Positions 1 through 64,000 of a DNA stretch of 64,000 nt are shown piece after piece. A model generated the notes under the pieces. That model was not told the origin of the DNA. It was given only the letters and a program-made list of their open reading frames with translations, and did no database searches. Source of the stretch: Synechococcus sp. UW105 (GTDB lineage Bacteria > Cyanobacteriota > Cyanobacteriia > PCC-6307 > Cyanobiaceae); assembly GCF_900473935.1 (NCBI RefSeq), contig NZ_UCNN01000030.1, positions 310,001-374,000 on the forward strand, read 5' to 3'. Within the stretch, counting starts at the first letter, position 1, and each line of letters opens with the position of its first letter. Position numbers and translations under genes: made by a program.

Positions 1-2830
1 CATTGGCCGTCTCGCCTTCAGTCGAGGTGGCGGCAGCCATCAGATCAAACAGATTGCCCTGGCCGCTCTGCCGATCCTTTGCCCTGGAGGAGGCCCAATC
101 GAGAAGCAGATCAAGATCCGCCATCAATTGCGCACGGTTGGCATTGAGCTCAAGAGCATCAAGAGCTCCGCAGTGAATGAGCGATTCGAGGCTGCGACGA
201 TTGAGTACCGAGGAGGGCAGGCGATCACACAGATCAGGCAGCGATTGGAACGGACCGTCGGCCTCCCGGCTCGCAATCAGATGACGGATGGCGCCATCGC
301 CAAGATTCCGAACAGCGGAAAGTCCAAACAGGATGCGCTGCCCCGTTGGGGTGAAGTCGATGCCTGAAGCATTCACATCGGGAGGCATCACTTCAATCCC
401 CATGGCATTGCAATTGGAGATGTAGCGCTGCACCTTGTCACTCGCTCCGGCATTCACCGTGAGCAGAGCCGCCATGTACGCCACCGGGTAGTGGGCCTTG
501 AGGAAAGCGGTTTGATAAGTGACCGCGCCATAGGCGGTGGAATGGCTCTTGTTGAAGCAATACTCAGCAAACAGAACCATCTGATCGAAGAGTTCGTCGG
601 CAACCTTCTCGGCAACCCCACGTTCACTGGCACCCTTCACAAAGATGCCGCGATGCTTCTGCATCTCGGACACCTTTTTCTTGCCCATCGCACGGCGGAG
701 CAGGTCGGCTTCACCAAGGGAATAACCCGCCAGATCCTGAGCGATCTTCATGATCTGCTCCTGATACACCATGATCCCGTAGGTCTCCTGGAGAATCGGC
801 TCCAAGGCCTGATGAGCAAAATCAATCGCCTCACGCCCGTGCTTCCGGTTGATGAACTTGGGGATTAAGCCGGCATCCAGGGGCCCCGGTCGATAGAGGG
901 CAAGAATCGAGGAAATGTCCTCCAGGGACGAAGGCCTTAGGTCGCGCACGATCTGGCGCATGCCGCTGGATTCAAGCTGGAAGATGCCCTCCAGGTCGCC
1001 ACGGGCGAGAAGAGCAAACGTGTCTGGATCCTGGGGAGGAAGCTTGTCGGGATCGATGCGCTCACCAAAATTCGACTCCACCAGTTCCAGGGTCTTGTCG
1101 ATCATCGTGAGGTTCTTCAACCCCAGGAAGTCCATCTTGAGCAGGCCCATCGACTCAACGTCTTCCATGAAGTATTGAGTGATCACCTGACCGTCGTTGT
1201 TGCGCTGTAACGGCACCAATTCGTCGAGGGGATCGGCTGCGATCACCACACCTGCGGCATGCACACCGAAGGTCTTGTTGGTGCCCTCGATCCGCATCGC
1301 CATGTCAACCCATCGTTTCACAACCGGATCCTTCTGATACTTCTCGCGGAAATCGGGATTGGGCGATTCATCGCCGATCATCGCCGCCAGCTTGGCTGGC
1401 TTGCCGCGGGCCACAGGGATCAGCTTGGCCAGACGATCGGCATCGCCATAGGGAATATCCAAAACGCGTGCCACATCCTTGAGAACCGCCTTTGAGGTCA
1501 TGCGGTTGAAGGTGATGATCTGGGCCACCTTGTCTTCGCCGTAGCGACGGGTGACGTAATCGATCACCTCACCGCGGCGCTCGATGCAGAAGTCGGTGTC
1601 GATATCAGGCATCGACTTGCGCTCTGGATTGAGAAAACGCTCAAAGAGCAAACCGTTGCTGACTGGATCGATATTGGTGATTCCGAGGGCATAGGCCACT
1701 AAGGAGCCCGCTGCCGAGCCACGCCCTGGCCCCACAGGAATCCCCTGTTCTCTCGCAAAGCGGATGTAGTCCCAAACCACGAGGAAGTAGGTGGGGAAGC
1801 CCATCTGCTCCATGATTCCGAGCTCGTAGGTCAGGCGTTCGCCGTAGTCGGCATCGATCGATGCATCGGCAGCAAGACCCAGACGATCCCGAAGCCCCTG
1901 ATCGGTCACCTCTTTGAGGTAGCTCACCGGACTATGCCCCTCCGGTATCGGGAAACGGGGCATTTGATAGCGGCCAAGGATGTCATAGTCCTCAACCTTG
2001 TCGGCCACGAGGGATGTGGTGGCAATCGCTTCTTGAACGATCTCGGGTTCGAGATGATCGGCGAACAACCGCCCCATCTCCTCTTCGCTGCGAATGAACT
2101 CCGTGCCGGTGTATCGCAGCCGTTTCTCGTCGGAGATCAGCTTGCCGGTAAGCACGCACAACAGGGCATCGTGCGCCTCCACGTCATGACGTGTGAGGTA
2201 GTGGGCGTCGTTGGTGGCGATCAGACCGATTCCCAGTTCCTTGGCAATCCGAGCGATCTCCACATTGACGATCCGGTCTTCCTGAGAGCCGTGGTCCTGA
2301 ATCTCCAGATAAAAATCGTCGCCAAACACGCTCTGATACCAACGAGCCACATCCCGGGCCACTTCCGGACGACCGCGCAGAATTGCCTGAGGGATTTCGC
2401 CGCCGAGACAGGCAGTGGCGATGATCAACCCTTCGCTGTATTGCTGCAACAGGTGCTTATCAATGCAAGCCCTGGAAAAGATGCCGCGGCCCCGCATGCC
2501 ACGTAGGTGACTGATGCTGGTGAGCTTGACCAGATTGCGGTAGCCGGTGGCGTTCTTCGCGAGAACGACCAGGTGATAGCGACGCTCCTTCTTCTGCTGC
2601 GGATCATCGATCGATCCGTTCACCACATACATCTCATTGCCGATGATCGGCTTGATACCAGCCCCCTTGCAGAGCTTCAACAGCTCCACAGCGCCATACA
2701 TCACCCCATGATCGGTGAGCGCTAAGGCGGGCATCCCCAAGGCCTTGGCCCGCTCCACCATCTGCGGCAACTGTGATGCCCCATCCAGGAGGCTGTAATC
2801 ACTGTGGTTGTGAAGAGGGACGAATGCCAT
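1..2830 (-). CDS. dnaE: DNA polymerase III alpha subunit, C-terminus cut by window edge
   Basis: Catalytic subunit of the replicative DNA polymerase. The ATG at 2830 opens an uninterrupted minus-strand frame of about 943 codons that runs off the left edge. The N-terminus begins [19 protein letters not shown], the PHP domain signature (HNHSDYS, then [13 protein letters not shown]). Further in are the C-family polymerase catalytic segment ([20 protein letters not shown]), the [14 protein letters not shown] motif, and the helix-hairpin-helix region following [16 protein letters not shown]. Bacterial DnaE is about 1,170 residues, so the OB-fold and tau-binding C-terminus lie outside the window. 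It is the last gene of a co-directional minus-strand array and follows gatA by 86 bp. Confidence 0.97.
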
Positions 2831-2916
2831 GCCCCCAGCCTAAGAGGCAACGCAAGATGGAGGGTGCCACCCGAACACATGACCCCAGATCTAGGGGCCA
2901 TGGGGCGTGATCAGGG

Positions 2917-4386
2917 TCAGGCAGGAATCAGAGCTCCCTGCGGTGATGCCGCCATCACCTGGGCTGACTGCTCGTACTGATGGGCCACCTGAAGCAGGCG
3001 GGACTCCTCCAGAACATTCCCGATCAGCTGCAGGCCGATGGGAAGGCCTGCACTGTCAAAACCACAGGGCACGCTGATCGCTGGCAGGCCAGCCAAATTG
3101 GCAGGGATGGTGAGCAGGTCCGCCAGGTACATCGCCAGGGGATCATCAGCATGGGCGCCATTGCGGAAGGAGGTGGTCGGCGCTGTTGGCGTCAGCAGAA
3201 CGTCCACCGTCTGGTAGGCAGCATCGAAGTCACGGCGAATCAAGGTGCGCACCTGTTGAGCCTTTTTGTAATAGGCGTCGACATATCCAGCCGAGAGGGC
3301 ATAGGTGCCAATCAGGATGCGACGCTGCACCTCACTGCCAAAACCCTCAGCCCGGCTGCGGGATGTCATGGCAGCAAGACTGTCTGCGTCTTCGGCCCGG
3401 AAGCCATACTTCACGCCGTCGTAGCGGGCCAGATTGGCGGAAGCCTCCGACGGCGCGATGACGTAATAGGTGGCGATGCCGTCGGTAAAGCGTGGGCAGC
3501 TGACATCCACCAATTCGGCACCGAGGGCCTGAAGCTGTTCAGCTGCAGCGAGAACAGAGGCCTTGACCTCAGCAGAGAGTCCGTCTTGCTCGAAACACTC
3601 ACGCACAAGGCCAACCCTCAGGCCCTTAATCGGCTTCTCCAGATCAGCGCTGTAATCAGGAACAGGCACCTTCAGGGAGGTGGAATCACGAGGGTCGTAA
3701 CCCGCCATCACCTGCAGTAACGCGGCTGTATCGGCGACGTTGGAGCTGAATGGTCCAACCTGGTCGAGGGAGCTGGCAAAGGCCACCAGGCCGTAACGAC
3801 TAATGCGCCCATACGTGGGCTTGAGACCGACGACGCCACAGAAGGAGGCGGGTTGACGAATCGAGCCACCCGTATCGGAACCTAGTGAGGCCATGCACGC
3901 ACCCGCAGCAAGGGCAGCGGCACTCCCGCCTGAACTGCCGCCCGGCACGTGGTCAACGTTCCATGGATTGGCCGTGGGGCCGAACGCTGAGGTCTCGGTG
4001 GAGCCGCCCATGGCGAATTCATCGAGGTTGGTCTTGCCCAGCAACACTGCTCCTGCATCCCAGAGTCGGCCAGTGACCGTGGACTCGTAAGGGGGCACGA
4101 AGCCAGCAAGCATGCGACTGGCACAAGTGGTGGGAACACCTTTGGTACAGAGGTTGTCCTTAATTGCGAGAGGAACGCCCGCCAATGGAGGCAAGTCATC
4201 GCCGGCACTGCGTGCCTGGTCGATGCGATCGGCATCGGCCCTGGCACGCTCAGCCGTCACCTCGAGATAGGCGTTGAGGCTTGGTTCAACGGCGGCGATA
4301 CGCGCAAGATGTTGGTCCGTGAGTTCACGGGCCGACACCTCACCGCTCACCAGTTGCTGACGCCACTCGGCGATCGCCATCGTCAT
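2917..4386 (-). CDS. gatA: Glu-tRNA(Gln)/Asp-tRNA(Asn) amidotransferase subunit A
   Basis: Amidase subunit of GatCAB, which converts misacylated Glu-tRNA(Gln) to Gln-tRNA(Gln) using ammonia released from glutamine; cyanobacteria use this indirect route. The 489-residue product has the full amidase signature: Lys near residue 76 (GVPLAIKDN), the cis-Ser in [14 protein letters not shown] (about 151) and the nucleophile Ser in [16 protein letters not shown] (about 175), together the Ser-cisSer-Lys triad. Length is normal. The first Met (MTMAIAEW) is followed by a second Met two codons on, and either could be used. It lies between a DUF1816 gene and dnaE on the same strand. No gatB or gatC is visible here. 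Confidence 0.97.
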
Positions 4387-4411
4387 GGACTGCTACACAG
4401 CTGCGACGCTA

Positions 4412-4693
4412 TCAGCCGTCGTCAGCGCTGATGGTGAATGGCTCACCACGACGACAGCGCAGAATGGTATGGCTGATATCAGATGGTGACTCAGAGGCCA
4501 CATCCTCGAGGAAAGCAGGCAGCTGCTTCTGGAGGCTGGCGCGGGTGACGAACGGTCCGAACCAGTAAGAGACATCAGGGCCCTGGGTCTCAACCCGAGC
4601 CCACCAAGCCAATCCAAGACCGTTGGCAAAACTGCGCAGCGGCCTATTCAGGAGGCCCATCAACGAAGGAAGCAGAACAGTTCCATTCTGCAC
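4412..4693 (-). CDS. DUF1816 domain protein
   Basis: Small cyanobacterial protein of unknown function (up to 93 residues). The core AWWARVETQGPDVSYWFGPF followed by LPAFLEDVASE matches what I recall of DUF1816: an aromatic-rich WW pair, then YxFGPF, then a GYIEDL-like segment. Several small cyanobacterial proteins are built of this domain alone. An internal ATG at 4660 (MGLLNRPLRSF) is an equally plausible start and would give 82 residues. It sits 25 bp upstream of gatA and 48 bp downstream of rlmB on the same strand. No function can be inferred beyond the domain name. Confidence 0.75.
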   Translation of the reverse strand: MQNGTVLLPSLMGLLNRPLRSFANGLGLAWWARVETQGPDVSYWFGPFVTRASLQKQLPAFLEDVASESPSDISHTILRCRRGEPFTISADDG

Positions 4694-4741
4694 TGCTTCC
4701 TAACGCGTGGCTGCACTTGATCAGGGGAGTCGAGCAGAGGA

Positions 4742-6634
4742 TCAAAGTTCAACGCTGTCCTGGAAGGGCACCGCATCCACCTGTGGTGCACTCTGTTGGT
4801 CTCGCTCGAGTTCGAGTTCAACCTCCGAAGGATGCTGCGACCCAGCCTCGAGAGCCGGTGCGATGTCGTCAGGATTTAGCGCGACCTCAGGTGATCCAAC
4901 AGGTGCATCCTCGTGGGGAGGCTGAGGCGAAGCTTCAGCAGCAGCAATCGCCTCAGGCTCTAAAGCGCTCTCAGAAACTCCAACAGTCTCAGATCCAGCA
5001 GCAGTCTCAAGCGCCTCGTCCGCTCCAGCGGCCTCGTCTGTCTTGAGGCTGGCGATCGGGTCTGAATCCAAACCAGCGCAGCGCGGCCGAATGATCGGAG
5101 GAGACGGTGCCTGACCCTTGAGATCCTTCATCCAGCCGCGTCTAGCGACTTCATACAGACACATGGCGGTCGCCACAGAGGCATTCAGGCTTGGCGTGAT
5201 GCCCCGCAATGGGATCCGGATCAACTGGTCGCAGTGGCGGCGTGTGAGCAACGACAAACCGTTGCCCTCTGAACCGGTGACCACCACAAGCGGCCCCTCC
5301 AGATCGGCTTCCGGCAAGGTCACATCACCTTCTTCCGCCAAGCCAACCACGCGATAACCAGCGTCTTTAAGGCTTTCCAGAGAGCGGTTGAGATTGACGA
5401 CTCTTGCCACCGGTAGATGCTCCAAAGCACCGGCGGCAACCTTGGCCACAGAGCCGGTGAGCCCAGCACTACGCCGCTGAGGCAAAACAACGCCGTGGGC
5501 ACCGAGGGCTTCAGCGGAACGCACAATGGCGCCGAGATTATGGGGATCGGTGAGGCCATCCAGGGCCAACAGCAGAGGCGGCTCACCCAGCGCAGCGCAA
5601 CCCTCCACCAAGGTATGCAGATCAAGCGTTTCCGCAGAAGCGGTCTGCAGAGCAATGCCTTGATGCACAGCACCGCCGCTGAGCTGACCGAGTCGCGCCC
5701 AAGTGACCTCCTCAACCAACACACCGGAGGCCTTGGCATCCCTGAGCAATTGAAGGAATTTCGGTGAGCTACGCAGCTCAGCGGTGCACCAAATCCGGTG
5801 AATCGGACGCCCGGCCTCAAGGGCTGCCTGGGTGGCATGGCGTCCCCAGAGCATGTCATCAGCCTGGGCATCGGGGGAATGGGCTAGCTCCTCACCCTGC
5901 CGCTGGGCCTGATCAAACTGATCTGGGGAGGTGTCTCGGGCCCAGCCACCACGACGGGAGCCACTCCTGAACCCTTGGCGCCCCCTGAATCGATCCGAAC
6001 TCGAAGACGATCCACGCTCAGGCCTGGAGGAGAAGCGTTGGTTGGAACGCTCGGAACGATGGCTCGGGTAACGGTCGCGGGGACCACGATCGCCTGAAAA
6101 CCGGTCGCGGGAGGGACGGTCGTGGGGAAAGCGGTCAGATGAAGAACGCTCAGCGGGGCCACGGTCAACTGGGCCACGGTCAGCGGGGCCACGGTCGCGG
6201 CGATCGAAACGCTCCTTGCCTTCAAAGCGATCCTTGCGATCAAAGCGTCCGTTTCGCTCGACGCGACCAGGCCGGCCAGGAGCTGCTTTGCGGTCAAAAC
6301 GATCAAATCGAGAGCGACCACCGACGTCAGAACTGCGCTCCGAGCGGGCCTCCTGATTGAAGCGGCCATCCCTGTTAAAGCGTCCCTCTCTCTGGGGTCG
6401 TTCTCCTTGATCAAAGCGATTGCCACGTTCAAAGCGATCCCCGCGTGGAGATCGGCCATCACGGTCAGCACCGCCATCGCGGTCGACACGGCGATCGCGA
6501 TCGGAACGCCCACGAAATGGCCTACCTCCAGCAGAGGAGCGAGATGCACCCCCTGGACGTCCTGCACCGGAAGAACGACCGCCACTAAAGGGACGGCCAT
6601 CGCCGGAAGAACGGCGATCAGAACGGAAACTCAT
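4742..6634 (-). CDS. rlmB: TrmH/SpoU-family rRNA 2'-O-methyltransferase (RlmB type) with long low-complexity N-terminal extension
   Basis: Predicted 23S rRNA guanosine-2'-O-methyltransferase (Gm2251 type). The enzyme proper covers about residues 259-510: a substrate-binding domain (LWGRHATQAALEAGR) and the knotted SPOUT domain with motif 1 NLGAIVRSAEALG, motif 2 VVVTGSEGNGLS and motif 3 IPLRGITPSLNASVATAMCLYE-like residues. Unusual are the flanks. Residues 1-255 are almost entirely Arg, Asp, Gly, Ser and Phe in short repeats such as RFDR, DRGP and GGR; residues 510-630 form an Ala/Glu/Pro-rich acidic tail. A standard RlmB is about 245 residues. The extension looks like a disordered RG/RD-rich RNA-binding arm (inference). 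The gene is 15 bp downstream of mrnC, another rRNA-processing gene. Confidence 0.9.
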   Translation of the reverse strand: MSFRSDRRSSGDGRPFSGGRSSGAGRPGGASRSSAGGRPFRGRSDRDRRVDRDGGADRDGRSPRGDRFERGNRFDQGERPQREGRFNRDGRFNQEARSERSSDVGGRSRFDRFDRKAAPGRPGRVERNGRFDRKDRFEGKERFDRRDRGPADRGPVDRGPAERSSSDRFPHDRPSRDRFSGDRGPRDRYPSHRSERSNQRFSSRPERGSSSSSDRFRGRQGFRSGSRRGGWARDTSPDQFDQAQRQGEELAHSPDAQADDMLWGRHATQAALEAGRPIHRIWCTAELRSSPKFLQLLRDAKASGVLVEEVTWARLGQLSGGAVHQGIALQTASAETLDLHTLVEGCAALGEPPLLLALDGLTDPHNLGAIVRSAEALGAHGVVLPQRRSAGLTGSVAKVAAGALEHLPVARVVNLNRSLESLKDAGYRVVGLAEEGDVTLPEADLEGPLVVVTGSEGNGLSLLTRRHCDQLIRIPLRGITPSLNASVATAMCLYEVARRGWMKDLKGQAPSPPIIRPRCAGLDSDPIASLKTDEAAGADEALETAAGSETVGVSESALEPEAIAAAEASPQPPHEDAPVGSPEVALNPDDIAPALEAGSQHPSEVELELERDQQSAPQVDAVPFQDSVEL

Positions 6635-6649
6635 GAACGAAACAGAGGG

Positions 6650-7057
6650 CTATGACAGGTCGTTTTCGGTCTCCTCCAGTTGATCAAACAGCTCGGCAAG
6701 CCGGGCCGGATTCTGCAAAAAGAGCCAGCCAACCATTGTCTCAAATCCCGTGGCCCGTCCATACACAGATCCTTCTCCCCGGCGAGGGCCACGACCAGCC
6801 CGATTGCGGCCACGACGGACAAGATCCCTTTCCTGATCGGAGAGAAAAGGATCGAGAGTGTCTAAAACCGAAGCCTGGGCGTCTGCTTTCACCTCCGCCA
6901 CGACGGCCCGGTGCAAATCATCTGAGCGACCGGGATGGCGGCAATGGCGCAGACGTTGATGCAGCTCCCAAACAGCATCTCCTAACCAAGCAAGTTGTAA
7001 AGGTCCAAGCTCAGCAGCACCACCACGGCCCTGCTGTGATCGAATCCAATCGGTCAA
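6650..7057 (-). CDS. mrnC: Mini-ribonuclease III family protein
   Basis: Predicted Mini-III RNase: an RNase III catalytic domain without the dsRNA-binding domain, which in Bacillus trims 23S rRNA precursors. The 135-residue product begins LQLAWLGDAVWELHQRLRH (the family's LAYLGDAVYE motif with the catalytic Asp) and later carries the RRGRN segment, then YGRATGFETMVGWLFL, matching the conserved YRxATGFEALIGYLYL with its catalytic Glu. The start is TTG at 7057, overlapping the stop of the preceding STAS gene by four bases (TTGA), which points to translational coupling. It is followed 15 bp later by rlmB, so two 23S rRNA maturation genes are adjacent. Confidence 0.9.
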   Translation of the reverse strand: MTDWIRSQQGRGGAAELGPLQLAWLGDAVWELHQRLRHCRHPGRSDDLHRAVVAEVKADAQASVLDTLDPFLSDQERDLVRRGRNRAGRGPRRGEGSVYGRATGFETMVGWLFLQNPARLAELFDQLEETENDLS

Positions 7058-7419
7058 GCCGCCAACTTGCTGAGAGCACTATCCAGATCGGGAACGAGAT
7101 GGAGGAACTCCTCCAGGCGAACCAGCTTGACGGTCTGGGCCACCCGGGCATTGCCCACGACAAGAAAGCTGCGCTTGGCGTCATTGCACTGCTTCGCCAG
7201 TTGCACCATCGCTCCGAGTCCGGAGGAATCAAGAAAATCGATCTTGCTGAGATCAATCACCAATGAAGAGGCATTGGCCTTGAGCACATCACTGACGTAG
7301 GTCAGAAATTGCTTCTCGGAATACGCATCCAACTGGCCGGTGAAGTGAAACAACAGGCAGTTGTCACGCTGCTCGAAGCCACCGCGGAGAGAAACGGTGA
7401 GTCGCTGCAGTTCAGTAAT
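7054..7419 (-). CDS. STAS-domain protein (anti-sigma factor antagonist-like), probable ATT start
   Basis: Single STAS domain resembling SpoIIAA/RsbV-type regulators. Visible are the N-terminal strands LTVSLRGGFEQRDNCLLFHFTGQLDAYS and the phosphorylation-loop segment VIDLSKIDFLDSSGLGAMVQLAK, where DSSGLG carries the Ser phosphorylated in anti-anti-sigma factors. No ATG or GTG fits: the first TTG in frame (7353) would remove the first beta strand. Further upstream, an ATT at 7417-7419 is preceded by a purine-rich GAGGGGGA at a spacing of about nine bases and gives 121 residues with the complete fold; I chose it, as an inference. The 3' end overlaps mrnC. The kinase and sigma factor partners are not in the window. 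Confidence 0.8.
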   Translation of the reverse strand: MTELQRLTVSLRGGFEQRDNCLLFHFTGQLDAYSEKQFLTYVSDVLKANASSLVIDLSKIDFLDSSGLGAMVQLAKQCNDAKRSFLVVGNARVAQTVKLVRLEEFLHLVPDLDSALSKLAA

Positions 7420-7483
7420 GGAAACAGTCCCCCTCAGGCGCGTTGTGCCGAAGTGTAGGGAGCTTGCAGCGGGAGGACCACCG

Positions 7484-8626
7484 TCAGCGACGTTCTGCCA
7501 TCAGCTCAACAAAACGCGCGAAATGATGGTCCGCATCGTGGGGACCAGGACTGGCCTCAGGGTGGTACTGCACGCCGAACACCGGCTGATGCGCATGGGC
7601 CATGGCGGCCACGGTCTGATCGTTGAGATTGAGGTGGGTCACCACAACGGTGTCGGCAGGCAATGACTGGGCATCAAGGGCAAAACCATGGTTCTGACTC
7701 GTGATCTCCACTTGCCCCGTGGTGCCGCAGGGGTGATTAAGCCCGCGATGACCAAACGCGAGCTTGAAGGTGGTCCCCCCCAGCGCCAGACCGAGAATTT
7801 GATGGCCGAGGCAGATCCCGAATAACGGCAGGTTCTTCTGCTGCAGCAATCCTTTGGCCAGGGCGATACCTCCGGTCACAGCAGAGGGGTCACCCGGTCC
7901 ATTGGAGAGAAACACACCCTCGGGCTGATGGCGGATCACCTCATCCAGGGTCGTGGATGCAGGCAGAACGATCACCTCGCAACCGTGGCCCACGAGGCGA
8001 TCAAGGATGGCGCGTTTAATACCAAAATCAATTGCCACAACGCGAAAAGGACGCTCGGGGCGAGGCTGGAGTCGCTGGTCGAACGCAGCGGCACAACGAC
8101 TGGTCCAGGTGTAGGCCTCTGTTGTGCTGACACGATCGGCCAGATTTAGGCCCTGCATGGATGGGGCCGATCTGAGGTCTTCGAGCAGAGCCTGAGGCGA
8201 ACGTCCATCCGAACTGATCACCCCATTCATCGCGCCTGCATCGCGCAGGTGACGGACCAAGGCACGGGTGTCGATGCCATGGATACCGATCACACCATGA
8301 TGATCAAGCCAATCGGGCAGGCTCTGACTACAGCGCCAATTGCTAGCGAGGGGAGCCAGCTGACGAGCAATCAGCCCCAGGGCATGGGGTTGGTCAGCCT
8401 CCTGATCCTGATCATTCACCCCCGTGTTGCCGAGCTCCGGATAGGTGAACGTGACCAGCTGACCGGAGTAACTGGGATCTGTCATCACTTCTTGATAACC
8501 GGTCATGCCGGTGTTGAACACCACCTCACCGACGACGCTGCCGCGCCGACCACACGCCAGCCCCTGGAACACCGTGCCATCCGCCAGCACAAGCACTGCC
8601 GGGGCCTTGGAGGTGGCAAAAGTCAT
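7484..8626 (-). CDS. carA: Carbamoyl-phosphate synthase small (glutaminase) subunit
   Basis: Glutamine amidotransferase subunit of carbamoyl-phosphate synthase, feeding arginine and pyrimidine synthesis. The N-terminal CarA-specific domain starts [15 protein letters not shown] and contains [15 protein letters not shown]. The C-terminal class I amidotransferase has the nucleophile Cys in [17 protein letters not shown] and the His/Glu of the triad in [13 protein letters not shown]. The product is 380 residues from the ATG at 8626; a TTG two codons upstream is less likely. It lies 35 bp downstream of trpD and 64 bp upstream of the STAS gene. carB is not in the window. Confidence 0.97.
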
Positions 8627-8661
8627 GGGCAAGCAGACCCTGGGAACAACAGTTCGTCTTC

Positions 8662-9708
8662 TTATTGTTCCTCGCCGCCGCGCAACCCCTGGCTGAGAGT
8701 CTCAAGCCGCTGCCAAGCACGACCTTCCTCTAGGCAGGCCAAAGCTTGCTGGGCACCAGCACGGAGATCGGTTTGAACGCCAGCAACCCAGAGCACTAAA
8801 GCAGTGTTGAAGGCCACCACATCCCGCTGCGCTGCAGTGCCACGACCCTGGAGCAGATCACGGAGGATCGTTTTGTTCATCTCAAGATCACCCCCCCTCA
8901 GGGCGGACAGCGGCGCCTCTTCCAAGCCCAGATCGGCGGGGATGATCGACTCGGAACGGAGCTGGCCGGCCTCGATGATGCGCAGATCATTCGGGCCCGC
9001 CAAGGAAGCCTCATCCAGGCCGCCGGCACCATGCACCACAACGGCTCGCTGCTGACCCAGCCGCTGAAGAGCTTCCGCCATCGGATCCAGCAGATCGGGG
9101 CGGGCAACGCCCAGAACCTGGCCATCGGGCTGGAGCGGATTCACCAGGGGCCCCAGCAGGTTGAACACTGTGCGCACGCCAAGACTGCGCCGAAGCGGAG
9201 CCAGATTTACCAGGGCGGGGTGCCAGGCAGGAGCGAACAAAAAGGTGACCCCAGCCTTAGGGAGAACATCCACCACCTGGGCGGCAGAAGCCTTCAGGTC
9301 GAGCCCCAACCCCTCAAGCACATCGGCTGATCCCACCTTGCCGCTGGCACTGCGATTGCCGTGCTTGGCCACCACCGCACCACAGGCCGCCGCGGTCAAA
9401 GCCACCGCAGTCGAAATATTGAAGGTGTCTGCGCCATCACCACCGGTGCCGCAGGTATCCACCATCAACAGATTGGGCCTCGCACAGGGCAACGGGCAGG
9501 CCTGACGCAAGACGCGGGCCATGGCAGCAAGTTCTGTGCCGTTCACAGGCCGTGCTCGAAGCGCCACAAGGAAGGCACCGGTCTGAACCGGTGTGAGCGC
9601 TTCCGATAGCCAGGCCTCCATCAAGGCTGTGGCCTCGTCATCACGAAGCGAGCCCCCCTGCAGGAGATGTTCCAACAGTTGCGGCCAGGACACGGATGGA
9701 TTCGGCAT
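8662..9708 (-). CDS. trpD: Anthranilate phosphoribosyltransferase
   Basis: Second step of tryptophan synthesis: anthranilate plus PRPP gives phosphoribosyl-anthranilate. From the ATG at 9708 ([19 protein letters not shown]) the product is 348 residues, normal for TrpD. Motifs: the N-terminal helical domain with [17 protein letters not shown], the PRPP-binding loop [38 protein letters not shown], and [14 protein letters not shown]. The frame remains open upstream to 9918, but that extension crosses a strong hairpin and has no family resemblance, so the ATG is preferred. It is the first gene of the minus-strand array. Confidence 0.96.
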
Positions 9709-9718
9709 GAGTGGACAG

Positions 9719-9747
9719 AAAAAAACCCGGGTGCTGAGCACGCCGGG
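9719..9747 (-). terminator. Intrinsic terminator-like hairpin in the trpD leader (possible attenuator)
   Basis: On the minus strand the sequence reads CCCGG, C, GTGC, loop TCA, GCAC, CCGGG and then seven T residues. This is a nine-base-pair GC-rich stem with one bulged C, and the U-tract ends 10 bp before the trpD ATG. No minus-strand gene ends here, because the neighbouring upstream gene is divergent (starts at 9925). The terminator therefore lies in the trpD leader itself, as expected for attenuation or for a short leader RNA. The hairpin is seen directly; the regulatory reading is inference. Confidence 0.7.
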
Positions 9748-9924
9748 CCGGGTGATGGGGACACATCCAATATCCCTTAAAAGATGGCGTCTGGCCAGAA
9801 GCGCATCAAATCTCGATTCAGGCCCTCTCCAGCGGTCCCAACGCGAACCCCTCAGGCCAACGGCCAAGGCCCCACACTTGCCACAGGGGTCGGTGCCTAG
9901 GTTGTTGCCTGCGCTCACCCACGG

Positions 9925-11676
9925 ATGGCAGCCTTCCGTCTCGACCTGATCGGTCGCTACCTACGCCCGCATCGGCGCACGGTTCTGCTCGGGGCCGTGG
10001 CCTTGGTGGTCGTCAACATGCTGAGCGTCACCATCCCCCTTGAGGTAAGGAGGGTGATCGACGACCTACAGGACGGCTTTGCCATTACTGATGTGCTTCG
10101 TCAGGCCGGCTGGATTGTCGTGCTGGCGAGCTCGATGGGGGTGGTGCGTCTGATCTCCAGGCAACTGGTGTTCGGCGTCGGTCGACAGGTGGAAGTGGAA
10201 CTTCGCCAGCGGTTGTTCGACCACATGCTTCGGCAGGACCCTGGCTGGGTGCAGGAAACAGGCAGCGGAGAGGTGATCAGCCGAGCAACAAGCGACGTGG
10301 AAAACGTGCGTCGACTTTTGGGCTTTGCCGTGCTGAGCCTGACGAACACCGGCTTGGCTTATGCATTCACCCTACCGGCGATGCTGGCGATCGACCCTGG
10401 ACTCACCGTGGCGGCGATCGCGCTCTACCCAGTGATGCTTGGCACTGTGCGCCTGTTTGGAGGGCGAATGATGCGCCAGCAGCGCCGTCAGCAGGAACAA
10501 CTGGCCGGCCTGAGCGAGCTGATCCAAGAAGACCTCTCTGGCATCGCCGCCATCAAGATCTACGGCCAGGAAGCCCAAGAGCAACAAGCCTTCGAAGCTC
10601 GAAACGACAACTACCGCGATGCTGCGATTCGGCTGGCCCGTACGCGAAGCACGCTGTTCCCACTCTTAGAGGGCATCTCATCCATCTCTCTGCTCTTGCT
10701 GCTGGCCCTGGGGAGCGGACAACTGGAAGCGGGCACGCTCAGCATCGGTGGCCTGGTGGCACTCATCCTTTATGTAGAGCGCCTGGTCTTTCCCACAGCT
10801 CTGCTCGGATTCACCCTCAACACCTTCCAAACAGGCCAAGTGAGTCTTGAGCGTGTTGAGGAACTCCTCCAGCGCGCACCGGTGATTGCAGACCCAGAAG
10901 CACCTCAAACCCTCTCGACTCCTGTGCTCGGCAGGATCGAAGCCCGAGAACTTTCCATTCGCTACGAGGACAGCGATCGCGACACTCTCTCCAAGCTCTC
11001 CTTCGTGATTGAGCCAGGTGAGTTGGTGGCTGTGGTGGGGCCTGTTGGCTGCGGCAAAACAACCCTGGCCCGGGCCCTGGGTCGCATGGTCAACGTGAGC
11101 GGCGGCCAGCTGTTTCTTGATGGCTGTGACCTAACAACAATGCGACTCAGCGATCTCCGCCATCAGATCGCCCTGGTGCCCCAGGAGGGGTATCTCTTCA
11201 CCAGCAGCCTTGCGGACAACCTCCGATATGGCGATCCGGAAGCCGACACTGCACGAGTGGAGGCGGCTGCCGAGCAGGCTCGCCTACTGGATGATGTCCG
11301 CGGCTTCCCTGATGGCTTTGACACGCTGGTGGGCGAACGTGGAATCACGTTGAGTGGTGGACAGCGCCAACGCACCGCATTGGGAAGAGCCCTGCTGATG
11401 ACATCGCCTGTGCTGGTCCTCGATGACGCCCTCGCCAGCGTGGACAACAACACTGCAGCAGCGATCCTGGCATCGATCCGCAATCAGCGTGAACGAACGA
11501 TCGTGATGATCAGCCATCAACTCTCTGCTGCTGCTGCCTGCGATCGGATTCTCGTGATCGAACAAGGAACCCTGGTCCAGCAGGGGCATCACCGCGACTT
11601 GGTCCAAGAAGAGGGGCTTTATAAACGTCTCTGGGAAAGAGAACAGGCTTCGGAACGTCTCGAAGCGGTGGCCTAA
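9925..11676 (+). CDS. ABC exporter, fused permease and ATPase (MdlA/YheI-like)
   Basis: Type IV ABC exporter half-transporter of 583 residues. The N-terminal half holds six predicted membrane helices (first at about residues 17-40, after YLRPHRRTVLLGA). The C-terminal ATPase has Walker A GPVGCGKTT, signature LSGGQRQR, Walker B VLVLDDALASVD and an H-loop in MISHQLSA. The residue after the Walker B Asp is Asp instead of the catalytic Glu. This is known from one member of heterodimeric exporters (MdlA/YheI-type degenerate site), so the protein may pair with another half-transporter; none is in the window. Substrate unknown. It is divergent from trpD. Confidence 0.9.
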   Translation: MAAFRLDLIGRYLRPHRRTVLLGAVALVVVNMLSVTIPLEVRRVIDDLQDGFAITDVLRQAGWIVVLASSMGVVRLISRQLVFGVGRQVEVELRQRLFDHMLRQDPGWVQETGSGEVISRATSDVENVRRLLGFAVLSLTNTGLAYAFTLPAMLAIDPGLTVAAIALYPVMLGTVRLFGGRMMRQQRRQQEQLAGLSELIQEDLSGIAAIKIYGQEAQEQQAFEARNDNYRDAAIRLARTRSTLFPLLEGISSISLLLLLALGSGQLEAGTLSIGGLVALILYVERLVFPTALLGFTLNTFQTGQVSLERVEELLQRAPVIADPEAPQTLSTPVLGRIEARELSIRYEDSDRDTLSKLSFVIEPGELVAVVGPVGCGKTTLARALGRMVNVSGGQLFLDGCDLTTMRLSDLRHQIALVPQEGYLFTSSLADNLRYGDPEADTARVEAAAEQARLLDDVRGFPDGFDTLVGERGITLSGGQRQRTALGRALLMTSPVLVLDDALASVDNNTAAAILASIRNQRERTIVMISHQLSAAAACDRILVIEQGTLVQQGHHRDLVQEEGLYKRLWEREQASERLEAVA

Positions 11677-11725
11677 TAGCAGATTTCTGGCTTAGCTGAA
11701 GTGGCCGTTTCAGGGTTGCATCACC

Positions 11726-11977
11726 ATGTCCACCGCCAACCAATACGCGGTGCGTTGCACCCTCACCTTCGGTGACATCTACGCTCAGGTTCTGGCATGG
11801 ATGGCGGTTATTTTCGTCAGCCTTGCTGCGGGGCTTGGCTTGATGGGTTCCAGTCGCCCCATCTTTGCCCTGGTTGGCGTTGGTCTGATTCTGGTGCTGA
11901 GCCTTCCTTTTCTGCTCTTCGCCTTTGTCACCACTCTGCTGAATCACATTCAGCTGCAGCCTGCTCAGGATTCCTAA
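11726..11977 (+). CDS. Small two-helix membrane protein, unknown
   Basis: An 83-residue protein with two hydrophobic segments, roughly residues 20-42 (VLAWMAVIFVSLAAGLGLMG) and 46-70 (IFALVGVGLILVLSLPFLLF), so probably an inner-membrane or thylakoid protein. I do not recognise a family. The ATG at 11726 lies about 50 bp after the ABC exporter on the same strand and 26 bp before msrA, so co-transcription is likely. The coding character (good third-position GC, no internal low complexity) supports a real gene. Confidence 0.65.
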   Translation: MSTANQYAVRCTLTFGDIYAQVLAWMAVIFVSLAAGLGLMGSSRPIFALVGVGLILVLSLPFLLFAFVTTLLNHIQLQPAQDS

Positions 11978-12002
11978 CCTTGAGTCAGTTCACGATGCCT
12001 CG

Positions 12003-12719
12003 ATGCTGCCTTCTTGGTTGACCGGCGAAGCTGCTCAGCGTCCCAACGCAGAACCGCTGCGACATGCCGTACTGAGCACGTCGTTGAATGCCCCGTTGAT
12101 GGACGACCAGGAGGAAGTGGTCTTCGGATGCGGCTGTTTCTGGGGAGCGGAAAAAGGCTTTTGGCGCCTTCCTGGCGTGGTGACGACCTCTGTTGGATAC
12201 GCAGGAGGCCACAGCCCCAACCCCAGCTACGAACAGGTGTGCAGCGGCCGTAGCGGCCACACCGAGGTGGTGCGGGTGGTCTGGAGCACGCCTGCTCTCG
12301 ATTTCAGTGATCTGCTCAAACTGTTCTGGGAATGCCACGACCCCACCCAAGGGGACCGACAAGGCAACGACCGTGGCAGTCAGTACCGCTCGGCGATCTA
12401 CACGACAACAGAGCGACAGCAGCAACTGGCCCTGGCCAGTCAGGCTGCTTACCAAAAGGGCCTGAGCGACAGGGGACTCGGAGCAATCACAACGGAGATC
12501 AAGGCCGATCAGCCCTTCTTCGCTGCAGAGTCGTATCACCAGCAATACCTGGCCAAACCAGGCAGTCGTCCTTATTGCTCCGCCATGCCGAGCGGCGTTC
12601 TTCTGGAGCAGTTCGATGGTTGCGCCTACAAACTGCCTGCCAGCGTCTGGAAGTACTACGACTGGTCGATCAGTCACTGCGTGCTGCGTGGGGACAACAG
12701 TCCGATCGCGCTGGCATGA
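12003..12719 (+). CDS. msrA: Peptide-methionine (S)-S-oxide reductase
   Basis: Repairs oxidised methionine (S-sulfoxide) in proteins. The active-site motif is VVFGCGCFWGAEKGFW, where the family has GCFWG; a second Cys precedes it (GCGCFWG). Downstream are VGYAGGHSPNPSYEQVCSGRSGHTEVV, DPTQGDRQGNDRGSQYRSAIY and the C-terminal YHQQYL segment, all typical of MsrA. The 238-residue length includes about 35 N-terminal residues before the catalytic domain. The stop codon overlaps the ATG of a small membrane protein gene (ATGA). Confidence 0.95.
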   Translation: MLPSWLTGEAAQRPNAEPLRHAVLSTSLNAPLMDDQEEVVFGCGCFWGAEKGFWRLPGVVTTSVGYAGGHSPNPSYEQVCSGRSGHTEVVRVVWSTPALDFSDLLKLFWECHDPTQGDRQGNDRGSQYRSAIYTTTERQQQLALASQAAYQKGLSDRGLGAITTEIKADQPFFAAESYHQQYLAKPGSRPYCSAMPSGVLLEQFDGCAYKLPASVWKYYDWSISHCVLRGDNSPIALA

Positions 12720-12877
12720 AACCCGCTTGGCCTGACTGGGCGGTGCTGACCGCAATCCTGCTGACCCTTCTGGTGGTGATCGGCCTGGCCTTCAGCCTCC
12801 GCCCCAGTCGCTCCGATGCGCCACCCCTTCTATGGCGGAGCCCAAGCGTCGACAGCGGAGACTCCCTTCAGATCTGA
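12716..12877 (+). CDS. 53-residue single-helix membrane protein, coupled to msrA
   Basis: Begins with the ATG that overlaps the msrA stop as ATGA and encodes 53 residues: MKPAWPDWAVLTAILLTLL and onwards, one hydrophobic helix (about residues 7-26) followed by a basic then polar tail (SLRPSRSDAPPLLWRSPS). The overlap suggests translation coupled to msrA. It belongs to no family I recognise. Its small size means the call rests on the overlap and on the clean hydrophobic pattern. Confidence 0.5.
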   Translation: MKPAWPDWAVLTAILLTLLVVIGLAFSLRPSRSDAPPLLWRSPSVDSGDSLQI

Positions 12878-12946
12878 CCACCACAGCACCGCAAGCAGCT
12901 CTGTTACTGCCATGGTGAAGCGCCTCTCCTGCTGTTTACACAGTCC

Positions 12947-13294
12947 GTGTCGGCTCCATCAGACCCCCGACAGCGACGTCAGCTGCATCCCCTTCCGAAG
13001 GGCCTGGTTGAGCTGTATGGGCTCATTGCCGTTCTGATGGTGCTGATACCGGAGTGGCTCGCCGAAGGGACTTTGTCGATCGACATCCGCAAAGGCGGGA
13101 CTGCCATGCCGATGACCACACGAGCCTGGCGAACACTTCCCGAGCTCCAACTCGCCTCGATGAGCGTTCGGGAGCTACGTCAGCTGGCACGACAGCTGCG
13201 CCTGTGGGGTTACAGCAGCGACCCTCGCGACCTTCTCACCCAACGTTTGCTGCGGCGGATTCGCCGAAGGAACAGAGGGCGACATGCCTTGTGA
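12947..13294 (+). CDS. Conserved-looking small protein with membrane segment and basic C-terminus
   Basis: A 115-residue frame from GTG at 12947. Residues 20-38 (LVELYGLIAVLMVLIPEWL) are hydrophobic. The C-terminal 50 residues (MSVRELRQLARQLRLWGYSS, then DLLTQRLLRRIRRRNRGRH) form two basic helices whose spacing resembles SAP/Rho-N-like helix-extended-helix motifs, though this is only pattern similarity. It ends just before the tRNA-Pro gene. The function is unknown. Confidence 0.6.
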   Translation: MSAPSDPRQRRQLHPLPKGLVELYGLIAVLMVLIPEWLAEGTLSIDIRKGGTAMPMTTRAWRTLPELQLASMSVRELRQLARQLRLWGYSSDPRDLLTQRLLRRIRRRNRGRHAL

Positions 13295-13308
13295 TAACTT
13301 CGTTCTGC

Positions 13309-13382
13309 CGGGGCGTAGCGCAGCTTGGTAGCGCACCACTTTGGGGTAGTGGGGGTCGTGGGTTCAAATCCCGCCGCTCCGA
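13309..13382 (+). tRNA. tRNA-Pro (anticodon GGG)
   Basis: A complete cloverleaf can be folded by eye over 74 nt: acceptor CGGGGCG paired with CGCTCCG, D-stem GCGC/GCGC, anticodon stem CCACT/AGTGG enclosing the seven-base loop TTGGGGT, T-arm GTGGG TTCAAAT CCCGC and discriminator A. Loop positions 34-36 read GGG, which is proline. No CCA is encoded. An intrinsic terminator follows 25 bp downstream. Confidence 0.95.
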
Positions 13383-13407
13383 TTCGGTTCCAATCTCATC
13401 TGGCAAG

Positions 13408-13436
13408 CGCTCCTCGTTTGAGGGGCGTTTTTTTTT
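13408..13436 (+). terminator. Intrinsic terminator after tRNA-Pro
   Basis: Stem CGCTCCTC / GAGGGGCG (eight pairs, one G-T) with loop GTTT, followed by nine T residues. It is placed directly downstream of tRNA-Pro on the same strand. Confidence 0.85.
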
Positions 13437-13458
13437 GAGAATGACCGATTTCTGAGCA

Positions 13459-13497
13459 AACAAAACGGGGGCTGAACCGCCAACAGCGGTTCAGCCC
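13459..13497 (-). terminator. Intrinsic terminator of the PtrA-like regulator gene
   Basis: On the minus strand a perfect 12-bp stem (GGGCTGAACCGC / GCGGTTCAGCCC, five-base loop) is followed by CCGTTTTG. It lies about 30 bp after the stop of the Crp-family gene at 13526. Confidence 0.8.
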
Positions 13498-13525
13498 AAG
13501 CAGGCGTCTGACAACTGACGGTTGA

Positions 13526-14161
13526 TCAGCGCTGGGGCAAATGGGTGATCACCAGATGACGCTGCGCATCAAGCGTCAACCAGCCCTGATCACGGAGCTG
13601 ACCAACCACGCGCGTCACGGTCACTCGTGTCGTACTGAGGGCACTTGCGATCTCCTGATGGGTGAGTCGCAGACCAACGCGTAGGCCTTGATCGCAAGGC
13701 TGCCCGTAGTCCTGGGCCATCAGCTCGAGGAAGGCACGCACGCGATCTTCCACCCGCCTCAAGCCGAGAAGTGAAAGCATGAACTCTGTCTGACGCACAC
13801 GTGCAGCCACCGCATTCACCATCAGCATCGACAGATCTGAAGACTGAGAAATCTCCTCGAGCGTGAGGCAAATCAGATCGCAATCGGTGAGTGTGATGGC
13901 TTCATAGGCTTCCACCATGCTCAGCGGTTCACCAAACGGTTCGTTCGGACCCACAAGACCCAGGAGCAACTCATCGCCCTGCTCAGTCACGGCACCAAGT
14001 TTGACCATGCCATTGGCAACGATCCAGAGGCTGTTCCTCAACAAAGGAATCGAGCTGCCGGCAGTTAGATGAACCTGATTTTTTTTCGAAACTCCAGATT
14101 GCAACATCTGAGGCATTGTCTGCTGGGAGAGAACGCCGGGTCGTGTAGGTGTTGCAACCAC
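13526..14161 (-). CDS. Crp/Fnr-family transcriptional regulator, PtrA-like
   Basis: A 211-residue regulator with an N-terminal beta-roll sensor domain (about 25-110) and a C-terminal winged helix. The recognition region is LRLTHQEIASALSTTRVTVTRVVGQLRDQGWL (given in part), the usual Crp helix-turn-helix. The phosphate-binding cassette Arg of cAMP-binding members is not visible (FGEPLSMVEAYEAITLT), so cyclic nucleotide binding is doubtful. Position next to a PstS-like gene suggests the PtrA type, a Crp-family activator of phosphate-stress genes in marine Synechococcus; the assignment by context is inference. A 16-bp palindrome lies 12 bp before its start. Confidence 0.85.
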   Translation of the reverse strand: MVATPTRPGVLSQQTMPQMLQSGVSKKNQVHLTAGSSIPLLRNSLWIVANGMVKLGAVTEQGDELLLGLVGPNEPFGEPLSMVEAYEAITLTDCDLICLTLEEISQSSDLSMLMVNAVAARVRQTEFMLSLLGLRRVEDRVRAFLELMAQDYGQPCDQGLRVGLRLTHQEIASALSTTRVTVTRVVGQLRDQGWLTLDAQRHLVITHLPQR

Positions 14162-14173
14162 GTCGTTGAATTC

Positions 14174-14189
14174 AACTTCAACTGAAGTT
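14174..14189. promoter_or_regulatory. Palindrome in front of the PtrA-like gene (candidate operator)
   Basis: AACTTCA, AC, TGAAGTT is a perfect 7-2-7 inverted repeat 12 bp upstream of the ATG at 14161. Its size and dyad symmetry suit a Crp-family dimer, so autoregulation is possible. Only the palindrome is directly seen. Confidence 0.45.
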
Positions 14190-14372
14190 AATCACCCCCT
14201 TGAACCTTTTAAGCAAAGGAATGAAGAGTATCTCCTTAACAGCTGATTAAGATGATGCCTTCAAGCAAAAGGCCTCATGCCCTCCCCAGCGATGAAACAT
14301 CAAAGGGAGTGAACAATGAGGCCAAAGGATCATGGATGCAGGTCCGCCTCGTAAGACGGACCCAGGCCAAGA

Positions 14373-15347
14373 TCACTTGCTGATTTTGTTCACAGCAGCA
14401 CGGGCCTTGCTGAGGATGGCGCCCTTGAGAGGGACAAAACCAAGGTCGTCAGCCTTCGCTTGAGCTTGGTCGCTCAACATGAAGTTGAAGGCCTTCCTGA
14501 TCGCGGCGGTATTCGAGCCATTGCCGGTCTTGTAAGCCAGCACCCAGGTCAGAGTGGCGATCGGGTAAGCACCCTTGGCCGTCGGATTTGGGTTCTTACC
14601 GGCGAGATTGGCATCAAGCCTGATGCCATTCAAAGCCTTGGCACCGGAAGCAAAACTGGGCTTGACGTATTCACCAGACTTGTTCTGGACAGATGCAGCA
14701 ACCACATTGCCTTTGATGTACGACTGGTTGACGTAACCGATCGCGCCCTTGGTGTTCTTGATCACACCGGCAACGCCCGAGTTGCCCTTGGCACCAACAC
14801 CCGAGGGCCACTTCACCGACTTACCAGTGCCGAGGGTCCAGGTCTTAGAGAAGGCCTGCATGGAGTTCGTGAAAGCCTTGGTGGTACCGGAGCCATCGGA
14901 ACGGTGCACCCAAACCATTTTCCCGGGCTTACATCCCACCTGCTTCCAGTTATTGATTTGCCCCATGGCAACTTTGACGGCCTGCTCCTGAGTGAGCTTG
15001 AGATTGCAGCCGGGATAGTTGTAACCAAAAGCGATCGTGCCGCCAACCATCGGGATCTGAACCACACCGCGCTTGACTTTCGCCATATCGGTGACCTTCA
15101 TCGGGTCATCAGATGCACCGAAATTGACAGTCTGATCGATGAATGCTTTGCGCCCGGAACCGGAACCTACCGCCTGGTAGTTGACCTTAGGGCCACCAGA
15201 CTTGGCCAGCTCAGCGAACCAGCGCTGATACATTTTGGCGGGAAATGATGCACCGGCACCATTCAGGCGGGGAGCCGCCGAAGCAGCCATACCGGCACCC
15301 AGAGCAAGCAGGGAAGAAAAAATCAGAGTCTTCTTAGCGAAGCTCAT
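14373..15347 (-). CDS. pstS: Phosphate ABC transporter periplasmic binding protein (PstS/SphX type)
   Basis: High-affinity phosphate-binding protein of 324 residues with a Sec signal peptide (MSFAKKTLIFSSLLALGAGMAASA). The mature protein starts LNGAGASFPAKMYQRW and contains YQAVGSGSGRKAFI, FGASDDPM, VHRSDGSGTTKAF and GAIGYVNQSY: the serine, aspartate and arginine-bearing loops that hold phosphate in PstS. The membrane components (pstC, pstA, pstB) are not adjacent. A Pho-box-like direct repeat lies about 55 bp upstream. Marine Synechococcus often carry several pstS copies, so this may be one of several. Confidence 0.93.
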   Translation of the reverse strand: MSFAKKTLIFSSLLALGAGMAASAAPRLNGAGASFPAKMYQRWFAELAKSGGPKVNYQAVGSGSGRKAFIDQTVNFGASDDPMKVTDMAKVKRGVVQIPMVGGTIAFGYNYPGCNLKLTQEQAVKVAMGQINNWKQVGCKPGKMVWVHRSDGSGTTKAFTNSMQAFSKTWTLGTGKSVKWPSGVGAKGNSGVAGVIKNTKGAIGYVNQSYIKGNVVAASVQNKSGEYVKPSFASGAKALNGIRLDANLAGKNPNPTAKGAYPIATLTWVLAYKTGNGSNTAAIRKAFNFMLSDQAQAKADDLGFVPLKGAILSKARAAVNKISK

Positions 15348-15402
15348 AGCAGGCCTTAAGAGAAATAGGCCACCAATGAATAGCGAAACTAAAGAACGAC
15401 AG

Positions 15403-15421
15403 TCGTTAGGAACAATTTAAG
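15403..15421 (-). promoter_or_regulatory. Pho-box-like direct repeat upstream of pstS
   Basis: Read on the minus strand: CTTAAATT, GTT, CCTAACGA. These are two eight-base half-sites spaced by three bases (11-bp period), close to the cyanobacterial PhoB/SphR consensus of CTTAACCT-like repeats. The site ends about 55 bp before the pstS ATG. The match is imperfect, and no binding can be shown from sequence. Confidence 0.45.
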
Positions 15422-15459
15422 AGATGGCTATTATTTAGCGCCAGACATTAACCGTGCCT

Positions 15460-15786
15460 TTACCCGCCTCGATGCGTTTCAGCCCCTGACGACTCCTCAT
15501 CACTGCAATGAAGTCGTGTGGATGCGGCATAACCTTTCAACCATCGATTCACACGCAGGCGTTGCGATGGTGGAATTTCACCGAGGAGCTGAGATAACTC
15601 CAAAGCACCAAGACGCTTCAGTTCCTTGACATCAACATGCCAAAGCTGCTCGGCTTCACGGATGAGGCGCGCCCAGGTGCGAACGCGCTGCCATGCCTGC
15701 AGGCGCATACGGGGCAGATCAATCTGCACAGCTTGATGCTGAGCAGGCTTGCGAAGCCGATGGATTTTGCGTGGAAGCGCAGCCAT
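15460..15786 (-). CDS. Hypothetical basic protein
   Basis: A 108-residue frame from the ATG at 15786 (MAALPRKIHRLRKPAQ); the frame stays open to 15855. The product is rich in Arg and Leu (LQAWQRVRTWARLIREAEQL, then LKRLGALELSQLLGEIPPSQ), mostly helical by appearance, with no transmembrane segment. I do not recognise a family. It follows the DnaQ-like exonuclease gene on the same strand with a gap of about 80 bp. Confidence 0.55.
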   Translation of the reverse strand: MAALPRKIHRLRKPAQHQAVQIDLPRMRLQAWQRVRTWARLIREAEQLWHVDVKELKRLGALELSQLLGEIPPSQRLRVNRWLKGYAASTRLHCSDEESSGAETHRGG

Positions 15787-15864
15787 AGCACCAGCCTGAA
15801 GACTGGATGGACAAGTGCACGAAACCTGCGGGGAGGTTTCCAACTGATAAAGCAAATCCTGTGA

Positions 15865-16812
15865 TCAGGAGGCCATCGTTAGCGACGTGTCGAGTTTCTG
15901 TACTGCAAAGCTCAGAGCCTCAGCTTCCCTGGCACTAAGTCGACGCGTCCAAGCACCCGCCACGGGGTCATTCCAGCGGAAACCAGCATCTCGGGCGAGA
16001 TGGCGCTCGTCGTAGCTCACCTGAGCTTTGAACAAACTGCGAGGCTCCAGGCCGTGGGCCAAGCGTTGTTCAAGATCGTCACAGCGTCGAAAGACGTCAG
16101 CGAGATAGATGCAATCGGTGAGTGCCCGATGGGCTGCCCACACAGGAATGTCATACGCCAGGGCCAGATCGCGCACGGATGGCCGGGGGCGAAGCTGACG
16201 GTCTGCAGGCCATCGCATTTCCTCCATGCTGCATAACCAGGGCTTCGAAACCGGCGGTAGGTGGCCGCGACCGAACCACTGACGGTCGAAGGCTGCGTTG
16301 TGAGCCACGAGAACATCCGCTGCATCAACCAGAGTCTGGAAGTACTGGAGTGCCGCTGCCCAGGGCTGAGCCACGCTGGTGACAGACGCGGGAATGCGGT
16401 TGATCGGCTCCGCAGCATTGGCCTGCACCGGCAACAAAAACGAGAGCTGTGCCAACACCTGCCGGCTTGAGACGTCAAAAAGGATGGCGCCCACTTCAAG
16501 ACAGTGATCGCTGTCTGGGTTGAGACCCGTGGTTTCCGTGTCGAGGATCAGCAGAGTGCCGGGCACTGTTGTGGTTTGGCTTTGGCCCTGCGCCGGATCG
16601 TGTTCAGTTGCAGGCAACGTTTCGGGTGTTGAATCCTGATCCCGCCCCACAGTCGCCTCTGGCTGCCCTTCAGCCAACGGAGCTGACACCGTCTCGGGCT
16701 GCGGATCTGGCAAGGACTGAGCGGATGATGAATCGGCCGTGAAGGCCAGCAGGTCGAGTTGACCAGGAACCGACTGATTCTCCATGCGCATCCATCGCCC
16801 AGCTGCTGCCAT
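15865..16812 (-). CDS. DnaQ-family 3'-5' exonuclease
   Basis: DEDDh exonuclease domain, as in the DNA polymerase III epsilon subunit. Motif ExoI is LLILDTETTGLNPDSD, ExoII is VAHNAAFDRQWF and ExoIII is AHRALTDCIYLADVF, giving the four acidic residues and the His. About 90 residues precede the domain and are low complexity (Gln, Pro, Ser). About 65 residues follow it (SYDERHLARDAGFRWND), a segment found in several bacterial DnaQ-like proteins. Starts at 16812, 16791 or 16785 are all possible. Whether it acts as replicative proofreader or in repair cannot be told. Confidence 0.85.
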   Translation of the reverse strand: MAAAGRWMRMENQSVPGQLDLLAFTADSSSAQSLPDPQPETVSAPLAEGQPEATVGRDQDSTPETLPATEHDPAQGQSQTTTVPGTLLILDTETTGLNPDSDHCLEVGAILFDVSSRQVLAQLSFLLPVQANAAEPINRIPASVTSVAQPWAAALQYFQTLVDAADVLVAHNAAFDRQWFGRGHLPPVSKPWLCSMEEMRWPADRQLRPRPSVRDLALAYDIPVWAAHRALTDCIYLADVFRRCDDLEQRLAHGLEPRSLFKAQVSYDERHLARDAGFRWNDPVAGAWTRRLSAREAEALSFAVQKLDTSLTMAS

Positions 16813-16868
16813 TCTCCGTCCTTCGCAACCAATTCCTAGGGTGCGGTCTCGATGTTTAGGCCCAAGAG

Positions 16869-17330
16869 ATGCCTCTCACTGTTGGTGACCGCGCCCCCTC
16901 GATCAGCCGTGAGGATCAAGACGGCAACATCTGCAACATCGGGGACCGCAACGGAACCATCTTGGTGCTGTTTTTCTATCCGAAAGACGACACCCCTGGT
17001 TGCACCGCAGAGGCTTGCGGCTTCCGGGATTCCCATGGCGAGCTGCAGACACTCGGTGCGCAGGTGTGGGGTGTCAGTGGCGACGATGCCATCAGCCATC
17101 GTCGTTTCGCCGAGCGCCACCAGCTGCCTTTCCCGCTTCTGAGCGACGCTGATCAAAGCCTGCGCCGCGCCTTTGGAGTGCCCAAGACCCTAGGACTGCT
17201 GCCCTCTCGCGTCACCTATGTGATCGATGGGGAGGGCGTGATCCGCCATGTGTTCAACAACCTGCTCGATGGTCCCGCCCATGTGCGCCAGGCCCAGCAG
17301 ATTGTGCAATCGCTGCAGACCAAGGCATGA
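16869..17330 (+). CDS. bcp: Peroxiredoxin Q / bacterioferritin comigratory protein
   Basis: Thiol peroxidase of 153 residues reducing hydroperoxides with thioredoxin. The peroxidatic and resolving Cys are five apart in FYPKDDTPGCTAEACGFRD, the atypical two-Cys PrxQ arrangement. SGDDAISHRRFAERHQLPFPLLSD is also typical. The stop overlaps the next gene's ATG (ATGA), suggesting co-translation with the DUF1350 gene. Confidence 0.94.
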   Translation: MPLTVGDRAPSISREDQDGNICNIGDRNGTILVLFFYPKDDTPGCTAEACGFRDSHGELQTLGAQVWGVSGDDAISHRRFAERHQLPFPLLSDADQSLRRAFGVPKTLGLLPSRVTYVIDGEGVIRHVFNNLLDGPAHVRQAQQIVQSLQTKA

Positions 17331-18076
17331 GCACTTGGCGCCGGCTGGATGACTGCTGGTGCCTGTGGCCCTCCCGACCCACCGCCGTCGTGGATTTCAT
17401 TGGGGGGAGTTATCTGGCCGCCACACCGCAGATCAGTTATCGCCGGTTGCTGGAAGGGCTGGCCTCACGCAATCTGGCCGTTCATGCCTGGAGCTATGTG
17501 CCTGGGCTCGACCATCAACTTCAGGCCAGACAGGCCTGGGACAGCCTGCGTCAATGTCGGCGGCAGTTGCTGAACAGGCTTGGCACTCGCCTGGATCCAT
17601 CGCTTCGGCTCGGTCACAGCCTGGGCTGCAAACTGCACTTGCTCGCCCCTGATGGCGGCCGGAGCAGCAAGGCCATGGTGGCGCTGAGCTTCAACAATTT
17701 CACCGCCGATCAGTCCATTCCCCTGCTCGGCGCCGTAGAAACCAGGCTTGGCCTGAAAACGGAATTCAGCCCCAGTCCACAGGAAACGCTGCGACTGATC
17801 GAGCGCCACTATCACCAACCCACCAATCTGGTGGTGCGGTTCAGGGATGACGAACTCGATCAGAGCAGCAGTTTGCTGACAGCGCTGCAGACACGTCCGC
17901 ATGATGCAAGCGAAACACTCCAGCTAGCCGGCGATCACCTCACACCGGCCAGCGCAGGGCTGCGGCGACAGCTCCTTGGAGACTGGGCTGAGGGCCAGCA
18001 ACGGCAACAACAGGTGGAACAGCTTCAGCAGCTGATTGCGTCCTGGGCGCAGATGGGCACCACCGCTTCCGGATAG
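17327..18076 (+). CDS. DUF1350 protein (alpha/beta-hydrolase-like)
   Basis: A 249-residue protein of the DUF1350 family found in cyanobacteria and plastids. Recognisable segments: VVDFIGGSYLAATPQISYRRLLE at the N-terminus, then LGHSLGCKLHLL, resembling the GHSxG nucleophile elbow of alpha/beta hydrolases, and the loop SFNNFTADQSIP. In the family the catalytic role is not established. It overlaps the peroxiredoxin gene by four bases and its 3' end overlaps the convergent VOC gene by about 50 bp. Confidence 0.85.
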   Translation: MSTWRRLDDCWCLWPSRPTAVVDFIGGSYLAATPQISYRRLLEGLASRNLAVHAWSYVPGLDHQLQARQAWDSLRQCRRQLLNRLGTRLDPSLRLGHSLGCKLHLLAPDGGRSSKAMVALSFNNFTADQSIPLLGAVETRLGLKTEFSPSPQETLRLIERHYHQPTNLVVRFRDDELDQSSSLLTALQTRPHDASETLQLAGDHLTPASAGLRRQLLGDWAEGQQRQQQVEQLQQLIASWAQMGTTASG

Positions 18077-18459
18077 ATCACCGAATTGGCCTTTGGTTCG
18101 CCCCAGATCTCGTCCTCGCTCAGGTCGGTTTCAATCAGCTCGATTGGGGCACCATCGTCTTCGATCATGGCCACCTTGAACCCCTCAAATGGCTCATAAG
18201 GATCGAGCAGCAAGAGCTCACCTTCAATCGCAGCATCGAGATTGTCGACCTTGAAGGCAACGTGCGGAACGGTCTGAATCAAAGGGTGAAGGCTGCTCCC
18301 TGGCTCGAAGCGGTGATACTGAATCCGAAATCCAGCCGGATCCTCCCCACCGGAGCTGTACATCCGAAAGGTGGAGCTGTCGTGCTCGCCAGGGCGGCAA
18401 GCCGTCGTCGGGATGCCCAGGTGGTGATAGCGATAGCTGACGTGAGACTTTCGCTTCAT
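18025..18459 (-). CDS. VOC (glyoxalase/dioxygenase fold) protein
   Basis: A 144-residue protein with a pattern of the vicinal oxygen chelate fold: YRYHHLGIPTT at the N-terminus, PHVAFKVDNLDAAIEG in the middle and APIELIETDL near the end, each placing a potential metal ligand (His, His, Glu). The substrate is unknown. Its 3' end overlaps the DUF1350 gene on the opposite strand by about 50 bp. Many bacterial paralogues exist, so no specific enzyme name is justified. Confidence 0.75.
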   Translation of the reverse strand: MKRKSHVSYRYHHLGIPTTACRPGEHDSSTFRMYSSGGEDPAGFRIQYHRFEPGSSLHPLIQTVPHVAFKVDNLDAAIEGELLLLDPYEPFEGFKVAMIEDDGAPIELIETDLSEDEIWGEPKANSVIYPEAVVPICAQDAISC

Positions 18460-18599
18460 GGTTGATGACGGCTGATGGGATCACCATGACGGGCTGACAG
18501 GTGAAGGTCTGGTGAAACCCAAAAGAAGCTTCGGTTGAACCACGCAATCCAACCAATTCAACCCGCATAAGCTGACTGAGAGATCGCAGACATGCCCTG

Positions 18600-19070
18600 A
18601 TGGCGAGCAAAAGTGACATCGCCCTGCTTCAGATCGCCCAGGTGATTGCCCTGAGTGACGGGGCCATCTCCGATGACGAAGCCCAGATGATTGAGGAGCT
18701 TCCCCAACGCCTTGGGCTTCAAGCAGCCACACAGACCGGTCAAACATCCCTACCGACACTGGCCAACCTGGCGGAACAGCTCAACAGCGAGGCGGAACGC
18801 TGCCTAGCGGCCCGTATTGCCTGCCTGGTGGCAGGCGTGTCACGCAACCCCGAAGACACACAAGACATCAACGCAGACGAACGAACGGCTTACCGAGAAC
18901 TGGTGGCCGCCCTGGGCTTAACGCACGAGGAGCTCAATGAAATTGAGTGGTCTGCGAAAACAGAGCTGAAGCAAGGCAAAAGCCTTCTGCAGTTGATTGG
19001 CGATGCCCTGCTCGGCGAAGGAGGATGGCCCGATCCGGCCCTGATGGGACCAGAGATTCCCGGCCTCTGA
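18600..19070 (+). CDS. TerB-like (tellurite resistance B family) protein
   Basis: A 156-residue, all-helical acidic protein. The segment LLQIAQVIALSDGAISDDEAQMIE matches the start of TerB-like domains, in which Asp/Glu residues may bind metal; LAARIACLVAGVSRNPEDTQDINADERTAYREL matches the second half. The cellular role of stand-alone TerB proteins in cyanobacteria is unknown. It is convergent with acs, with a gap of only 25 bp. Confidence 0.75.
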   Translation: MASKSDIALLQIAQVIALSDGAISDDEAQMIEELPQRLGLQAATQTGQTSLPTLANLAEQLNSEAERCLAARIACLVAGVSRNPEDTQDINADERTAYRELVAALGLTHEELNEIEWSAKTELKQGKSLLQLIGDALLGEGGWPDPALMGPEIPGL

Positions 19071-19095
19071 TCCCAGACGTTGTTCTCTGCAGGCT

Positions 19096-21066
19096 TCAGG
19101 CCCGGAGACGATCGAGAACCGAGCGATCTTCCAGGGTGCTGGTGTCTCCACTCACTTCTTCACCGGCGGCAAGAGCCCGAAGAATCCGTCGCATGATCTT
19201 TCCGCTGCGGGTTTTGGGGAGAGCATCACTGCAGCGGATCTCATCGGGCCTGGCGATCGGACCGATCTCCTGGCCCACATGGGCCCTCAGCTCAGCCACA
19301 AGCGCGTCGGATCCTTCACGCCCCAGCTCAAGGGTGACGAAGGCCACGATGGCCTCGCCCTTGAGATCATCAGGTCTTCCGACCACAGCGGCTTCAGCAA
19401 CGGCAGGGTGGCTAACCAGAGCGGACTCAATCTCCATCGTGCCCAGGCGATGACCAGAGACATTGATCACGTCATCCACCCGGCCCATGACCCAGAAGTA
19501 GCCATCACTGTCGCGACGGGCGCCATCACCGGCGAAATAGATGCGACTGCCGTCGGCAAGGCTGAGATGCTCCCAGTAGCTCTCGCGGAAGCGCTTCGGA
19601 TTGCCATGCACAGTGCGCATCATCCCTGGCCAGGGCTGACGAACGACCAGGTAACCACCTTGATCAGCACCAACACTGTTGCCTTCGGCATCCACCACAT
19701 CGGCCTGAATGCCAGGCAAAGGAAGGGTGGCCGATCCCGGCTTGGTGGGAGTGGCTCCAGGAAGTGGACTAATCATCACGCCGCCGGTTTCGGTCTGCCA
19801 CCAGGTGTCAACGATTGGACAGCGATGGCCGCCAATCACGTCGCGATACCACATCCAGGCCTCGGGATTGATCGGCTCGCCGACGGTGCCAAGCAAGCGC
19901 AGACTGCGCATGTCGTACTGGTCAGGCACGTCACGGCCACTCTTCATGAAGGCACGGATCGCCGTTGGTGCCGTGTAGAAGATGGTGATGCCGTGCTTCT
20001 GAATCAGCTCCCAGAAGGCTCCAGGCTTGGAAGGACGCGGAGCGCCCTCATACATCACGCTGGTGGCGCCATTGGAGAGAGGGCCGTAGACGATGTAACT
20101 GTGGCCGGTGATCCAGCCCACATCCGCTGTGCACCAAAAGACGTCGTCGTCCTTGATGTCGAAGATCCACTGGAAAGTGAGGTGAGCCCAGAGGTTGTAG
20201 CCGGCAGTGGTGTGCACCACTCCCTTTGGTTTTCCTGTGGAGCCAGAGGTGTAGAGCACAAACAGACGGTCTTCGCTCTCCATCGGTTCGGCCGGGCAAT
20301 CACTGGCCTGACCAGGAACGACGTCATGCCACCAAACATCACGGCCCTCAGCCATCGTCACTGAATCCTTGGTGCGCTGCACCACAAGCACAGACTGCAC
20401 GCTTGGACAGGCACCATCGGCCAAGGCCGCATCCACCGCTGGCTTGAGCGCAACGGCTTTGTCTTTGCGGAATCCACCATCTGCAGTGATCACCGCTTTG
20501 GCCTCTCCATCGATGAGACGATCACGAAGGGCTTCGGCGGAAAAGCCTCCGAAGACCACCGAGTGGGGGGCTCCGATCCGGGCGCAGGCCAACATAGCGA
20601 TGGCAGCCTCGGGGATCATGGGCATATAGAGAGCCACAAGATCACCCTTGCCAAGGCCCATCCCTTTCAAGGCATTGGCGGCACGACAGACCTCAGCGTG
20701 CAGCTCGCGATAGGTAAATCGGCGTACATCACCCGGCTCCCCCTCCCAGATCAACGCCGTCTTGTCGGCCTTGGGGCCATCGAGATGCCGATCGAGACAG
20801 TTGTAGGAGAGGTTGGTCTTGCCACCATCGAACCACTTGGCAAACGGGGCATCACTCCAATCGAGCACGGTGTGAAAAGGCTCAAACCAGTGCAGCTCTT
20901 TCCTTGCCGCATCTCCCCAGAAGCGATCGGGATCCTGCGCAGCAGCGTCTGCCAGAGCCCGATAGGCCTCCATGCTGCCGATACTGGCCTTGGAGGCAAG
21001 ATCGGCAGGAGGGGCAAACACGCGCTGTTCATGCAGCACTGATTCGATCGTGGAAGCTTCACTCAT
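19096..21066 (-). CDS. acs: Acetyl-coenzyme A synthetase (AMP-forming)
   Basis: Activates acetate to acetyl-CoA via acetyl-AMP. From the ATG at 21066 ([17 protein letters not shown]) the product is 656 residues, the normal length. Motifs: [20 protein letters not shown] (P-loop), [14 protein letters not shown] (A5), [35 protein letters not shown]-like residues (A7-A8 hinge) and the catalytic Lys in [15 protein letters not shown] near the C-terminus, the usual acetylation site. A GTG at 21090 would add eight residues. Confidence 0.97.
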
Positions 21067-21312
21067 CGCCCGTGGCCTGCAAGCACTCACTCGGGAAGGT
21101 TATCCAGAGCTCCCAAGGATGGAAGTGCTGTCGTTGCCAAGCGTTGCCAGAGGCGACCGACTTTGTTGTCTGAACTGGAGGTCACCAACAAACTTGGCGA
21201 ACAAAGGCCTGCGGAGACGGAGCGGCCAGGAAGGAGCTGATCTGATGTCCCTCTCAGCCGAGGCCGCGATCGGCGGCTTCTGCGCCACCTGCAGCTGGTT
21301 GCAACAGCCCAC

Positions 21313-22008
21313 GTGAACAGCACTCAACACAAGCCTGGATTGAAGACGCTGCCCCAGGCATGCCTGTTTGATCTCGATGGGCTCTTGCTCAACACCGAAC
21401 CTCTGCATGGCCAAGCTTGGGAAGCCGCTGCCGCCCATTTCGGCACCCAGCTAAGGCAAGCCCAACTGCTGGCGCTGCGCGGACGCCGCCGTCGCGACTG
21501 CGCCGACCAGGTGGTGCGTTGGTTGGATGCGTCGATTGGCAGCGACGAACTGCTCGCGATTCAGCAGCCCATCGCCCGAAGGCTGCTGCCGACAGCGAAG
21601 CCAAACGCCGGTGCACAACAGCTTGTGAGCTGGTGTGCCCAACACACCATGCCGATGGCACTCGTGACAAGCAGTGCCCAAGAGTCGGTCGCCTACAAGA
21701 CCGCTGGCCATCCCTGGATCAATCAAATCACCACCCGGGTGCTCGGCGACGACCCCAACCTGGAGGCCGGTAAACCTGCGCCTGATCCTTTTCTACTGGC
21801 AGCCCAACGGCTAAACGTTGATGCCTCCAGCTGCTGGGCTTTCGAGGATTCTGCGGCTGGCACGCATGCAGCATTAGCCGCTGGGTGCCATGTCTGGGTG
21901 CTGAACCCAGACGGCAACAACCTGGATTGCGACAACCTTCCGAGGGATGGGGCCTGGCAGACGATCGCAAGCCTGAACGATGTACTAACGGCTTTGAAGA
22001 CTCAGTAA
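21313..22008 (+). CDS. HAD-superfamily hydrolase (beta-phosphoglucomutase-like)
   Basis: A 231-residue HAD subfamily I phosphatase/phosphomutase-like protein. Motif I is CLFDLDGLLLNTEPLH (DxDG), motif II is LVTSS, the Lys is in EAGKPAPDPF and motif III is FEDSAAGTHAALAAG. The helical cap between motifs I and II is of the beta-phosphoglucomutase type. The start is GTG at 21313. The substrate is unknown. It overlaps the 3' end of the convergent sds gene by seven bases. Confidence 0.88.
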   Translation: MNSTQHKPGLKTLPQACLFDLDGLLLNTEPLHGQAWEAAAAHFGTQLRQAQLLALRGRRRRDCADQVVRWLDASIGSDELLAIQQPIARRLLPTAKPNAGAQQLVSWCAQHTMPMALVTSSAQESVAYKTAGHPWINQITTRVLGDDPNLEAGKPAPDPFLLAAQRLNVDASSCWAFEDSAAGTHAALAAGCHVWVLNPDGNNLDCDNLPRDGAWQTIASLNDVLTALKTQ

Positions 22009-22973
22009 AGGCGACTGAGCACAAACTCAGGCAGCTCCAGCAAGGCGCGGCGAGAGGGTGAATCAGGGAGCCATTGCAGCGATTCACGGGCCTCGCGGGC
22101 GAAGGTTTCCGCGAGGGCACGGCTGCGGGGAATGGCATCAGAAGCCCGCACCAAGTCGAGGGCCTGTTCGAGGTCACCCTCACCACTGAACTCACGTTCA
22201 ATCAGTCCAGCCAGGACGGGTTGCTCTTCCAAGGCATAGAGAGCTGGAGCCGTGAGGAGGCCGCTGGCTAAATCACTGGCGGCGGGCTTGCCGAGCTGCT
22301 GCTCGCTGCCAGTGAAATCGAGGATGTCATCAACAACCTGGAAGGCGAGACCGAGCTGGCGGCCAAAGCGATACAGCTGATCGAGTTGCTGGGGGGTCTG
22401 ATCACTGAGGACCCCAGAGGCACGAGCACTGTTCGCAATCAGAGAAGCCGTCTTGCAATAGCTCTTCTCGAGGTAGGTCTCGAAGGATTGGCCGGTGTCA
22501 TAACGGAACAGGCCCTGCTTCACCTCGCCGTCGGCAAGGTCCATGATCACGCGGCTGAGCAACTTCACCACCTCGAGATCGTCGAGATTGGCGAGATGCC
22601 AACTGGCCTGTGCAAACAGGAAGTCGCCTGCAAGCACGGCCACACGATGGTTGAAGCGGCTGTGCACAGTGGCCACACCACGCCGCGTCGCCGCTTCGTC
22701 CACCACATCATCGTGAACGAGGGAGGCCGTATGGATCATTTCAGTGATCTCGGCCAGCCGACGATGCCGAGCGGTGAGATCACCTTCCGGCGACAGTGCC
22801 CGGGAAATCAGCAGAACAATCCCGGGGCGGATCTTCTTTCCACCTGCACTGAAAAGATGCTCTGCAGCCGCCTGCAGGATTGGGTGACCAGCCCCGATCA
22901 GGCTGCGCAGGTCACTGAGCAGAGTTTCGAGATCGAGCTCGACCGGCTGCAAAAGCTCAGTGACGGTGGCCAT
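22002..22973 (-). CDS. sds: Trans-polyprenyl diphosphate synthase (solanesyl diphosphate synthase type)
   Basis: Long-chain isoprenyl diphosphate synthase of 323 residues, in cyanobacteria making the C45 side chain of plastoquinone. The two Asp-rich motifs are LVHDDVVDEAATRRG and FQVVDDILDFTGSEQQLGKPAASDL; the N-terminal GGKKIRPGIVLL binds isopentenyl diphosphate. The start is the ATG at 22973 (MATVTELLQPVELDLE). The open frame continues upstream without family resemblance. It is 40 bp downstream of murI on the same strand. The plastoquinone role fits the ubiD gene 4 kb away. Confidence 0.92.
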   Translation of the reverse strand: MATVTELLQPVELDLETLLSDLRSLIGAGHPILQAAAEHLFSAGGKKIRPGIVLLISRALSPEGDLTARHRRLAEITEMIHTASLVHDDVVDEAATRRGVATVHSRFNHRVAVLAGDFLFAQASWHLANLDDLEVVKLLSRVIMDLADGEVKQGLFRYDTGQSFETYLEKSYCKTASLIANSARASGVLSDQTPQQLDQLYRFGRQLGLAFQVVDDILDFTGSEQQLGKPAASDLASGLLTAPALYALEEQPVLAGLIEREFSGEGDLEQALDLVRASDAIPRSRALAETFAREARESLQWLPDSPSRRALLELPEFVLSRLY

Positions 22974-23013
22974 GGATCCCCTCGGTGTGGCGATCCTAGA
23001 AGGCGCAGGCCGC

Positions 23014-23802
23014 TCATCGCAGCGTGACAGCCTCAACCCGAGGCCGCCCCCCCAGCCAAGGGGTGGCACGAAGGGCGAAACCGTCCGGATCGGCTGTCAC
23101 ACAGAGACGCGTGTGGCCCAGCGACAAGGGGAAATCCGGACGGCCCGGAGCGGGGGCCCCTAGCAGGGCATCGAGTTGGCGAGCAACAGCCTCGGCTGGA
23201 TCAATCAGCCGCACCTCTGGGGGCAGCAGGCTGCGCAACAGCGGCTCCAATAAGGGGTAGTGGGTGCAGCCGAGAATCACCGACTCAACCGAGGCCTCCA
23301 GTAGCGGAGCGAGGTAGTGGATCGCCGACTGGCGCAGCTCCGGACTCGATAGATCTCCAGCCTCGATCAAGGGAACGAAACGTGGGCAGGCCTGTTGCAC
23401 CACCATTGTTCCTGGGTTGAGGGCCTCGATGCTTTCTCGGTATGCACCCGAAGCAACGGTGGCTGGCGTCGCCAACACCCCAACCCGAGACTCGCGAACC
23501 ATGGCAGCAGCGGCACCGATCAGGCCCACCACCGGCACGCCGGCCTGTCCTTCAGCCACATCACGAGCAAGAGCATTGGTGGTGTTGCATGCCATCACAA
23601 CCGTCGACACCTTCTGCACTTTCAACCACGCCACCACTTCGGCGGCAATCGAGCGAATCTCAGAAGGAGAACGACTGCCGTACGGAACACGGGCCGTATC
23701 ACCGAGATAGACCGTGGGCAAAGGGCCATGGCGGAGAAGGATGCTGCGCAGCACGGTCAGACCGCCCACTCCACTATCAAAAAGGCCAAGACAAACGCTC
23801 AT
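23014..23802 (-). CDS. murI: Glutamate racemase
   Basis: Supplies D-glutamate for peptidoglycan. The 262-residue protein shows the FDSGVGGLTVLRSI N-terminal motif, VYLGDTARVPYGSRS, and the two catalytic Cys in VVMACNTTNA and VILGCTHYPLLEP. Its start overlaps the stop of the upstream amidase gene (ATGA-type), so two peptidoglycan genes are translationally coupled. sds follows 40 bp later. Confidence 0.96.
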   Translation of the reverse strand: MSVCLGLFDSGVGGLTVLRSILLRHGPLPTVYLGDTARVPYGSRSPSEIRSIAAEVVAWLKVQKVSTVVMACNTTNALARDVAEGQAGVPVVGLIGAAAAMVRESRVGVLATPATVASGAYRESIEALNPGTMVVQQACPRFVPLIEAGDLSSPELRQSAIHYLAPLLEASVESVILGCTHYPLLEPLLRSLLPPEVRLIDPAEAVARQLDALLGAPAPGRPDFPLSLGHTRLCVTADPDGFALRATPWLGGRPRVEAVTLR

Positions 23803-24890
23803 CGCAGCCCCCGCAGATACTCAAGAATTCCTGTGGCGATCGCCAGGGACAAACGACGACGGTGGCCCTGATTGGCAAGCCGGGGAGAATCCAATCGTCC
23901 GGTGACAAAACCGGTTTCAACAAGTATTGAAGGCATGGTGGTGCGGCGGATCACAAAAAAGCGACCACGACGCACGCCACGGTTGGGACTGCCAGGAGAC
24001 ACATTCAGCACCTGCTGTTGCACGTGTGCAGCAAGCCGTGCCGAACGGGGATCGGAGAAATAGAAGGTTTCAATCCCGTTCACCTCAGGCCGCGACATGC
24101 TGATGGCATTGGCGTGAATACTGACAAACGCTGAAGCACCAACACGGTTGGCCAGGGCAACCCTGGGAGGGAGGTCAACATCCACTTCGGCTGTTCGGGT
24201 CATCACCACTTGCACACCCTTGGCCTCAAGCAACTGGGCGACCTGCAGCGACACATCCAGCACCACATCGGTCTCTCTCAGACCCCTGATACCAACGGCA
24301 CCGGGATCGGGCCCCCCATGGCCTGGATCGATCACGACGCGATAACGACCGCGGGGCACATTCGGCAGACCAGAAGGATCCACGGGGGTTTTCGTGGGTT
24401 GAATCCTGATACCAGGACTCCACTGTCCACTGCTACGGGTGAGATCTCCCTCCCCAATCGGACGCAAACCACGCGTGGCCAGCCCCTCAAAGGTCATGGT
24501 CCAACGATCCTTCGCCGTGCCGACAAGCTTGAGGCGGCCGGGATCGAGCTCGGTGCCAGGTTGAAATTCGAGCACCAGACGCGTCGCGCCTGGATTGGGC
24601 TTGCCCAAGCGGATCTGCCGAACCGGTCCACTACCGCGTAGCTTTCTGGGCCGACTGAGCTCCCCTGGAAAATCAATCCAAACGCGCGGGCCGCGTTGGC
24701 GATCTCCCGCTTCAAAGAACGCCTCTAATCGTGCTCCGGTAGCGGTGCGCAGCTGAAGGACGCCTTCACTGGTCAGCGCCCAAGCCGCCAGGGCGCTGGC
24801 CGCTCGAGCCGGCAGGGCTGACAGCAATGCACCGAGCTGCAGGCACACGGCAGCCAGCAGAGCAAGACGTCGAGACTGCGCCGAAACCAT
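23799..24890 (-). CDS. N-acetylmuramoyl-L-alanine amidase with AMIN domain (AmiC-like)
   Basis: Periplasmic zinc amidase that cleaves septal peptidoglycan. The 363 residues comprise a signal peptide (about 1-30, hydrophobic LALLAAVCLQLGALLSALPARAA), an AMIN domain (about 35-140, RVWIDFPGELSRPRK and RLVLEFQPGTEL) and an Amidase_3 domain with zinc ligands in VIDPGHGGPDPGAVG, the Glu in LRETDVVLD, the His in FVSIHANAIS and the catalytic Glu in ILVETGFVT. It is coupled to murI by an overlap and lies six bp after the nitrilase-family gene. Confidence 0.93.
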   Translation of the reverse strand: MVSAQSRRLALLAAVCLQLGALLSALPARAASALAAWALTSEGVLQLRTATGARLEAFFEAGDRQRGPRVWIDFPGELSRPRKLRGSGPVRQIRLGKPNPGATRLVLEFQPGTELDPGRLKLVGTAKDRWTMTFEGLATRGLRPIGEGDLTRSSGQWSPGIRIQPTKTPVDPSGLPNVPRGRYRVVIDPGHGGPDPGAVGIRGLRETDVVLDVSLQVAQLLEAKGVQVVMTRTAEVDVDLPPRVALANRVGASAFVSIHANAISMSRPEVNGIETFYFSDPRSARLAAHVQQQVLNVSPGSPNRGVRRGRFFVIRRTTMPSILVETGFVTGRLDSPRLANQGHRRRLSLAIATGILEYLRGLR

Positions 24891-24896
24891 GGGGGT

Positions 24897-25718
24897 TCAG
24901 AACAGGGCGGGCTGGCGATGCTGAAGGCTTGGCATCTGGCCGCGGATGTGCTGCAGATGGCCAGTATCCACAGGGGCGATCGCCGCTCCAGGCACGCCAC
25001 CGGCATCAGCGAGAACAGTGCCCCAGGGGTCGATGACCATGGCATGGCCATGGGTCTGGCGACGGCCGTAATGAATGCCTGTCTGGGCGGGTGCGACCAC
25101 AAAGGCCGTGTTCTCGATCGCCCTGGCCTGGAGCAAAACTTGCCAATGATCCTTGCCGGTATAGGCCGTGAATGCAGCGGGGATCATCAACACCTCAGCT
25201 CCTGCACCAATCAGATGGCGATAGAGCTCAGGGAAGCGCACGTCGTAGCAAATGGACACCCCCACCTTGCACAAACCCGGAACATCCACCACAGGAGGAA
25301 GCTCGCGTCCAGGGGTGACCGTGGTCGACTCCCTGTAGGTGATGCCATCAGGTAAATCAACGTCAAAGAGGTGAATCTTGTCGTAGCGGGCCAGAAGCTG
25401 GCCATCACGCCCAACGAGCTCCGCCCTGTTGAGGGTGTGGGTTCCATCGCCAGTGGGAACGGGAAAGCCACCTCCGAGGATCACCACCTGATAGCGCCTG
25501 GCCATGGTGACCAGGAAGCGGCTGCTCTGTTCGGCCAGGGCAGGAGCCAGTTCAAGCCGAGCGGCGTCATCGCCCATAAAGGCGAAGTTCTCAGGCAGGC
25601 CCACCAATTCCGCACCACGGCGGGCAGCCAGTTCAATCTGCTCCTCGGCAGCGGTGAAATTGCTCTCCGGATCCGAGGTGCTTGTGAGTTGCACGGCGGC
25701 GGCCAGAAAGTCACTCAC
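24897..25718 (-). CDS. Carbon-nitrogen hydrolase (Nit1/Nit2-like)
   Basis: A 273-residue nitrilase-superfamily amidase. The catalytic triad is visible: Glu in LVGLPENFAFMGDD, Lys in RYDKIHLFDVDLPDG and Cys in VGVSICYDVRFPELYRHL. The HLFDVD and VRFPELYR segments fit the Nit1/Nit2 (omega-amidase or deaminated-glutathione amidase) branch better than cyanide-type nitrilases. It is six bp upstream of the amidase gene and 33 bp downstream of the comB-like gene on the same strand. The exact substrate cannot be fixed. Confidence 0.88.
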   Translation of the reverse strand: MSDFLAAAVQLTSTSDPESNFTAAEEQIELAARRGAELVGLPENFAFMGDDAARLELAPALAEQSSRFLVTMARRYQVVILGGGFPVPTGDGTHTLNRAELVGRDGQLLARYDKIHLFDVDLPDGITYRESTTVTPGRELPPVVDVPGLCKVGVSICYDVRFPELYRHLIGAGAEVLMIPAAFTAYTGKDHWQVLLQARAIENTAFVVAPAQTGIHYGRRQTHGHAMVIDPWGTVLADAGGVPGAAIAPVDTGHLQHIRGQMPSLQHRQPALF

Positions 25719-25751
25719 GGGAGGGCTTTAAAAGAACAAACTTTAGGGGGA

Positions 25752-26516
25752 TCAAGGGGCTGAATCAGCAAGATCGATGGCTCGCAACACGCCGCGCTCC
25801 ACCTGGGTGGGCACCACACTCAACTGATCCAAGCCGGAACAACAGCGAAAGTCGGCATCATGATTGCCAATGCGAATCAACCGCTGTCCATGCGTGGCCT
25901 GGCGCAGACAAGTTTCAGGCTGCGACTGCCAACGCTCCCAGAGCACAATGGCGGCCTGCATCTCATCGTTTGCAGTAACGGCTCCCTGCTCGATCAAGGC
26001 CGAAGCAAGCGCGCCAGCCGCAAGGGAATCCTCAAGCGAATAAGCGCCCTCCCAGCCACTACCAACGATCCAAACCTGATCAAGAGACTCCTGGAGTAAA
26101 CGCTCTGCAACAGCACGACGATTGGGCAAAGCTGCCGTGAACACCCTGGCCAGATCACGCACCTTCTGGAGAGAGCGGGTGCCGTTGGTGGTGCTCATGA
26201 ACAGCCGTTTGCCTTGCACAACATCGGGAATCACCGCAACAGGGGAATTGCCAAGATCGAAACCTTCCAGGGTCTTACCTCCCCGTTCGCCAACAAGAAG
26301 CCGTTGTGGTTCAGGCCAGCGCTGCGCCGTAGACCGCAGCTCATCGAGATCACTGAAGGTCTGAACGGCCTCAGCACCGTTGTGAAGAGCCCAGGCGATC
26401 GTGGTGGTGGCCCGGAGCACATCAATGACCACCGCAGCATCAGCCTTGTCGGAGGCTTGCACCGAGGGGTCGCAGTCCGGCACGTCCGCGGCGACATGGA
26501 AATAGCTGAGCTTCAT
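25752..26516 (-). CDS. comB: 2-phosphosulfolactate phosphatase family protein
   Basis: ComB-type phosphatase of 254 residues from the ATG at 26516 ([15 protein letters not shown]). Family features: [16 protein letters not shown] at the N-terminus, [32 protein letters not shown] and [21 protein letters not shown]. ComB makes sulfolactate in coenzyme M synthesis in methanogens. Cyanobacteria lack that pathway, so the physiological substrate here is unsure. It is divergent from ubiD with about 65 bp between the starts. Confidence 0.85.
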
Positions 26517-26581
26517 GGCCACGTTGGAGGGTCGGCGTGCGTCACAGTAATCAGATCGCCAGTCCAGCAACGATTCGCTCT

Positions 26582-28144
26582 ATGGCCTTGTTTCGCTCCG
26601 GTCCGGCGACCCGTGATCTGCGGGGCTTCCTGAAGCTGCTGGAAGCCAAAGGTCAGCTGCGCAGAGTGAGCGCGCCGGTGGATCCCGATCTCGAGCTCGC
26701 CGCCATCGCTGATCGGGTGCTGGGGATGGGCGGACCGGCTCTGCTGTTTGAAAACGTGATCGGCTCCTCGATGCCAGTCGCCGTCAATCTGTTGGGCACG
26801 GTGGAACGGGTCGTATGGAGCATGGGTCTTGAGCGGGCCGAACAGCTGGAGGAACTAGGCAGCCGTCTCGCCCTGTTACAGCAACCCAAACCTCCGAAGG
26901 GGATTCAGGAAACAAAAGCCTTTGCCAAGGTGTTCTGGGATCTGATCAAGGCTGTACCGGATCGCGATCTCACGCCTCCCTGCCACCAACAGGTGTGGAA
27001 AGGAGACGACGTCAATCTCGATGCGTTACCCCTCATTCGTCCGTGGCCTGGCGACGCTGGTGGTGTCGTCACCCTCGGACTGGTGATCACCAAAGATCCA
27101 GAAACCGGGGTGCCAAATGTGGGGGTTTACCGGCTGCAAAAGCAGTCCGCCACAACGATGACGGTGCACTGGTTAAGCGTGCGAGGTGGCGCGCGTCACC
27201 TGCGCAAAGCCGCTGCAATGGGCAAAAAGCTCGAAGTCGCGGTGGCGATTGGCGTGCATCCACTCTTGGTGATGGCCGCAGCCACACCGATTCCGGTGCA
27301 ATTGAGCGAATGGTTGTTTGCAGGCCTTTATGCCGGTGAAGGCGTGCGATTAGCACGCTGCAAAACCCTGGATCTATCCGTGCCCAGCCACAGCGAAATT
27401 GTGTTGGAGGGAACGATCACGCCAGGGGAAGTGATGCCGGATGGACCGTTCGGTGACCACATGGGCTTCTACGGCAATGTCGAAGATTCACCCTTGGTGC
27501 GCTTCCACTGCATCACGCAACGAAGGGATCCAATCATGCTCACCACCTTCAGCGGCCGACCGCCGAAGGAGGAAGCGATGCTGGCCATCGCCCTAAATCG
27601 GATTTACACACCGATCTTGCGCCAACAGATTCCAGAAATCAAAGACTTCTTTCTGCCGATGGAGGCATTGAGCTACAAGCTGGCAGTGATCTCCATCGAC
27701 AAGGCCTATCCCGGACAGGCCAAAAGGGCCGCCATGGCCTTCTGGAGTGCACTGCCACAATTTACTTACACCAAATTTGTGGTGGTCGTCGATCGCCAAA
27801 TCAACGTGCGAGATCCACGCCAAGTGGTCTGGGCAATCGCAGGTCAGGTTGATCCGCAGCGAGATTTATTCGTACTGGAAAACACACCGTTTGACAGCCT
27901 TGACTTCGCCAGTGAGCAACTCGGGCTTGGTGGTCGTATGGCGATCGATGCGACCACCAAGATTGGACCGGAAAAAAACCATGAATGGGGAGAGCCTCTG
28001 CACAGGCCACAAGAGCTCGAGAACCGTGTGAGTGAGAGGCTGGAAGAATTGGGTCTGGGTGACCTAGACGGCCAAGAACCAGACCCAGAGCTGTTTGGCT
28101 ATGTGATGGAAACCCTGTTCAAAAAGGTCAACATCAATAACTAG
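26582..28144 (+). CDS. ubiD: UbiD-family decarboxylase
   Basis: Prenylated-FMN-dependent decarboxylase, in cyanobacteria proposed to act on 4-hydroxy-3-solanesylbenzoate in plastoquinone synthesis. The 520 residues include DLRGFLKLLEAKGQLRRV, PVAVNLLGTVERVVWSMG, VNLDALPLIRPWPGDAGGVVT, DGPFGDHMGFYG and the catalytic E-R-D region around PEVMPDGPFGDH-like residues. A start at 26537 is possible but ATG 26582 (MALFRSGPATRD) fits. The flavin prenyltransferase UbiX is not in the window. It converges on the iron-binding protein gene, 10 bp away. Confidence 0.93.
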   Translation: MALFRSGPATRDLRGFLKLLEAKGQLRRVSAPVDPDLELAAIADRVLGMGGPALLFENVIGSSMPVAVNLLGTVERVVWSMGLERAEQLEELGSRLALLQQPKPPKGIQETKAFAKVFWDLIKAVPDRDLTPPCHQQVWKGDDVNLDALPLIRPWPGDAGGVVTLGLVITKDPETGVPNVGVYRLQKQSATTMTVHWLSVRGGARHLRKAAAMGKKLEVAVAIGVHPLLVMAAATPIPVQLSEWLFAGLYAGEGVRLARCKTLDLSVPSHSEIVLEGTITPGEVMPDGPFGDHMGFYGNVEDSPLVRFHCITQRRDPIMLTTFSGRPPKEEAMLAIALNRIYTPILRQQIPEIKDFFLPMEALSYKLAVISIDKAYPGQAKRAAMAFWSALPQFTYTKFVVVVDRQINVRDPRQVVWAIAGQVDPQRDLFVLENTPFDSLDFASEQLGLGGRMAIDATTKIGPEKNHEWGEPLHRPQELENRVSERLEELGLGDLDGQEPDPELFGYVMETLFKKVNINN

Positions 28145-28154
28145 AGGGAGGGAA

Positions 28155-29165
28155 TCATTTCCAGCCCGCTTCTGCCATCATCCGGATCGCCATCGGCTGA
28201 TATTGGCTCAATTGCGAGATGGTGACCGAGTCCGGGGTAAAAGCACCGAAACGGGTGACATACCCAGAGGTATTGTTAACAGATACTGGGTGCTCAAACG
28301 TTGGCAAAGCCAACAAGGCACTACCCTTTGGCGAGGCTAAAAATTCAACCAATCGGATCGCATTATTCTTATTTTTTGAGTACTTAGCTACGGCAGCAGC
28401 GCTAATATTAACGTGGGCAGGATCAGGGATAAAAACTCTAACGCTATTCGCTAATTTCTGATCCTTGTTGCCATTGACGCCGGCCAGCATACGGGAGACG
28501 TAATAGTGATTAACAATCCCAATCCCACATTGACCCTGAGCAACCGCACGGACCAATGAGATATCACCAGGGAAGTAGGGCTGGGAAACATTCGAGATCA
28601 TGCCTTTCAACCAGGCCTTGGTAGCATCTACACCACGCAGCGCAATCTGGTCCGCCACGAGAGACTGGTTGTATACATTCTGGCGATTACGCAAACAAAC
28701 CTTGTTCTTTAAAAAAGGTTTTGACAAGTCTGCATAAGTCTTGAGCTTGGACATTGGCACGATCTTGGAGTTAACCACCATCACGCGCAGTCGCCTTGAC
28801 ACTCCGAACCAACGTCCGCTGGGATCGCGATAACGAGCAGGAACGTCTCGCTTCAAGGCAGCAGAATTAATCGGCGCAAATAAACCAGCCTTGGCCGCAT
28901 TATTAATGCGAGCTGCATCCACCAGAAGGATCACATCAGCCTTGGAATTAGATCCCTCACGGCGCAAACGCTCAACAAGGGATGCTCCCTTACTCTCCAA
29001 CAAACGAACTTTGATGCCAGTCTGATCGGAAAAAGCCTTGAAGACCTGGCGATCAGTGTTGTAGTGACGACCGGAATAAACACGAACTTCTTCAGCGGAG
29101 GCAGCGGGGATTGCGAGCGAAGCCGGCATCAGCAATGCGAAAAAACCCGTCAGGCAGCGATTCAT
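28155..29165 (-). CDS. idiA: Iron(III) ABC transporter periplasmic binding protein (IdiA/FutA type)
   Basis: Iron-deficiency-induced Fe(III)-binding protein of 336 residues. The signal peptide is MNRCLTGFFALLMPASLAIPAASA, from the ATG at 29165. The mature protein starts EEVRVYSGRHYNTDRQVF, whose His/Tyr, together with the Tyr pair in GIGIVNHYYVSRML, matches the tyrosine-rich iron site of the FutA family. The membrane and ATPase subunits (futB, futC) are not adjacent. It is divergent from the PiuC-like gene with 97 bp between starts. Base composition turns visibly more AT-rich from this gene rightwards to about 35.9 kb. Confidence 0.93.
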   Translation of the reverse strand: MNRCLTGFFALLMPASLAIPAASAEEVRVYSGRHYNTDRQVFKAFSDQTGIKVRLLESKGASLVERLRREGSNSKADVILLVDAARINNAAKAGLFAPINSAALKRDVPARYRDPSGRWFGVSRRLRVMVVNSKIVPMSKLKTYADLSKPFLKNKVCLRNRQNVYNQSLVADQIALRGVDATKAWLKGMISNVSQPYFPGDISLVRAVAQGQCGIGIVNHYYVSRMLAGVNGNKDQKLANSVRVFIPDPAHVNISAAAVAKYSKNKNNAIRLVEFLASPKGSALLALPTFEHPVSVNNTSGYVTRFGAFTPDSVTISQLSQYQPMAIRMMAEAGWK

Positions 29166-29262
29166 CGAAAAATCGGGGGAGGATGTTACCATCAAAGCCA
29201 CGATCCGAGCAAAAAACGAATCATTAGGCACATTTCAAGCGTACAAAAAGCACGAACCATAA

Positions 29263-29931
29263 GTGGACAGTCTACAAATTGAGATCTTCACTGCCAAGGA
29301 ATGCGAAGCCATTCGCCACAAGCTTGAACATCTGGAGGAAGGCCAATGGGTCGATGGCAAGCAAACCGCTGGGAGCCATGCCAAGGACATCAAAAAAAAC
29401 CTACAGCTGAAGCCATCAGATCCACTGACGGAGTCGATCGTTGCTGAGGTCCACAGCAGATTAAAAAAACAGATGGCGATCAAAAGCTTTTGCTTACCGA
29501 AAAAATTACATCACACACTGATCAGCAAAACAACCAGAGATGGTGGCTACGGCCAACACGTAGACAATGCATTCATGACAACTGGTAGGGCGGATATTTC
29601 CTATACGGTGAGCCTAAGCAACGAGAAAGAGTACGAGGGTGGCGAACTCGAGATCCTCGACACCACCGAAACGAATACCTACAAGTTAAAGGAAGGCCAC
29701 GTTTTCATTTACCCAAGTTGCTACTTGCACAGTGTCAGACAAGTGCGTGCGGGTACACGCTACGCCTGCGTTGGCTGGATCGAAAGTTACATGGCAAGCC
29801 ATGAGATGCGCATGAATCTATTTAACCTCGAATCAGGAGCACGTTATCTTCTGGCGGAAAGAGGGCGCTCGGAGGCTCTAGACAGAATCTTCCTGGCACA
29901 TGCCAACATTCTTCGAACACTTGGAGGATGA
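29263..29931 (+). CDS. piuC: Fe(II)/2-oxoglutarate-dependent hydroxylase (PiuC-like)
   Basis: A 222-residue PKHD-type hydroxylase. The iron-binding triad is visible as GGYGQHVDNAF (His-X-Asp) and YPSCYLHSVRQVRAGTRYACVGW (distal His, and the Arg that holds 2-oxoglutarate). PiuC proteins are typically Fur-controlled and sit beside iron uptake genes, as here beside idiA. Start is GTG at 29263. The substrate is unknown; a link to siderophore or outer-membrane iron uptake is known only by association. Confidence 0.9.
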   Translation: MDSLQIEIFTAKECEAIRHKLEHLEEGQWVDGKQTAGSHAKDIKKNLQLKPSDPLTESIVAEVHSRLKKQMAIKSFCLPKKLHHTLISKTTRDGGYGQHVDNAFMTTGRADISYTVSLSNEKEYEGGELEILDTTETNTYKLKEGHVFIYPSCYLHSVRQVRAGTRYACVGWIESYMASHEMRMNLFNLESGARYLLAERGRSEALDRIFLAHANILRTLGG

Positions 29932-30003
29932 GTTAAAAGCAGCATTCGTAGACAGACGCCAGGCAGAAGATCACTTAGAATTGAATTTTAAACTTTGGTT
30001 CTG

Positions 30004-30240
30004 ATGCCAAACAAAACTGCGCTCGGTCTATTGATTGCAGCCTCTGCATTGATGGCAACTGGCGCCCCTGCAAACGCAGATTTACCCAGTGGCGAACTCG
30101 AAGGTGGTTACCAGGAGTGGACCACTGATCAAGATCTCGATGCGGAAGCAACGAAAGATGCAAAGCTCAAGAAGACGGAAGCCGCGGCTGAAGATGAAGG
30201 AGTCTGCATCCCAATCGGAGAAGGCGAAAACTGCTGGTAA
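30004..30240 (+). CDS. Small secreted acidic protein
   Basis: A 78-residue protein with a clear Sec signal peptide (MPNKTALGLLIAASALMATGAPANA) and a short acidic mature part containing two Cys near the end (EGVCIPIGEGENCW). ATG at 30004; a TTG three codons upstream is less likely. It sits between piuC and the porin gene and ends at a strong terminator. I do not recognise a family. A periplasmic role in iron stress is suggested only by position. Confidence 0.6.
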   Translation: MPNKTALGLLIAASALMATGAPANADLPSGELEGGYQEWTTDQDLDAEATKDAKLKKTEAAAEDEGVCIPIGEGENCW

Positions 30241-30260
30241 GCCGACGATTTCAAGCAGAA

Positions 30261-30286
30261 GAGGGGGGCGTTAGCCCCCCTCTTTT
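30261..30286 (+). terminator. Intrinsic terminator after the small secreted protein gene
   Basis: GAGGGGGGC / GCCCCCCTC, a nine-base-pair perfect stem with loop GTTA, followed by TTTT. It begins 21 bp after the stop at 30240. Confidence 0.85.
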
Positions 30287-30304
30287 AATGCCAAATTTCA
30301 GCAC

Positions 30305-30331
30305 AAAAAAAAGGAGAGGCATAGCCTCTCC
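30305..30331 (-). terminator. Intrinsic terminator of the porin gene
   Basis: On the minus strand GGAGAGGC, TAT, GCCTCTCC is followed by eight T residues. It lies 26 bp after the porin stop and faces the terminator of the convergent gene. Confidence 0.88.
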
Positions 30332-30356
30332 TCCAATCGAAATTCAGATCGAACGA

Positions 30357-32084
30357 TCAGAACTTGAAGGTGGTTTGCACCAGGCCACCAAAGGTGCTGA
30401 AGGTGTCGGCACCATGACCACCGTACTTGTTGCTAGTACCGGTCTTTTCACCAAAGGGACGGCTGAGGTAGAAGAGAGCTGGTGTGATGGAAACGTTATC
30501 AGTGACTTTGAAGTCGTAATAGAGTTCAAAAGCCATGTTTCCGTCATCAGGAGTACCGTCTTTCTGAGCGGTTTTCCACTGAGGCTCGCCAACAGCGAAG
30601 CCAAGACGGTTGCCTTGGATGAAGGCATCCTTCCAGTTCAGACCAACGAGCCAACCCTGGGATTGGGTGCGACGGGTGTCCTTCTTATTAGCCTTTGTCA
30701 GGGCGTCAAATGCGGCTTTGGTGTAGACGCAATTCTGAGACGCCTTGGCATACTTGCCTTTGCAGACAAAGTCTGGATTGTTGAAGGCAGTGATGCTCCA
30801 ACCAGCACTGATGCTGGGGATCCAACCACTTTCAGAAGGCTGCCAGAACGCATTCAGGTTGAACTGATTAGCGTCATCAAAACCACCCGAAGACGCACCA
30901 AGAGGTGTGCCGGCGCCACCAACGGTCATGCCCCTTTGTGAGTAGGCATAGGCAGCAGAAACTTGCCACTGAGCGTTGCCGTAGGCAATCTGGCTGAGGA
31001 ACTTACCTTTGCTGGTGTCGGTCATGATGCCGCCACCGTCACGAGCATTGGCCTTCATGCCGTTTTTGGCGACATAGTTGGCACTGATCTTCAGCTTGGG
31101 ATCACTGAAGTTGGAGTTACGATTGCTGATCCAGTTGATACCAGCACCGGGTGAAGTGCTTGCACCATAGGCGCCGTAATAGCCGCCCAGCTTGAACTGC
31201 TTCAGCACATGCCTGTAGACGCTAGGTGTAGCGGCAAGCATGTAGTAGTTTTCGATCAGGGGACCAACGTAGGCCCTGAAATCACTACCGATGGGGAACT
31301 CATACCAGAGCTTGTCAATCTTCAGATAGTTGGCGCTGCTCTTGGAAGCTTCAATCTGGGTTTGCTTCTTGGTGTAGCCACTACCAGAGAAAGCGTTCGT
31401 ATTGAAATTACCCGTTCTGAGGCGGGTGTAGAGCAAATCCTTACCCGTGAAGCTGGTATTCAGGTTCAGGGTTGCGCGGTAGGAGAAGGTGAACGCCGTG
31501 TCACCTAGGTAGTCATTGGTGTAGAGAGGCTTACCATCTTTGTAGGGGGTCTTGCCGTCCTTATCCGTTTGATAGGCAAAGAGATTGTCGGTCTCATCAC
31601 CACCGTAAGAGGTGGCGCCCATGGTCATTTCGACCTTACCGGTGAGCTTGGTGGTGGTAGAGAACTGGGTGGCTTCCAGTTCGCCAACGCGAGCTTCCAG
31701 ACCGTCAACGCGGCCCTTGAGGATGGCGAGTTCACGCTCGAACTCTTTCATCAGGCGCTTCAGCTCGTCGGTCACTTCAGTGATCCGGTCGAGGCAAGCG
31801 TTCAGCAGTGCGGCCGCTTCAAAGCGGGTCATCGCACGGTTGCCGCGGTAGGTGCCGTTCGGGTAGCCGGCGACGCAGCCGTAGCGCTCGACCAAGTTGG
31901 ACAGAGCTTGGTAGGCCCAGTCGGTCGGATAGACATCCGAGAACTGGGTGATGCTGGTGACCTGCTCGCCAGAAGCGGCGTAGTCAGACACACCGTTGAT
32001 GTTCAGGTCGCTGGCGTTTGCAGCCACAGGAGCCAAAAGGCCCAAGGCAGCAGGAGCAACCAGCAATTGCTGGAAGAGTTTCAT
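30357..32084 (-). CDS. SLH-domain outer-membrane porin (cyanobacterial Som/OprB type)
   Basis: Major cyanobacterial-type porin of 575 residues. Order: signal peptide (1-24, MKLFQQLLVAPAALGLLAPVAANA), a single SLH domain (about 40-100: FSDVYPTDWAYQALSNLVER, then YPNGTYRGNRAMTRFEAAALL) that anchors to the cell wall, a short coiled coil (about 105-140, MKEFERELAILKGRVDGLEARV), and a C-terminal beta-barrel ending in aromatic TTFKF. The ATG at 32084 has GAGGA seven bases upstream. Such porins are the general solute channels; some are iron-regulated. Placement among iron genes and a Fur-like site at 32124 suggest that here. Confidence 0.93.
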   Translation of the reverse strand: MKLFQQLLVAPAALGLLAPVAANASDLNINGVSDYAASGEQVTSITQFSDVYPTDWAYQALSNLVERYGCVAGYPNGTYRGNRAMTRFEAAALLNACLDRITEVTDELKRLMKEFERELAILKGRVDGLEARVGELEATQFSTTTKLTGKVEMTMGATSYGGDETDNLFAYQTDKDGKTPYKDGKPLYTNDYLGDTAFTFSYRATLNLNTSFTGKDLLYTRLRTGNFNTNAFSGSGYTKKQTQIEASKSSANYLKIDKLWYEFPIGSDFRAYVGPLIENYYMLAATPSVYRHVLKQFKLGGYYGAYGASTSPGAGINWISNRNSNFSDPKLKISANYVAKNGMKANARDGGGIMTDTSKGKFLSQIAYGNAQWQVSAAYAYSQRGMTVGGAGTPLGASSGGFDDANQFNLNAFWQPSESGWIPSISAGWSITAFNNPDFVCKGKYAKASQNCVYTKAAFDALTKANKKDTRRTQSQGWLVGLNWKDAFIQGNRLGFAVGEPQWKTAQKDGTPDDGNMAFELYYDFKVTDNVSITPALFYLSRPFGEKTGTSNKYGGHGADTFSTFGGLVQTTFKF

Positions 32085-32123
32085 GAAGGTCCTCACACAA
32101 AAGCGCATTAAGCGCTGCGCAGA

Positions 32124-32138
32124 AGATAATCATTGGCC
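32124..32138. promoter_or_regulatory. Fur-box-like site upstream of the porin
   Basis: AGATAAT, C, ATTGGCC compared with the 7-1-7 Fur box TGATAATnATTATCA: six of seven matches in the left half and four of seven in the right. It ends about 40 bp upstream of the porin ATG, where a repressor site would be expected. Only moderate similarity. Confidence 0.35.
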
Positions 32139-32491
32139 CGGGCCCTGGTTAGAACAAAAACAACAACGTGGGTCCCAAGGCTTAACAACACCTCGCCTCA
32201 ATTGACCGCCCCTAAAGGAGCATTTGATACGAAGCCAGGGATGGGCAGCGTTTCGATGGGGCTGGATGCGCCAAAGCTCCTATGCACCGATTGATCAAAG
32301 CCTGCTTGGTGCTCCTCGGAGTGCAGGTGCTGGTTGGGCTGATGCTTGTGAGACAACCCACACAAAACCCCAGACTTCCAGTCTCGCAGCAAAGTCCCTA
32401 GTCGCAGAGGGGTTTTGGCACGAAAAGGTGTCGCATAAAGCCCACCAAGGCCGCCCATTGAGCACAGAGGCAGCCGCAACAAGGCATTGAT
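32139..32491. other. Intergenic stretch without a supported gene
   Basis: Short open frames on both strands cover parts of this stretch, but none has a start with a ribosome-binding site, a signal peptide or a recognisable family. I read it as the divergent promoter region between the porin and the Crp-family regulator at 32569. Confidence 0.5.
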
Positions 32492-32510
32492 ATTGAGAAT
32501 CGCTCGCGAG
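32492..32510. promoter_or_regulatory. Fur-like half-palindrome (distal site) before the Crp-family regulator
   Basis: The left half reads ATTGAGAAT, identical to the half-site of the perfect palindrome at 43443; the right half is degenerate. It forms a 10-bp inverted repeat (TATTGAGAAT ... ATTCTCAATA) with the proximal site at 32540-32549. Confidence 0.4.
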
Positions 32511-32529
32511 AACAGCCTGGTTCATGTAT

Positions 32530-32548
32530 ATTGCAATGGATTCTCAAT
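32530..32548. promoter_or_regulatory. Fur-like site (proximal) before the Crp-family regulator
   Basis: ATTGCAATG, G, ATTCTCAAT: the right half is a perfect ATTCTCAAT, the left half matches at five of nine positions. It ends 20 bp upstream of the start at 32569, well placed for repression. Together with the site at 32492 it suggests iron control of this regulator gene. Confidence 0.45.
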
Positions 32549-32568
32549 AGCTTTAACGGTTTCTCGAC

Positions 32569-33162
32569 GTGAGCTTCCGCTTCTTACCTGACGACCCCAG
32601 TTCATCGATCAGGATCCCCTCTGGCCAAACGGTCCTGATCAATAGTGATGACCATTCAGACTGCATGAAGCTGAATGTGCTGGAAGGGATCGCCAGGGTT
32701 TATTGCCCATGCGAGGAAACCGAGGGCATGACCCTGGCCTTCCTGCAAACTGGGGACCAACTCAGAACAGACTGCCTCTGCAGCGAAGGTGTCTGCGTCG
32801 AAGCGTTGACAGACCTGCGCTTTGAAACCAAGTCAAACGTTCCATCCAACACGGGTTACGACTCTGTGAATGAATGGACCCTGCAACTGTTGCGGATCAG
32901 GCATCTCGGCCAAGCCGAACATCGTCTGCATGCCTTGCTGAGCTTGCTTGTCAACAGACTTGGCAAACGCTATGGCGAATGGTGCAATCTCCCTTTCCGG
33001 TTAACCCATGAACGAATCGGTGAATTAATCGGCTCAACACGAGTGACATCGACTCGCCTGATGTCGAAATTACGCAATGGCGACATGATCGTGACCAGCG
33101 CGAGCAAACAGGAGATCAAGCTCTCGCCCCAGTTGATCGACTCAAGCCCTATTTCATTCTAA
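32569..33162 (+). CDS. Crp/Fnr-family transcriptional regulator
   Basis: A 197-residue protein from GTG at 32569 (the GTGAGCTTCCGC start). The N-terminal sensor is short and poorly conserved and contains four Cys in the segments VYCPCEETEG and DCLCSEGVC, which could bind a metal or a cluster. The C-terminal winged helix is evident: FRLTHERIGELIGSTRVTSTRLMSKL. No cAMP-binding cassette is visible. Fur-like sites immediately upstream and a ferritin gene downstream suggest a role in metal homeostasis (inference). Confidence 0.8.
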   Translation: MSFRFLPDDPSSSIRIPSGQTVLINSDDHSDCMKLNVLEGIARVYCPCEETEGMTLAFLQTGDQLRTDCLCSEGVCVEALTDLRFETKSNVPSNTGYDSVNEWTLQLLRIRHLGQAEHRLHALLSLLVNRLGKRYGEWCNLPFRLTHERIGELIGSTRVTSTRLMSKLRNGDMIVTSASKQEIKLSPQLIDSSPISF

Positions 33163-33204
33163 AAGTGAACGATATCTCTCACTCAAAATATTGCTATTCA
33201 GACA

Positions 33205-33462
33205 ATGCACAAAAACAACTATAATCACCTGATTTGGTATCAGGAAAAGCTAGCCACAAGGCATAGCTTATGCGACAACAACAAACTAAGATCCAGACTG
33301 GCGAATGAGTTGCTTAAAATCAACCAAGAGATTCTTGGCAACTGTCTTGTTGAGGACAGCAGCAAAATCAGCCTAGAGAAACTGTTTGAAAACGAGAAGC
33401 AAAAACGTAGCAGTCTTAGGCTGTTCTCTGGGTTTGGCCAGCGCGAATCTCTCCGTCGATAA
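33205..33462 (+). CDS. Hypothetical small protein
   Basis: An AT-rich 85-residue frame ([20 protein letters not shown] and onward), charged and mostly helical by appearance. It follows the Crp-family gene by 40 bp and its 3' end overlaps the convergent ferritin gene by 47 bp. No family recognised. It may be real but could be a chance frame. Confidence 0.35.
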
Positions 33463-33994
33463 TCAACAGGCCAGTCGGATCATTCTTGGCAAAACGAACG
33501 CGTCCAGAGATATAGGCGTATTGGTCTTCAGACTGAGTTTGCTTTTCAACTAGGGGGTCGAGGAACACAGTTGTACGTGTATCGCTTTCCCTTTCTGCGA
33601 TTTCATACACATGTTGAATCGAACTTGTGGTGTCCGATTCAATTTTAAATGCATTATTAACCAATTCCTCCAGAGAGTCCCATGCCTGCCTTGGCCTGTC
33701 GAGGGAATCAAGGGCAGTAGACTGTCCACGCGCAATCAAATATTCGGAAAATTGCACGGCATGCAACTTTTCATCGACTGACTCTGCAGCAAAAAACTTG
33801 TAGAAACCCGAAAGCTCATGTTCAGCACACCAAATCGACATGGCAAAATAAGCCATTGAGGCTTGGAGCTCAAGATTCAGATGCTGTTGTAGAGCAGAAA
33901 CAAGGCTCTCACTCATTGGCTCAGCAGCATACCGTCCATTTGGACCCGTGATCAATTGCTGACCAGCGGTGGATGGGAAGGCAATGTCTGTCAT
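33416..33994 (-). CDS. ftn: Ferritin (SynFtn-like)
   Basis: Iron-storage ferritin of 192 residues from the ATG at 33994 ([14 protein letters not shown]). The four-helix ferroxidase core is recognisable: [30 protein letters not shown], then [12 protein letters not shown] (ExxH, about Glu75/His78), and [16 protein letters not shown] in the fourth helix. The C-terminus [15 protein letters not shown] and the overall pattern closely resemble the prokaryotic, animal-like ferritin SynFtn described from a coastal marine Synechococcus (recalled resemblance, not an alignment). An N-terminal stretch of about 25 residues precedes the core. An inverted repeat at 34012 sits in its promoter. Confidence 0.92.
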
Positions 33995-34011
33995 AAGCAA
34001 CTTCAGCGCGA

Positions 34012-34038
34012 ATCATTTGATACTACATCAATAATGAT
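34012..34038. promoter_or_regulatory. Inverted repeat between ferritin and the Cys-rich peptide gene
   Basis: ATCATTTGAT, five bases, ATCAATAATGAT: two arms that are reverse complements apart from a two-base insertion. It is 18 bp upstream of the ferritin start and about 60 bp upstream of the peptide start, so it could be a shared operator. AT-rich dyads of this type resemble Fur- or Crp-family sites. Confidence 0.35.
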
Positions 34039-34098
34039 GGCCGATAAGTGAGGCGTCAAGTAACAAAGCGCACTCTTGTGCGATATCGACCATCTATA

Positions 34099-34293
34099 AT
34101 GAGAGTCAATAGCAAAGCGAAGCGACTCGTGCCGATTTCTGATGGGCTTGGTATCGCGCAGACAGACCCAACAACGACAAGCCAGGGCGCAAAAAGAACC
34201 AACCTTCAACCGTCAAGCCATAAAAAAAAGGGATGCAAACGATCCAAATGTTCCAAATGGAAGGGAAGCAAATGCAAATGTGGTCGTGAGTAA
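34099..34293 (+). CDS. Lys/Cys-rich small peptide
   Basis: A 65-residue frame from ATG 34099 (upstream ATG at 34048 also possible, 81 residues). Its last 23 residues, KKKGCKRSKCSKWKGSKCKC then GRE, carry four Cys among many Lys. The spacing (C-x4-C-x7-C-x-C) could bind a metal ion, somewhat like a minimal metallothionein, though it is not a known family to me. The gene lies head-to-head with ferritin and just before a convergent Crp-family gene. Real coding status is unproven. Confidence 0.4.
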   Translation: MRVNSKAKRLVPISDGLGIAQTDPTTTSQGAKRTNLQPSSHKKKGCKRSKCSKWKGSKCKCGRE

Positions 34294-34297
34294 CTGA

Positions 34298-34915
34298 TTA
34301 ATCGATCAATTGACCACAGAATCGGTTATGCCGATTCATCAGCTCTTCAGACACAATCAGTCCTTCGCCATTCGCAGATAGATCTAAAATTCCATGTTCT
34401 CTGAGCGCGAGCATGTAGCGAGTAACGGTTGAACGGGTGCAGCCCAATAAATTAGAGATTTTTTCGTGACTTAACAAAAATGGTAAGAAATACTCCTCTT
34501 TTCTCCTAAAGCCAAAGCGTGATGTAAGAGTACAAATCAAACGCTCAATCCTCAAAGAAGTCGATTTCGAGGTCACAATCATATTCATAATCAAAGGCCA
34601 GTTTCCGAATGTATTTAGGTGACAATTGCAATTCGGATCAAGTTCACGCTCCTGATCCGAGAGACACAAAGCCAGCTCGGAATACGTTAGGGCCTCAATC
34701 CTTACGTCGAACTCCTCATAAAAAAGGGCTGATATCCTTAATTTATTTTCTGCGTAAAAACCAACAGTGCTCGACTCGTCCGTAAATTTATTGTGAAGAG
34801 CTAAGCGAACAATCCCTTTGTTGATCAAGAGCAAATAGTCTTTATTGGCAACACCGGGCTCAATTTCCTCGAGCCTGAGTGTTTGAGCTCGTTTAACAGT
34901 GAGCGAACGTATCAA
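34298..34915 (-). CDS. Crp/Fnr-family transcriptional regulator
   Basis: A 205-residue protein with a degenerate sensor domain and a C-terminal winged helix, FLLSHEKISNLLGCTRSTVTRYMLAL. Cys residues occur in CNCHL within the sensor. Like the regulator at 32569 it lacks the cAMP-binding cassette. The sequence is AT-rich compared with flanking housekeeping genes. It flanks the ferritin/peptide pair on the far side from the other Crp-family gene, so the storage gene is bracketed by two related regulators. Confidence 0.8.
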   Translation of the reverse strand: MIRSLTVKRAQTLRLEEIEPGVANKDYLLLINKGIVRLALHNKFTDESSTVGFYAENKLRISALFYEEFDVRIEALTYSELALCLSDQERELDPNCNCHLNTFGNWPLIMNMIVTSKSTSLRIERLICTLTSRFGFRRKEEYFLPFLLSHEKISNLLGCTRSTVTRYMLALREHGILDLSANGEGLIVSEELMNRHNRFCGQLID

Positions 34916-35004
34916 AAGGCCTAGCTTGCTATATATATTTCAGCAGACTCAAATCAACTACGAAGAATCATTTGATCATGGCAGGCGTGATCAATGATAC
35001 AAGG

Positions 35005-35205
35005 TTAGAGTTTTTCGATTTTCATCCAAAGCACCTGAGAGGCTTGATGCTGCTCGGTCAATAACTCATAGAATTCATCCGTAAGCGCTTGTGCACCTTG
35101 ATTATTCTCGTCTAGGCTGAGATTGCTGACACGGTGAATACACCAGTCGGTGAGTCGTGTGATCTGCTGTATGCGTTTTATTTTTGGGCAATCCGTAAAG
35201 TCCAT
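35005..35205 (-). CDS. Hypothetical 66-residue protein
   Basis: MDFTDCPKIKRIQQITRLTD and onward, ending QASQVLWMKIEKL; helical and soluble by appearance. No family is recognised. It is preceded by about 90 bp of AT-rich sequence after the Crp-family gene. Coding character is moderate. Confidence 0.4.
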   Translation of the reverse strand: MDFTDCPKIKRIQQITRLTDWCIHRVSNLSLDENNQGAQALTDEFYELLTEQHQASQVLWMKIEKL

Positions 35206-35581
35206 GCAAGGCCTTTAATCGAATCCGATTCTTGCATTGTTTGTCGGTGAGCGGTCAATCACTGCTACCCACTCTTGGCATAACAAGCACAAGTAAGAGG
35301 GTCATTTCTTACATCGCCAAAACCAAGCGATTGGATGGCAAAAGATCTGGCCTTCCTGTCAAGCGATCTTCTAAGTTAACTGCCCAATCTCTACACTTTG
35401 CAGCATCTCAATCTTGCCCAGCACAGCGAAACAGGATGATCGAACTGTTGAAACCAATTCATTTCGATCAAGTTGATTTTGATCCAGGAGGTGGAAAGCC
35501 CAATCACCATCCATCATCTACAAAATACCCACCTCTTGATCGATCAAGATACAGCAGCGATGCTTCGAAGAAGCCATCTCT
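35206..35581. other. Intergenic region without a supported gene
   Basis: A 124-codon plus-strand frame beginning TTG at 35232 has no ribosome-binding site and a Ser/Lys-rich composition without recognisable features. I see no RNA gene. The notable item is the palindrome at 35582, listed separately. Confidence 0.45.
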
Positions 35582-35616
35582 TTTATCTTCTCTAATCAAT
35601 GATTAGAGAAGATAAA
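35582..35616. repeat. 35-bp perfect palindrome
   Basis: The left arm TTTATCTTCTCTAATCA (35582-35598) is followed by a single A and its exact reverse complement (35600-35616). No T-tract follows on either strand, so it does not look like an ordinary intrinsic terminator. It lies in a gene-poor AT-rich stretch at the right end of the accessory region. Confidence 0.8.
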
Positions 35617-35728
35617 TCAACCAAGTGCTGCGCCTTGATGGGCAAGCATTTCTCAAGTCAATTGAAGGGACTTACGACGACAATATATTTATTTGATACG
35701 CGTTATTTCCAATCACAGCAAAAGAAGG

Positions 35729-35863
35729 ATGATCAAGAAATGGCTGGTCATTTCACAAGAATGGCGGCAAGAAGTCGCGATCTCCGCCACAGCAGCAATC
35801 AAGAAGGTTCAGCAAACACGTGCAAAACTTATTAAGGACGCGACAACAAGAAGAAACGGCTAG
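35729..35863 (+). CDS. 44-residue basic amphipathic peptide
   Basis: ATG at 35729 preceded directly by AAGAAGG, a good ribosome-binding sequence though close. It encodes MIKKWLVISQEWRQEVAIS and on to TRRNG, with regular spacing of hydrophobic residues and Lys/Arg suggesting one or two amphipathic helices. It ends 41 bp before the large membrane protein gene on the same strand. Too short to be sure; no family recognised. Confidence 0.4.
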   Translation: MIKKWLVISQEWRQEVAISATAAIKKVQQTRAKLIKDATTRRNG

Positions 35864-35903
35864 AAAATGATCATTGCCATCTGCATTGCACCAGGGAGAG
35901 GCC

Positions 35904-38810
35904 ATGGAAGTGATCGGTCTTGTTATTGCTCTGGTCGGCCTTCTCGGTGCAAAGGAGGTGTTTTTCAGCATTCTGCTCCTCATCCTCAGCGGCCTGATTT
36001 GGAATCAATCCAGGCGTCTGACCACTCTCCAGAGGCGTCTTGAGGCCTTAGAGACGCCGTTGAAGCAGGCTGAAAAGCCCCCAGCCTCACCTCTGGCATC
36101 GAAAGAAGGGGTGGAGGCGACGACCATCCTCTCGGCATCCATCCAACCGCCGCCAACGACTCGCGCCCATGCCCCGAGCCAGGTCAGCCAGCCAGCCGCT
36201 GCACTGACAACGCAGGCCTCGCGACCAGCAGCCAAGCCAAGGCCATCGGCTAGCCAACCATTACCAAGCAACACAACCTCTGATCGAGGCGTCGAGAGCC
36301 GCAAGCGCTGGCAAAGCATTGAGAGAAATCTGCTCAAGAATTGGACAGGGCTGATCGGCGTTCTGGCCATCGTTTCCGGTGTCTCCTTCGTGGGCATCAG
36401 CAGCCTGTTGGTGCTGCAACCGTTTCAACGGTTTCTATTGCTGGAACTGGTCTGCGTGGTGATGGCCGCACCCTCGTTTGTCATCCAACGCGGTCAACGA
36501 TTCCATCCCCTCGCCGTGTGGCTGCGGAGCGGTGCCGGTGGTCTGCAGCTGTTTGCAGCTGCAGCATCAAGCAGCTGGCCAGCACTGGGACTGGCCTGGA
36601 ACGAATCAATCCTGGTGGCGATCAGCCTGATGGGTGCGGCGATCGGCGCCAATCTGCTGCTTGCGGCAATCACAGCCTCGCCCTGGATGGCCGCGGCGCA
36701 TGTGGTCATCGCCATGGTGCCGAGCATCGTGGCCGCACCCTCCATCACAACCATGGGTCTCGTGGCTGTGATTAGTGCATTCGGCATCTGGAGTCGTGCA
36801 GGGCGTCATGGTCCAAGCCGTGTATTGATCTCCGTGAGCTTCATCGCCGGGGAACTATGGCTACAGCGCCAGGTCACTCCCTCCCTGGCTGGTGGCATCG
36901 CCCTGTTGCTGGCGGGTGTCGAACTGCCGGTGTTGCATCTTGCCCCCCCCGACCACCTCAAGCGTCATCCAGCTTGGCGAGCTGCAAGTGTGCTGATCAC
37001 CTGGCTGGGACTGGCGCTCCTCCTCGGCCAAGCACCGATTCCTGGTCTTTTGCCCGGAGTAGGGATGGTGCTCAGTGCCTTCGGCGCCGTGGCCTTGGTC
37101 GTGCTCTGCGGCAGGAGGGAGGAGGTGGATCTCATGCGCCTGAACTGGTGCGCTGCACTGGTGCTGGCGATCTCAGGTCTTGGTCAGATCTTGGCTCCGC
37201 TCAACACCGATCTGTTCCTGATCTGCCTGATCACCATCGTCTGCACTGGCTTTGTCTGGGATGCCTGTCGACGAGGGGATCGGATCTTGATCCGAAACGG
37301 AGGCTATGGCCTGCTGCTGCTCAGCAGCGCACTGGCGTTGCTACTGCCTCTGGAAGCTGATCGTGCGACCGTTGCAGATCTTCCTCTGATCCTGCTACTT
37401 GGTCTCTGGCAACAAAGGCTGGTGCACCGGCTCAGTCAAGGCAACACGTCGCTCTGGTTGAAGCGAATTCTGGCGGTTGTGGCCGTCGTCATTCCAGCAG
37501 TGAGCATCACCCTTCTGCTCCCAACCCAGGTTGGCATCTGGGTGCTGACAGCATTTCTGCTGGCGTCACTCCGCCTTTCCGGACAGGCACAACCGCTTCG
37601 CGCCCTGCGCGTGAGCGTGGTGAGCGTGGCCGTACTGAGCTGGATCTACTCAGCCAATGTGCTCCTCTCCGAACCCTGGACGACGAATGCTCTGGGAACG
37701 ACCGCACTGCCTCTACTGATTTTGAGCGGTGGGATGGCCATAGGAGGCCAGCGCCTGCAAGGCAGGCTGATTGGCACGCGCAGCATCGGACTGGTGCTCA
37801 GCAGCCTCAGCCTGGTGCTCACAGTGGTGGTGATGCGCGAAGCACTGGGATGGCCTGCCACCGGTCTTGCCTCGCTGTGGTGGCTGCTGCTGGCTGTGAG
37901 CTGTCTCGGCGCAGCAAAGACTATGGCCAGCCGCGGCTTTCGCGGTGAAGTCGGAGTGTTTCTGGGTCTGAGCTGGGCCGCTCTGATCTGCTTCGTCTTG
38001 TCCCGCTTGGCAGGGCAGCCGTTCAATCCATGGCTACCGGTCGCGATTGACAGCAGCTTTATTGGTGCACTCATCCTCATCCGCCAAAGCGGACACCGCA
38101 TCGGCCTGGATGCATGGCGACTGTGGAGAAGTCTCCGGCAGAGCGCTGGCGATTTGGCCGTACTGGGCACCGTTGTGCTGGTCAGCATCCGCCTGGACGC
38201 TGCTGCCCAGGTGTGTGTGCTGGCATTGCTGACCCTCGCCGCCTGGCGCTGCCCCCCTTCACAACACTGGCCCCGCCAGAAAGCGCACGGGGTTGTTCTA
38301 TTCCTTTCCGCGCTGATCCCCCTGGCGGGCCTGCAACCTGCACTCTCAGTGATGACAGTCGGCGGCCCCTGCCTGATGGTGCTCGCCGCGGCCACTGTCT
38401 CAACAACAGGTTGGACCTCCAGCCAAGGGAAGGCCACAAGCCTGGAGGTCACCCCCTGGTGCTTCCGCTGGATCGACGCACTGGCCGGCCTCGCCGCCAA
38501 CCATCCCCAGAGACTGATCGCCGCTCCACTCAGCATCGCGATTGTGGTGATGCTGGCTCAGATGCAAACGAGCCTGAACTGGCTCACCTTGCTCTGGTCT
38601 GTCGAAGCATTGATCCTGTACGGACTCAGTCTGCTGTTCCGAGATCGGCCCTTAAGGCTGACGGCGCTTGTGATGTTGGGTCTTTGCCTGGTGCGCTTGG
38701 TGGGATGGGATATGCGTCGAGCCGACATGACACTGCGCGGCATCGTGTTCACCGGGGTGGGCGTGGTGCTCGTGACGATGAACATTGTGAGCACCAGGTT
38801 TGAGCGCTGA
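35904..38810 (+). CDS. Large polytopic membrane protein (DUF2339-like)
   Basis: A 968-residue protein from the ATG at 35904, which has GGGAGAGG just upstream. It starts with one hydrophobic segment (VIGLVIALVGLLGAKEVFFSILLLILSG, about 3-30), then a coiled and Pro/Ala/Ser-rich stretch (about 40-135) and then a core of some 25 hydrophobic segments to the C-terminus. WTGLIGVLAIVSGVSFVGIS and the repeated glycine-rich helices resemble DUF2339 membrane proteins. The function of that family is not established. Codon use returns to the GC-richer style of the housekeeping genes. Confidence 0.7.
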   Translation: MEVIGLVIALVGLLGAKEVFFSILLLILSGLIWNQSRRLTTLQRRLEALETPLKQAEKPPASPLASKEGVEATTILSASIQPPPTTRAHAPSQVSQPAAALTTQASRPAAKPRPSASQPLPSNTTSDRGVESRKRWQSIERNLLKNWTGLIGVLAIVSGVSFVGISSLLVLQPFQRFLLLELVCVVMAAPSFVIQRGQRFHPLAVWLRSGAGGLQLFAAAASSSWPALGLAWNESILVAISLMGAAIGANLLLAAITASPWMAAAHVVIAMVPSIVAAPSITTMGLVAVISAFGIWSRAGRHGPSRVLISVSFIAGELWLQRQVTPSLAGGIALLLAGVELPVLHLAPPDHLKRHPAWRAASVLITWLGLALLLGQAPIPGLLPGVGMVLSAFGAVALVVLCGRREEVDLMRLNWCAALVLAISGLGQILAPLNTDLFLICLITIVCTGFVWDACRRGDRILIRNGGYGLLLLSSALALLLPLEADRATVADLPLILLLGLWQQRLVHRLSQGNTSLWLKRILAVVAVVIPAVSITLLLPTQVGIWVLTAFLLASLRLSGQAQPLRALRVSVVSVAVLSWIYSANVLLSEPWTTNALGTTALPLLILSGGMAIGGQRLQGRLIGTRSIGLVLSSLSLVLTVVVMREALGWPATGLASLWWLLLAVSCLGAAKTMASRGFRGEVGVFLGLSWAALICFVLSRLAGQPFNPWLPVAIDSSFIGALILIRQSGHRIGLDAWRLWRSLRQSAGDLAVLGTVVLVSIRLDAAAQVCVLALLTLAAWRCPPSQHWPRQKAHGVVLFLSALIPLAGLQPALSVMTVGGPCLMVLAAATVSTTGWTSSQGKATSLEVTPWCFRWIDALAGLAANHPQRLIAAPLSIAIVVMLAQMQTSLNWLTLLWSVEALILYGLSLLFRDRPLRLTALVMLGLCLVRLVGWDMRRADMTLRGIVFTGVGVVLVTMNIVSTRFER

Positions 38811-38856
38811 ACAGAAGACCTGGCCCATAGGATCGACGGCATTCAAAGGCGACTAA

Positions 38857-40182
38857 TTGAACGTGTCCGGAACGAGTGGCGCTCCGCGGGAACTGAAAGC
38901 GGGAGGCGGTCTGAGCGGACAGGTACGCGTGCCTGGTGACAAATCGATCTCCCACCGAGCCCTGCTGTTCGGCGCCATCGCCGAGGGCACGACCACCATC
39001 GATGGTCTGTTGCCGGCGGAGGATCCGATCAGCACAGCAGCCTGTCTGCGTGCCATGGGTGCAGAGATCAGCCCGATCGCAAACGGACAAGTGATCACCG
39101 TGCAAGGCGTGGGCCTTGATGGCCTGCAGGAGCCTGATTCGGTGCTCGACTGTGGCAACTCCGGAACCACGATGCGACTGATGCTGGGGCTGCTGGCGGG
39201 ACGTGACGGACGCCATTTCGTGCTCAGCGGTGATGATTCCCTGCGCAGACGCCCGATGCAGCGGGTTGGGCAACCGCTGGCGCTGATGGGAGCAGAGGTG
39301 CGAGGCCGCGATGGTGGCAACCTGGCGCCCCTGGCGGTGCAGGGGCGCAAACTTCGCGGCGCCGTGGTGGGCACACCCGTGGCCAGTGCCCAGGTCAAGT
39401 CAGCCTTGCTGTTGGCAGCGTTGACAGCCGATGGGCCAACCACCGTGATCGAGCCAGCCCACTCCCGTGACCACAGCGAAAGAATGTTGAAGGCCTTCGG
39501 TGCCAACCTCGAGGTGGGTGGCGAAATGGGTCGCCACATCAGCGTCAGACCCGGTGCATCCCTGAGCGGTCAGCAGGTGGTCGTCCCCGGAGATATCAGC
39601 TCGGCGGCGTTCTGGCTGGTGGCAGGAGCGCTCGTACCCGGCGCTGACCTCACGGTTGAAAATGTGGGACTGAATCCCACCCGAACCGGCATCCTTGAAG
39701 TGCTGGCACAGATGGGAGCCTGCATCGATGTGCTCAACCGCCGCGATGTTGCAGGCGAACCGGTGGGCGACCTACGGGTGAGTCATGGTCCGCTCAAACC
39801 GTTCAGCTTTGGGGAAGAGATCATGCCCCGCCTGGTGGATGAAGTGCCGATCCTCAGCGTTGCAGCCTGTTTCTGCGATGGCGAGAGTCGAATCAGCGGC
39901 GCCGCTGAACTGCGAGTGAAAGAAACGGACCGGCTGGCGGTGATGGCACGTCAGCTCAAACTGATGGGAGCCGATATCGAAGAGCACGACGACGGTCTGA
40001 CCATCCGGGGCGGCAAGAGCCTGCATGGAGCAGAGCTGGACAGCGAGACCGACCACCGCGTGGCGATGAGTCTGGCCATCGCCGCGATGATGGCCGAGGG
40101 TGATTCCAGCTTGGCCCGCAGTGAAGCCGCCGCCGTCAGCTACCCCACCTTTTGGGATGAACTTGAGCGGTTACGTCGCTGA
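38857..40182 (+). CDS. aroA: 3-phosphoshikimate 1-carboxyvinyltransferase (EPSP synthase)
   Basis: Sixth step of the shikimate pathway. The 441-residue product has [20 protein letters not shown] at the N-terminus (PEP and shikimate-3-phosphate binding), [45 protein letters not shown] and the C-terminal [13 protein letters not shown] plus [12 protein letters not shown] motifs. Starts are TTG at 38857 or GTG at 38863; no ATG is suitable. The 3' end overlaps the next gene by 26 bp. Confidence 0.96.
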
Positions 40183-41146
40183 CCCCGGTGAAAGGCAGCA
40201 TCCGCTTGGAGAGCTGACCAGCCTCTGCACAGGGGATGGAAGCCTCAGCCTTCACAGCAGCTGCTTTGACGAAGCCTTCCACAGCTCAGCTGGAGCGCTC
40301 GCCGAAGCGAAAGCAAAATTTGTGGCCCCGGCACAGATCACGAGATTTCGATCGGGCACACCCCTGCGGGTGCTGGATGTGTGTGTCGGCCTGGGATACA
40401 ACAGCGCGGCCCTGATGGCAGAACTCCCCCTACAGGGCGCACCCGATCTGCAGTGGTGGGGACTCGAGCTGGATCCAAGGCCCCTGACCCTGGCCTTGCA
40501 GCACCACGGGTTCTCAACGCTTTGGCCAGCCCACGTGCTCGAGCGTTTACAGGCTTTGCGGGATCACGGGCACTGGACTGATGCCAGTGGCGGTGGAGGT
40601 GGAGGTGGCGGTGGCGGTGGCCGCATGCTCTGGGGTGATGCAAGAACGCAGCTGAAGCAACTGCCAAAGGGGTGGGCAGTGGATCTGATTTTGATGGATG
40701 CGTTCTCTCCAGGTCGCTGTCCGGAACTCTGGAGCGAAGAGTTTCTGGCAGCACTAGCGGCACAACTGGCGCCGGGAGGGCGATTGCTCACCTATTCCAG
40801 GGCCGCCGCTGTGCGCGCCAGCCTGCGCCGAGCCGGACTGGAGCTCCGCTCGCTTCTACCGGCACCAGGGCAACGCCAGGAATGGAGCTCCGGCACCTTG
40901 GCGGAACGTCACGCAGCGTCCAGTCCTCTGGCCAACCATGGGCCAGGTTGGCAACCGCTGAGCCTGATGGAGGAAGAACACCTAAGCACTCGTGCTGCGA
41001 TTGCTTATCGCGATCCCACCGGCCAAGAAACCGCCCTGATGATCCATCAACGACGCCAGGCTGAACAGCAGGCGTGCCCTTGGGAAAGCACCAGCAGCTG
41101 GCAGAGACGCTGGGCGCCCTTCACTCGACCGCAAGCGGGGACTTAG
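40157..41146 (+). CDS. MnmC-like tRNA-modifying methyltransferase domain protein with polyglycine tract
   Basis: SAM-dependent methyltransferase of 329 residues, like the MnmC N-terminal (MnmD, DUF752) domain that completes mnm5U34 in tRNA. Signs: [47 protein letters not shown] (SAM motif I), the acidic [21 protein letters not shown] and [22 protein letters not shown]. The FAD-dependent MnmC2 half is absent. A run of eleven Gly (about residues 145-155, from repeated GGTGGA/GGCGGT codons) interrupts the Rossmann domain before RMLWGDAR. It overlaps aroA by 26 bp. Confidence 0.85.
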
Positions 41147-41174
41147 ATCCAATTCACAACCTGGAGGTCAAGCC

Positions 41175-41369
41175 ATGGTCGAGCAGACATTCAGGCTCAA
41201 CACCACGGCTTTCGTGATGCATCTGTGGCTCGCTGATGCACCCACAGCAAAGAACAATCAAGGCCTTCGATTAAAACCTTGGCCTGCGTCACATCGACCC
41301 AGCCTCCAGCGTGTGGGTTGTCATCTTGGTGATGTTGTGGCGAAACAAGCTGGATTCTCTCTGCCGTAG
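41175..41369 (+). CDS. Possible 64-residue protein
   Basis: The ATG at 41175 has a perfect GGAGG eight bases upstream. The frame encodes MVEQTFRLNTTAFVMHLWLA and continues to AKQAGFSLP. It lies between the methyltransferase gene and the DUF819 gene, on the same strand. No family is recognised; the good ribosome-binding site is the main support. Confidence 0.35.
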   Translation: MVEQTFRLNTTAFVMHLWLADAPTAKNNQGLRLKPWPASHRPSLQRVGCHLGDVVAKQAGFSLP

Positions 41370-41396
41370 ATAGAGAACAGCTCGAGAAGAAAGCTC

Positions 41397-42482
41397 ATGG
41401 TGGTCGCGCTCGTGGCGATCCTGCTGTTGACAAGCTTGGGCTGGTGGCTGAGCCATGCCACAGCCTGGGGGCGCCAACTCGGCATGACCATGGTCGTGCT
41501 CTTGTTGGGTCTCGTGGTGACCAATGTCACGGGCTGGCAACCGGATCAGAAGGCGGCCAGCTGGATCAATGGTCCGCTCACATCGTTGGCCATTGCCCAA
41601 TTGTTGCTGGCAGTTGATCTGCGGCGGCTATGGCCTGATGCGCGTCGCCTCCTCACACCCTTTCTTGTCTCCGTTGTGCTCACCGTGCTGGCGGTGTTGC
41701 TCGGGGCTCTGGTGCTAGGGCCACTACTTGGAGAACAGCGCAGTGTGCTGGCGGGGGTGTTCACGGCCACATTCACCGGCGGCAGCCTTAATTTCGTCTC
41801 CGTGGCGAGGACGTTGCAACCGCCAGACTCGCTGCTGCTGGTAACAACGGCGGCTGATCACGTCGTGTTTGCGATCTGGTTTGCGATCAGCTTGTGGATC
41901 GGTCAACGCTGGAGCCGCGCAGAAGCGGCCGGCTCTATTGAGCCCAACAGTGACAAGCCACAACCTGCCGGCGCAGTTGGCCTGGCCCTGCTGTGGGGGC
42001 TGGCTGTCTTGCTGGCGGCCCAAGCTGTGAGTGTGGTGCTCGCAGCAGTGCCCTCAATTCTGGTGCTCACCACCCTGGCGCTTCTCGCGGCGCAGTTGCC
42101 AGGAGGGAGCAGCCGCCGCGGATGCTACGAGCAGGGATTACTACTCATCCAACCGTTCTTCACCGTGGTCGGATTGAGTTCCCCCGTGGCAGGGCTACTT
42201 GGAGAGGGGCTGCCTGTCTTGGTCTATGCCGCCTGGATCGTGACCTTGCAAGCAGTGGCTTTATTGCTGCTGCGCCGATGGCGGCGTTGGCCCCTCGGGG
42301 AGACCTTGGTGGCCTCCCAAGCGGCGATTGGGGGACCCAGCACAGCTTTGGCTCTAGCCACATCCCTGAAGCGATCGGAGCTGGCTTTACCAGCGGTGGC
42401 GATTGGGCTGCTTGGGTATCTGTTTGGCACCTACCTCGGATTGATCGCCAGTGCCGTTGTGTTGTCACCTACAGGCGTTTGA
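41397..42482 (+). CDS. DUF819 family membrane protein
   Basis: A 361-residue polytopic membrane protein with around ten hydrophobic segments in two similar halves. Family-like segments are TFTGGSLNFVSVARTL in the first half and QAAIGGPSTALALATSLKRSEL in the second, equivalent positions that in DUF819 proteins carry the conserved GGxxN/GGPxTA loops. The fold is related to bile acid:sodium and anion:cation symporters, so a transport function is likely; the substrate is unknown. Confidence 0.85.
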   Translation: MVVALVAILLLTSLGWWLSHATAWGRQLGMTMVVLLLGLVVTNVTGWQPDQKAASWINGPLTSLAIAQLLLAVDLRRLWPDARRLLTPFLVSVVLTVLAVLLGALVLGPLLGEQRSVLAGVFTATFTGGSLNFVSVARTLQPPDSLLLVTTAADHVVFAIWFAISLWIGQRWSRAEAAGSIEPNSDKPQPAGAVGLALLWGLAVLLAAQAVSVVLAAVPSILVLTTLALLAAQLPGGSSRRGCYEQGLLLIQPFFTVVGLSSPVAGLLGEGLPVLVYAAWIVTLQAVALLLLRRWRRWPLGETLVASQAAIGGPSTALALATSLKRSELALPAVAIGLLGYLFGTYLGLIASAVVLSPTGV

Positions 42483-42486
42483 GGCA

Positions 42487-42519
42487 ATCGATCAGCCCCC
42501 CTGTGATCGGCTGATCGAT
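42487..42519 (+). repeat. Inverted repeat at the 3' end of the DUF819 gene
   Basis: ATCGATCAGCC (42487-42497) and GGCTGATCGAT (42509-42519) form an 11-bp perfect stem with an 11-base loop, starting five bases after the stop codon. No T-tract follows, so it may be an RNA-stabilising hairpin or an imperfect terminator. Confidence 0.5.
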
Positions 42520-42942
42520 CAGAAGAACAGTGAGAAGTCAAGAGTGAGCAGTCGACAGTGCGCCTTGAACTTGAAAGGGTTCATGACCCATCCCAGGCGA
42601 AGGCTGGTTCGCAATGGTGCCGTTGCAAGCAACACCACAGCCTTACGACACCCTCAAATCAGTTGATTGACATCGCTGAATGCCCCAGGAAAGCTTGCAA
42701 TCAAGGGGAATCTCTGGGTTCGCCAGGGCAGCGAGACCCTCAGCAAGTCTCTGCAGTGGCTACAGCAGTGGTTTCAATATCAGCCAACCTGCCAAGACAA
42801 AGCCTTCGGAAGGGGCTTCAACCTGGAAGTCGTCAATTTCAACAGAACCTTTGCTGGCAACCGGTGTGAGTGTGCCCTCTAGCCGGTTGGTGTTTCGCCC
42901 AACCTCAAGGCAACCACGACCCATCTTGATAGGAGAAGGCAA
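42520..42942. other. Intergenic region; one weak small frame
   Basis: A 71-codon plus-strand frame from TTG at 42667 (LTSLNAPGKLAIKGNLWVRQ and on) and overlapping frames are open here, but none has a clear ribosome-binding site or family. I see no structured RNA. Treated as non-coding with low certainty. Confidence 0.4.
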
Positions 42943-42975
42943 TAAAAAAGCGGGGAGCTTGATCAGCCCCCCGCT
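42943..42975 (-). terminator. Intrinsic terminator of cyAbrB gene
   Basis: On the minus strand AGCGGGG, a 13-base interior, CCCCGCT and then TTTTTATT. It lies 24 bp after the stop of the cyAbrB gene. Confidence 0.8.
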
Positions 42976-42998
42976 CACTGCTTAAGCAACGCGACGCA

Positions 42999-43367
42999 TC
43001 ACTCTTCGTCTTCGTCAGCACCGCCGACAGGAACGAGACGAATCTGCTTACGGCCCAGCTTGATTTCAAACTCGTCGCCAACTTGCAGGTCGAGCATGGC
43101 CGTGTAGGCCTTGCCGATCAGCAGGTTGCCATTGCCTTGAACGGTTGCTTTGTAAGAGAGCTTGCGGCCACCTTTGCCCACACCAGCAGTGCCACCACCA
43201 AGATCAATGCCTTTGGCGTTGAGCAGCGCTTCGTAGAACGCAGTGAAGTTGACTCGCTGACCACCCCCCTTTTTCTCAGAGACGTAACCACAAGCCGTTG
43301 CCAAGTCACTCTTGGAGACATCGCCCAGATCTTTCACCTTCGCCAGAAGGTCTGCACCAGTCAGCAT
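42999..43367 (-). CDS. cyAbrB family transcriptional regulator
   Basis: A 122-residue cyanobacterial AbrB-like DNA-binding protein, a group that regulates carbon/nitrogen balance genes. N-terminal MLTGADLLAKVKDLGDVSKSD, the middle FTAFYEALLNAKGIDL with GGGTAGVGKGGRKLSYKATV, then the C-terminal AbrB fold (GNLLIGKAYTAMLDLQVGDE, then FEIKLGRKQIRL). The acidic tail is GGADEDEE. Its upstream region holds a perfect Fur-like palindrome, suggesting that iron status affects this regulator. Confidence 0.93.
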   Translation of the reverse strand: MLTGADLLAKVKDLGDVSKSDLATACGYVSEKKGGGQRVNFTAFYEALLNAKGIDLGGGTAGVGKGGRKLSYKATVQGNGNLLIGKAYTAMLDLQVGDEFEIKLGRKQIRLVPVGGADEDEE

Positions 43368-43442
43368 GAAATTAAATCCCCAACATTTCTATTAATGCAG
43401 CCGCTGTCTGCAGAAGTCAACTAAATCAAAGCAACAGCACAA

Positions 43443-43463
43443 CATTGAGAATAATTCTCAATG
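43443..43463. promoter_or_regulatory. Perfect 21-bp Fur-like palindrome upstream of cyAbrB
   Basis: CATTGAGAAT, A, ATTCTCAATG. The core TGAGAATnATTCTCA differs from the 7-1-7 Fur box TGATAATnATTATCA only by one symmetric change per half. It lies 76 bp upstream of the cyAbrB ATG and 290 bp from the plus-strand lipoprotein start, so cyAbrB is the more likely target. The ATTGAGAAT half-site recurs at 32492 and 32540. Confidence 0.65.
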
Positions 43464-43752
43464 CAAACACAGAAGAGAGCTCCGTGGCTTTAGCCCACAA
43501 AGGGTTTGAGCAAAGCCTCCCAGCCTTGACTGGCTTCAGCGACGCGAAGGGCAACCCGCGATCGAGGCGCAGGACGTGCACAATTATTATTTCTGCTGCC
43601 TGAGCTGCCTGGATCAGCGCAACGTGAGGCTCGCTGCATGTCGACACCCCTAAGCGCCCCGCTGCGATCTGTGGCTACTGAGCTCTCTCGCGAGAGACGC
43701 GCCCGATCAAACAAGAGCTTGACTAACTTGTGACCAAGGGGGGCAATGCACC

Positions 43753-43977
43753 TTGAACAGGCTCAATCCATCCCTGGCAGTGGCCCTCCTCGTGCTGACA
43801 AGCTGCAGTTCAGAAGAGATGGACAAGACAAAATATTCAAACTGGAGACACGCCCAAGAAGCCTGTGAGATGTGGGCGAAACAACAAGCGGTAAGGGCAT
43901 GTCGGCAAGAACAAGCAGACAACCTCTGGCTAGGAACTGACAACCAAGAGGGCCTAAGCAAGACGTTTAGCTACTAG
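43753..43977 (+). CDS. Small putative lipoprotein
   Basis: A 74-residue frame from TTG at 43753 with AAGGGGGG about 10 bases upstream. The N-terminus NRLNPSLAVALLVLTSCSSE has a lipoprotein signal with lipobox LTSC. The mature part holds three Cys (EACEMWAKQQAVRACRQE) and is predicted to be helical. No family known. Its 3' end overlaps a doubtful minus-strand frame. Confidence 0.5.
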   Translation: MNRLNPSLAVALLVLTSCSSEEMDKTKYSNWRHAQEACEMWAKQQAVRACRQEQADNLWLGTDNQEGLSKTFSY

Positions 43978-44149
43978 ACATCCGCCACCAAGACTTCAGC
44001 GACTCAACGTCCAGTGGCGCAGCAAAGGCGCGCAAGTGATCAGGGCAGATCGACGCCATGCACACGATCAAATCAGCGCTGTGTGCAGGATCACACCCGG
44101 GCAGGACCTTGAACAACAAAGCTTGAGCAAGCCGAGGCGACGGTGAAAC
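43967..44149 (-). CDS. Doubtful 60-residue frame
   Basis: From ATG 44149 the frame encodes MVSPSPRLAQALLFKVLPGC and continues ADLIVCMASICPDHLRAF. The CM-x3-CP segment faintly recalls the C-terminal part of thioredoxin-dependent arsenate reductase-like proteins, but is far too short and weak for a call. An opposite-strand frame, 44172-44357, is equally unsupported. Either may be a gene remnant or chance; the rest of the gap to glmU (44150-44421) shows nothing. Confidence 0.2.
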   Translation of the reverse strand, partial: VSPSPRLAQALLFKVLPGCDPAHSADLIVCMASICPDHLRAFAAPLDVESLKSWWRMSSS

Positions 44150-44421
44150 CATCAACCACCCAAGCCTGGCCATGACCTTCACACTCTCCGGCTTCGATTC
44201 CTGGACCTTCCAGATCGTTTTTTATGGAAGTTTGCTGGTGCTGGAAGCGCTGCGCGACGACCAACGGCTGAGCACTGTGCTCAATCCAATGGACTGCACC
44301 CGAACATGGGCCCATGACGTCATTCGCCACCCGAGCTGCAGCCTGATCAGCCGCTGAACCACCGAATCGTTTCTTGAGCGGCAATCCCGGTAGATTCCGG
44401 CCACCGATTCCCCTGCCCAGC

Positions 44422-45762
44422 ATGCTCGCCGTCGCCGTTCTGGCCGCCGGAAAAGGCACCCGCATGAAGAGCGCCCTGCCGAAAGTGCTCCAACCACTCG
44501 CGGGTGCGACGTTGGTGGAGCGGGTCCTGGCCAGTGCTCGCAACCTCAGCCCAGACCGGAAACTGCTCATCGTTGGCCATCAGGCCGAGCGCGTAGAAGA
44601 GCAACTGAGCCAACTGGACGGGTTGGAATTCGTGTTGCAGCAACCACAGAATGGAACCGGCCATGCCGTGCAACAGCTGTTGCCGGCTCTTAAGGACTTC
44701 AACGGCGAGCTGCTCGTCCTCAATGGAGACGTACCCCTTCTGCGCGCCGAAACGATCGATCAGTTGGTCAACACCCATCGCACAAGTGGCGCCGATGTGA
44801 CCCTGCTCACCGCCCGCCTGGACGACCCCACTGGCTACGGACGCGTGTTTGCGGATGCCTCTGGGCGTGTCAGTGGAATCATCGAACATCGCGACTGCAG
44901 CGAAGAGCAGCAAGCCAACAACCTCACCAATGCAGGGATCTACTGCTTCAACTGGAAAACCCTGGCGGCGATGCTGCCCAAACTGAGCACCGACAACGAT
45001 CAAGGAGAGCTCTACCTCACCGACACGGTGGCCATGCTCGACACCGCCATGCACGTGGAAGTGGCGGATCCCGATGAGGTGAACGGCATCAACAACCGCA
45101 AGCAGTTGGCCCAGTGCGAAGCCGTGCTGCAGGAACGGCTTCGGGAGTATTGGATGAGCGAGGGAGTGACCTTCACCGATCCGAGCAGCTGCACCCTGAG
45201 TGAGCACTGCAGCTTCGGAACCGACGTGGTGATCGAACCGCAGACCCACCTGCGCGGACGCTGCACGATCGGAGCGGGCTGCAGGATCGGGCCGGGATCC
45301 CTACTGGAGAACACCACCCTCGGGAACCAAGTCAGCGTGCTGATGTCGGTGGTGCGCGACACGCAGGTGGGAGATGACGTGGCCGTCGGCCCCTATGCCC
45401 ATCTCCGTCCCGGTTCGGACATCGGCGACAACTGCCGCATCGGCAATTTCGTTGAAGTGAAGAAGAGCCGCTTGAATTCAGGCAGCAAAGTGAACCATCT
45501 CAGCTATATCGGTGATGCCCAACTCGGCAGCGGTGTGAATGTGGGAGCAGGCACCATCACAGCCAACTATGACGGCGTGAATAAACATCAGACCGTCGTT
45601 GGCGATGGCAGTAAAACCGGAGCTAATTCTGTACTCGTTGCCCCGGTCACCATCGGGTCCAACGTGACGATCGGTGCCGGCTCCACCATTACCAAAAACG
45701 TTCCAGACAATTCTTTGGCGTTAGGCCGAGCCAAGCAATTGATCAAGGAGAACTGGAGCTAA
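44422..45762 (+). CDS. glmU: Bifunctional GlcNAc-1-phosphate uridyltransferase / GlcN-1-phosphate acetyltransferase
   Basis: Makes UDP-GlcNAc for peptidoglycan and lipopolysaccharide. The 446-residue protein begins with the nucleotidyltransferase signature [22 protein letters not shown], followed by [10 protein letters not shown] and [10 protein letters not shown]. The C-terminal half is a left-handed beta helix of hexapeptide repeats ([30 protein letters not shown] region, with the acetyltransferase His in NHLSYIGDA). The ATG at 44422 is preferred; the frame is open a little further upstream. Confidence 0.97.
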
Positions 45763-45847
45763 ATCATCGCTTCCAGAAAGCAGCCAAGATCAACACCATC
45801 AATTATCAGATTGTTTTCACACACGCTTGGATGGCAATGATCCAGGC

Positions 45848-46075
45848 ATGTGTGAGCGTAAGGGCGTCGCAGCCAAGGCCATGACTCCACACAAGCGTTA
45901 CACGGTGCGCTATCGCGACGCCGACAGCACCCCACTCGAGCGCTGCTATTACGCCAGTGACGCCTATGAAGCCAGAGTCTTGGCGATGGAATCAGTGCGT
46001 CATATCCACGACCATCCCCACGCCATCGACCTGATTCGCTGCGAGAGCTACCCGCTTCATCAACGGGCCGCCTGA
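45848..46075 (+). CDS. Hypothetical small protein
   Basis: A 75-residue frame from ATG 45848 (MCERKGVAAKAMTPHKRYTV), with a second possible start at 45881 (MTPHKRYTVRYRDADS). The core RYTVRYRDADSTPLERCYYA, then DAYEARVLAMESVRHIHDHP, looks like a compact alpha/beta domain. The 3' end overlaps the convergent gpgS gene by 16 bp. Coding character is good, family unknown. Confidence 0.55.
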   Translation: MCERKGVAAKAMTPHKRYTVRYRDADSTPLERCYYASDAYEARVLAMESVRHIHDHPHAIDLIRCESYPLHQRAA

Positions 46076-47337
46076 AGCAGTGTGTCTGCTGACGCACCTG
46101 AACCAAGAGCGGAAAGGTCGAGACTTGACGATCCACCACCAGTGCCGCAGCGGTCAAGACCAGCCGCTGCCAGATCGTCTTGCAGGCTGGATGCGCAACT
46201 GAGCAATCGCGACCAACTGGGCAATTGAATGGTGAGTGGATCCTTCTGAAATCGCTCGACCCCAGGACGAATCAATTTGGCAAAATCCTGAACAGCAAGC
46301 TCTTCATAATGGCGGTTGTATGGGAGGTTATTGACCGCAGAATCGAGGGCAAACTGACGAATTCTGTCTTCTCCAACACGACGGAACAACACCTCAAGGG
46401 TGGCCACCTGCTCAGCAGGAATTGTGCGGCCTTGATGCTCCATCAGACCACGGAGAACACTGGTGAGAATTTCCGAGCACATACGCTGCAATCCCTCGTG
46501 TGGTGAACTGCCAAGGCTCTTATGTTTGTGATCAAACAGGCCCAGATCCACCTGGGCAATGCGACTCAGAGCCACATGGCGGTGCACTTCCGAGAGCAGA
46601 CCAATTTCCAATCCCCAATCACAGGGAATGCGCAGATTGACAGCAAGATCGCGCGTAAAGGCGAATTCGCCAGCGAGCGGATAACGAAACGCCTGCAGAT
46701 AGCGAAGAAAAGGGCTGTCTCCAAGCAACTGCGACAGTGCGGATAAAAGAGGGCCAACAAACAGGCGCGTGCCACGCCCCTGGAGAGCATGGCTCTCGAG
46801 CGAAAGTCGGCTGTAAAAGGCTTTGACGTAAGCCACCCCACTGGAGGGGAACAAAAGCGGCAGCAGCATCCGCCGCGGATAGGCCGGGGTGAAGGTGCGA
46901 ATGTCGGCGTCAAAGAGGGCCACCACCTCGGCGCTGCGCGTGGCCACACCGAGACCCTGCCACACCGCCCAGCCCTTACCGGGAGTGCCGAGCAAATCGA
47001 GGCCTTGGTTGGTGAAGCCCTGCAGCAACTCCATGACCGCCGGGGCATTGGTCCAGTGCACATGCACAGGAAAGGGCATCTGTGAGAAAAACGATTCCGC
47101 TTCTTTCACCTCCTCCGCCGTACTCGCCGATAAAGCAATCACGAGTTGATGCAAGCCCTCCAGCTCGCGCAGCACCGATCGGATCAAGGCCAGGGCTGGA
47201 CGCCTGAATTCCTCCATCAGACAGGGAATCAGGATGGTCGTTGGACGCTGGAGCAGGCCCTGTCGCAGCAGGACGGGGTCCTCCAGAGCAAGGTTGTAGT
47301 CGTGAACGGTGGTGATCAGGCCCTGTTGAAAATCCAT
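46060..47337 (-). CDS. gpgS: Glucosyl-3-phosphoglycerate synthase (GT81 family)
   Basis: Joins NDP-glucose and 3-phosphoglycerate to glucosyl-3-phosphoglycerate, the first step of glucosylglycerate synthesis. The 425-residue product starts at ATG 47337 (MDFQQGLITTVHDYNLALED). It shows ILIPCLMEEFRRPAL near the N-terminus, GKGWAVWQGLGVA, the metal-binding AEVVALFDADIRTFTP (about Asp143-Asp145) and the GT81-like YPLAGEFAFTRDLAVNLRIP and DWGLEIGLLSEV. The divergent and downstream genes encode a phosphorylase-like enzyme and the matching phosphatase, supporting the call. Confidence 0.88.
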   Translation of the reverse strand: MDFQQGLITTVHDYNLALEDPVLLRQGLLQRPTTILIPCLMEEFRRPALALIRSVLRELEGLHQLVIALSASTAEEVKEAESFFSQMPFPVHVHWTNAPAVMELLQGFTNQGLDLLGTPGKGWAVWQGLGVATRSAEVVALFDADIRTFTPAYPRRMLLPLLFPSSGVAYVKAFYSRLSLESHALQGRGTRLFVGPLLSALSQLLGDSPFLRYLQAFRYPLAGEFAFTRDLAVNLRIPCDWGLEIGLLSEVHRHVALSRIAQVDLGLFDHKHKSLGSSPHEGLQRMCSEILTSVLRGLMEHQGRTIPAEQVATLEVLFRRVGEDRIRQFALDSAVNNLPYNRHYEELAVQDFAKLIRPGVERFQKDPLTIQLPSWSRLLSCASSLQDDLAAAGLDRCGTGGGSSSLDLSALGSGASADTLLQAAR

Positions 47338-47347
47338 TCCGTGATCA

Positions 47348-49120
47348 GTGCGACAACATGACTGGATCGACACCGCGCACCCTGGCGTTTCATCCGTGGG
47401 AGCAGAGGCATTGCAGAAAGAGGGGCAGGAGCGGGTGGCTGCACTGCTCGGGCGGTGGCGACCTGCAGAGAATCGGGAGCAAATCGAATTCCTGGCGTCG
47501 CAATTGCTGCAATTTGCGCAGACCGGCACAGACAGCAACAGGGACGGCTCACGCTGGGATAGCGCCACCTCGGTGCTGATCACCTACGGCGATGCCGTGC
47601 GCAAGGGCGACGAACCGGCGCTGGTGAGCCTGACTCACTTGCTGAACAGCCATCTGGGACTGCTCGCCAAGCTGGTGCATGTGCTCCCATTCCTGCAGTC
47701 GAGTAGCGACGGCGGTTTTGCCGTCGCCAGCCATGAGCGCATGGCCGACCATCTCGGCGACTGGGACGATCTGCAAGCCCTGGCCCAAGGGCGAACGCTG
47801 ATGGCCGACCTTGTTCTCAACCATGTGTCAGCAGCGCATCCATGGGTCCAGCAATTCCGGCAACGGCGGGAACCAGGGTTGAGCTGCGTGTTGGCACCTG
47901 ATCCCCAAGCCGGCTGGGAGCAGGTCGTCCGTCCTCGCAGTTCTGCTCTATTCACACCCCTGCAAACCGAGGACGGCATGCGGCCGGTGTGGACCACATT
48001 TGGCCCCGACCAAGTGGATGTGGATTGGAGCAGCGAGGTGGTGCTGCTGGGGTTCACGGCACTACTGGCCAAGATGGTGGCCCATGGAGTGGGTTGGCTG
48101 CGGTTAGACGCGGTTGGCTACGTGTGGAAGGAAGCGGGCAGCAGCTGCATTCACCACCCCCAAGCCCACCTGCTGGTGAAGCTGCTGCGTGCCCTGTTGG
48201 ACACCATGCATCCAGAGGGTGTGGTGGTGACCGAAACGAATGTGCCCGAAAAGGAGAATCTCTCCTACCTCACCCCCGGCGATGAAGCGCATCTCGCCTA
48301 CAACTTCCCCCTACCACCACTTCTGCTCGACGCCATCCTGCGCGAGCGCAGCGATCTCCTCAACGTCTGGCTCAATCGCTGGCCGTGCTTGCCCCCGCAA
48401 ACGACACTGCTGAACTTCAGCGCCAGCCATGACGGCATTGGCCTGCGGCCGCTGGAGGGGTTGATGGATCAGGAACGGCTGGAGCGGATGCTGGAACAGT
48501 GCGAACGGCGGGGCGGCCTGATCAGTCACCGCAGGCTCAGTGATGGGCACGAGCAACCCTATGAAGTGAACATCAGCTGGTGGGCCGCCATGGCCGATGC
48601 CGGGCGAGATCCAACGCGGCACCAACGCGAACGCTTCCTGCTCAGTCAACTGCTGGTGATGGCCCTACCAGGGGTGCCGGCCTTTTATCTGCCCACCCTG
48701 CTGGCTTCAGGCAACGACGAGGCCAGCTTCCGCAAAAGCGGCCATCGCCGCGACCTCAATCGTGAACGCTTCAACGCCGAGGCTTTGGAACGGCGATTGA
48801 ACGATCCCGATAGTGATGCCAACCACAACCTCAACGCCTTGAAACGCTGTATGACGGTTCGGTCGAGGCTGCGGGCCTTTCACCCGGAAGCAGCACTGCA
48901 ATGCCTCAGTGGTGCTTCCCCCGATCGCGTCATCATCCGTCGTGGCGCAGGCGATGAGACCCTTTGGGCGGTGCACAATCTCAGCCGCAACCGCATTGAC
49001 ATCAACCTCCGCACCCTCGCCAATCACGAGCAATGGTGCGATCGTCTCCAGGATTCGGCCGCAGTGCCGACCCGCCTCACCATCGCCCCCTTCTCTGTGC
49101 ACTGGCTCCAACCATGCTGA
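47348..49120 (+). CDS. GH13 sucrose-phosphorylase-like enzyme, probable glucosylglycerate phosphorylase
   Basis: A 590-residue GH13 (subfamily 18-like) protein. Catalytic nucleophile Asp in GWLRLDAVGYVWKEAGSSC, acid/base Glu in VVVTETNVPEKENLSYLTPG, transition-state Asp in NFSASHDGIGLRPLEG. GH13_18 includes sucrose phosphorylases and glucosylglycerate phosphorylases (E. coli YcjM type). Sitting between gpgS and gpgP, glucosylglycerate is the more likely substrate (inference). GTG at 47348 leaves only 10 bp to the divergent gpgS start; GTG 47396 is an alternative. Its stop overlaps the gpgP ATG. Confidence 0.85.
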   Translation: MRQHDWIDTAHPGVSSVGAEALQKEGQERVAALLGRWRPAENREQIEFLASQLLQFAQTGTDSNRDGSRWDSATSVLITYGDAVRKGDEPALVSLTHLLNSHLGLLAKLVHVLPFLQSSSDGGFAVASHERMADHLGDWDDLQALAQGRTLMADLVLNHVSAAHPWVQQFRQRREPGLSCVLAPDPQAGWEQVVRPRSSALFTPLQTEDGMRPVWTTFGPDQVDVDWSSEVVLLGFTALLAKMVAHGVGWLRLDAVGYVWKEAGSSCIHHPQAHLLVKLLRALLDTMHPEGVVVTETNVPEKENLSYLTPGDEAHLAYNFPLPPLLLDAILRERSDLLNVWLNRWPCLPPQTTLLNFSASHDGIGLRPLEGLMDQERLERMLEQCERRGGLISHRRLSDGHEQPYEVNISWWAAMADAGRDPTRHQRERFLLSQLLVMALPGVPAFYLPTLLASGNDEASFRKSGHRRDLNRERFNAEALERRLNDPDSDANHNLNALKRCMTVRSRLRAFHPEAALQCLSGASPDRVIIRRGAGDETLWAVHNLSRNRIDINLRTLANHEQWCDRLQDSAAVPTRLTIAPFSVHWLQPC

Positions 49121-49977
49121 ACAAGGCTGTTGTGAATGAAGTTGTGAATGAAGGGCCGGTCTGGGTGGTGACAGATCTCGACGGCACCCTGCTCGATCAC
49201 CACTATTGCTGGGACGCCGCTAAACCGACCCTTGCCTGGCTGAAGCAAGTGGGCATCGTCGTGATCCCCTGCACCAGTAAAACCGCGGAAGAGGTGGAGC
49301 GCTTTCGAATTGACGCGAACTTGGATGGCCCCTTCATCGTCGAAAACGGAGGAGCCATCCATGGAGGAATCGGCGCTGAAGCTTGGGAGCAGGGCCTGGG
49401 ACGGCCGCATGCAGAACTGCGCCACAAGCTCCATGCCCTTTCCCATCAGGTGGGCCACCCCTTAGCGGCTCTGGAGGATCTGAGCTCAGACCAGGTGACT
49501 GAGCTCACAGGACTGCGCGGTGAGGCGGTGCTAATGGCTCAACGGCGTCGCTGGAGTGTTCCCTTTCTCAACCCCCCAGCGCCACTGCGGGAGACGGTCG
49601 AACATGAAGCGATCCAACTCGGACTCACCGTGGTGCAAGGCAACCGGATGAGTCATCTGCTCCAGGCCGGAACCAGCAAGGGAGCGGCGCTGGCAGCACT
49701 GAAACAGCGACTCAACCAAGCCGACGTGCATGTGCTCGCCCTGGGCGACTCCCCCAATGATCTGCCCTTGCTCGAAGCGGGCGACCACAGTGTGGTGGTA
49801 CCTGGTGAACACGGGCCCCATCCTCGACTCCAGTCTTGGGTGAACGAGGGTCGATTCGTGCTTGCACCGGCAGCCCATGCCGCCGGCTGGGCCCACAGTG
49901 TGCTCGCTCACATCAAAGCGCGAGTGACTCCAGAGCTGGCAGCAACCGCTCCAGAGCCACCCCGCGACTGGCCTTGA
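49114..49977 (+). CDS. gpgP: Glucosyl-3-phosphoglycerate phosphatase (HAD-IIB, MPGP-like)
   Basis: Dephosphorylates glucosyl- or mannosyl-3-phosphoglycerate to the final solute. The 287-residue product has HAD motif I VVTDLDGTLLDHHYCWDAA (the DHH segment is typical of the MPGP family), motif II PCTSKTAEE, FIVENGGAIH, GTSKGAAL (Lys) and motif III LALGDSPNDLPLLEAGD. The start ATG overlaps the phosphorylase stop (ATGCTGA), implying coupling. The 3' end overlaps the convergent murF gene by 65 bp. Confidence 0.87.
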   Translation: MLNKAVVNEVVNEGPVWVVTDLDGTLLDHHYCWDAAKPTLAWLKQVGIVVIPCTSKTAEEVERFRIDANLDGPFIVENGGAIHGGIGAEAWEQGLGRPHAELRHKLHALSHQVGHPLAALEDLSSDQVTELTGLRGEAVLMAQRRRWSVPFLNPPAPLRETVEHEAIQLGLTVVQGNRMSHLLQAGTSKGAALAALKQRLNQADVHVLALGDSPNDLPLLEAGDHSVVVPGEHGPHPRLQSWVNEGRFVLAPAAHAAGWAHSVLAHIKARVTPELAATAPEPPRDWP

Positions 49978-51289
49978 GCAACAAGCAATCGCCTGAGCGA
50001 AGCCAAGTACCGAGTGGCACGGCGGCCTGTTCAGGCGCCTCCACAATGGCGAAGTTCTCCATCCCAGCAGCAGCCTCAACCATCGCTGCAGCCTCCGCAC
50101 CGCTGGCCACCGCCACGAGTCCATCCAATCCAAGCAAGCGAGCACGCTCCACCACGGCACGGTGAAGGGGCACACTCTCACTGCCGAGTTCAAGCATGGT
50201 GCCGAGCACGGCAAAACGCCGACCGGGTTGCTCAGCAAGCAAATCGAGAGCGGCGAGCACGGCCTCGGGAGAGGCGTTGTAGGTCTCATCCAACACCGTC
50301 AAGCCACCAAGGCTGAGACGACGGTTGCGCCCACCGGGAACCTCAACAACCAGATCGGCAAGCTTGGCGGCATCAACTCCAAGAGAATCGGCGACTGCAC
50401 GGGCAAGCAACCAGTTACGGGCGTTATGGCGACCAGCCAGAGGCATCCGATATCGATGCCGATCCAGGGTGAGAAACTCGCTGGTTTCATCCAGAACAGC
50501 CAGGTCGTCAACTCCGGTGGCAGATGTTTCTCCTGCCAGGCCAACACGATGCACGCGTCCGCTCCAAACAGCTGCCAGTGCAGCCTCGAGTAGAGGGTCT
50601 CCTGCAGGAATGACCACCAAGCCATCCGGCTTGAGCGATGCAGTGATCTCGCATTTAGCGGCTGCAATCGCCTCACGACTACCAAGCCGACCAATGTGCG
50701 CCGTGCCGATGTTGGTAATCACGGCAATGTCAGGTTCGGCGCAGCGGGACAGCCGCTCGATTTCACCAGGGCCACGCATGCCCATCTCAACCACAACTGC
50801 CGCGTGGCCAGGATCGGTGCCTAACAAGGTGAGCGGCACGCCGATGTCGTTGTTGTTGTTGCTTGCACTGGCCTGGACTGAGCCGAGCGGGGCCAAAGCA
50901 GCACGAATGAGTTCGCGGGTTGTGGTTTTTCCCGCTGAACCGGTGACTGCCACGACAGCAGCCCTGAGCTGACGTCGATGCAAGGTTGCGAGTTGCTGGT
51001 AGGCAAGCGTTGTGTCATCGACACGCCAGTGCAACAGACCTGCAGGCACGGGATAGGAGGCATCGGCCGCCACCAGCGCCGCCTGGGCACCGAGCTCAGC
51101 CGCATTGGCCAAAAAAGCATGCCCATCAAACTGCTCCCCCACCAAGGGAACGAACAGTGCACCGGCTTCCAAGCGCCGGCTGTCGGTACAGACAGGCCCC
51201 AACGCTTGGGCGAGCACAGCGGCCAAACCTTCCGGGGTCACCCCCACTGGATGCCCCCAGAGCGGCACCAACTGGCCAAGGTTCAACAC
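49913..51289 (-). CDS. murF: UDP-N-acetylmuramoyl-tripeptide--D-alanyl-D-alanine ligase
   Basis: Last cytoplasmic step of peptidoglycan precursor synthesis, adding D-Ala-D-Ala. The 458-residue protein has an N-terminal UDP-binding domain (TDSRRLEAGALFVPLVGEQFDGHAF), a P-loop AVTGSAGKTTTRELI, the segment NNNDIGVPLTLLG, NIGTAHIGRLGSREAIAAAKCE and a C-terminal LDETYNASPEAVLAALD. The start is GTG at 51289. It converges on gpgP with a 65-bp overlap. Confidence 0.96.
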   Translation of the reverse strand: MLNLGQLVPLWGHPVGVTPEGLAAVLAQALGPVCTDSRRLEAGALFVPLVGEQFDGHAFLANAAELGAQAALVAADASYPVPAGLLHWRVDDTTLAYQQLATLHRRQLRAAVVAVTGSAGKTTTRELIRAALAPLGSVQASASNNNNDIGVPLTLLGTDPGHAAVVVEMGMRGPGEIERLSRCAEPDIAVITNIGTAHIGRLGSREAIAAAKCEITASLKPDGLVVIPAGDPLLEAALAAVWSGRVHRVGLAGETSATGVDDLAVLDETSEFLTLDRHRYRMPLAGRHNARNWLLARAVADSLGVDAAKLADLVVEVPGGRNRRLSLGGLTVLDETYNASPEAVLAALDLLAEQPGRRFAVLGTMLELGSESVPLHRAVVERARLLGLDGLVAVASGAEAAAMVEAAAGMENFAIVEAPEQAAVPLGTWLRSGDCLLLKASRGVALERLLPALESLAL

Positions 51290-51497
51290 AACAACAGAGC
51301 TGCGGCACTGCCCCGATCATGCCGTTGCCCCTGCACAGCGGATGGAGAGGTTGCCACCAAGGCGACTGGCAATCGGATGGCTGCGCACCATCCACACCAA
51401 GCCCCGACGAGGCAACCCAGCCATGCATGCGGTTGGACTGATCGCGCCGCCAAAACGGCCTAGGTTCGGCACAGCTATTTCAGCAACGCTCTCGACC

Positions 51498-51758
51498 ATG
51501 CCTCTGCATCGCCCCTTGGTTTGGATCAGCTGCATCGCGCTTCCCTTGCTGACGGCAGGTGCGGCCCAAGCCCAGAAGGAAATCCCCAAGGCCCCCGGCC
51601 ATGACCAGTGCCCTCTCGGCTATGTGAACACTCTGGGCACGACCTGCGTGTCACCGATCTATTACGAAGTGACGCCCACCCATGGCGAAGCCTGTCCTTC
51701 AGGCTGGATGAACATCGGTGCTGGCTACTGCAAGAAGAAGACCCTCGGCATCTTCTGA
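51498..51758 (+). CDS. Small secreted Cys-containing protein
   Basis: An 86-residue protein from ATG 51498, with signal peptide MPLHRPLVWISCIALPLLTA and cleavage near AQAQ. The mature part has four Cys in two similar units (QCPLGYVNTLGTTCVS and ACPSGWMNIGAGYCKK), suggesting two disulfides and an internal duplication of a CPxGxxN-like motif. No family known. It stands alone between murF and a minus-strand membrane protein gene. Confidence 0.65.
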   Translation: MPLHRPLVWISCIALPLLTAGAAQAQKEIPKAPGHDQCPLGYVNTLGTTCVSPIYYEVTPTHGEACPSGWMNIGAGYCKKKTLGIF

Positions 51759-51800
51759 TCCTGCGTTGAGGTGGCGAAAGAGAGTGAGCCACTCAAGTCT

Positions 51801-52595
51801 TCAACCAGACGGAGGCGGCCCGAATGGCTGGTTGACCACCATCCCCTGGCCGACTCGGGCGTTGCGGCCAAGCTGAACGCCCTGGGTGGAGACGAGCGTC
51901 AATTCGGCATAGCCCTCTGATCCCAGCCGTTCCCACCACAGCTCAGCCAGCTGCTGACGGCGTTGCTGGGATAGATCGAGCCAAGCATCACTGATGGTGA
52001 GGGCCAGCGCATTCCGTGCAGGCAGGGGGAGGGCCGCCGTTAACAGGGGCGCTTGATCCTCTGCCGGGGTGAGCGGATCGGTGGACTCCAGTAGCAACGT
52101 GAGCAGAGGATCCTGTGCCGCAACGGCCGTCTCCTCCTGGGAGCTGTCGACCGGAGCACGCGTTGCTGAGCGGGGATCAAGCTGATCAGGAGTTCCATCC
52201 GCACTGAGACGGGGCTGGGGTTCTTGCCGTGGGGCCTCCGTTGGCAAAGGCGAGGGCGCGGGCGAAGGCACGGGCTCTAGCGGCTGGGCAAACTCAGCCT
52301 GTGCCTCCCCCACCGGCGGCGAGGGCAGCCAGCGACCAAGGGCCACCGCAGCCCCACTGATCACCGCCAGAGCAAGAGCGAGCAGTAACGGCCAAAACAA
52401 CGGCGCCAGATCTTGCGGCCAGATCTCCGGCCGGTAGAGATCACCCTCACGGTTGCGGCGCCACACCTCCTGGCAGCGAAGCCGCAGATCAGCGATCACC
52501 GAGCTCAGGTCCTCACCCAGGGCGGTCCATGGATTGGTGTAAGGAACCGGCAGGGAGGAGTTCTCCCGATTCGGCGCGGGCGCCTGATCAGGCAT
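51801..52595 (-). CDS. Single-pass membrane-anchored protein, unknown
   Basis: A 264-residue protein: cytoplasmic N-terminus (about 1-65), one transmembrane helix (about 68-90, FWPLLLALALAVISGAAVAL), a Pro/Ala/Glu-rich linker (about 95-165) and a C-terminal folded part (about 170-255, LPARNALALTISDAWLDLSQ, then RQQLAELWWERLGSEGYAEL). No family is recognised. It is 41 bp downstream of glgA on the same strand. Confidence 0.65.
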   Translation of the reverse strand: MPDQAPAPNRENSSLPVPYTNPWTALGEDLSSVIADLRLRCQEVWRRNREGDLYRPEIWPQDLAPLFWPLLLALALAVISGAAVALGRWLPSPPVGEAQAEFAQPLEPVPSPAPSPLPTEAPRQEPQPRLSADGTPDQLDPRSATRAPVDSSQEETAVAAQDPLLTLLLESTDPLTPAEDQAPLLTAALPLPARNALALTISDAWLDLSQQRRQQLAELWWERLGSEGYAELTLVSTQGVQLGRNARVGQGMVVNQPFGPPPSG

Positions 52596-52636
52596 TCAGC
52601 AGCAAGGGTCAGATGGCCCCAGTCTGATGCGCTTGG

Positions 52637-54187
52637 TTAGCGCTCGTTGCGATGACGTCCCAGTAAGCGGGAGATCGGATTGCGCGGAGCCGGCTCACTG
52701 TCCATGGGCGCAGCCTGCACTGTGGGGGCATGTTCACCCTCACGCCAACGGGAAGGGTCGGCATCTTGGCCCTGGGAGAAACGCTCCACTTCCGAGGCAT
52801 CCGGGCCGGGCTCCTTGATGCCACACACCTCGCGGTACATCCGGTCGTACTCGAGCGCAGACCGGGACCAGCTGTAGTCCTGCTTCATGCCACGCAACTG
52901 GAGATCCTTCCAGCTGTCCTTATGGCGATAGGCCTCCCAGGCGCGCACCAAGGCGGTATAAAAATCAACCGGATCAAAGCGATCGAAGCAGAAACCAGTG
53001 CCACTATTTCGGCCTGGATCGTGGGGCGGCACGGTATCAACCAAGCCACCAACCTTGCGCACTACCGGAACGCAGCCATAACGCATGGCCATGAGTTGAC
53101 TGATCCCGCAGGGCTCGAAACGGCTGGGCATCAGGAAAGCGTCGCTGCCTGCATAGATCAACCGCGACAAGGCATCGTCGTAGGTCAGGAAGACGGCCAC
53201 CCGGCCGGGGTAACGCGATGCCAGTTGCCACAGGCCCGACTCCAGACCTCGATCACCGGTGCCGAGCACCACGATCTGCGTGTCAGTGTACGCGAGCAAA
53301 CGGTCGGCCACTTGGAGCAGCAGATCAACGCCCTTCTGATCCACCAGCCGACTGACCATGCCAAGCAGGAAGGTGTCTGGATTGACATCCAGACCCATGC
53401 GCTCCTGCAGCTCGCGCTTGTTCGCGGCACGCCCGGAGAGATCGTCAGCACTGAAATTACCGGCCAGGGCCTGATCGGTAGCTGGGTCCCAGGCCTCTAG
53501 ATCCAGGCCATTGAGGATGCCCCAGAGCTTGCCGGAGATGTAGTTGAGCAAACCATCAAGCTGCTCGCCATATTCAGCGGTTCGAATCTCCTGGGCATAG
53601 GTGGGCGAAACGGCGTTGACCCGATCGGCATACAGCAGCGCCGCCGCCATGGTGTGATCCCCTTGCATGTACCAAGGGCACCAGGTGATGCGATCGAGCT
53701 TCCAGCGCCAAGGCCCCTGGTACTTGAGGTTGTGGATGGTGAACACCGTGCTGATTTCGGGGTCCTGATGCATCCATACCGGAATCATCCCGGTGTGCCA
53801 GTCATGGCAATGCAGCACCTGGGGCTTCCACATGTTCCAGGCAAATTCAGCCGTGGCACTGGCAAAGAAGGTGAAGCGCCAATCTTCGTCCTCGCCGCCA
53901 TAAATGCGCTCCGGATCAAACACGGGATGGCCAACCAGATAAATGATTAGGCCGTTGCTGGGATGGCGGGTTTCATAAACAGCGAACTCCGTGCCCATCG
54001 TCTGGGCTCGCCAGATGGGTTCTGCCGGAATCTCGAGCTTGCTCCAGAGGCGGCTGTAGCCGGGCATGATCAAGCGAACGTCATGGCCCAGCTCGCTCAA
54101 GGCCGGAGGCAGGGAACCGACCACATCACCCATGCCACCCACCTTGACCATCGGTGCGCACTCGGCGGCAGCAAAAAGCACGCGCAT
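52637..54187 (-). CDS. glgA: Glycogen synthase (ADP-glucose type)
   Basis: GT5 glucosyltransferase extending alpha-1,4-glucan from ADP-glucose. The 516-residue product begins [27 protein letters not shown], with the KVGGMGDV substrate loop (family: KxGGL), then [14 protein letters not shown], and near the C-terminus [21 protein letters not shown] and GTGFCF. About 60 C-terminal residues after the catalytic domain are polar and disordered-looking. Glycogen and glucosylglycerate synthesis share glucosyl donors, but the genes are not in one operon. Confidence 0.96.
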
Positions 54188-54270
54188 GGTCGTGGGAGCT
54201 CAAGAAGGCGCCGCGACTTTAGGTTGTCATCACCAAAAACCCGAAACCGAAATGGCCGGCCGGGTCCGGC

Positions 54271-54882
54271 TCAGGGCAGCACCGTCACCGGCGTACCGAC
54301 CCGCACAAGCTCAAACACTTCCTGAACGTTCTCTTCATACAGACGAACGCAACCGTGGGAGACGGCTCGACCGACCGTCCAGCGGTGAGGCGTGCCATGG
54401 AAGCCGGCCACGGTGCAGCCATCGATATCAAGGTATTGCTCACCGTCCCAGCCATTTCTGCCCTTGCAGTCGCGATAGAAGCCAATCCAGCGGGAGCCCA
54501 AGGGGTTCTTCTCCCCTGGGGCGATTTTCTTGCCATTCACAGGATGGGTCCAGACCGGTTGACGCACCTTCTCCAGAACCCGATGCTGACCAGCTGGCGT
54601 CTCCCATCCTTCGGTGCCCACAGCCGCTGGATAGCGGCTACGGATTTCACCATCGCGAAGCACCAGCAGCTGACGATGGGTGCGATCGAGCACCAGCTGC
54701 AGGCCAAGGCGCTGACGAAGGTCGGTCGGCACCCGCGCCAAGGACGCCTCCAGGGAAATGGGTTCTGCCATCGGCGGAATCGGATCCGCAGGCCGCTTGG
54801 GGCGAGACGTATTGGTGGCGCCGGCCGGACCAGCCAGGAGTGCAACAGCAGCGACGGCGGCAGTGAGGCGTAGGAGCATCAC
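54271..54882 (-). CDS. L,D-transpeptidase (YkuD domain), exported
   Basis: Forms 3-3 peptidoglycan crosslinks or attaches proteins to the wall. The 203 residues comprise a signal peptide (MMLLRLTAAVAAVALLAGPAGA) and a YkuD domain from about residue 58 (LQLVLDRTHRQLLVLRDGEI), with PAAVGTEGWETPAGQHRVLEK, the FHGTPHRWTVGRAVSHGCVR catalytic region (His and Cys) and the last strand GTPVTVLP. It is located 40 bp downstream of menB on the same strand. Confidence 0.92.
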   Translation of the reverse strand: MMLLRLTAAVAAVALLAGPAGATNTSRPKRPADPIPPMAEPISLEASLARVPTDLRQRLGLQLVLDRTHRQLLVLRDGEIRSRYPAAVGTEGWETPAGQHRVLEKVRQPVWTHPVNGKKIAPGEKNPLGSRWIGFYRDCKGRNGWDGEQYLDIDGCTVAGFHGTPHRWTVGRAVSHGCVRLYEENVQEVFELVRVGTPVTVLP

Positions 54883-54921
54883 AACGAATCCGAAGGAGGG
54901 AACAAGCTGCCCCAGTACTAG

Positions 54922-55797
54922 CTACGGCAGCCAAGGAGAGTCAGAAAAGTCAGGATCACGCTTCTCCAAAAATGCATTGCGGCCCTCCTGCCCCTCCTCG
55001 GTTCGATAGAAGAGGTGGGTGGCTTGTCCGGCCAATTCCTGCAGACCCGCCATGCCATCGGTTTCGGCATTGAACGCCGCCTTGAGGCAACGAATCGCCG
55101 TAGGACTGTGCTGCAGCACCTCCCGCGCCCAGCGCACACCTTCTCGCTCCAGCGCCGACAAGGGCACCACTGCGTTCACCAGGCCCATCGACAGCGCTTC
55201 CTGGGCACCGTAACGACGGCAAAGAAACCAGATTTCTCGAGCTTTGCGCTGGCCCACCACGCGGGCGAGGTAACCAGCACCAAAACCGCCATCAAAACTG
55301 CCGACCCGTGGGCCGGTCTGACCAAACACGGCATTGTCTGCAGCGAGGCTGAGATCACAAAGCAGATGCAACACCTGGCCGCCGCCGATGGCGTAGCCAG
55401 CCACCAACGCGATCACCACCTTGGGCAAGCTGCGGATCAGACGCTGCAGATCAAGCACATTCAGGCGCGGCATGCCCGCCTCATCGACATAACCCCCATC
55501 CCCGCGCACGCTCTGATCGCCGCCAGCGCAGAAGGCATAGCCCCCATCCTCGGCCGGGCCAACACCGGTGAACAGCACCACACCGATGCTGCTGTCATCG
55601 CGAATGCGGGTGAAGGCATCGCACAGTTCCACCACGGTGCGGGGTCGGAAGGCATTGCGGCGGAAGGGTCGATTAATCGCCACGCGGGCAATGCCATCGC
55701 CGCTGCGATCCACAAGAATGTCTTGGTAGTCACCCCAGGGCTGCCACAACGTGCCTGAGTCACCGGGCAAAACCTGGCGGGGCTGAGGGGCGCTCAT
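54922..55797 (-). CDS. menB: 1,4-dihydroxy-2-naphthoyl-CoA synthase
   Basis: Crotonase-family ring-closing enzyme of phylloquinone synthesis (photosystem I quinone in cyanobacteria). From ATG 55797 ([15 protein letters not shown]) it is 291 residues. Motifs: [42 protein letters not shown] (the oxyanion and SGGDQ-like loop), [45 protein letters not shown]. Its start overlaps the menD stop by one base (TGATG). Confidence 0.96.
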
Positions 55798-57635
55798 CAA
55801 GAGGACTCCAATGCTGGAGCCATTGTGATCTCCAGCACCTCCCGGCGGAGCTCGGTCCGCAAAGCAGCGTCGCCCTGCCGATCGGTGCAGACCCTCAGCA
55901 GCGCAGGGCCCGATTGGGACAACCCCCATTCCAAGGCCGAGGCGAGGTCATCCAGGCAGGCAATCTGCCTGGTGGCAATGCCGTGGGCGGCGGCGAGGGC
56001 AAGGGGATCGGTCTTCTGCGGCATGGCAAACAGCTGCTCAAAGGCTTCAGCCGGTGCAGCTGGCACGGGCAACTGCTGAAAGATGCCACCGCCAGCATTG
56101 TCGATCAGCAGGATCAGCAGCGGGCCAGAACCGGAAGCATGACCAGCCTGCAACCAACCATTGCTGTCATGCAGCAAGGCGAGATCACCCGTGATCAAGA
56201 GGCTGCGGCCGAGCACCGCCGCCAAGCCCAAACCGAGCGAAAGGGTGCCATCAATGCCGGATGCACCCCGGAAACTGAAGCAGGGACGAAGACCTCGATC
56301 TGCAACGGCGAAGGCCTGCCAATCCCGCACGGGACTGCTGGCGGCGAGCATCAACGGCAGCCCAGGCGGCAACAGGCGAGACAACGCAAACATCAGGGCT
56401 GGTTCGCTCATGCCGCCGCGGACGGGAAGGCGTTGCTCAAGCCAAGCCGCGATGCGGCGGTCACGTTGCTGCCAAAGGGCAGACCAGGCGTTGTCAGCCT
56501 CGGGCTGTGGCTCCACAGGCGGGAGAGGCAAACAGGCTTCGTTGGCCTGCAACTGGATCTGCGGCCAACGCGCCAAGCCACCACTCCACTGGCAAGCGCA
56601 CTGGAGAGGATCAAGGGATCGCTCCTCGCCCTCAGTAATCAACAGGTGGGGGCCGGTGCAGCGTTGCAACCAGGTCTCCAAGCGCCGGCTGGCTGGCATT
56701 GGGCCAAGCCGCAACAGCTGCAGCTCATTGACTGCAACCCCAGCGGGGAGTGGCAGTTGCTCAGGAAGCAACAGATCCCAGCAGCGCACCTGTCCAGCCA
56801 ACGTGGCGGGCACCGCCGCCAGCGGATCGACAAGCACGGGCCAACCGCTGCGTTGCTGCCAGCGGTGCAGCGCAGCTTCAAACGCAGGCCGCTGATCCGC
56901 GAGTCCGCGCCAAGGGCCGGCCACAACAACACCGGGACGATCCGGGTCCAGCTCAAGCTCAGGAGCGAGGGGCCCTGGCAGCGATGCGACGGCCATGGAT
57001 GCCGAGCCGGCCGGTGGGGACTCCAGGCAATCAATCGACTCCTGCACGGGGGACCAGTTGCTCCAAAACGCAGCCTGCTGCTCGGCGGAGGGATGCAGTG
57101 GCTCTTCAAATGGAAGGTTGAGATGCACGGGCCCAGGCCAGTGGTGCGCTTGGTGCCAGGCCTGCTTGGCAAGCTGCAGCAACTGCGGAGGGGATGCCGC
57201 ATCCAGGCCGACGTCTGGGCCACTCGCACACCAACGGCAGACGGGCTGGAGGAACTGCTCCTGATTCACCGTCTGATTGGCACCGCAGTGCTTGAGGCGG
57301 ATGGGGCGATCGGCGGTTAAGAGCAGCAGTGGCTGAGAGGAACGATCGGCTTCCACAGCGGCTGGCAAGAGGTTGGCCACCGCCGTTCCTGAGGTGGTGA
57401 TCACCGCTGTAGCCCGCCCGCTGGCGGTGGCTGAGCCAACAGCCAGAAAAGCAGCAGACCGCTCGTCCAGGGCTGTCGTGAGCTTGAGGAGACCCGCGCG
57501 GGCGAGACCACCGGCCGCCAGGGCCAATGGACCGGAACGACTGCCAGGACAGAGCACAACCCGTTCCAGCCCCTGGCGATGCAGGCCTTGCAGCAACACG
57601 ACGGCGGCCTGCAGATTGGCAAGAGGACGGGTCAC
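55797..57635 (-). CDS. menD: SEPHCHC synthase (2-succinyl-5-enolpyruvyl-6-hydroxy-3-cyclohexene-1-carboxylate synthase)
   Basis: Thiamine-diphosphate enzyme of phylloquinone synthesis. The open frame extends far upstream into the divergent lepB gene, so I place the start at GTG 57635 ([20 protein letters not shown]), giving 612 residues. Motifs: [33 protein letters not shown] (the catalytic Glu), [41 protein letters not shown], and the ThDP-binding [15 protein letters not shown] plus [12 protein letters not shown]. It is coupled to menB. Confidence 0.95.
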
Positions 57636-57707
57636 GGCAGAAGCAGCGCCTGGGAGCAGGGCAAGAGAACAGCACTGATGCGATCCTCGTTGTACAAGCA
57701 TGAGGCC

Positions 57708-58319
57708 ATGGCAAGCGAAGGCAAGACCAGCCAAAGGCAGGGTTGGCGGGATGTGCTGCTGTGGGTGCTTCTGGCACTGATGTTGCGTTGGCTGGTGATC
57801 GAGCCCCGATGGATCCCCTCCGGTTCGATGCTGCCCACGCTGGAACTGCAGGATCGAATCCTGGTGGAGAAGATCCGGCCCAAACTGGCGCACCAGAGGC
57901 ATCAGGCGCTGTCCATTGGCCGTGTCGTGGTGTTTGCCGTACCCGACCCGTTGATTGATGCGGGGTACGACCCCAACTCAGCCCTGATCAAACGGGTCGT
58001 GGCTGGCCCTGGCGATCAGGTGGAGGTGCGCGATGGCGTGCTGTTCCGCAATGGGATTGGCGTACATGAGGCCTGGCTGAGTGAACCGATCGGCTATGCA
58101 ATGCCCGCCCAGACAGTGCCAGACGGTGACCTTTGGGTGCTAGGGGACAACCGCAATGCAAGCCTCGATTCCCACCTCTGGGGACCGCTGCCGCAGGATC
58201 GGGTGATCGGCACTGCGGTATGGCGTTATTGGCCCCTGAATCGGTTCGGTCCGATACGGTTCCCACCCCAAGCGCAGGCGGGGCCTGCGCCGGAAGCTGC
58301 GTTAGGGTCAGTGTCTTGA
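57708..58319 (+). CDS. lepB: Signal peptidase I
   Basis: Membrane serine protease that removes signal peptides. The 203 residues start with a transmembrane helix (about 14-32, VLLWVLLALMLRWLVIEP), then the catalytic Ser in WIPSGSMLPTLELQDRILVEK, the Lys in ALIKRVVAGPGDQVEV and the box GDNRNASLDSHLWGPLP. Starts at 57678 (MRSSLYKHE) and 57708 (MASEG) are both possible. It is divergent from menD and followed by a DUF760 gene 15 bp downstream. Confidence 0.94.
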   Translation: MASEGKTSQRQGWRDVLLWVLLALMLRWLVIEPRWIPSGSMLPTLELQDRILVEKIRPKLAHQRHQALSIGRVVVFAVPDPLIDAGYDPNSALIKRVVAGPGDQVEVRDGVLFRNGIGVHEAWLSEPIGYAMPAQTVPDGDLWVLGDNRNASLDSHLWGPLPQDRVIGTAVWRYWPLNRFGPIRFPPQAQAGPAPEAALGSVS

Positions 58320-58334
58320 CGGCGAGCGGGCGGA

Positions 58335-58688
58335 ATGTTTAATCCAGAGTTCCTAACCACCGACAGCCAAGACGGCCAACCCGTCAACGGACTGATTCAG
58401 TACCTGCAGGATCAATCACCAGACGTTCTTCAGCGGGTCGCCAAATCAGCAAGTAACGATATTCAGGACATCATTCGCCACAACGTGCAGGGTTTGCTGG
58501 GCATGCTCCCTGGTGAGCATTTCGATGTGAAGGTCACGGCCAACCGCGACAACCTCGCCAATCTGTTGGCGTCAGCGATGATGACAGGGTATTTCTTGCG
58601 CCAGATGGAGCAGCGCAAGGAACTCGAGGAAACCCTGTTTGCTGATGATCAGATGGCAGTCAACCCCGATGACGACTTCAACGCCTGA
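58335..58688 (+). CDS. DUF760 protein
   Basis: A 117-residue cyanobacterial/plastid family protein of unknown function. Typical segments are LIQYLQDQSPDVLQRVAKSAS, IRHNVQGLLGMLPGEHFDVKV and LANLLASAMMTGYFLRQMEQR. The family is usually small and soluble and predicted helical. It is located 15 bp after lepB and convergent with the DUF4336 gene (2-bp gap). Confidence 0.85.
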   Translation: MFNPEFLTTDSQDGQPVNGLIQYLQDQSPDVLQRVAKSASNDIQDIIRHNVQGLLGMLPGEHFDVKVTANRDNLANLLASAMMTGYFLRQMEQRKELEETLFADDQMAVNPDDDFNA

Positions 58689-58689
58689 G

Positions 58690-59877
58690 TCAGGGCTGAG
58701 GGCTTGAACAGGGGTTTTCAGGCACTACGCCAAGCTCAAGTAGGCGTTTGTCGATGCTGCCGAGGAACTGCCAGTTGCCAGCACTGGGAGCCCACTGGCG
58801 TTGTTCCAGTTGCTGTTTCAGCTCCGCCACAACGTCCGGACTGAAATGCAGAGGGGCGGAATAGTGAGCAGGAACCAACCAACGCAAACCAACCTGCTGC
58901 TCCACTCGGGTCAGCCACTCCATAAGGGTCTGACGAGCCCGAGGCAAGACCAGCCTCTCCAGCACCGGGGCCACCTGCAGCCGGGGGAGCTGGTCACCCA
59001 TCAGCGCAGCAGCAGCCTCCTCCCATCCATGTTTCCAAGCAAAGGGATAAATGCCGAAATGACTACGCGGCGAACGACATCCAGGCCGAAGCGCATGGCG
59101 AAGCACCTCTAACGTGCCGGGAACCTCCAGCGGTTCAGGCCGCAGATAGGAGGCAAAGAGCACAAGCCGAGCCCAGCCTCGACGGCGATTGGCAGGGGTG
59201 TCGTCCAGAGCTTGATCGCCCCGCTCACGGGCATGGAACAACAACGGTGCAGGGTCGCTGTTGAACACAAGCGGCGGTTCAACGGCAATCCCGACAAGGG
59301 CATCGGTGACAAGCAAGGCCCCAGACAGCCGATGGAAGCAGCTGATTTCTTGGAAACGACCAACACCGAGATCAAGGGGGCCAAGCGAAATCCATGCACA
59401 AACGTCAGCGTGAGGCACGCCATCGTCGAGCAGGACCCTTGTGCGCCTGGAGGGAATGCCTAGCCAACCAAGGGGAAGCTGCACGGGGAAGCTCCACTGA
59501 CCTGGGCTCAGCCACACTTCGGCATCAGGAAAAGCGCGTGCCAATGGAGCGAGCGGCAGCTTGTGCTCGAGGCCAGAAGCCGTCGGCAACACGATCGTTT
59601 GCACCCGCCCATGCAGCTGCTCGAGTTCAGCAATGGCCGTTCGCAACTCACCCGTAGGTGGCAGGGGATTCACCAGCATCAAACCGCCGGGAACCTTCAC
59701 CACTGTGAGCCGGATCGGTACCGCCACGTAATACACCCCCTGAAGCTGCTCGAGGCTCCAGATCTGTCCGGGGATCAGCTCTTCAAAGTGAGTGGCACGG
59801 CGGCCGTACGGATACAACGGCAGCAGCGGCCACCAAGGCCAGCGCTGATCAGCAGGTTGGATGCCGTTTGATGCCAC
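58690..59877 (-). CDS. DUF4336 protein (metallo-beta-lactamase-like fold without metal motif)
   Basis: A 395-residue protein with segments typical of DUF4336 in cyanobacteria: HFEELIPGQIWSLEQLQGVYYVAVPIR, MLVNPLPPTGELRTAIAELE, VQTIVLPTASGLEHKLPLAPLAR and LLVTDALVGIAVEPP. Several of these mimic beta-lactamase fold positions, but the HxHxDH motif is absent, so hydrolytic activity is not expected. Length and composition are normal. No link to neighbours is evident. Confidence 0.78.
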   Translation of the reverse strand: MASNGIQPADQRWPWWPLLPLYPYGRRATHFEELIPGQIWSLEQLQGVYYVAVPIRLTVVKVPGGLMLVNPLPPTGELRTAIAELEQLHGRVQTIVLPTASGLEHKLPLAPLARAFPDAEVWLSPGQWSFPVQLPLGWLGIPSRRTRVLLDDGVPHADVCAWISLGPLDLGVGRFQEISCFHRLSGALLVTDALVGIAVEPPLVFNSDPAPLLFHARERGDQALDDTPANRRRGWARLVLFASYLRPEPLEVPGTLEVLRHALRPGCRSPRSHFGIYPFAWKHGWEEAAAALMGDQLPRLQVAPVLERLVLPRARQTLMEWLTRVEQQVGLRWLVPAHYSAPLHFSPDVVAELKQQLEQRQWAPSAGNWQFLGSIDKRLLELGVVPENPCSSPQP

Positions 59878-60085
59878 TCAGCTGAGGTTCCCTGCCCACG
59901 ATTCTGCCTAGATGCGGTGCGTGCAGCAGACGATTTGCAACTGCCCAGCAGCCAGTGGCATCGAACAGACCTCTAAACGCCTCGCAGCGCCAACGAGACC
60001 TCGAACAATGACTGAACAGAAGACAGAAAGAAAATCATCAGCACATTGAGTCAGTGTCATGAATGCTTGGTTATCTCTTCATGAA

Positions 60086-61474
60086 TCAGAGGATGTTGGC
60101 GGCCAGTTCAGCGAGTTCGCTTCGCTCTCCCTTGGTGAGAGTCATGTGACCGACCAGGGGCTGACCTTTGAGCTTTTCGACAAGCCAGGTGAGCCCGTTA
60201 CTTTCAGCGTCGACATAGGGGTTGTCGATTTGGTAGGGATCACCGGTGAAGACAACCTTTGTTCCTTCGCCCACCCGAGTGACGATCGTCTTCACTTCCA
60301 GGGGAGTCAGGTTTTGAGCCTCATCCACAACCAGAAACTGATGAGGGATCGATCGCCCGCGAATCGTGTTGATGGCTTCAACCTCCAATAAGCCCATGCC
60401 TTGAAGGTCAGCCCAGGCGTTGCGTGGTTCGCGGTGCCTTGATTTCTTCGTCTGCTCAGCAGCATCACCAGGCGAAGCACCGGTAATGAAGTCGATGTTG
60501 TCAATGATCGGCTTCATCCAGGGGCCAAGCTTCTCCTCAAGCGTGCCGGGCAGATAGCCAATGTCTTTTCCGAGTGAGATCGGCGGCCGCGTCACCAGAA
60601 GGCGTGCGTATTGATGGGTATCGGCCACCTGATGCAAACCAGCAGCCAGGGCCAACAGTGTTTTGCCTGTGCCTGCCTTACCCACCAAGGTCACCAGGGC
60701 GATGGATGGATCGAGCAGCAAATCAAGCGCAAAACTTTGCTCTCGATTTCTGGCCTTGATGCGTCCTAAATGGGCTCGATTCACCCAGTGCAGGGGTTTG
60801 ATTGTTTTGCTGTTGCCTTGATGACGGGCAAGCAGTGTGTGGCTGTCATTTTGCTGATCCACCATCACGACGCCCTCATTAGCGAGGAGATGCTGCCACT
60901 CGGCATCTGTTACAGCCGAGAGCGAGAGATGATCCTCATCATGCAGTGTCTTCATCGTCTCAGCATCTGTGCCGAGTTGACGGAACCCCGTGTAGAGGTC
61001 GTCGATCGAGACGTTGTCGTTGATGTAATCCTCGGCTTGGAGCCCCACCGCATCTGCCTTGATTCTCAAATTGATGTCTTTACTGATCAGGACAACCTCA
61101 GGGGCCTCTTTGAGACCACTGCATCGCATCTGCTCCAGAGCTACCGCGAGAATGTTGTTATCACCACCGCCACCCTGCAACTCTACAGGTAATTCTTTGA
61201 GAGCTTGAGCCTGACAGAAAATCACTTGGAGCTTTCCCTGTTCAGTGCCTTCAAGTAGAACGCCATCGGCAAGGCTTCCTCGCTGTCGATAGGAGTCCAA
61301 GAGTCTCGAAATCCTTCGGGCATTCCTTCCTTTCTCAGAGTGATCCTTTTTGAATCGATCGATTTCTTCGACCACTTGCATTGGGATGACAACTCTCAGA
61401 TCCCCAAAGCGGTGTGGAGCCTCAGGATCGTGGAGAAGCACATTCGTATCGAGAACGACAATTTTTTCTTTCAT
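60086..61474 (-). CDS. PIN-PhoH ATPase (PhoH2/YlaK-like)
   Basis: A fusion of an N-terminal PIN ribonuclease domain (about 1-150: VVLDTNVLLHDPEAPHRF, with acidic residues also in GGDNNILAVALEQM and LISKDINLRIKADAVG) and a C-terminal PhoH P-loop ATPase (about 240-462: VTLVGKAGTGKTLLALAAGL, ARLLVTRPPISLGKDIGYLPGT, FLVVDEAQNLTPLEVKTIVTR, VVFTGDPYQIDNPYVD). PhoH2 proteins are reported to be RNA helicase-nucleases. The gene stands alone, with about 290 bp of non-coding sequence upstream. Confidence 0.92.
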   Translation of the reverse strand: MKEKIVVLDTNVLLHDPEAPHRFGDLRVVIPMQVVEEIDRFKKDHSEKGRNARRISRLLDSYRQRGSLADGVLLEGTEQGKLQVIFCQAQALKELPVELQGGGGDNNILAVALEQMRCSGLKEAPEVVLISKDINLRIKADAVGLQAEDYINDNVSIDDLYTGFRQLGTDAETMKTLHDEDHLSLSAVTDAEWQHLLANEGVVMVDQQNDSHTLLARHQGNSKTIKPLHWVNRAHLGRIKARNREQSFALDLLLDPSIALVTLVGKAGTGKTLLALAAGLHQVADTHQYARLLVTRPPISLGKDIGYLPGTLEEKLGPWMKPIIDNIDFITGASPGDAAEQTKKSRHREPRNAWADLQGMGLLEVEAINTIRGRSIPHQFLVVDEAQNLTPLEVKTIVTRVGEGTKVVFTGDPYQIDNPYVDAESNGLTWLVEKLKGQPLVGHMTLTKGERSELAELAANIL

Positions 61475-61570
61475 TGGATCTCACTCCTGAATGTCTCTTG
61501 GCGTTAATACATGAATTGATCAGCTGATAAGCAAAAACATCTGAATAACTTGGCATAGTCCCATCAAAAG

Positions 61571-61593
61571 AGAAGCGATTTGGCTTCTTTTTT
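61571..61593 (+). terminator. Terminator-like hairpin with no plus-strand gene in front of it
   Basis: AGAAGC, GATTTG, GCTTCT, followed by TTTTT on the plus strand. The nearest plus-strand gene upstream ends at 58688. On the minus strand the same hairpin is followed by CTTTTG, so it could also serve the small minus-strand gene at 61768. Weak stem (six base pairs). Confidence 0.45.
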
Positions 61594-61767
61594 GATTACC
61601 ACCCAGTGCTGATGTCATTCAAGGCCGCCGAATCACCAAAACAATCAGAACTCCGAGGAGCAGACTCAGAAGATTGCCTAGCGAGCTAGTCGAAACGTTG
61701 GTTCAGATATGTCCCGCCGACTTAATCAGGCAATCAGGCATACAAAGCTGCCAAGCAGGATAAATTC

Positions 61768-61950
61768 CTATGCAGCAACAACGGACTCAGTGCCATCATC
61801 AATCTTCAAATGAGTCACAAGGCAGATTGTGATGCAGTTTTCATCATTCAAATCACATTCGGTGATACAGGCAAAGTAGCCTTCAAGCGCGTCCCAACGC
61901 TCAGCAATTGAGCCTTGAATGGATTCTTTTTTCAGTTCATACATGACCAT
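61768..61950 (-). CDS. Small acidic Cys-containing protein
   Basis: A 60-residue frame (MVMYELKKESIQGSIAERWD and onward) with three Cys in YFACITECDLNDENCITICL counted to four including the last. Spacing Cys-x3-Cys-x6-Cys-x3-Cys is symmetric and could form a disulfide or metal site. AGATGG lies upstream of the ATG. No family recognised. Isolated between the PhoH gene and the DUF4347 gene. Confidence 0.55.
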   Translation of the reverse strand: MVMYELKKESIQGSIAERWDALEGYFACITECDLNDENCITICLVTHLKIDDGTESVVAA

Positions 61951-62176
61951 CTCCCAAGTGTGTGATCTATAAGAGAGACGTTACAGGAAGTCAATTTCAT
62001 TGTGTCGGGAAATAAACTACCTAGGAATATTCCCTTACGAATCAATACCTACATACAAGCGCCTTGCAAGCAAAGGGCAGCTCGTCTGCTTGCAGACACT
62101 TGCACCGTTGGCTTGTCCATCCGTGCAAAAACAGTCAATCCAATCGAACCTATGTGCAATAAATCAGTGACAGGGC

Positions 62177-64000
62177 ATGCTCAACTCCACCGGCGTTGCT
62201 CTCAGTGAGCTGCTTGTCGCCGATGGAACTTGCCCCAAGATCCGCGAACTGCTGGCAACGAGCCAAGTGCCGGTCCTTTGGCTTGACAGCCACAAAGAAC
62301 CCCTCATCGCAGTCAGCCAAGCCTTAGAGAAGAGCAAAGCCAACGGATCACCAGTTCAAACCCTGCATTGGGTCAGCCACGGTGCACCAGGAACTCTTTT
62401 TGTTGGCAAGACAACGATCAACACCAAGGCCCTGCTCCATGCCCAGCAGCAGCTCGCCTCCTGGCAACTCAACACAATCGCCCTTTGGAGTTGCTCAACG
62501 GGTGCAGATCATGACTTCATCACTGTTTTAGAGGAACTCACTGGATCGACCGTGTGGGCGAGCAATCAACTGCTCGGCCGAATGAAAGACGGCAGCAGGT
62601 CTTGGCAGCTCAAAAGTTCCAGGCGAACAAAAGCACCAAATACAGCTCCCGATTTGCCAATCAATGCCAGCCAACCACTGGCCTGGAACCACCAACTTGG
62701 TGGCTTTACAAAAAACACGCCAATCGCGGGATCCAAACCCGGCTTCACACCTCATGAATATCGTAATCGTCTCGCCTTTGCGGCACTCAAAGATGACGGC
62801 TCCGTCATCACCTGGGGGTCCTCCTGGTACGGCGGTGATTCATCCTCCGTTTCCTCATCGCTGACCTCAGGCGTTAGCCAAATCTTCTCCGCTAACTTCG
62901 CCTTCGCGGCACTGAAGACCGACGGCTCCGTTATCACCTGGGGGGACATATCCAGGGGCGGTGATTCATCCTCCGTTTCCTCATCGCTGACCTCAGGGGT
63001 TAGCCAAATCTTCTCCGCTGCCACTGCCTTCGCGGCTCTGAAAACCGACGGCTCCGTCATTACATGGGGGGGCTACACTTCCGGCGGTGATTCATCCTCC
63101 GTTTCCTCCTCACTCTCCTCTGGCGTTAGCCAAATCGTCTCCAGTAGTCATGCTTTTGCAGCACTGAAAAATGACGGCTCCGTGATCACCTGGGGCGCCT
63201 CTAACTGGGGCGGTAATTCATCCGCGGTTGCCGACTCCCTAACCTCTGGCGTTAGCCAAATCCTCTCCACTAGCAAAGCCTTCTCGGCACTGAAGACCGA
63301 CGGATCGGTCATCACCTGGGGGCACTCAGATTGGGGCGGTGATTCATCCTCCGTCTCCTCCTCGCTGTCCTCAGGCGTTAGCAAAATCTTCTCCAATACA
63401 ATCGCCTTCGCGGCACTCAAAACCGACGGATCGGTCATCACCTGGGGGCACTCAGATTACGGCGGCAACTCATCCTCCGTTGACCTCTCCTCTGGCGTTA
63501 GCCAAGTCTTCTCCACTAGCGGAGCCTTGGCGGCACTCAAAACCGACGGATCGGTCATCACCTGGGGGCACTCAGATTGGGGCGGTAATTCATCCGCTGT
63601 TGCCGACTCCCTAACCTCTGGCATTAGCCAAATTTTCTCCAATGATCATGCTTTTGCAGCACTGAAAACCGACGGATCGGTCATCACCTGGGGGCACTCA
63701 GATAGGGGGGGTAATTCATCCGCTGTTGCCGACTCCCTAACCTCTGGCGTTAGCCAAATCTTCTCCAGTGATCGTGCTTTTGTAGCACTGAAAACCGACG
63801 GATCGGTCATCACTTGGGGGGACTCCGGTTACGGCGGTGATTCATCATCCGTTTCCTCCTCACTCTCTTCTGGCGTTAGCAAAATCTTCTCCAATTCAAT
63901 GGCCTTCGCGGCACTCAAAACCGACGGATCCGTCATCACCTGGGGATATGCCTCCGAGGGTGGTGATTCTTCCGCTGTCGCCTCATCGCTCGCCTCTGGT
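62177..64000 (+). CDS. DUF4347 domain plus RCC1-like repeat protein, truncated by right window edge
   Basis: From ATG 62177 the frame is open for 608 codons to the window end. Residues about 10-170 form a DUF4347 domain as found at the start of giant cyanobacterial surface proteins: VPVLWLDSHKEPLIAVSQAL, HWVSHGAPGTLFVG (His68), TIALWSCSTGADHDF (Cys106) and LTGSTVWASNQLLG. From residue about 199 follow ten repeats of 42 residues (consensus FAALKTDGSVITWG, then GGDSSSVSSSLTSGVSQIFS). They resemble RCC1 blades. No signal peptide is visible. The repeat DNA is almost uniform, unlike the rest of the window. Confidence 0.88.
   Translation, partial: MLNSTGVALSELLVADGTCPKIRELLATSQVPVLWLDSHKEPLIAVSQALEKSKANGSPVQTLHWVSHGAPGTLFVGKTTINTKALLHAQQQLASWQLNTIALWSCSTGADHDFITVLEELTGSTVWASNQLLGRMKDGSRSWQLKSSRRTKAPNTAPDLPINASQPLAWNHQLGGFTKNTPIAGSKPGFTPHEYRNRLAFAALKDDGSVITWGSSWYGGDSSSVSSSLTSGVSQIFSANFAFAALKTDGSVITWGDISRGGDSSSVSSSLTSGVSQIFSAATAFAALKTDGSVITWGGYTSGGDSSSVSSSLSSGVSQIVSSSHAFAALKNDGSVITWGASNWGGNSSAVADSLTSGVSQILSTSKAFSALKTDGSVITWGHSDWGGDSSSVSSSLSSGVSKIFSNTIAFAALKTDGSVITWGHSDYGGNSSSVDLSSGVSQVFSTSGALAALKTDGSVITWGHSDWGGNSSAVADSLTSGISQIFSNDHAFAALKTDGSVITWGHSDRGGNSSAVADSLTSGVSQIFSSDRAFVALKTDGSVITWGDSGYGGDSSSVSSSLSSGVSKIFSNSMAFAALKTDGSVITWGYASEGGDSSAVASSLASG
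62773..64000 (+). repeat. Tandem coding repeat, 126-bp unit, at least ten copies
   Basis: The anchor GACGG of the DGS motif occurs at 62795, 62921, 63047, 63173, 63299, 63425, 63545, 63671, 63797 and 63923. Spacing is exactly 126 bp except for one 120-bp unit (63425 to 63545), where two codons are missing. Units share long identical stretches, such as ACCGACGGATCGGTCATCAC. The array continues past the right edge. Confidence 0.95.

Follow-up and report, generated by a model that had tools for sequence, protein, structure and literature searches.

The window analysed here is a stretch of 64,000 nt from Synechococcus sp. UW105, and the locus of interest occupies positions 28155-34915 within it. 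A sequence-only reading had placed seven genes here, and all seven are found where it put them. On the minus strand, idiA/futA (28155-29231, with a start probably at the ATG at 29165) carries Pfam SBP domains and encodes a periplasmic Fe(III)-binding protein of the SBP type; it is 64-68% identical to its genus-mate counterparts and has a match in 136 of 151 family genomes. Divergent from it lies piuC/ybiX (29263-29931, plus strand), encoding an Fe(II)-dependent PKHD hydroxylase that scores 248 bits against the NCBIfam model NF003974 (cut-off 143). A 78-aa secreted-like protein with no Pfam or NCBIfam match (30004-30240, plus strand), kept in a synteny table of 60 loci, separates piuC from an SLH/OprB iron-uptake porin of the SomB type (30357-32108, minus strand; 281 bits against the NCBIfam model NF033921, cut-off 100). 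Next come Crp1, a 197-aa Crp/Fnr-type regulator with HTH_Crp_2 over cut-off (32569-33162, plus strand), and a SynFtn-type ferritin (33416-34000, minus strand). Residues 18-192 of this ferritin match SynFtn of Synechococcus CC9311, its orthologue, whose entries are the top PDB matches (6gka, E 1.4e-73); in the accessible literature we found no link between SynFtn and an adjacent Crp regulator. The seventh gene encodes Crp2 (34298-34915, minus strand), a second Crp/Fnr-type regulator that lacks the four cysteines discussed below and evolves fast. Both of the unusual Crp-family regulators proposed earlier are thus present, but Crp2 is no close equal of Crp1, being about 34% identical to its genus-mate counterpart as against 82% for Crp1.

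Several smaller reading frames accompany these genes. One that the earlier reading had not listed is a microprotein with the C-terminal motif CKRSKCSKWKGSKCKC (34048-34293, plus strand), divergent from the ferritin; it is conserved and Lys-rich, has four cysteines, shows codon-position entropies of 0.31/0.28/1.25, and its motif recurs at 62 of 76 ferritin loci. An 85-aa ORF overlapping the ferritin end (33205-33462, plus strand) is a doubtful gene with a homologue only in strain UW140. A conserved 66-aa protein (35005-35205, minus strand) lies beside crp2-type regulators, most of its nine homologues being near a second Crp gene, and the ORFs at 35232-35606 and 35693-35863 have no protein homologues among the relatives examined.

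The locus is AT-richer than its setting, as had been claimed: its GC content is 49.7%, while the window as a whole has 58% and the flanking genes have 57-64%. Since genus mates have the same AT-richness at this locus (45-46% GC vs 55-57%), recent horizontal import is ruled out as its cause, and this comparison makes it a long-standing trait of the locus, with no sign of recent import. Identity to genus mates is about 65% for idiA, 46-51% for piuC, 48% for the small protein and 34% for crp2, while crp1 and the flanks (85-87%) are less divergent; the divergent alleles of this species could reflect either replacement or fast evolution.

How far do these genes belong together? Crp1 family members are present in 120 of 151 sampled genomes, covering the majority of those from Synechococcus, Prochlorococcus and Cyanobium, and in our searches the family was seen only in Cyanobiaceae: matches elsewhere were weak and mostly at the level of the HTH, and none of 10 candidate stretches in viral contigs was confirmed. 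The same genes are not scattered across relatives but keep their linkage. Of 95 genomes, 84 have crp1 and a SynFtn-type ferritin gene no more than 5 kb apart, 80 of them convergently, with a median gap of about 340 bp, a pairing that genome comparison establishes; idiA is found no more than 15 kb from crp1 in 50 of 107. Conservation nonetheless follows two separate blocks, one of idiA-piuC-small protein-porin and the other of crp1-ferritin, which are joined in the genus of the window and in many freshwater relatives and stand apart in Prochlorococcus, where an ABC ATPase gene of ferric/phosphonate type is found about 245 bp upstream of the ferritin gene. With separable blocks, and with the genes for the ABC permease and ATPase of IdiA outside the island, the description of the locus as self-contained was too strong. 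Among the near-complete marine genomes examined, the four that lack Crp1 (G112, G413, G488 and G073) lack an orthologous idiA as well, three of them retaining just a paralogue at 43-44% identity, and several freshwater genomes have idiA and lack Crp1. One could suppose that the linkage is inherited gene order carrying no shared regulation, as gene order in small genomes is conserved in general. However, the crp1-ferritin pair survives in changed surroundings, whether beside idiA, beside the ABC ATPase gene or alone, and the operators described below recur at unlinked iron genes, and we consider this explanation very improbable.

Crp1 belongs to the Crp/Fnr winged-HTH proteins (PF13545, 33.7 bits, cut-off 27; PF00325, 26.2 bits, cut-off 21), and its AF2 model (pLDDT 84.6) shows the CRP/NtcA fold, with N-terminal beta-roll and dimer helix. 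The top PDB structural match of the model is NtcA, with Z 17.6 over 177 residues, but in sequence the two align only over the HTH region (TIGR03697, 31.1 bits from the HTH alone, vs a cut-off of 245) and NtcA has no four-Cys site, so that Crp1 is not NtcA. Nor is it a cAMP-binding CRP, having no PF00027 match and no intact phosphate-binding cassette. PtrA, the phosphate regulator of marine Synechococcus, resembles both Crp proteins in length and HTH and is their top NCBIfam match, but its model NF053664 has a cut-off of 300 bits and they reach 36.9 (Crp1) and 28.9 bits, so that this identity too is rejected.

The distinguishing feature of Crp1 is a set of four cysteines: Cys46 and Cys48 (32704-32712), Cys71 (32779-32781) and Cys76 (32794-32796). 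All four are invariant in 52 aligned orthologues; CPC[EQ]ET occurs in 117 of 118 Crp1 sequences and CxxGxC in all 118, and the CxC...Cx4C pattern persists in orthologues as low as 46-48% identity and is absent from the second Crp protein that these loci encode. The CxC pair sits in the beta4-beta5 flap, while Cx4C replaces the cAMP phosphate-binding cassette of CRP, the region reading CSEGxC in the orthologues. FNR of Escherichia coli and Aliivibrio fischeri offers a parallel, with a Crp fold (Z about 14) and cysteines suited to a metal cluster. The cluster cysteines of FNR are N-terminal, plus one more; Crp1, unlike FNR, has all four in the beta-roll, two of them replacing the phosphate-binding cassette, and has no cysteine before residue 32, which excludes an FNR oxygen-sensor identity. 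We know of no Crp-fold sensor with four cysteines in and around the position of the nucleotide pocket. These cysteines could sense iron, forming a metal or iron-sulphur site that would let Crp1 respond directly to iron or redox state as a second input. A serious competitor, to which we give appreciable weight though clearly less than an even chance, is that they bind zinc in a structural role or act as a thiol redox switch that is linked to thioredoxin and depends on light, iron status entering only through Fur control of crp1. The CxC and Cx4C pairs would allow two disulphides or Zn, the host cells are phototrophs, and the sequence does not specify the metal; against this, the cysteine-bearing gene is closely linked to iron genes, and four soft ligands take the place of the ligand-binding cassette, the usual sensor position in the CRP fold.

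Two classes of operator accompany these genes. The first, operator A, is GTATCA-WW-TGATAC and has Crp/NtcA geometry. Visual inspection of the window and of Prochlorococcus ferritin promoters first revealed its core; the family-wide test came afterwards, and dyad enumeration then recovered it with no prior motif. Allowing up to 2 mismatches, it occurs before 26 of 64 idiA, 26 of 51 piuC, 20 of 41 porin and 20 of 48 ferritin genes (41-51%), against 0.3-0.6% in shuffles, 2 of 56 crp1 promoters and 0-6% for scrambled control motifs; the enrichment, which defines the gene set of this operator, persists when the genus of the window is left out and is weak in GC-rich freshwater relatives (idiA 4/21, with 3 mismatches allowed). 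Within the window the porin promoter carries GGAGCATTTGATAC (32217-32230; 2 mismatches to GTATCAWWTGATAC, with CATTTGATAC kept in the genus), the ferritin promoter carries GTATCAAATGATTC on the minus strand (34010-34023; 1 mismatch), and the idiA/piuC interval carries a degenerate copy, GAATCATTAGGCAC (29218-29231; 4 mismatches), at whose position genus mates have 3-mismatch sites. An operator-A-like site, GAATCATTTGATCA (34965-34978; 3 mismatches), lies upstream of crp2. The earlier reading had noted none of the Crp-type operators before the porin, ferritin and crp2.

Which protein would bind operator A? We propose a Crp1 dimer. In high-light Prochlorococcus, only two HTH_Crp_2 proteins score over cut-off, and these are NtcA and Crp1. 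The main rival is NtcA itself, which would tie the island to nitrogen status and leave Crp1 to regulate something else. The core site of NtcA is GTA-N8-TAC, the class to which operator A belongs; the recognition helices of NtcA and Crp1 are near-identical (STRVT[IV]TR vs STRVTSTR, the core helix being common to both); and TGTA-N8-TACA, with 1 mismatch tolerated, shows enrichment too, at 24 of 48 ferritin and 19 of 41 porin promoters. However, NtcA has nitrogen targets, the GTA-N8-TAC sites of ntcA itself lack the inner TCA/TGA bases that are 73-87% conserved in operator A, and binding by NtcA would leave the position of crp1 next to ferritin and idiA unexplained. We therefore regard NtcA as an unlikely binder.

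The second class, operator B, is TGAGA-N5-TCTCA and shares the 7-1-7 geometry of Fur sites. It is found at 38 of 56 crp1 and 27 of 48 ferritin promoters, against 0-2% for idiA, piuC and porin and about 1.5% in shuffles; in GC-rich relatives TTG[A/C]GA-N5-TC[T/G]CAA (up to 2 mismatches) occurs at crp1 in 34 of 38 cases vs 2.8% in shuffles. Three Fur-like sites had been reported. Those at 32492 and 32530 hold up as conserved elements in the crp1 promoter, forming a perfect 11-bp inverted repeat (TATTGAGAATC/GATTCTCAATA) largely preserved in an eight-sequence genus alignment: element 1, TGAGAATCGCTCGCG (32494-32508, plus strand), with TATTGAGAATCG kept in that alignment, and its inverted copy in the same alignment, element 2, TGAGAATCCATTGCA (32532-32546, minus strand). 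Both fall short of the full 7-1-7 Fur consensus. The third, at 32124, lacks conservation among genus members and was discarded. A further Fur-like element of the operator-B class, TGAGAGTCAATAGCA (TTGAGATTGACTCTCA in genus mates), is found at the ferritin promoter, in the interval between ferritin and the microprotein motif (34100-34114), and is new to this analysis. The canonical Fur box TGATAATNATTATCA, with 2 mismatches allowed, is found at none of 64 idiA, 51 piuC and 41 porin promoters. Putative Fur sites are present at crp1 and ferritin and absent from idiA, piuC and porin, which carry the Crp-type operator. Operator B might instead be an autoregulatory or third-factor site: no strong copy was found in front of fur, and its N5 centre varies in sequence. 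But odd-centred 15-bp palindromes are of the Fur-family 7-1-7 class, Crp dimers taking even-centred sites, the genome contains a perfect TGAGAATAATTCTCA, and a strong Fur protein is encoded in each of the genomes tested; we think such a site rather unlikely, though less so than binding of operator A by NtcA.

We thus lean, by a little, towards Crp1 as a clade-specific picocyanobacterial regulator of iron homeostasis, standing between a Fur-family protein and the uptake and storage genes, with its cysteine site as a direct input. A Fur-family repressor would control crp1 through operators of the TGAGA-N5-TCTCA type, and Crp1 would in turn bind GTATCA-WW-TGATAC at the promoters of the idiA/piuC pair, the SomB-type porin gene and the ferritin gene, with activation of uptake under iron scarcity as the most likely outcome; the shared operator suggests that Crp1, and not Fur alone, controls the iron genes. 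The earlier proposal that Fur signals to a second regulatory layer survives in this form, with a Fur-geometry operator at crp1 family-wide and a Crp-geometry operator at idiA/piuC, porin and ferritin, and loses its self-contained module. Published data show a joint rise of IdiA and iron-uptake porins when Fe is limiting (PMC10912551) and a greater abundance of CC9311-like ferritins where Fe is low (PMC9723758). More tentatively, and below even confidence, we suggest that picocyanobacterial uptake and storage as a whole are placed under a four-Cys Crp-family iron or Fe-S sensor below Fur, that any effect of Fur on idiA, piuC and the porin is indirect, and that the microprotein is part of the same system. 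In the open-access literature we found no paper naming a Crp regulator next to ferritin or idiA; subscription papers may contain an earlier mention.

Iron limits marine photosynthesis, and no phototrophs on Earth are more abundant than picocyanobacteria. Field studies of Synechococcus and Prochlorococcus use idiA and the uptake porins to mark iron stress, with Fur control assumed. If Crp1, with a cysteine site of its own, does act as an intermediate between Fur and these markers, their expression would be a two-step signal, open to cross-talk of iron with redox or nitrogen; a four-Cys Crp-fold protein would moreover be a sensor design for which we are aware of no precedent. Since Crp1 is small, conserved and present in culturable strains, the question is directly testable. 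In high-light Prochlorococcus, only two HTH_Crp_2 proteins score over cut-off, and these are NtcA and Crp1.

Our analysis of the iron island at 28155-34915 found all seven genes that the sequence-only reading had listed, each in its place: idiA, a PKHD hydroxylase of the PiuC type, a 78-residue secreted-like protein, a SomB-type porin, a first Crp-type regulator (Crp1; 32569-33162, + strand), a SynFtn-type ferritin and a second Crp-type regulator (Crp2; 34298-34915, - strand). Each of the large proteins is from a known superfamily. GC content computed along the window confirms a higher AT content in this segment than around it, a trait common to genus mates. In this 2.66 Mb genome the locus shows a mosaic pattern: crp1 and the flanking genes stay much closer to their counterparts in genus mates than do idiA, piuC, the small-protein gene and crp2.

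The gene order proposed for comparison is partly conserved among relatives. In the idiA regions of 60 other genomes, the idiA/piuC/small protein/porin block is retained in nearly all, and it is present in both Synechococcus and Prochlorococcus. In the window's genus crp1, the ferritin gene and a second Crp gene are joined to this block, and another genus of the sample (g5) has the same genes around idiA in a different arrangement. Prochlorococcus has crp1 and ferritin away from the block, still next to each other. Our 151-genome sample of the family Cyanobiaceae includes 95 genomes with both crp1 and ferritin; in 84 of these the two genes are no more than 5 kb apart (median gap about 340 bp), usually in convergent orientation. 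For crp1 and idiA, the distance is at most 15 kb in 50 of 107 genomes. At the Prochlorococcus crp1-ferritin loci (L131-L203) a gene for a ferric/phosphonate-type ABC-transporter ATPase stands directly upstream of ferritin, at about 245 bp; among the 93 ferritin loci read in all, 49 have such a gene in front of ferritin. In the genus mate G482 (locus L313, C1:1628001-1646000), idiA, crp1, ferritin and a second Crp gene form a diverged cluster in a freshwater-like arrangement, and the Crp1 encoded there has Cys-Ala-Cys in place of Cys-Pro-Cys.

We enumerated all short dyads in the upstream regions, assuming no prior motif. This returned ATAC-N8-GTAT and ATCA-N2-TGAT at idiA/piuC, GTAT-N6-ATAC at the porin, GAGA-N5-TCTC at crp1 and ferritin, and also TGTA-N8-TACA at ferritin. 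Taken together we read these as two elements: operator A, GTATCA-WW-TGATAC, even-centred as in the Crp/NtcA class, and operator B, TTGAGA-N5-TCTCAA, odd-centred as in the Fur 7-1-7 class. With at most two mismatches, operator A lies upstream of idiA (26/64), piuC (26/51), the porin (20/41) and ferritin (20/48), against less than 1% in shuffled sequences, and upstream of crp1 in 2/56; the enrichment persists without the window's genus. With at most one mismatch, operator B lies upstream of crp1 (38/56) and ferritin (27/48) and is nearly absent elsewhere (idiA 1/64, piuC 0/51, porin 0/41). In GC-rich relatives operator A is weaker, and the crp1 copy of operator B is often TTGCGA-N5-TCGCAA, the merged pattern occurring in 34/38 (shuffles, 2.8%). 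The window holds three operator A matches at up to three mismatches in 64 kb, a total not unusual against 2.2 expected, though their placement is, all being in the porin, ferritin and crp2 promoters. Genome-wide, at most one mismatch allowed, operator A exceeds a reversed-pattern control in many marine genomes; in GC-rich freshwater genomes the two are similar, both near zero.

Which proteins would bind these elements? High-light Prochlorococcus have two HTH_Crp_2 proteins above the curated cut-off, NtcA and Crp1, so that, among Crp-type proteins, operator A should belong to one or the other. Since the sites upstream of ntcA itself lack the inner TCA/TGA, and since Crp1 and not NtcA is linked to iron genes, we consider Crp1 the more likely binder of operator A, with NtcA as its main rival. 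For operator B the geometry suggests Fur, and a strong Fur protein is encoded in all genomes tested; we can only infer this assignment, because no strong operator B was found upstream of fur. Four near-complete marine genomes without Crp1 were examined, and orthologous idiA is missing from all of them. The association of the two is not absolute, since idiA occurs without Crp1 in some freshwater genomes.

Close relatives of Crp1 are confined to the family (120/151 genomes), a wide score gap separating them from all else when 386 cyanobacterial genomes were searched with a profile. Crp1 orthologues retain Cys46-x-Cys48 and Cys71-x4-Cys76, even at 46-48% identity; the apparent exception, a second copy in genome G119, has the look of a decayed gene. 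The four cysteines are absent from Crp2 and the other second Crp proteins. The predicted fold of Crp1 is that of NtcA. In our reading of the alignment with CRP, the CxC would sit in the beta4-beta5 flap and the Cx4C would take the place of CRP's phosphate-binding cassette. Strands 4 and 7 are paired in the beta-roll of the Crp fold, so the two cysteine pairs would come to lie close to each other. The window also encodes, near tRNA-Pro (13559-13786, - strand), another Crp-family protein, possibly PtrA.

We propose that, when iron drops, a Fur-family repressor would leave operator B and crp1 would be expressed; Crp1 on operator A would then raise idiA/piuC and the porin, while ferritin, bearing both operators, would be tuned through both. 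The cysteine site could serve as a direct readout of iron, Fe-S supply or redox state. Consistent with such a mechanism, IdiA and porins respond together (PMC10912551) and CC9311-type ferritins rise, oddly, at low iron (PMC9723758). We found no paper in the open literature testing Crp1.

Divergent from ferritin in the window (34048-34293, + strand), and at 62 of the 76 loci that offered sufficient sequence, lies a microprotein gene whose product ends in CKKxKCSxWKGGxCxC, the four cysteines and the tryptophan being invariant. The motif occurs in about 100 loci, and the family has no Pfam or NCBIfam match. Codon-position entropies of 0.31/0.28/1.25, the third position being fourfold more variable than the first and second, indicate coding constraint and thus a real gene. 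With its four cysteines and lysine-rich sequence, the microprotein may bind a metal or nucleic acid. As far as we searched the open literature, this microprotein, the four-cysteine Crp subfamily, the strict Crp1-ferritin gene pairing and the two-operator map are new. A conserved 66-aa protein (35005-35205, - strand) adjoins second Crp genes in several genera. Elsewhere in the window, the genome's best Fur-type site, the perfect palindrome TTGAGAATAATTCTCAA (43445-43461), precedes a 122-aa AbrB-like ORF (42999-43367, - strand) by about 80 bp.
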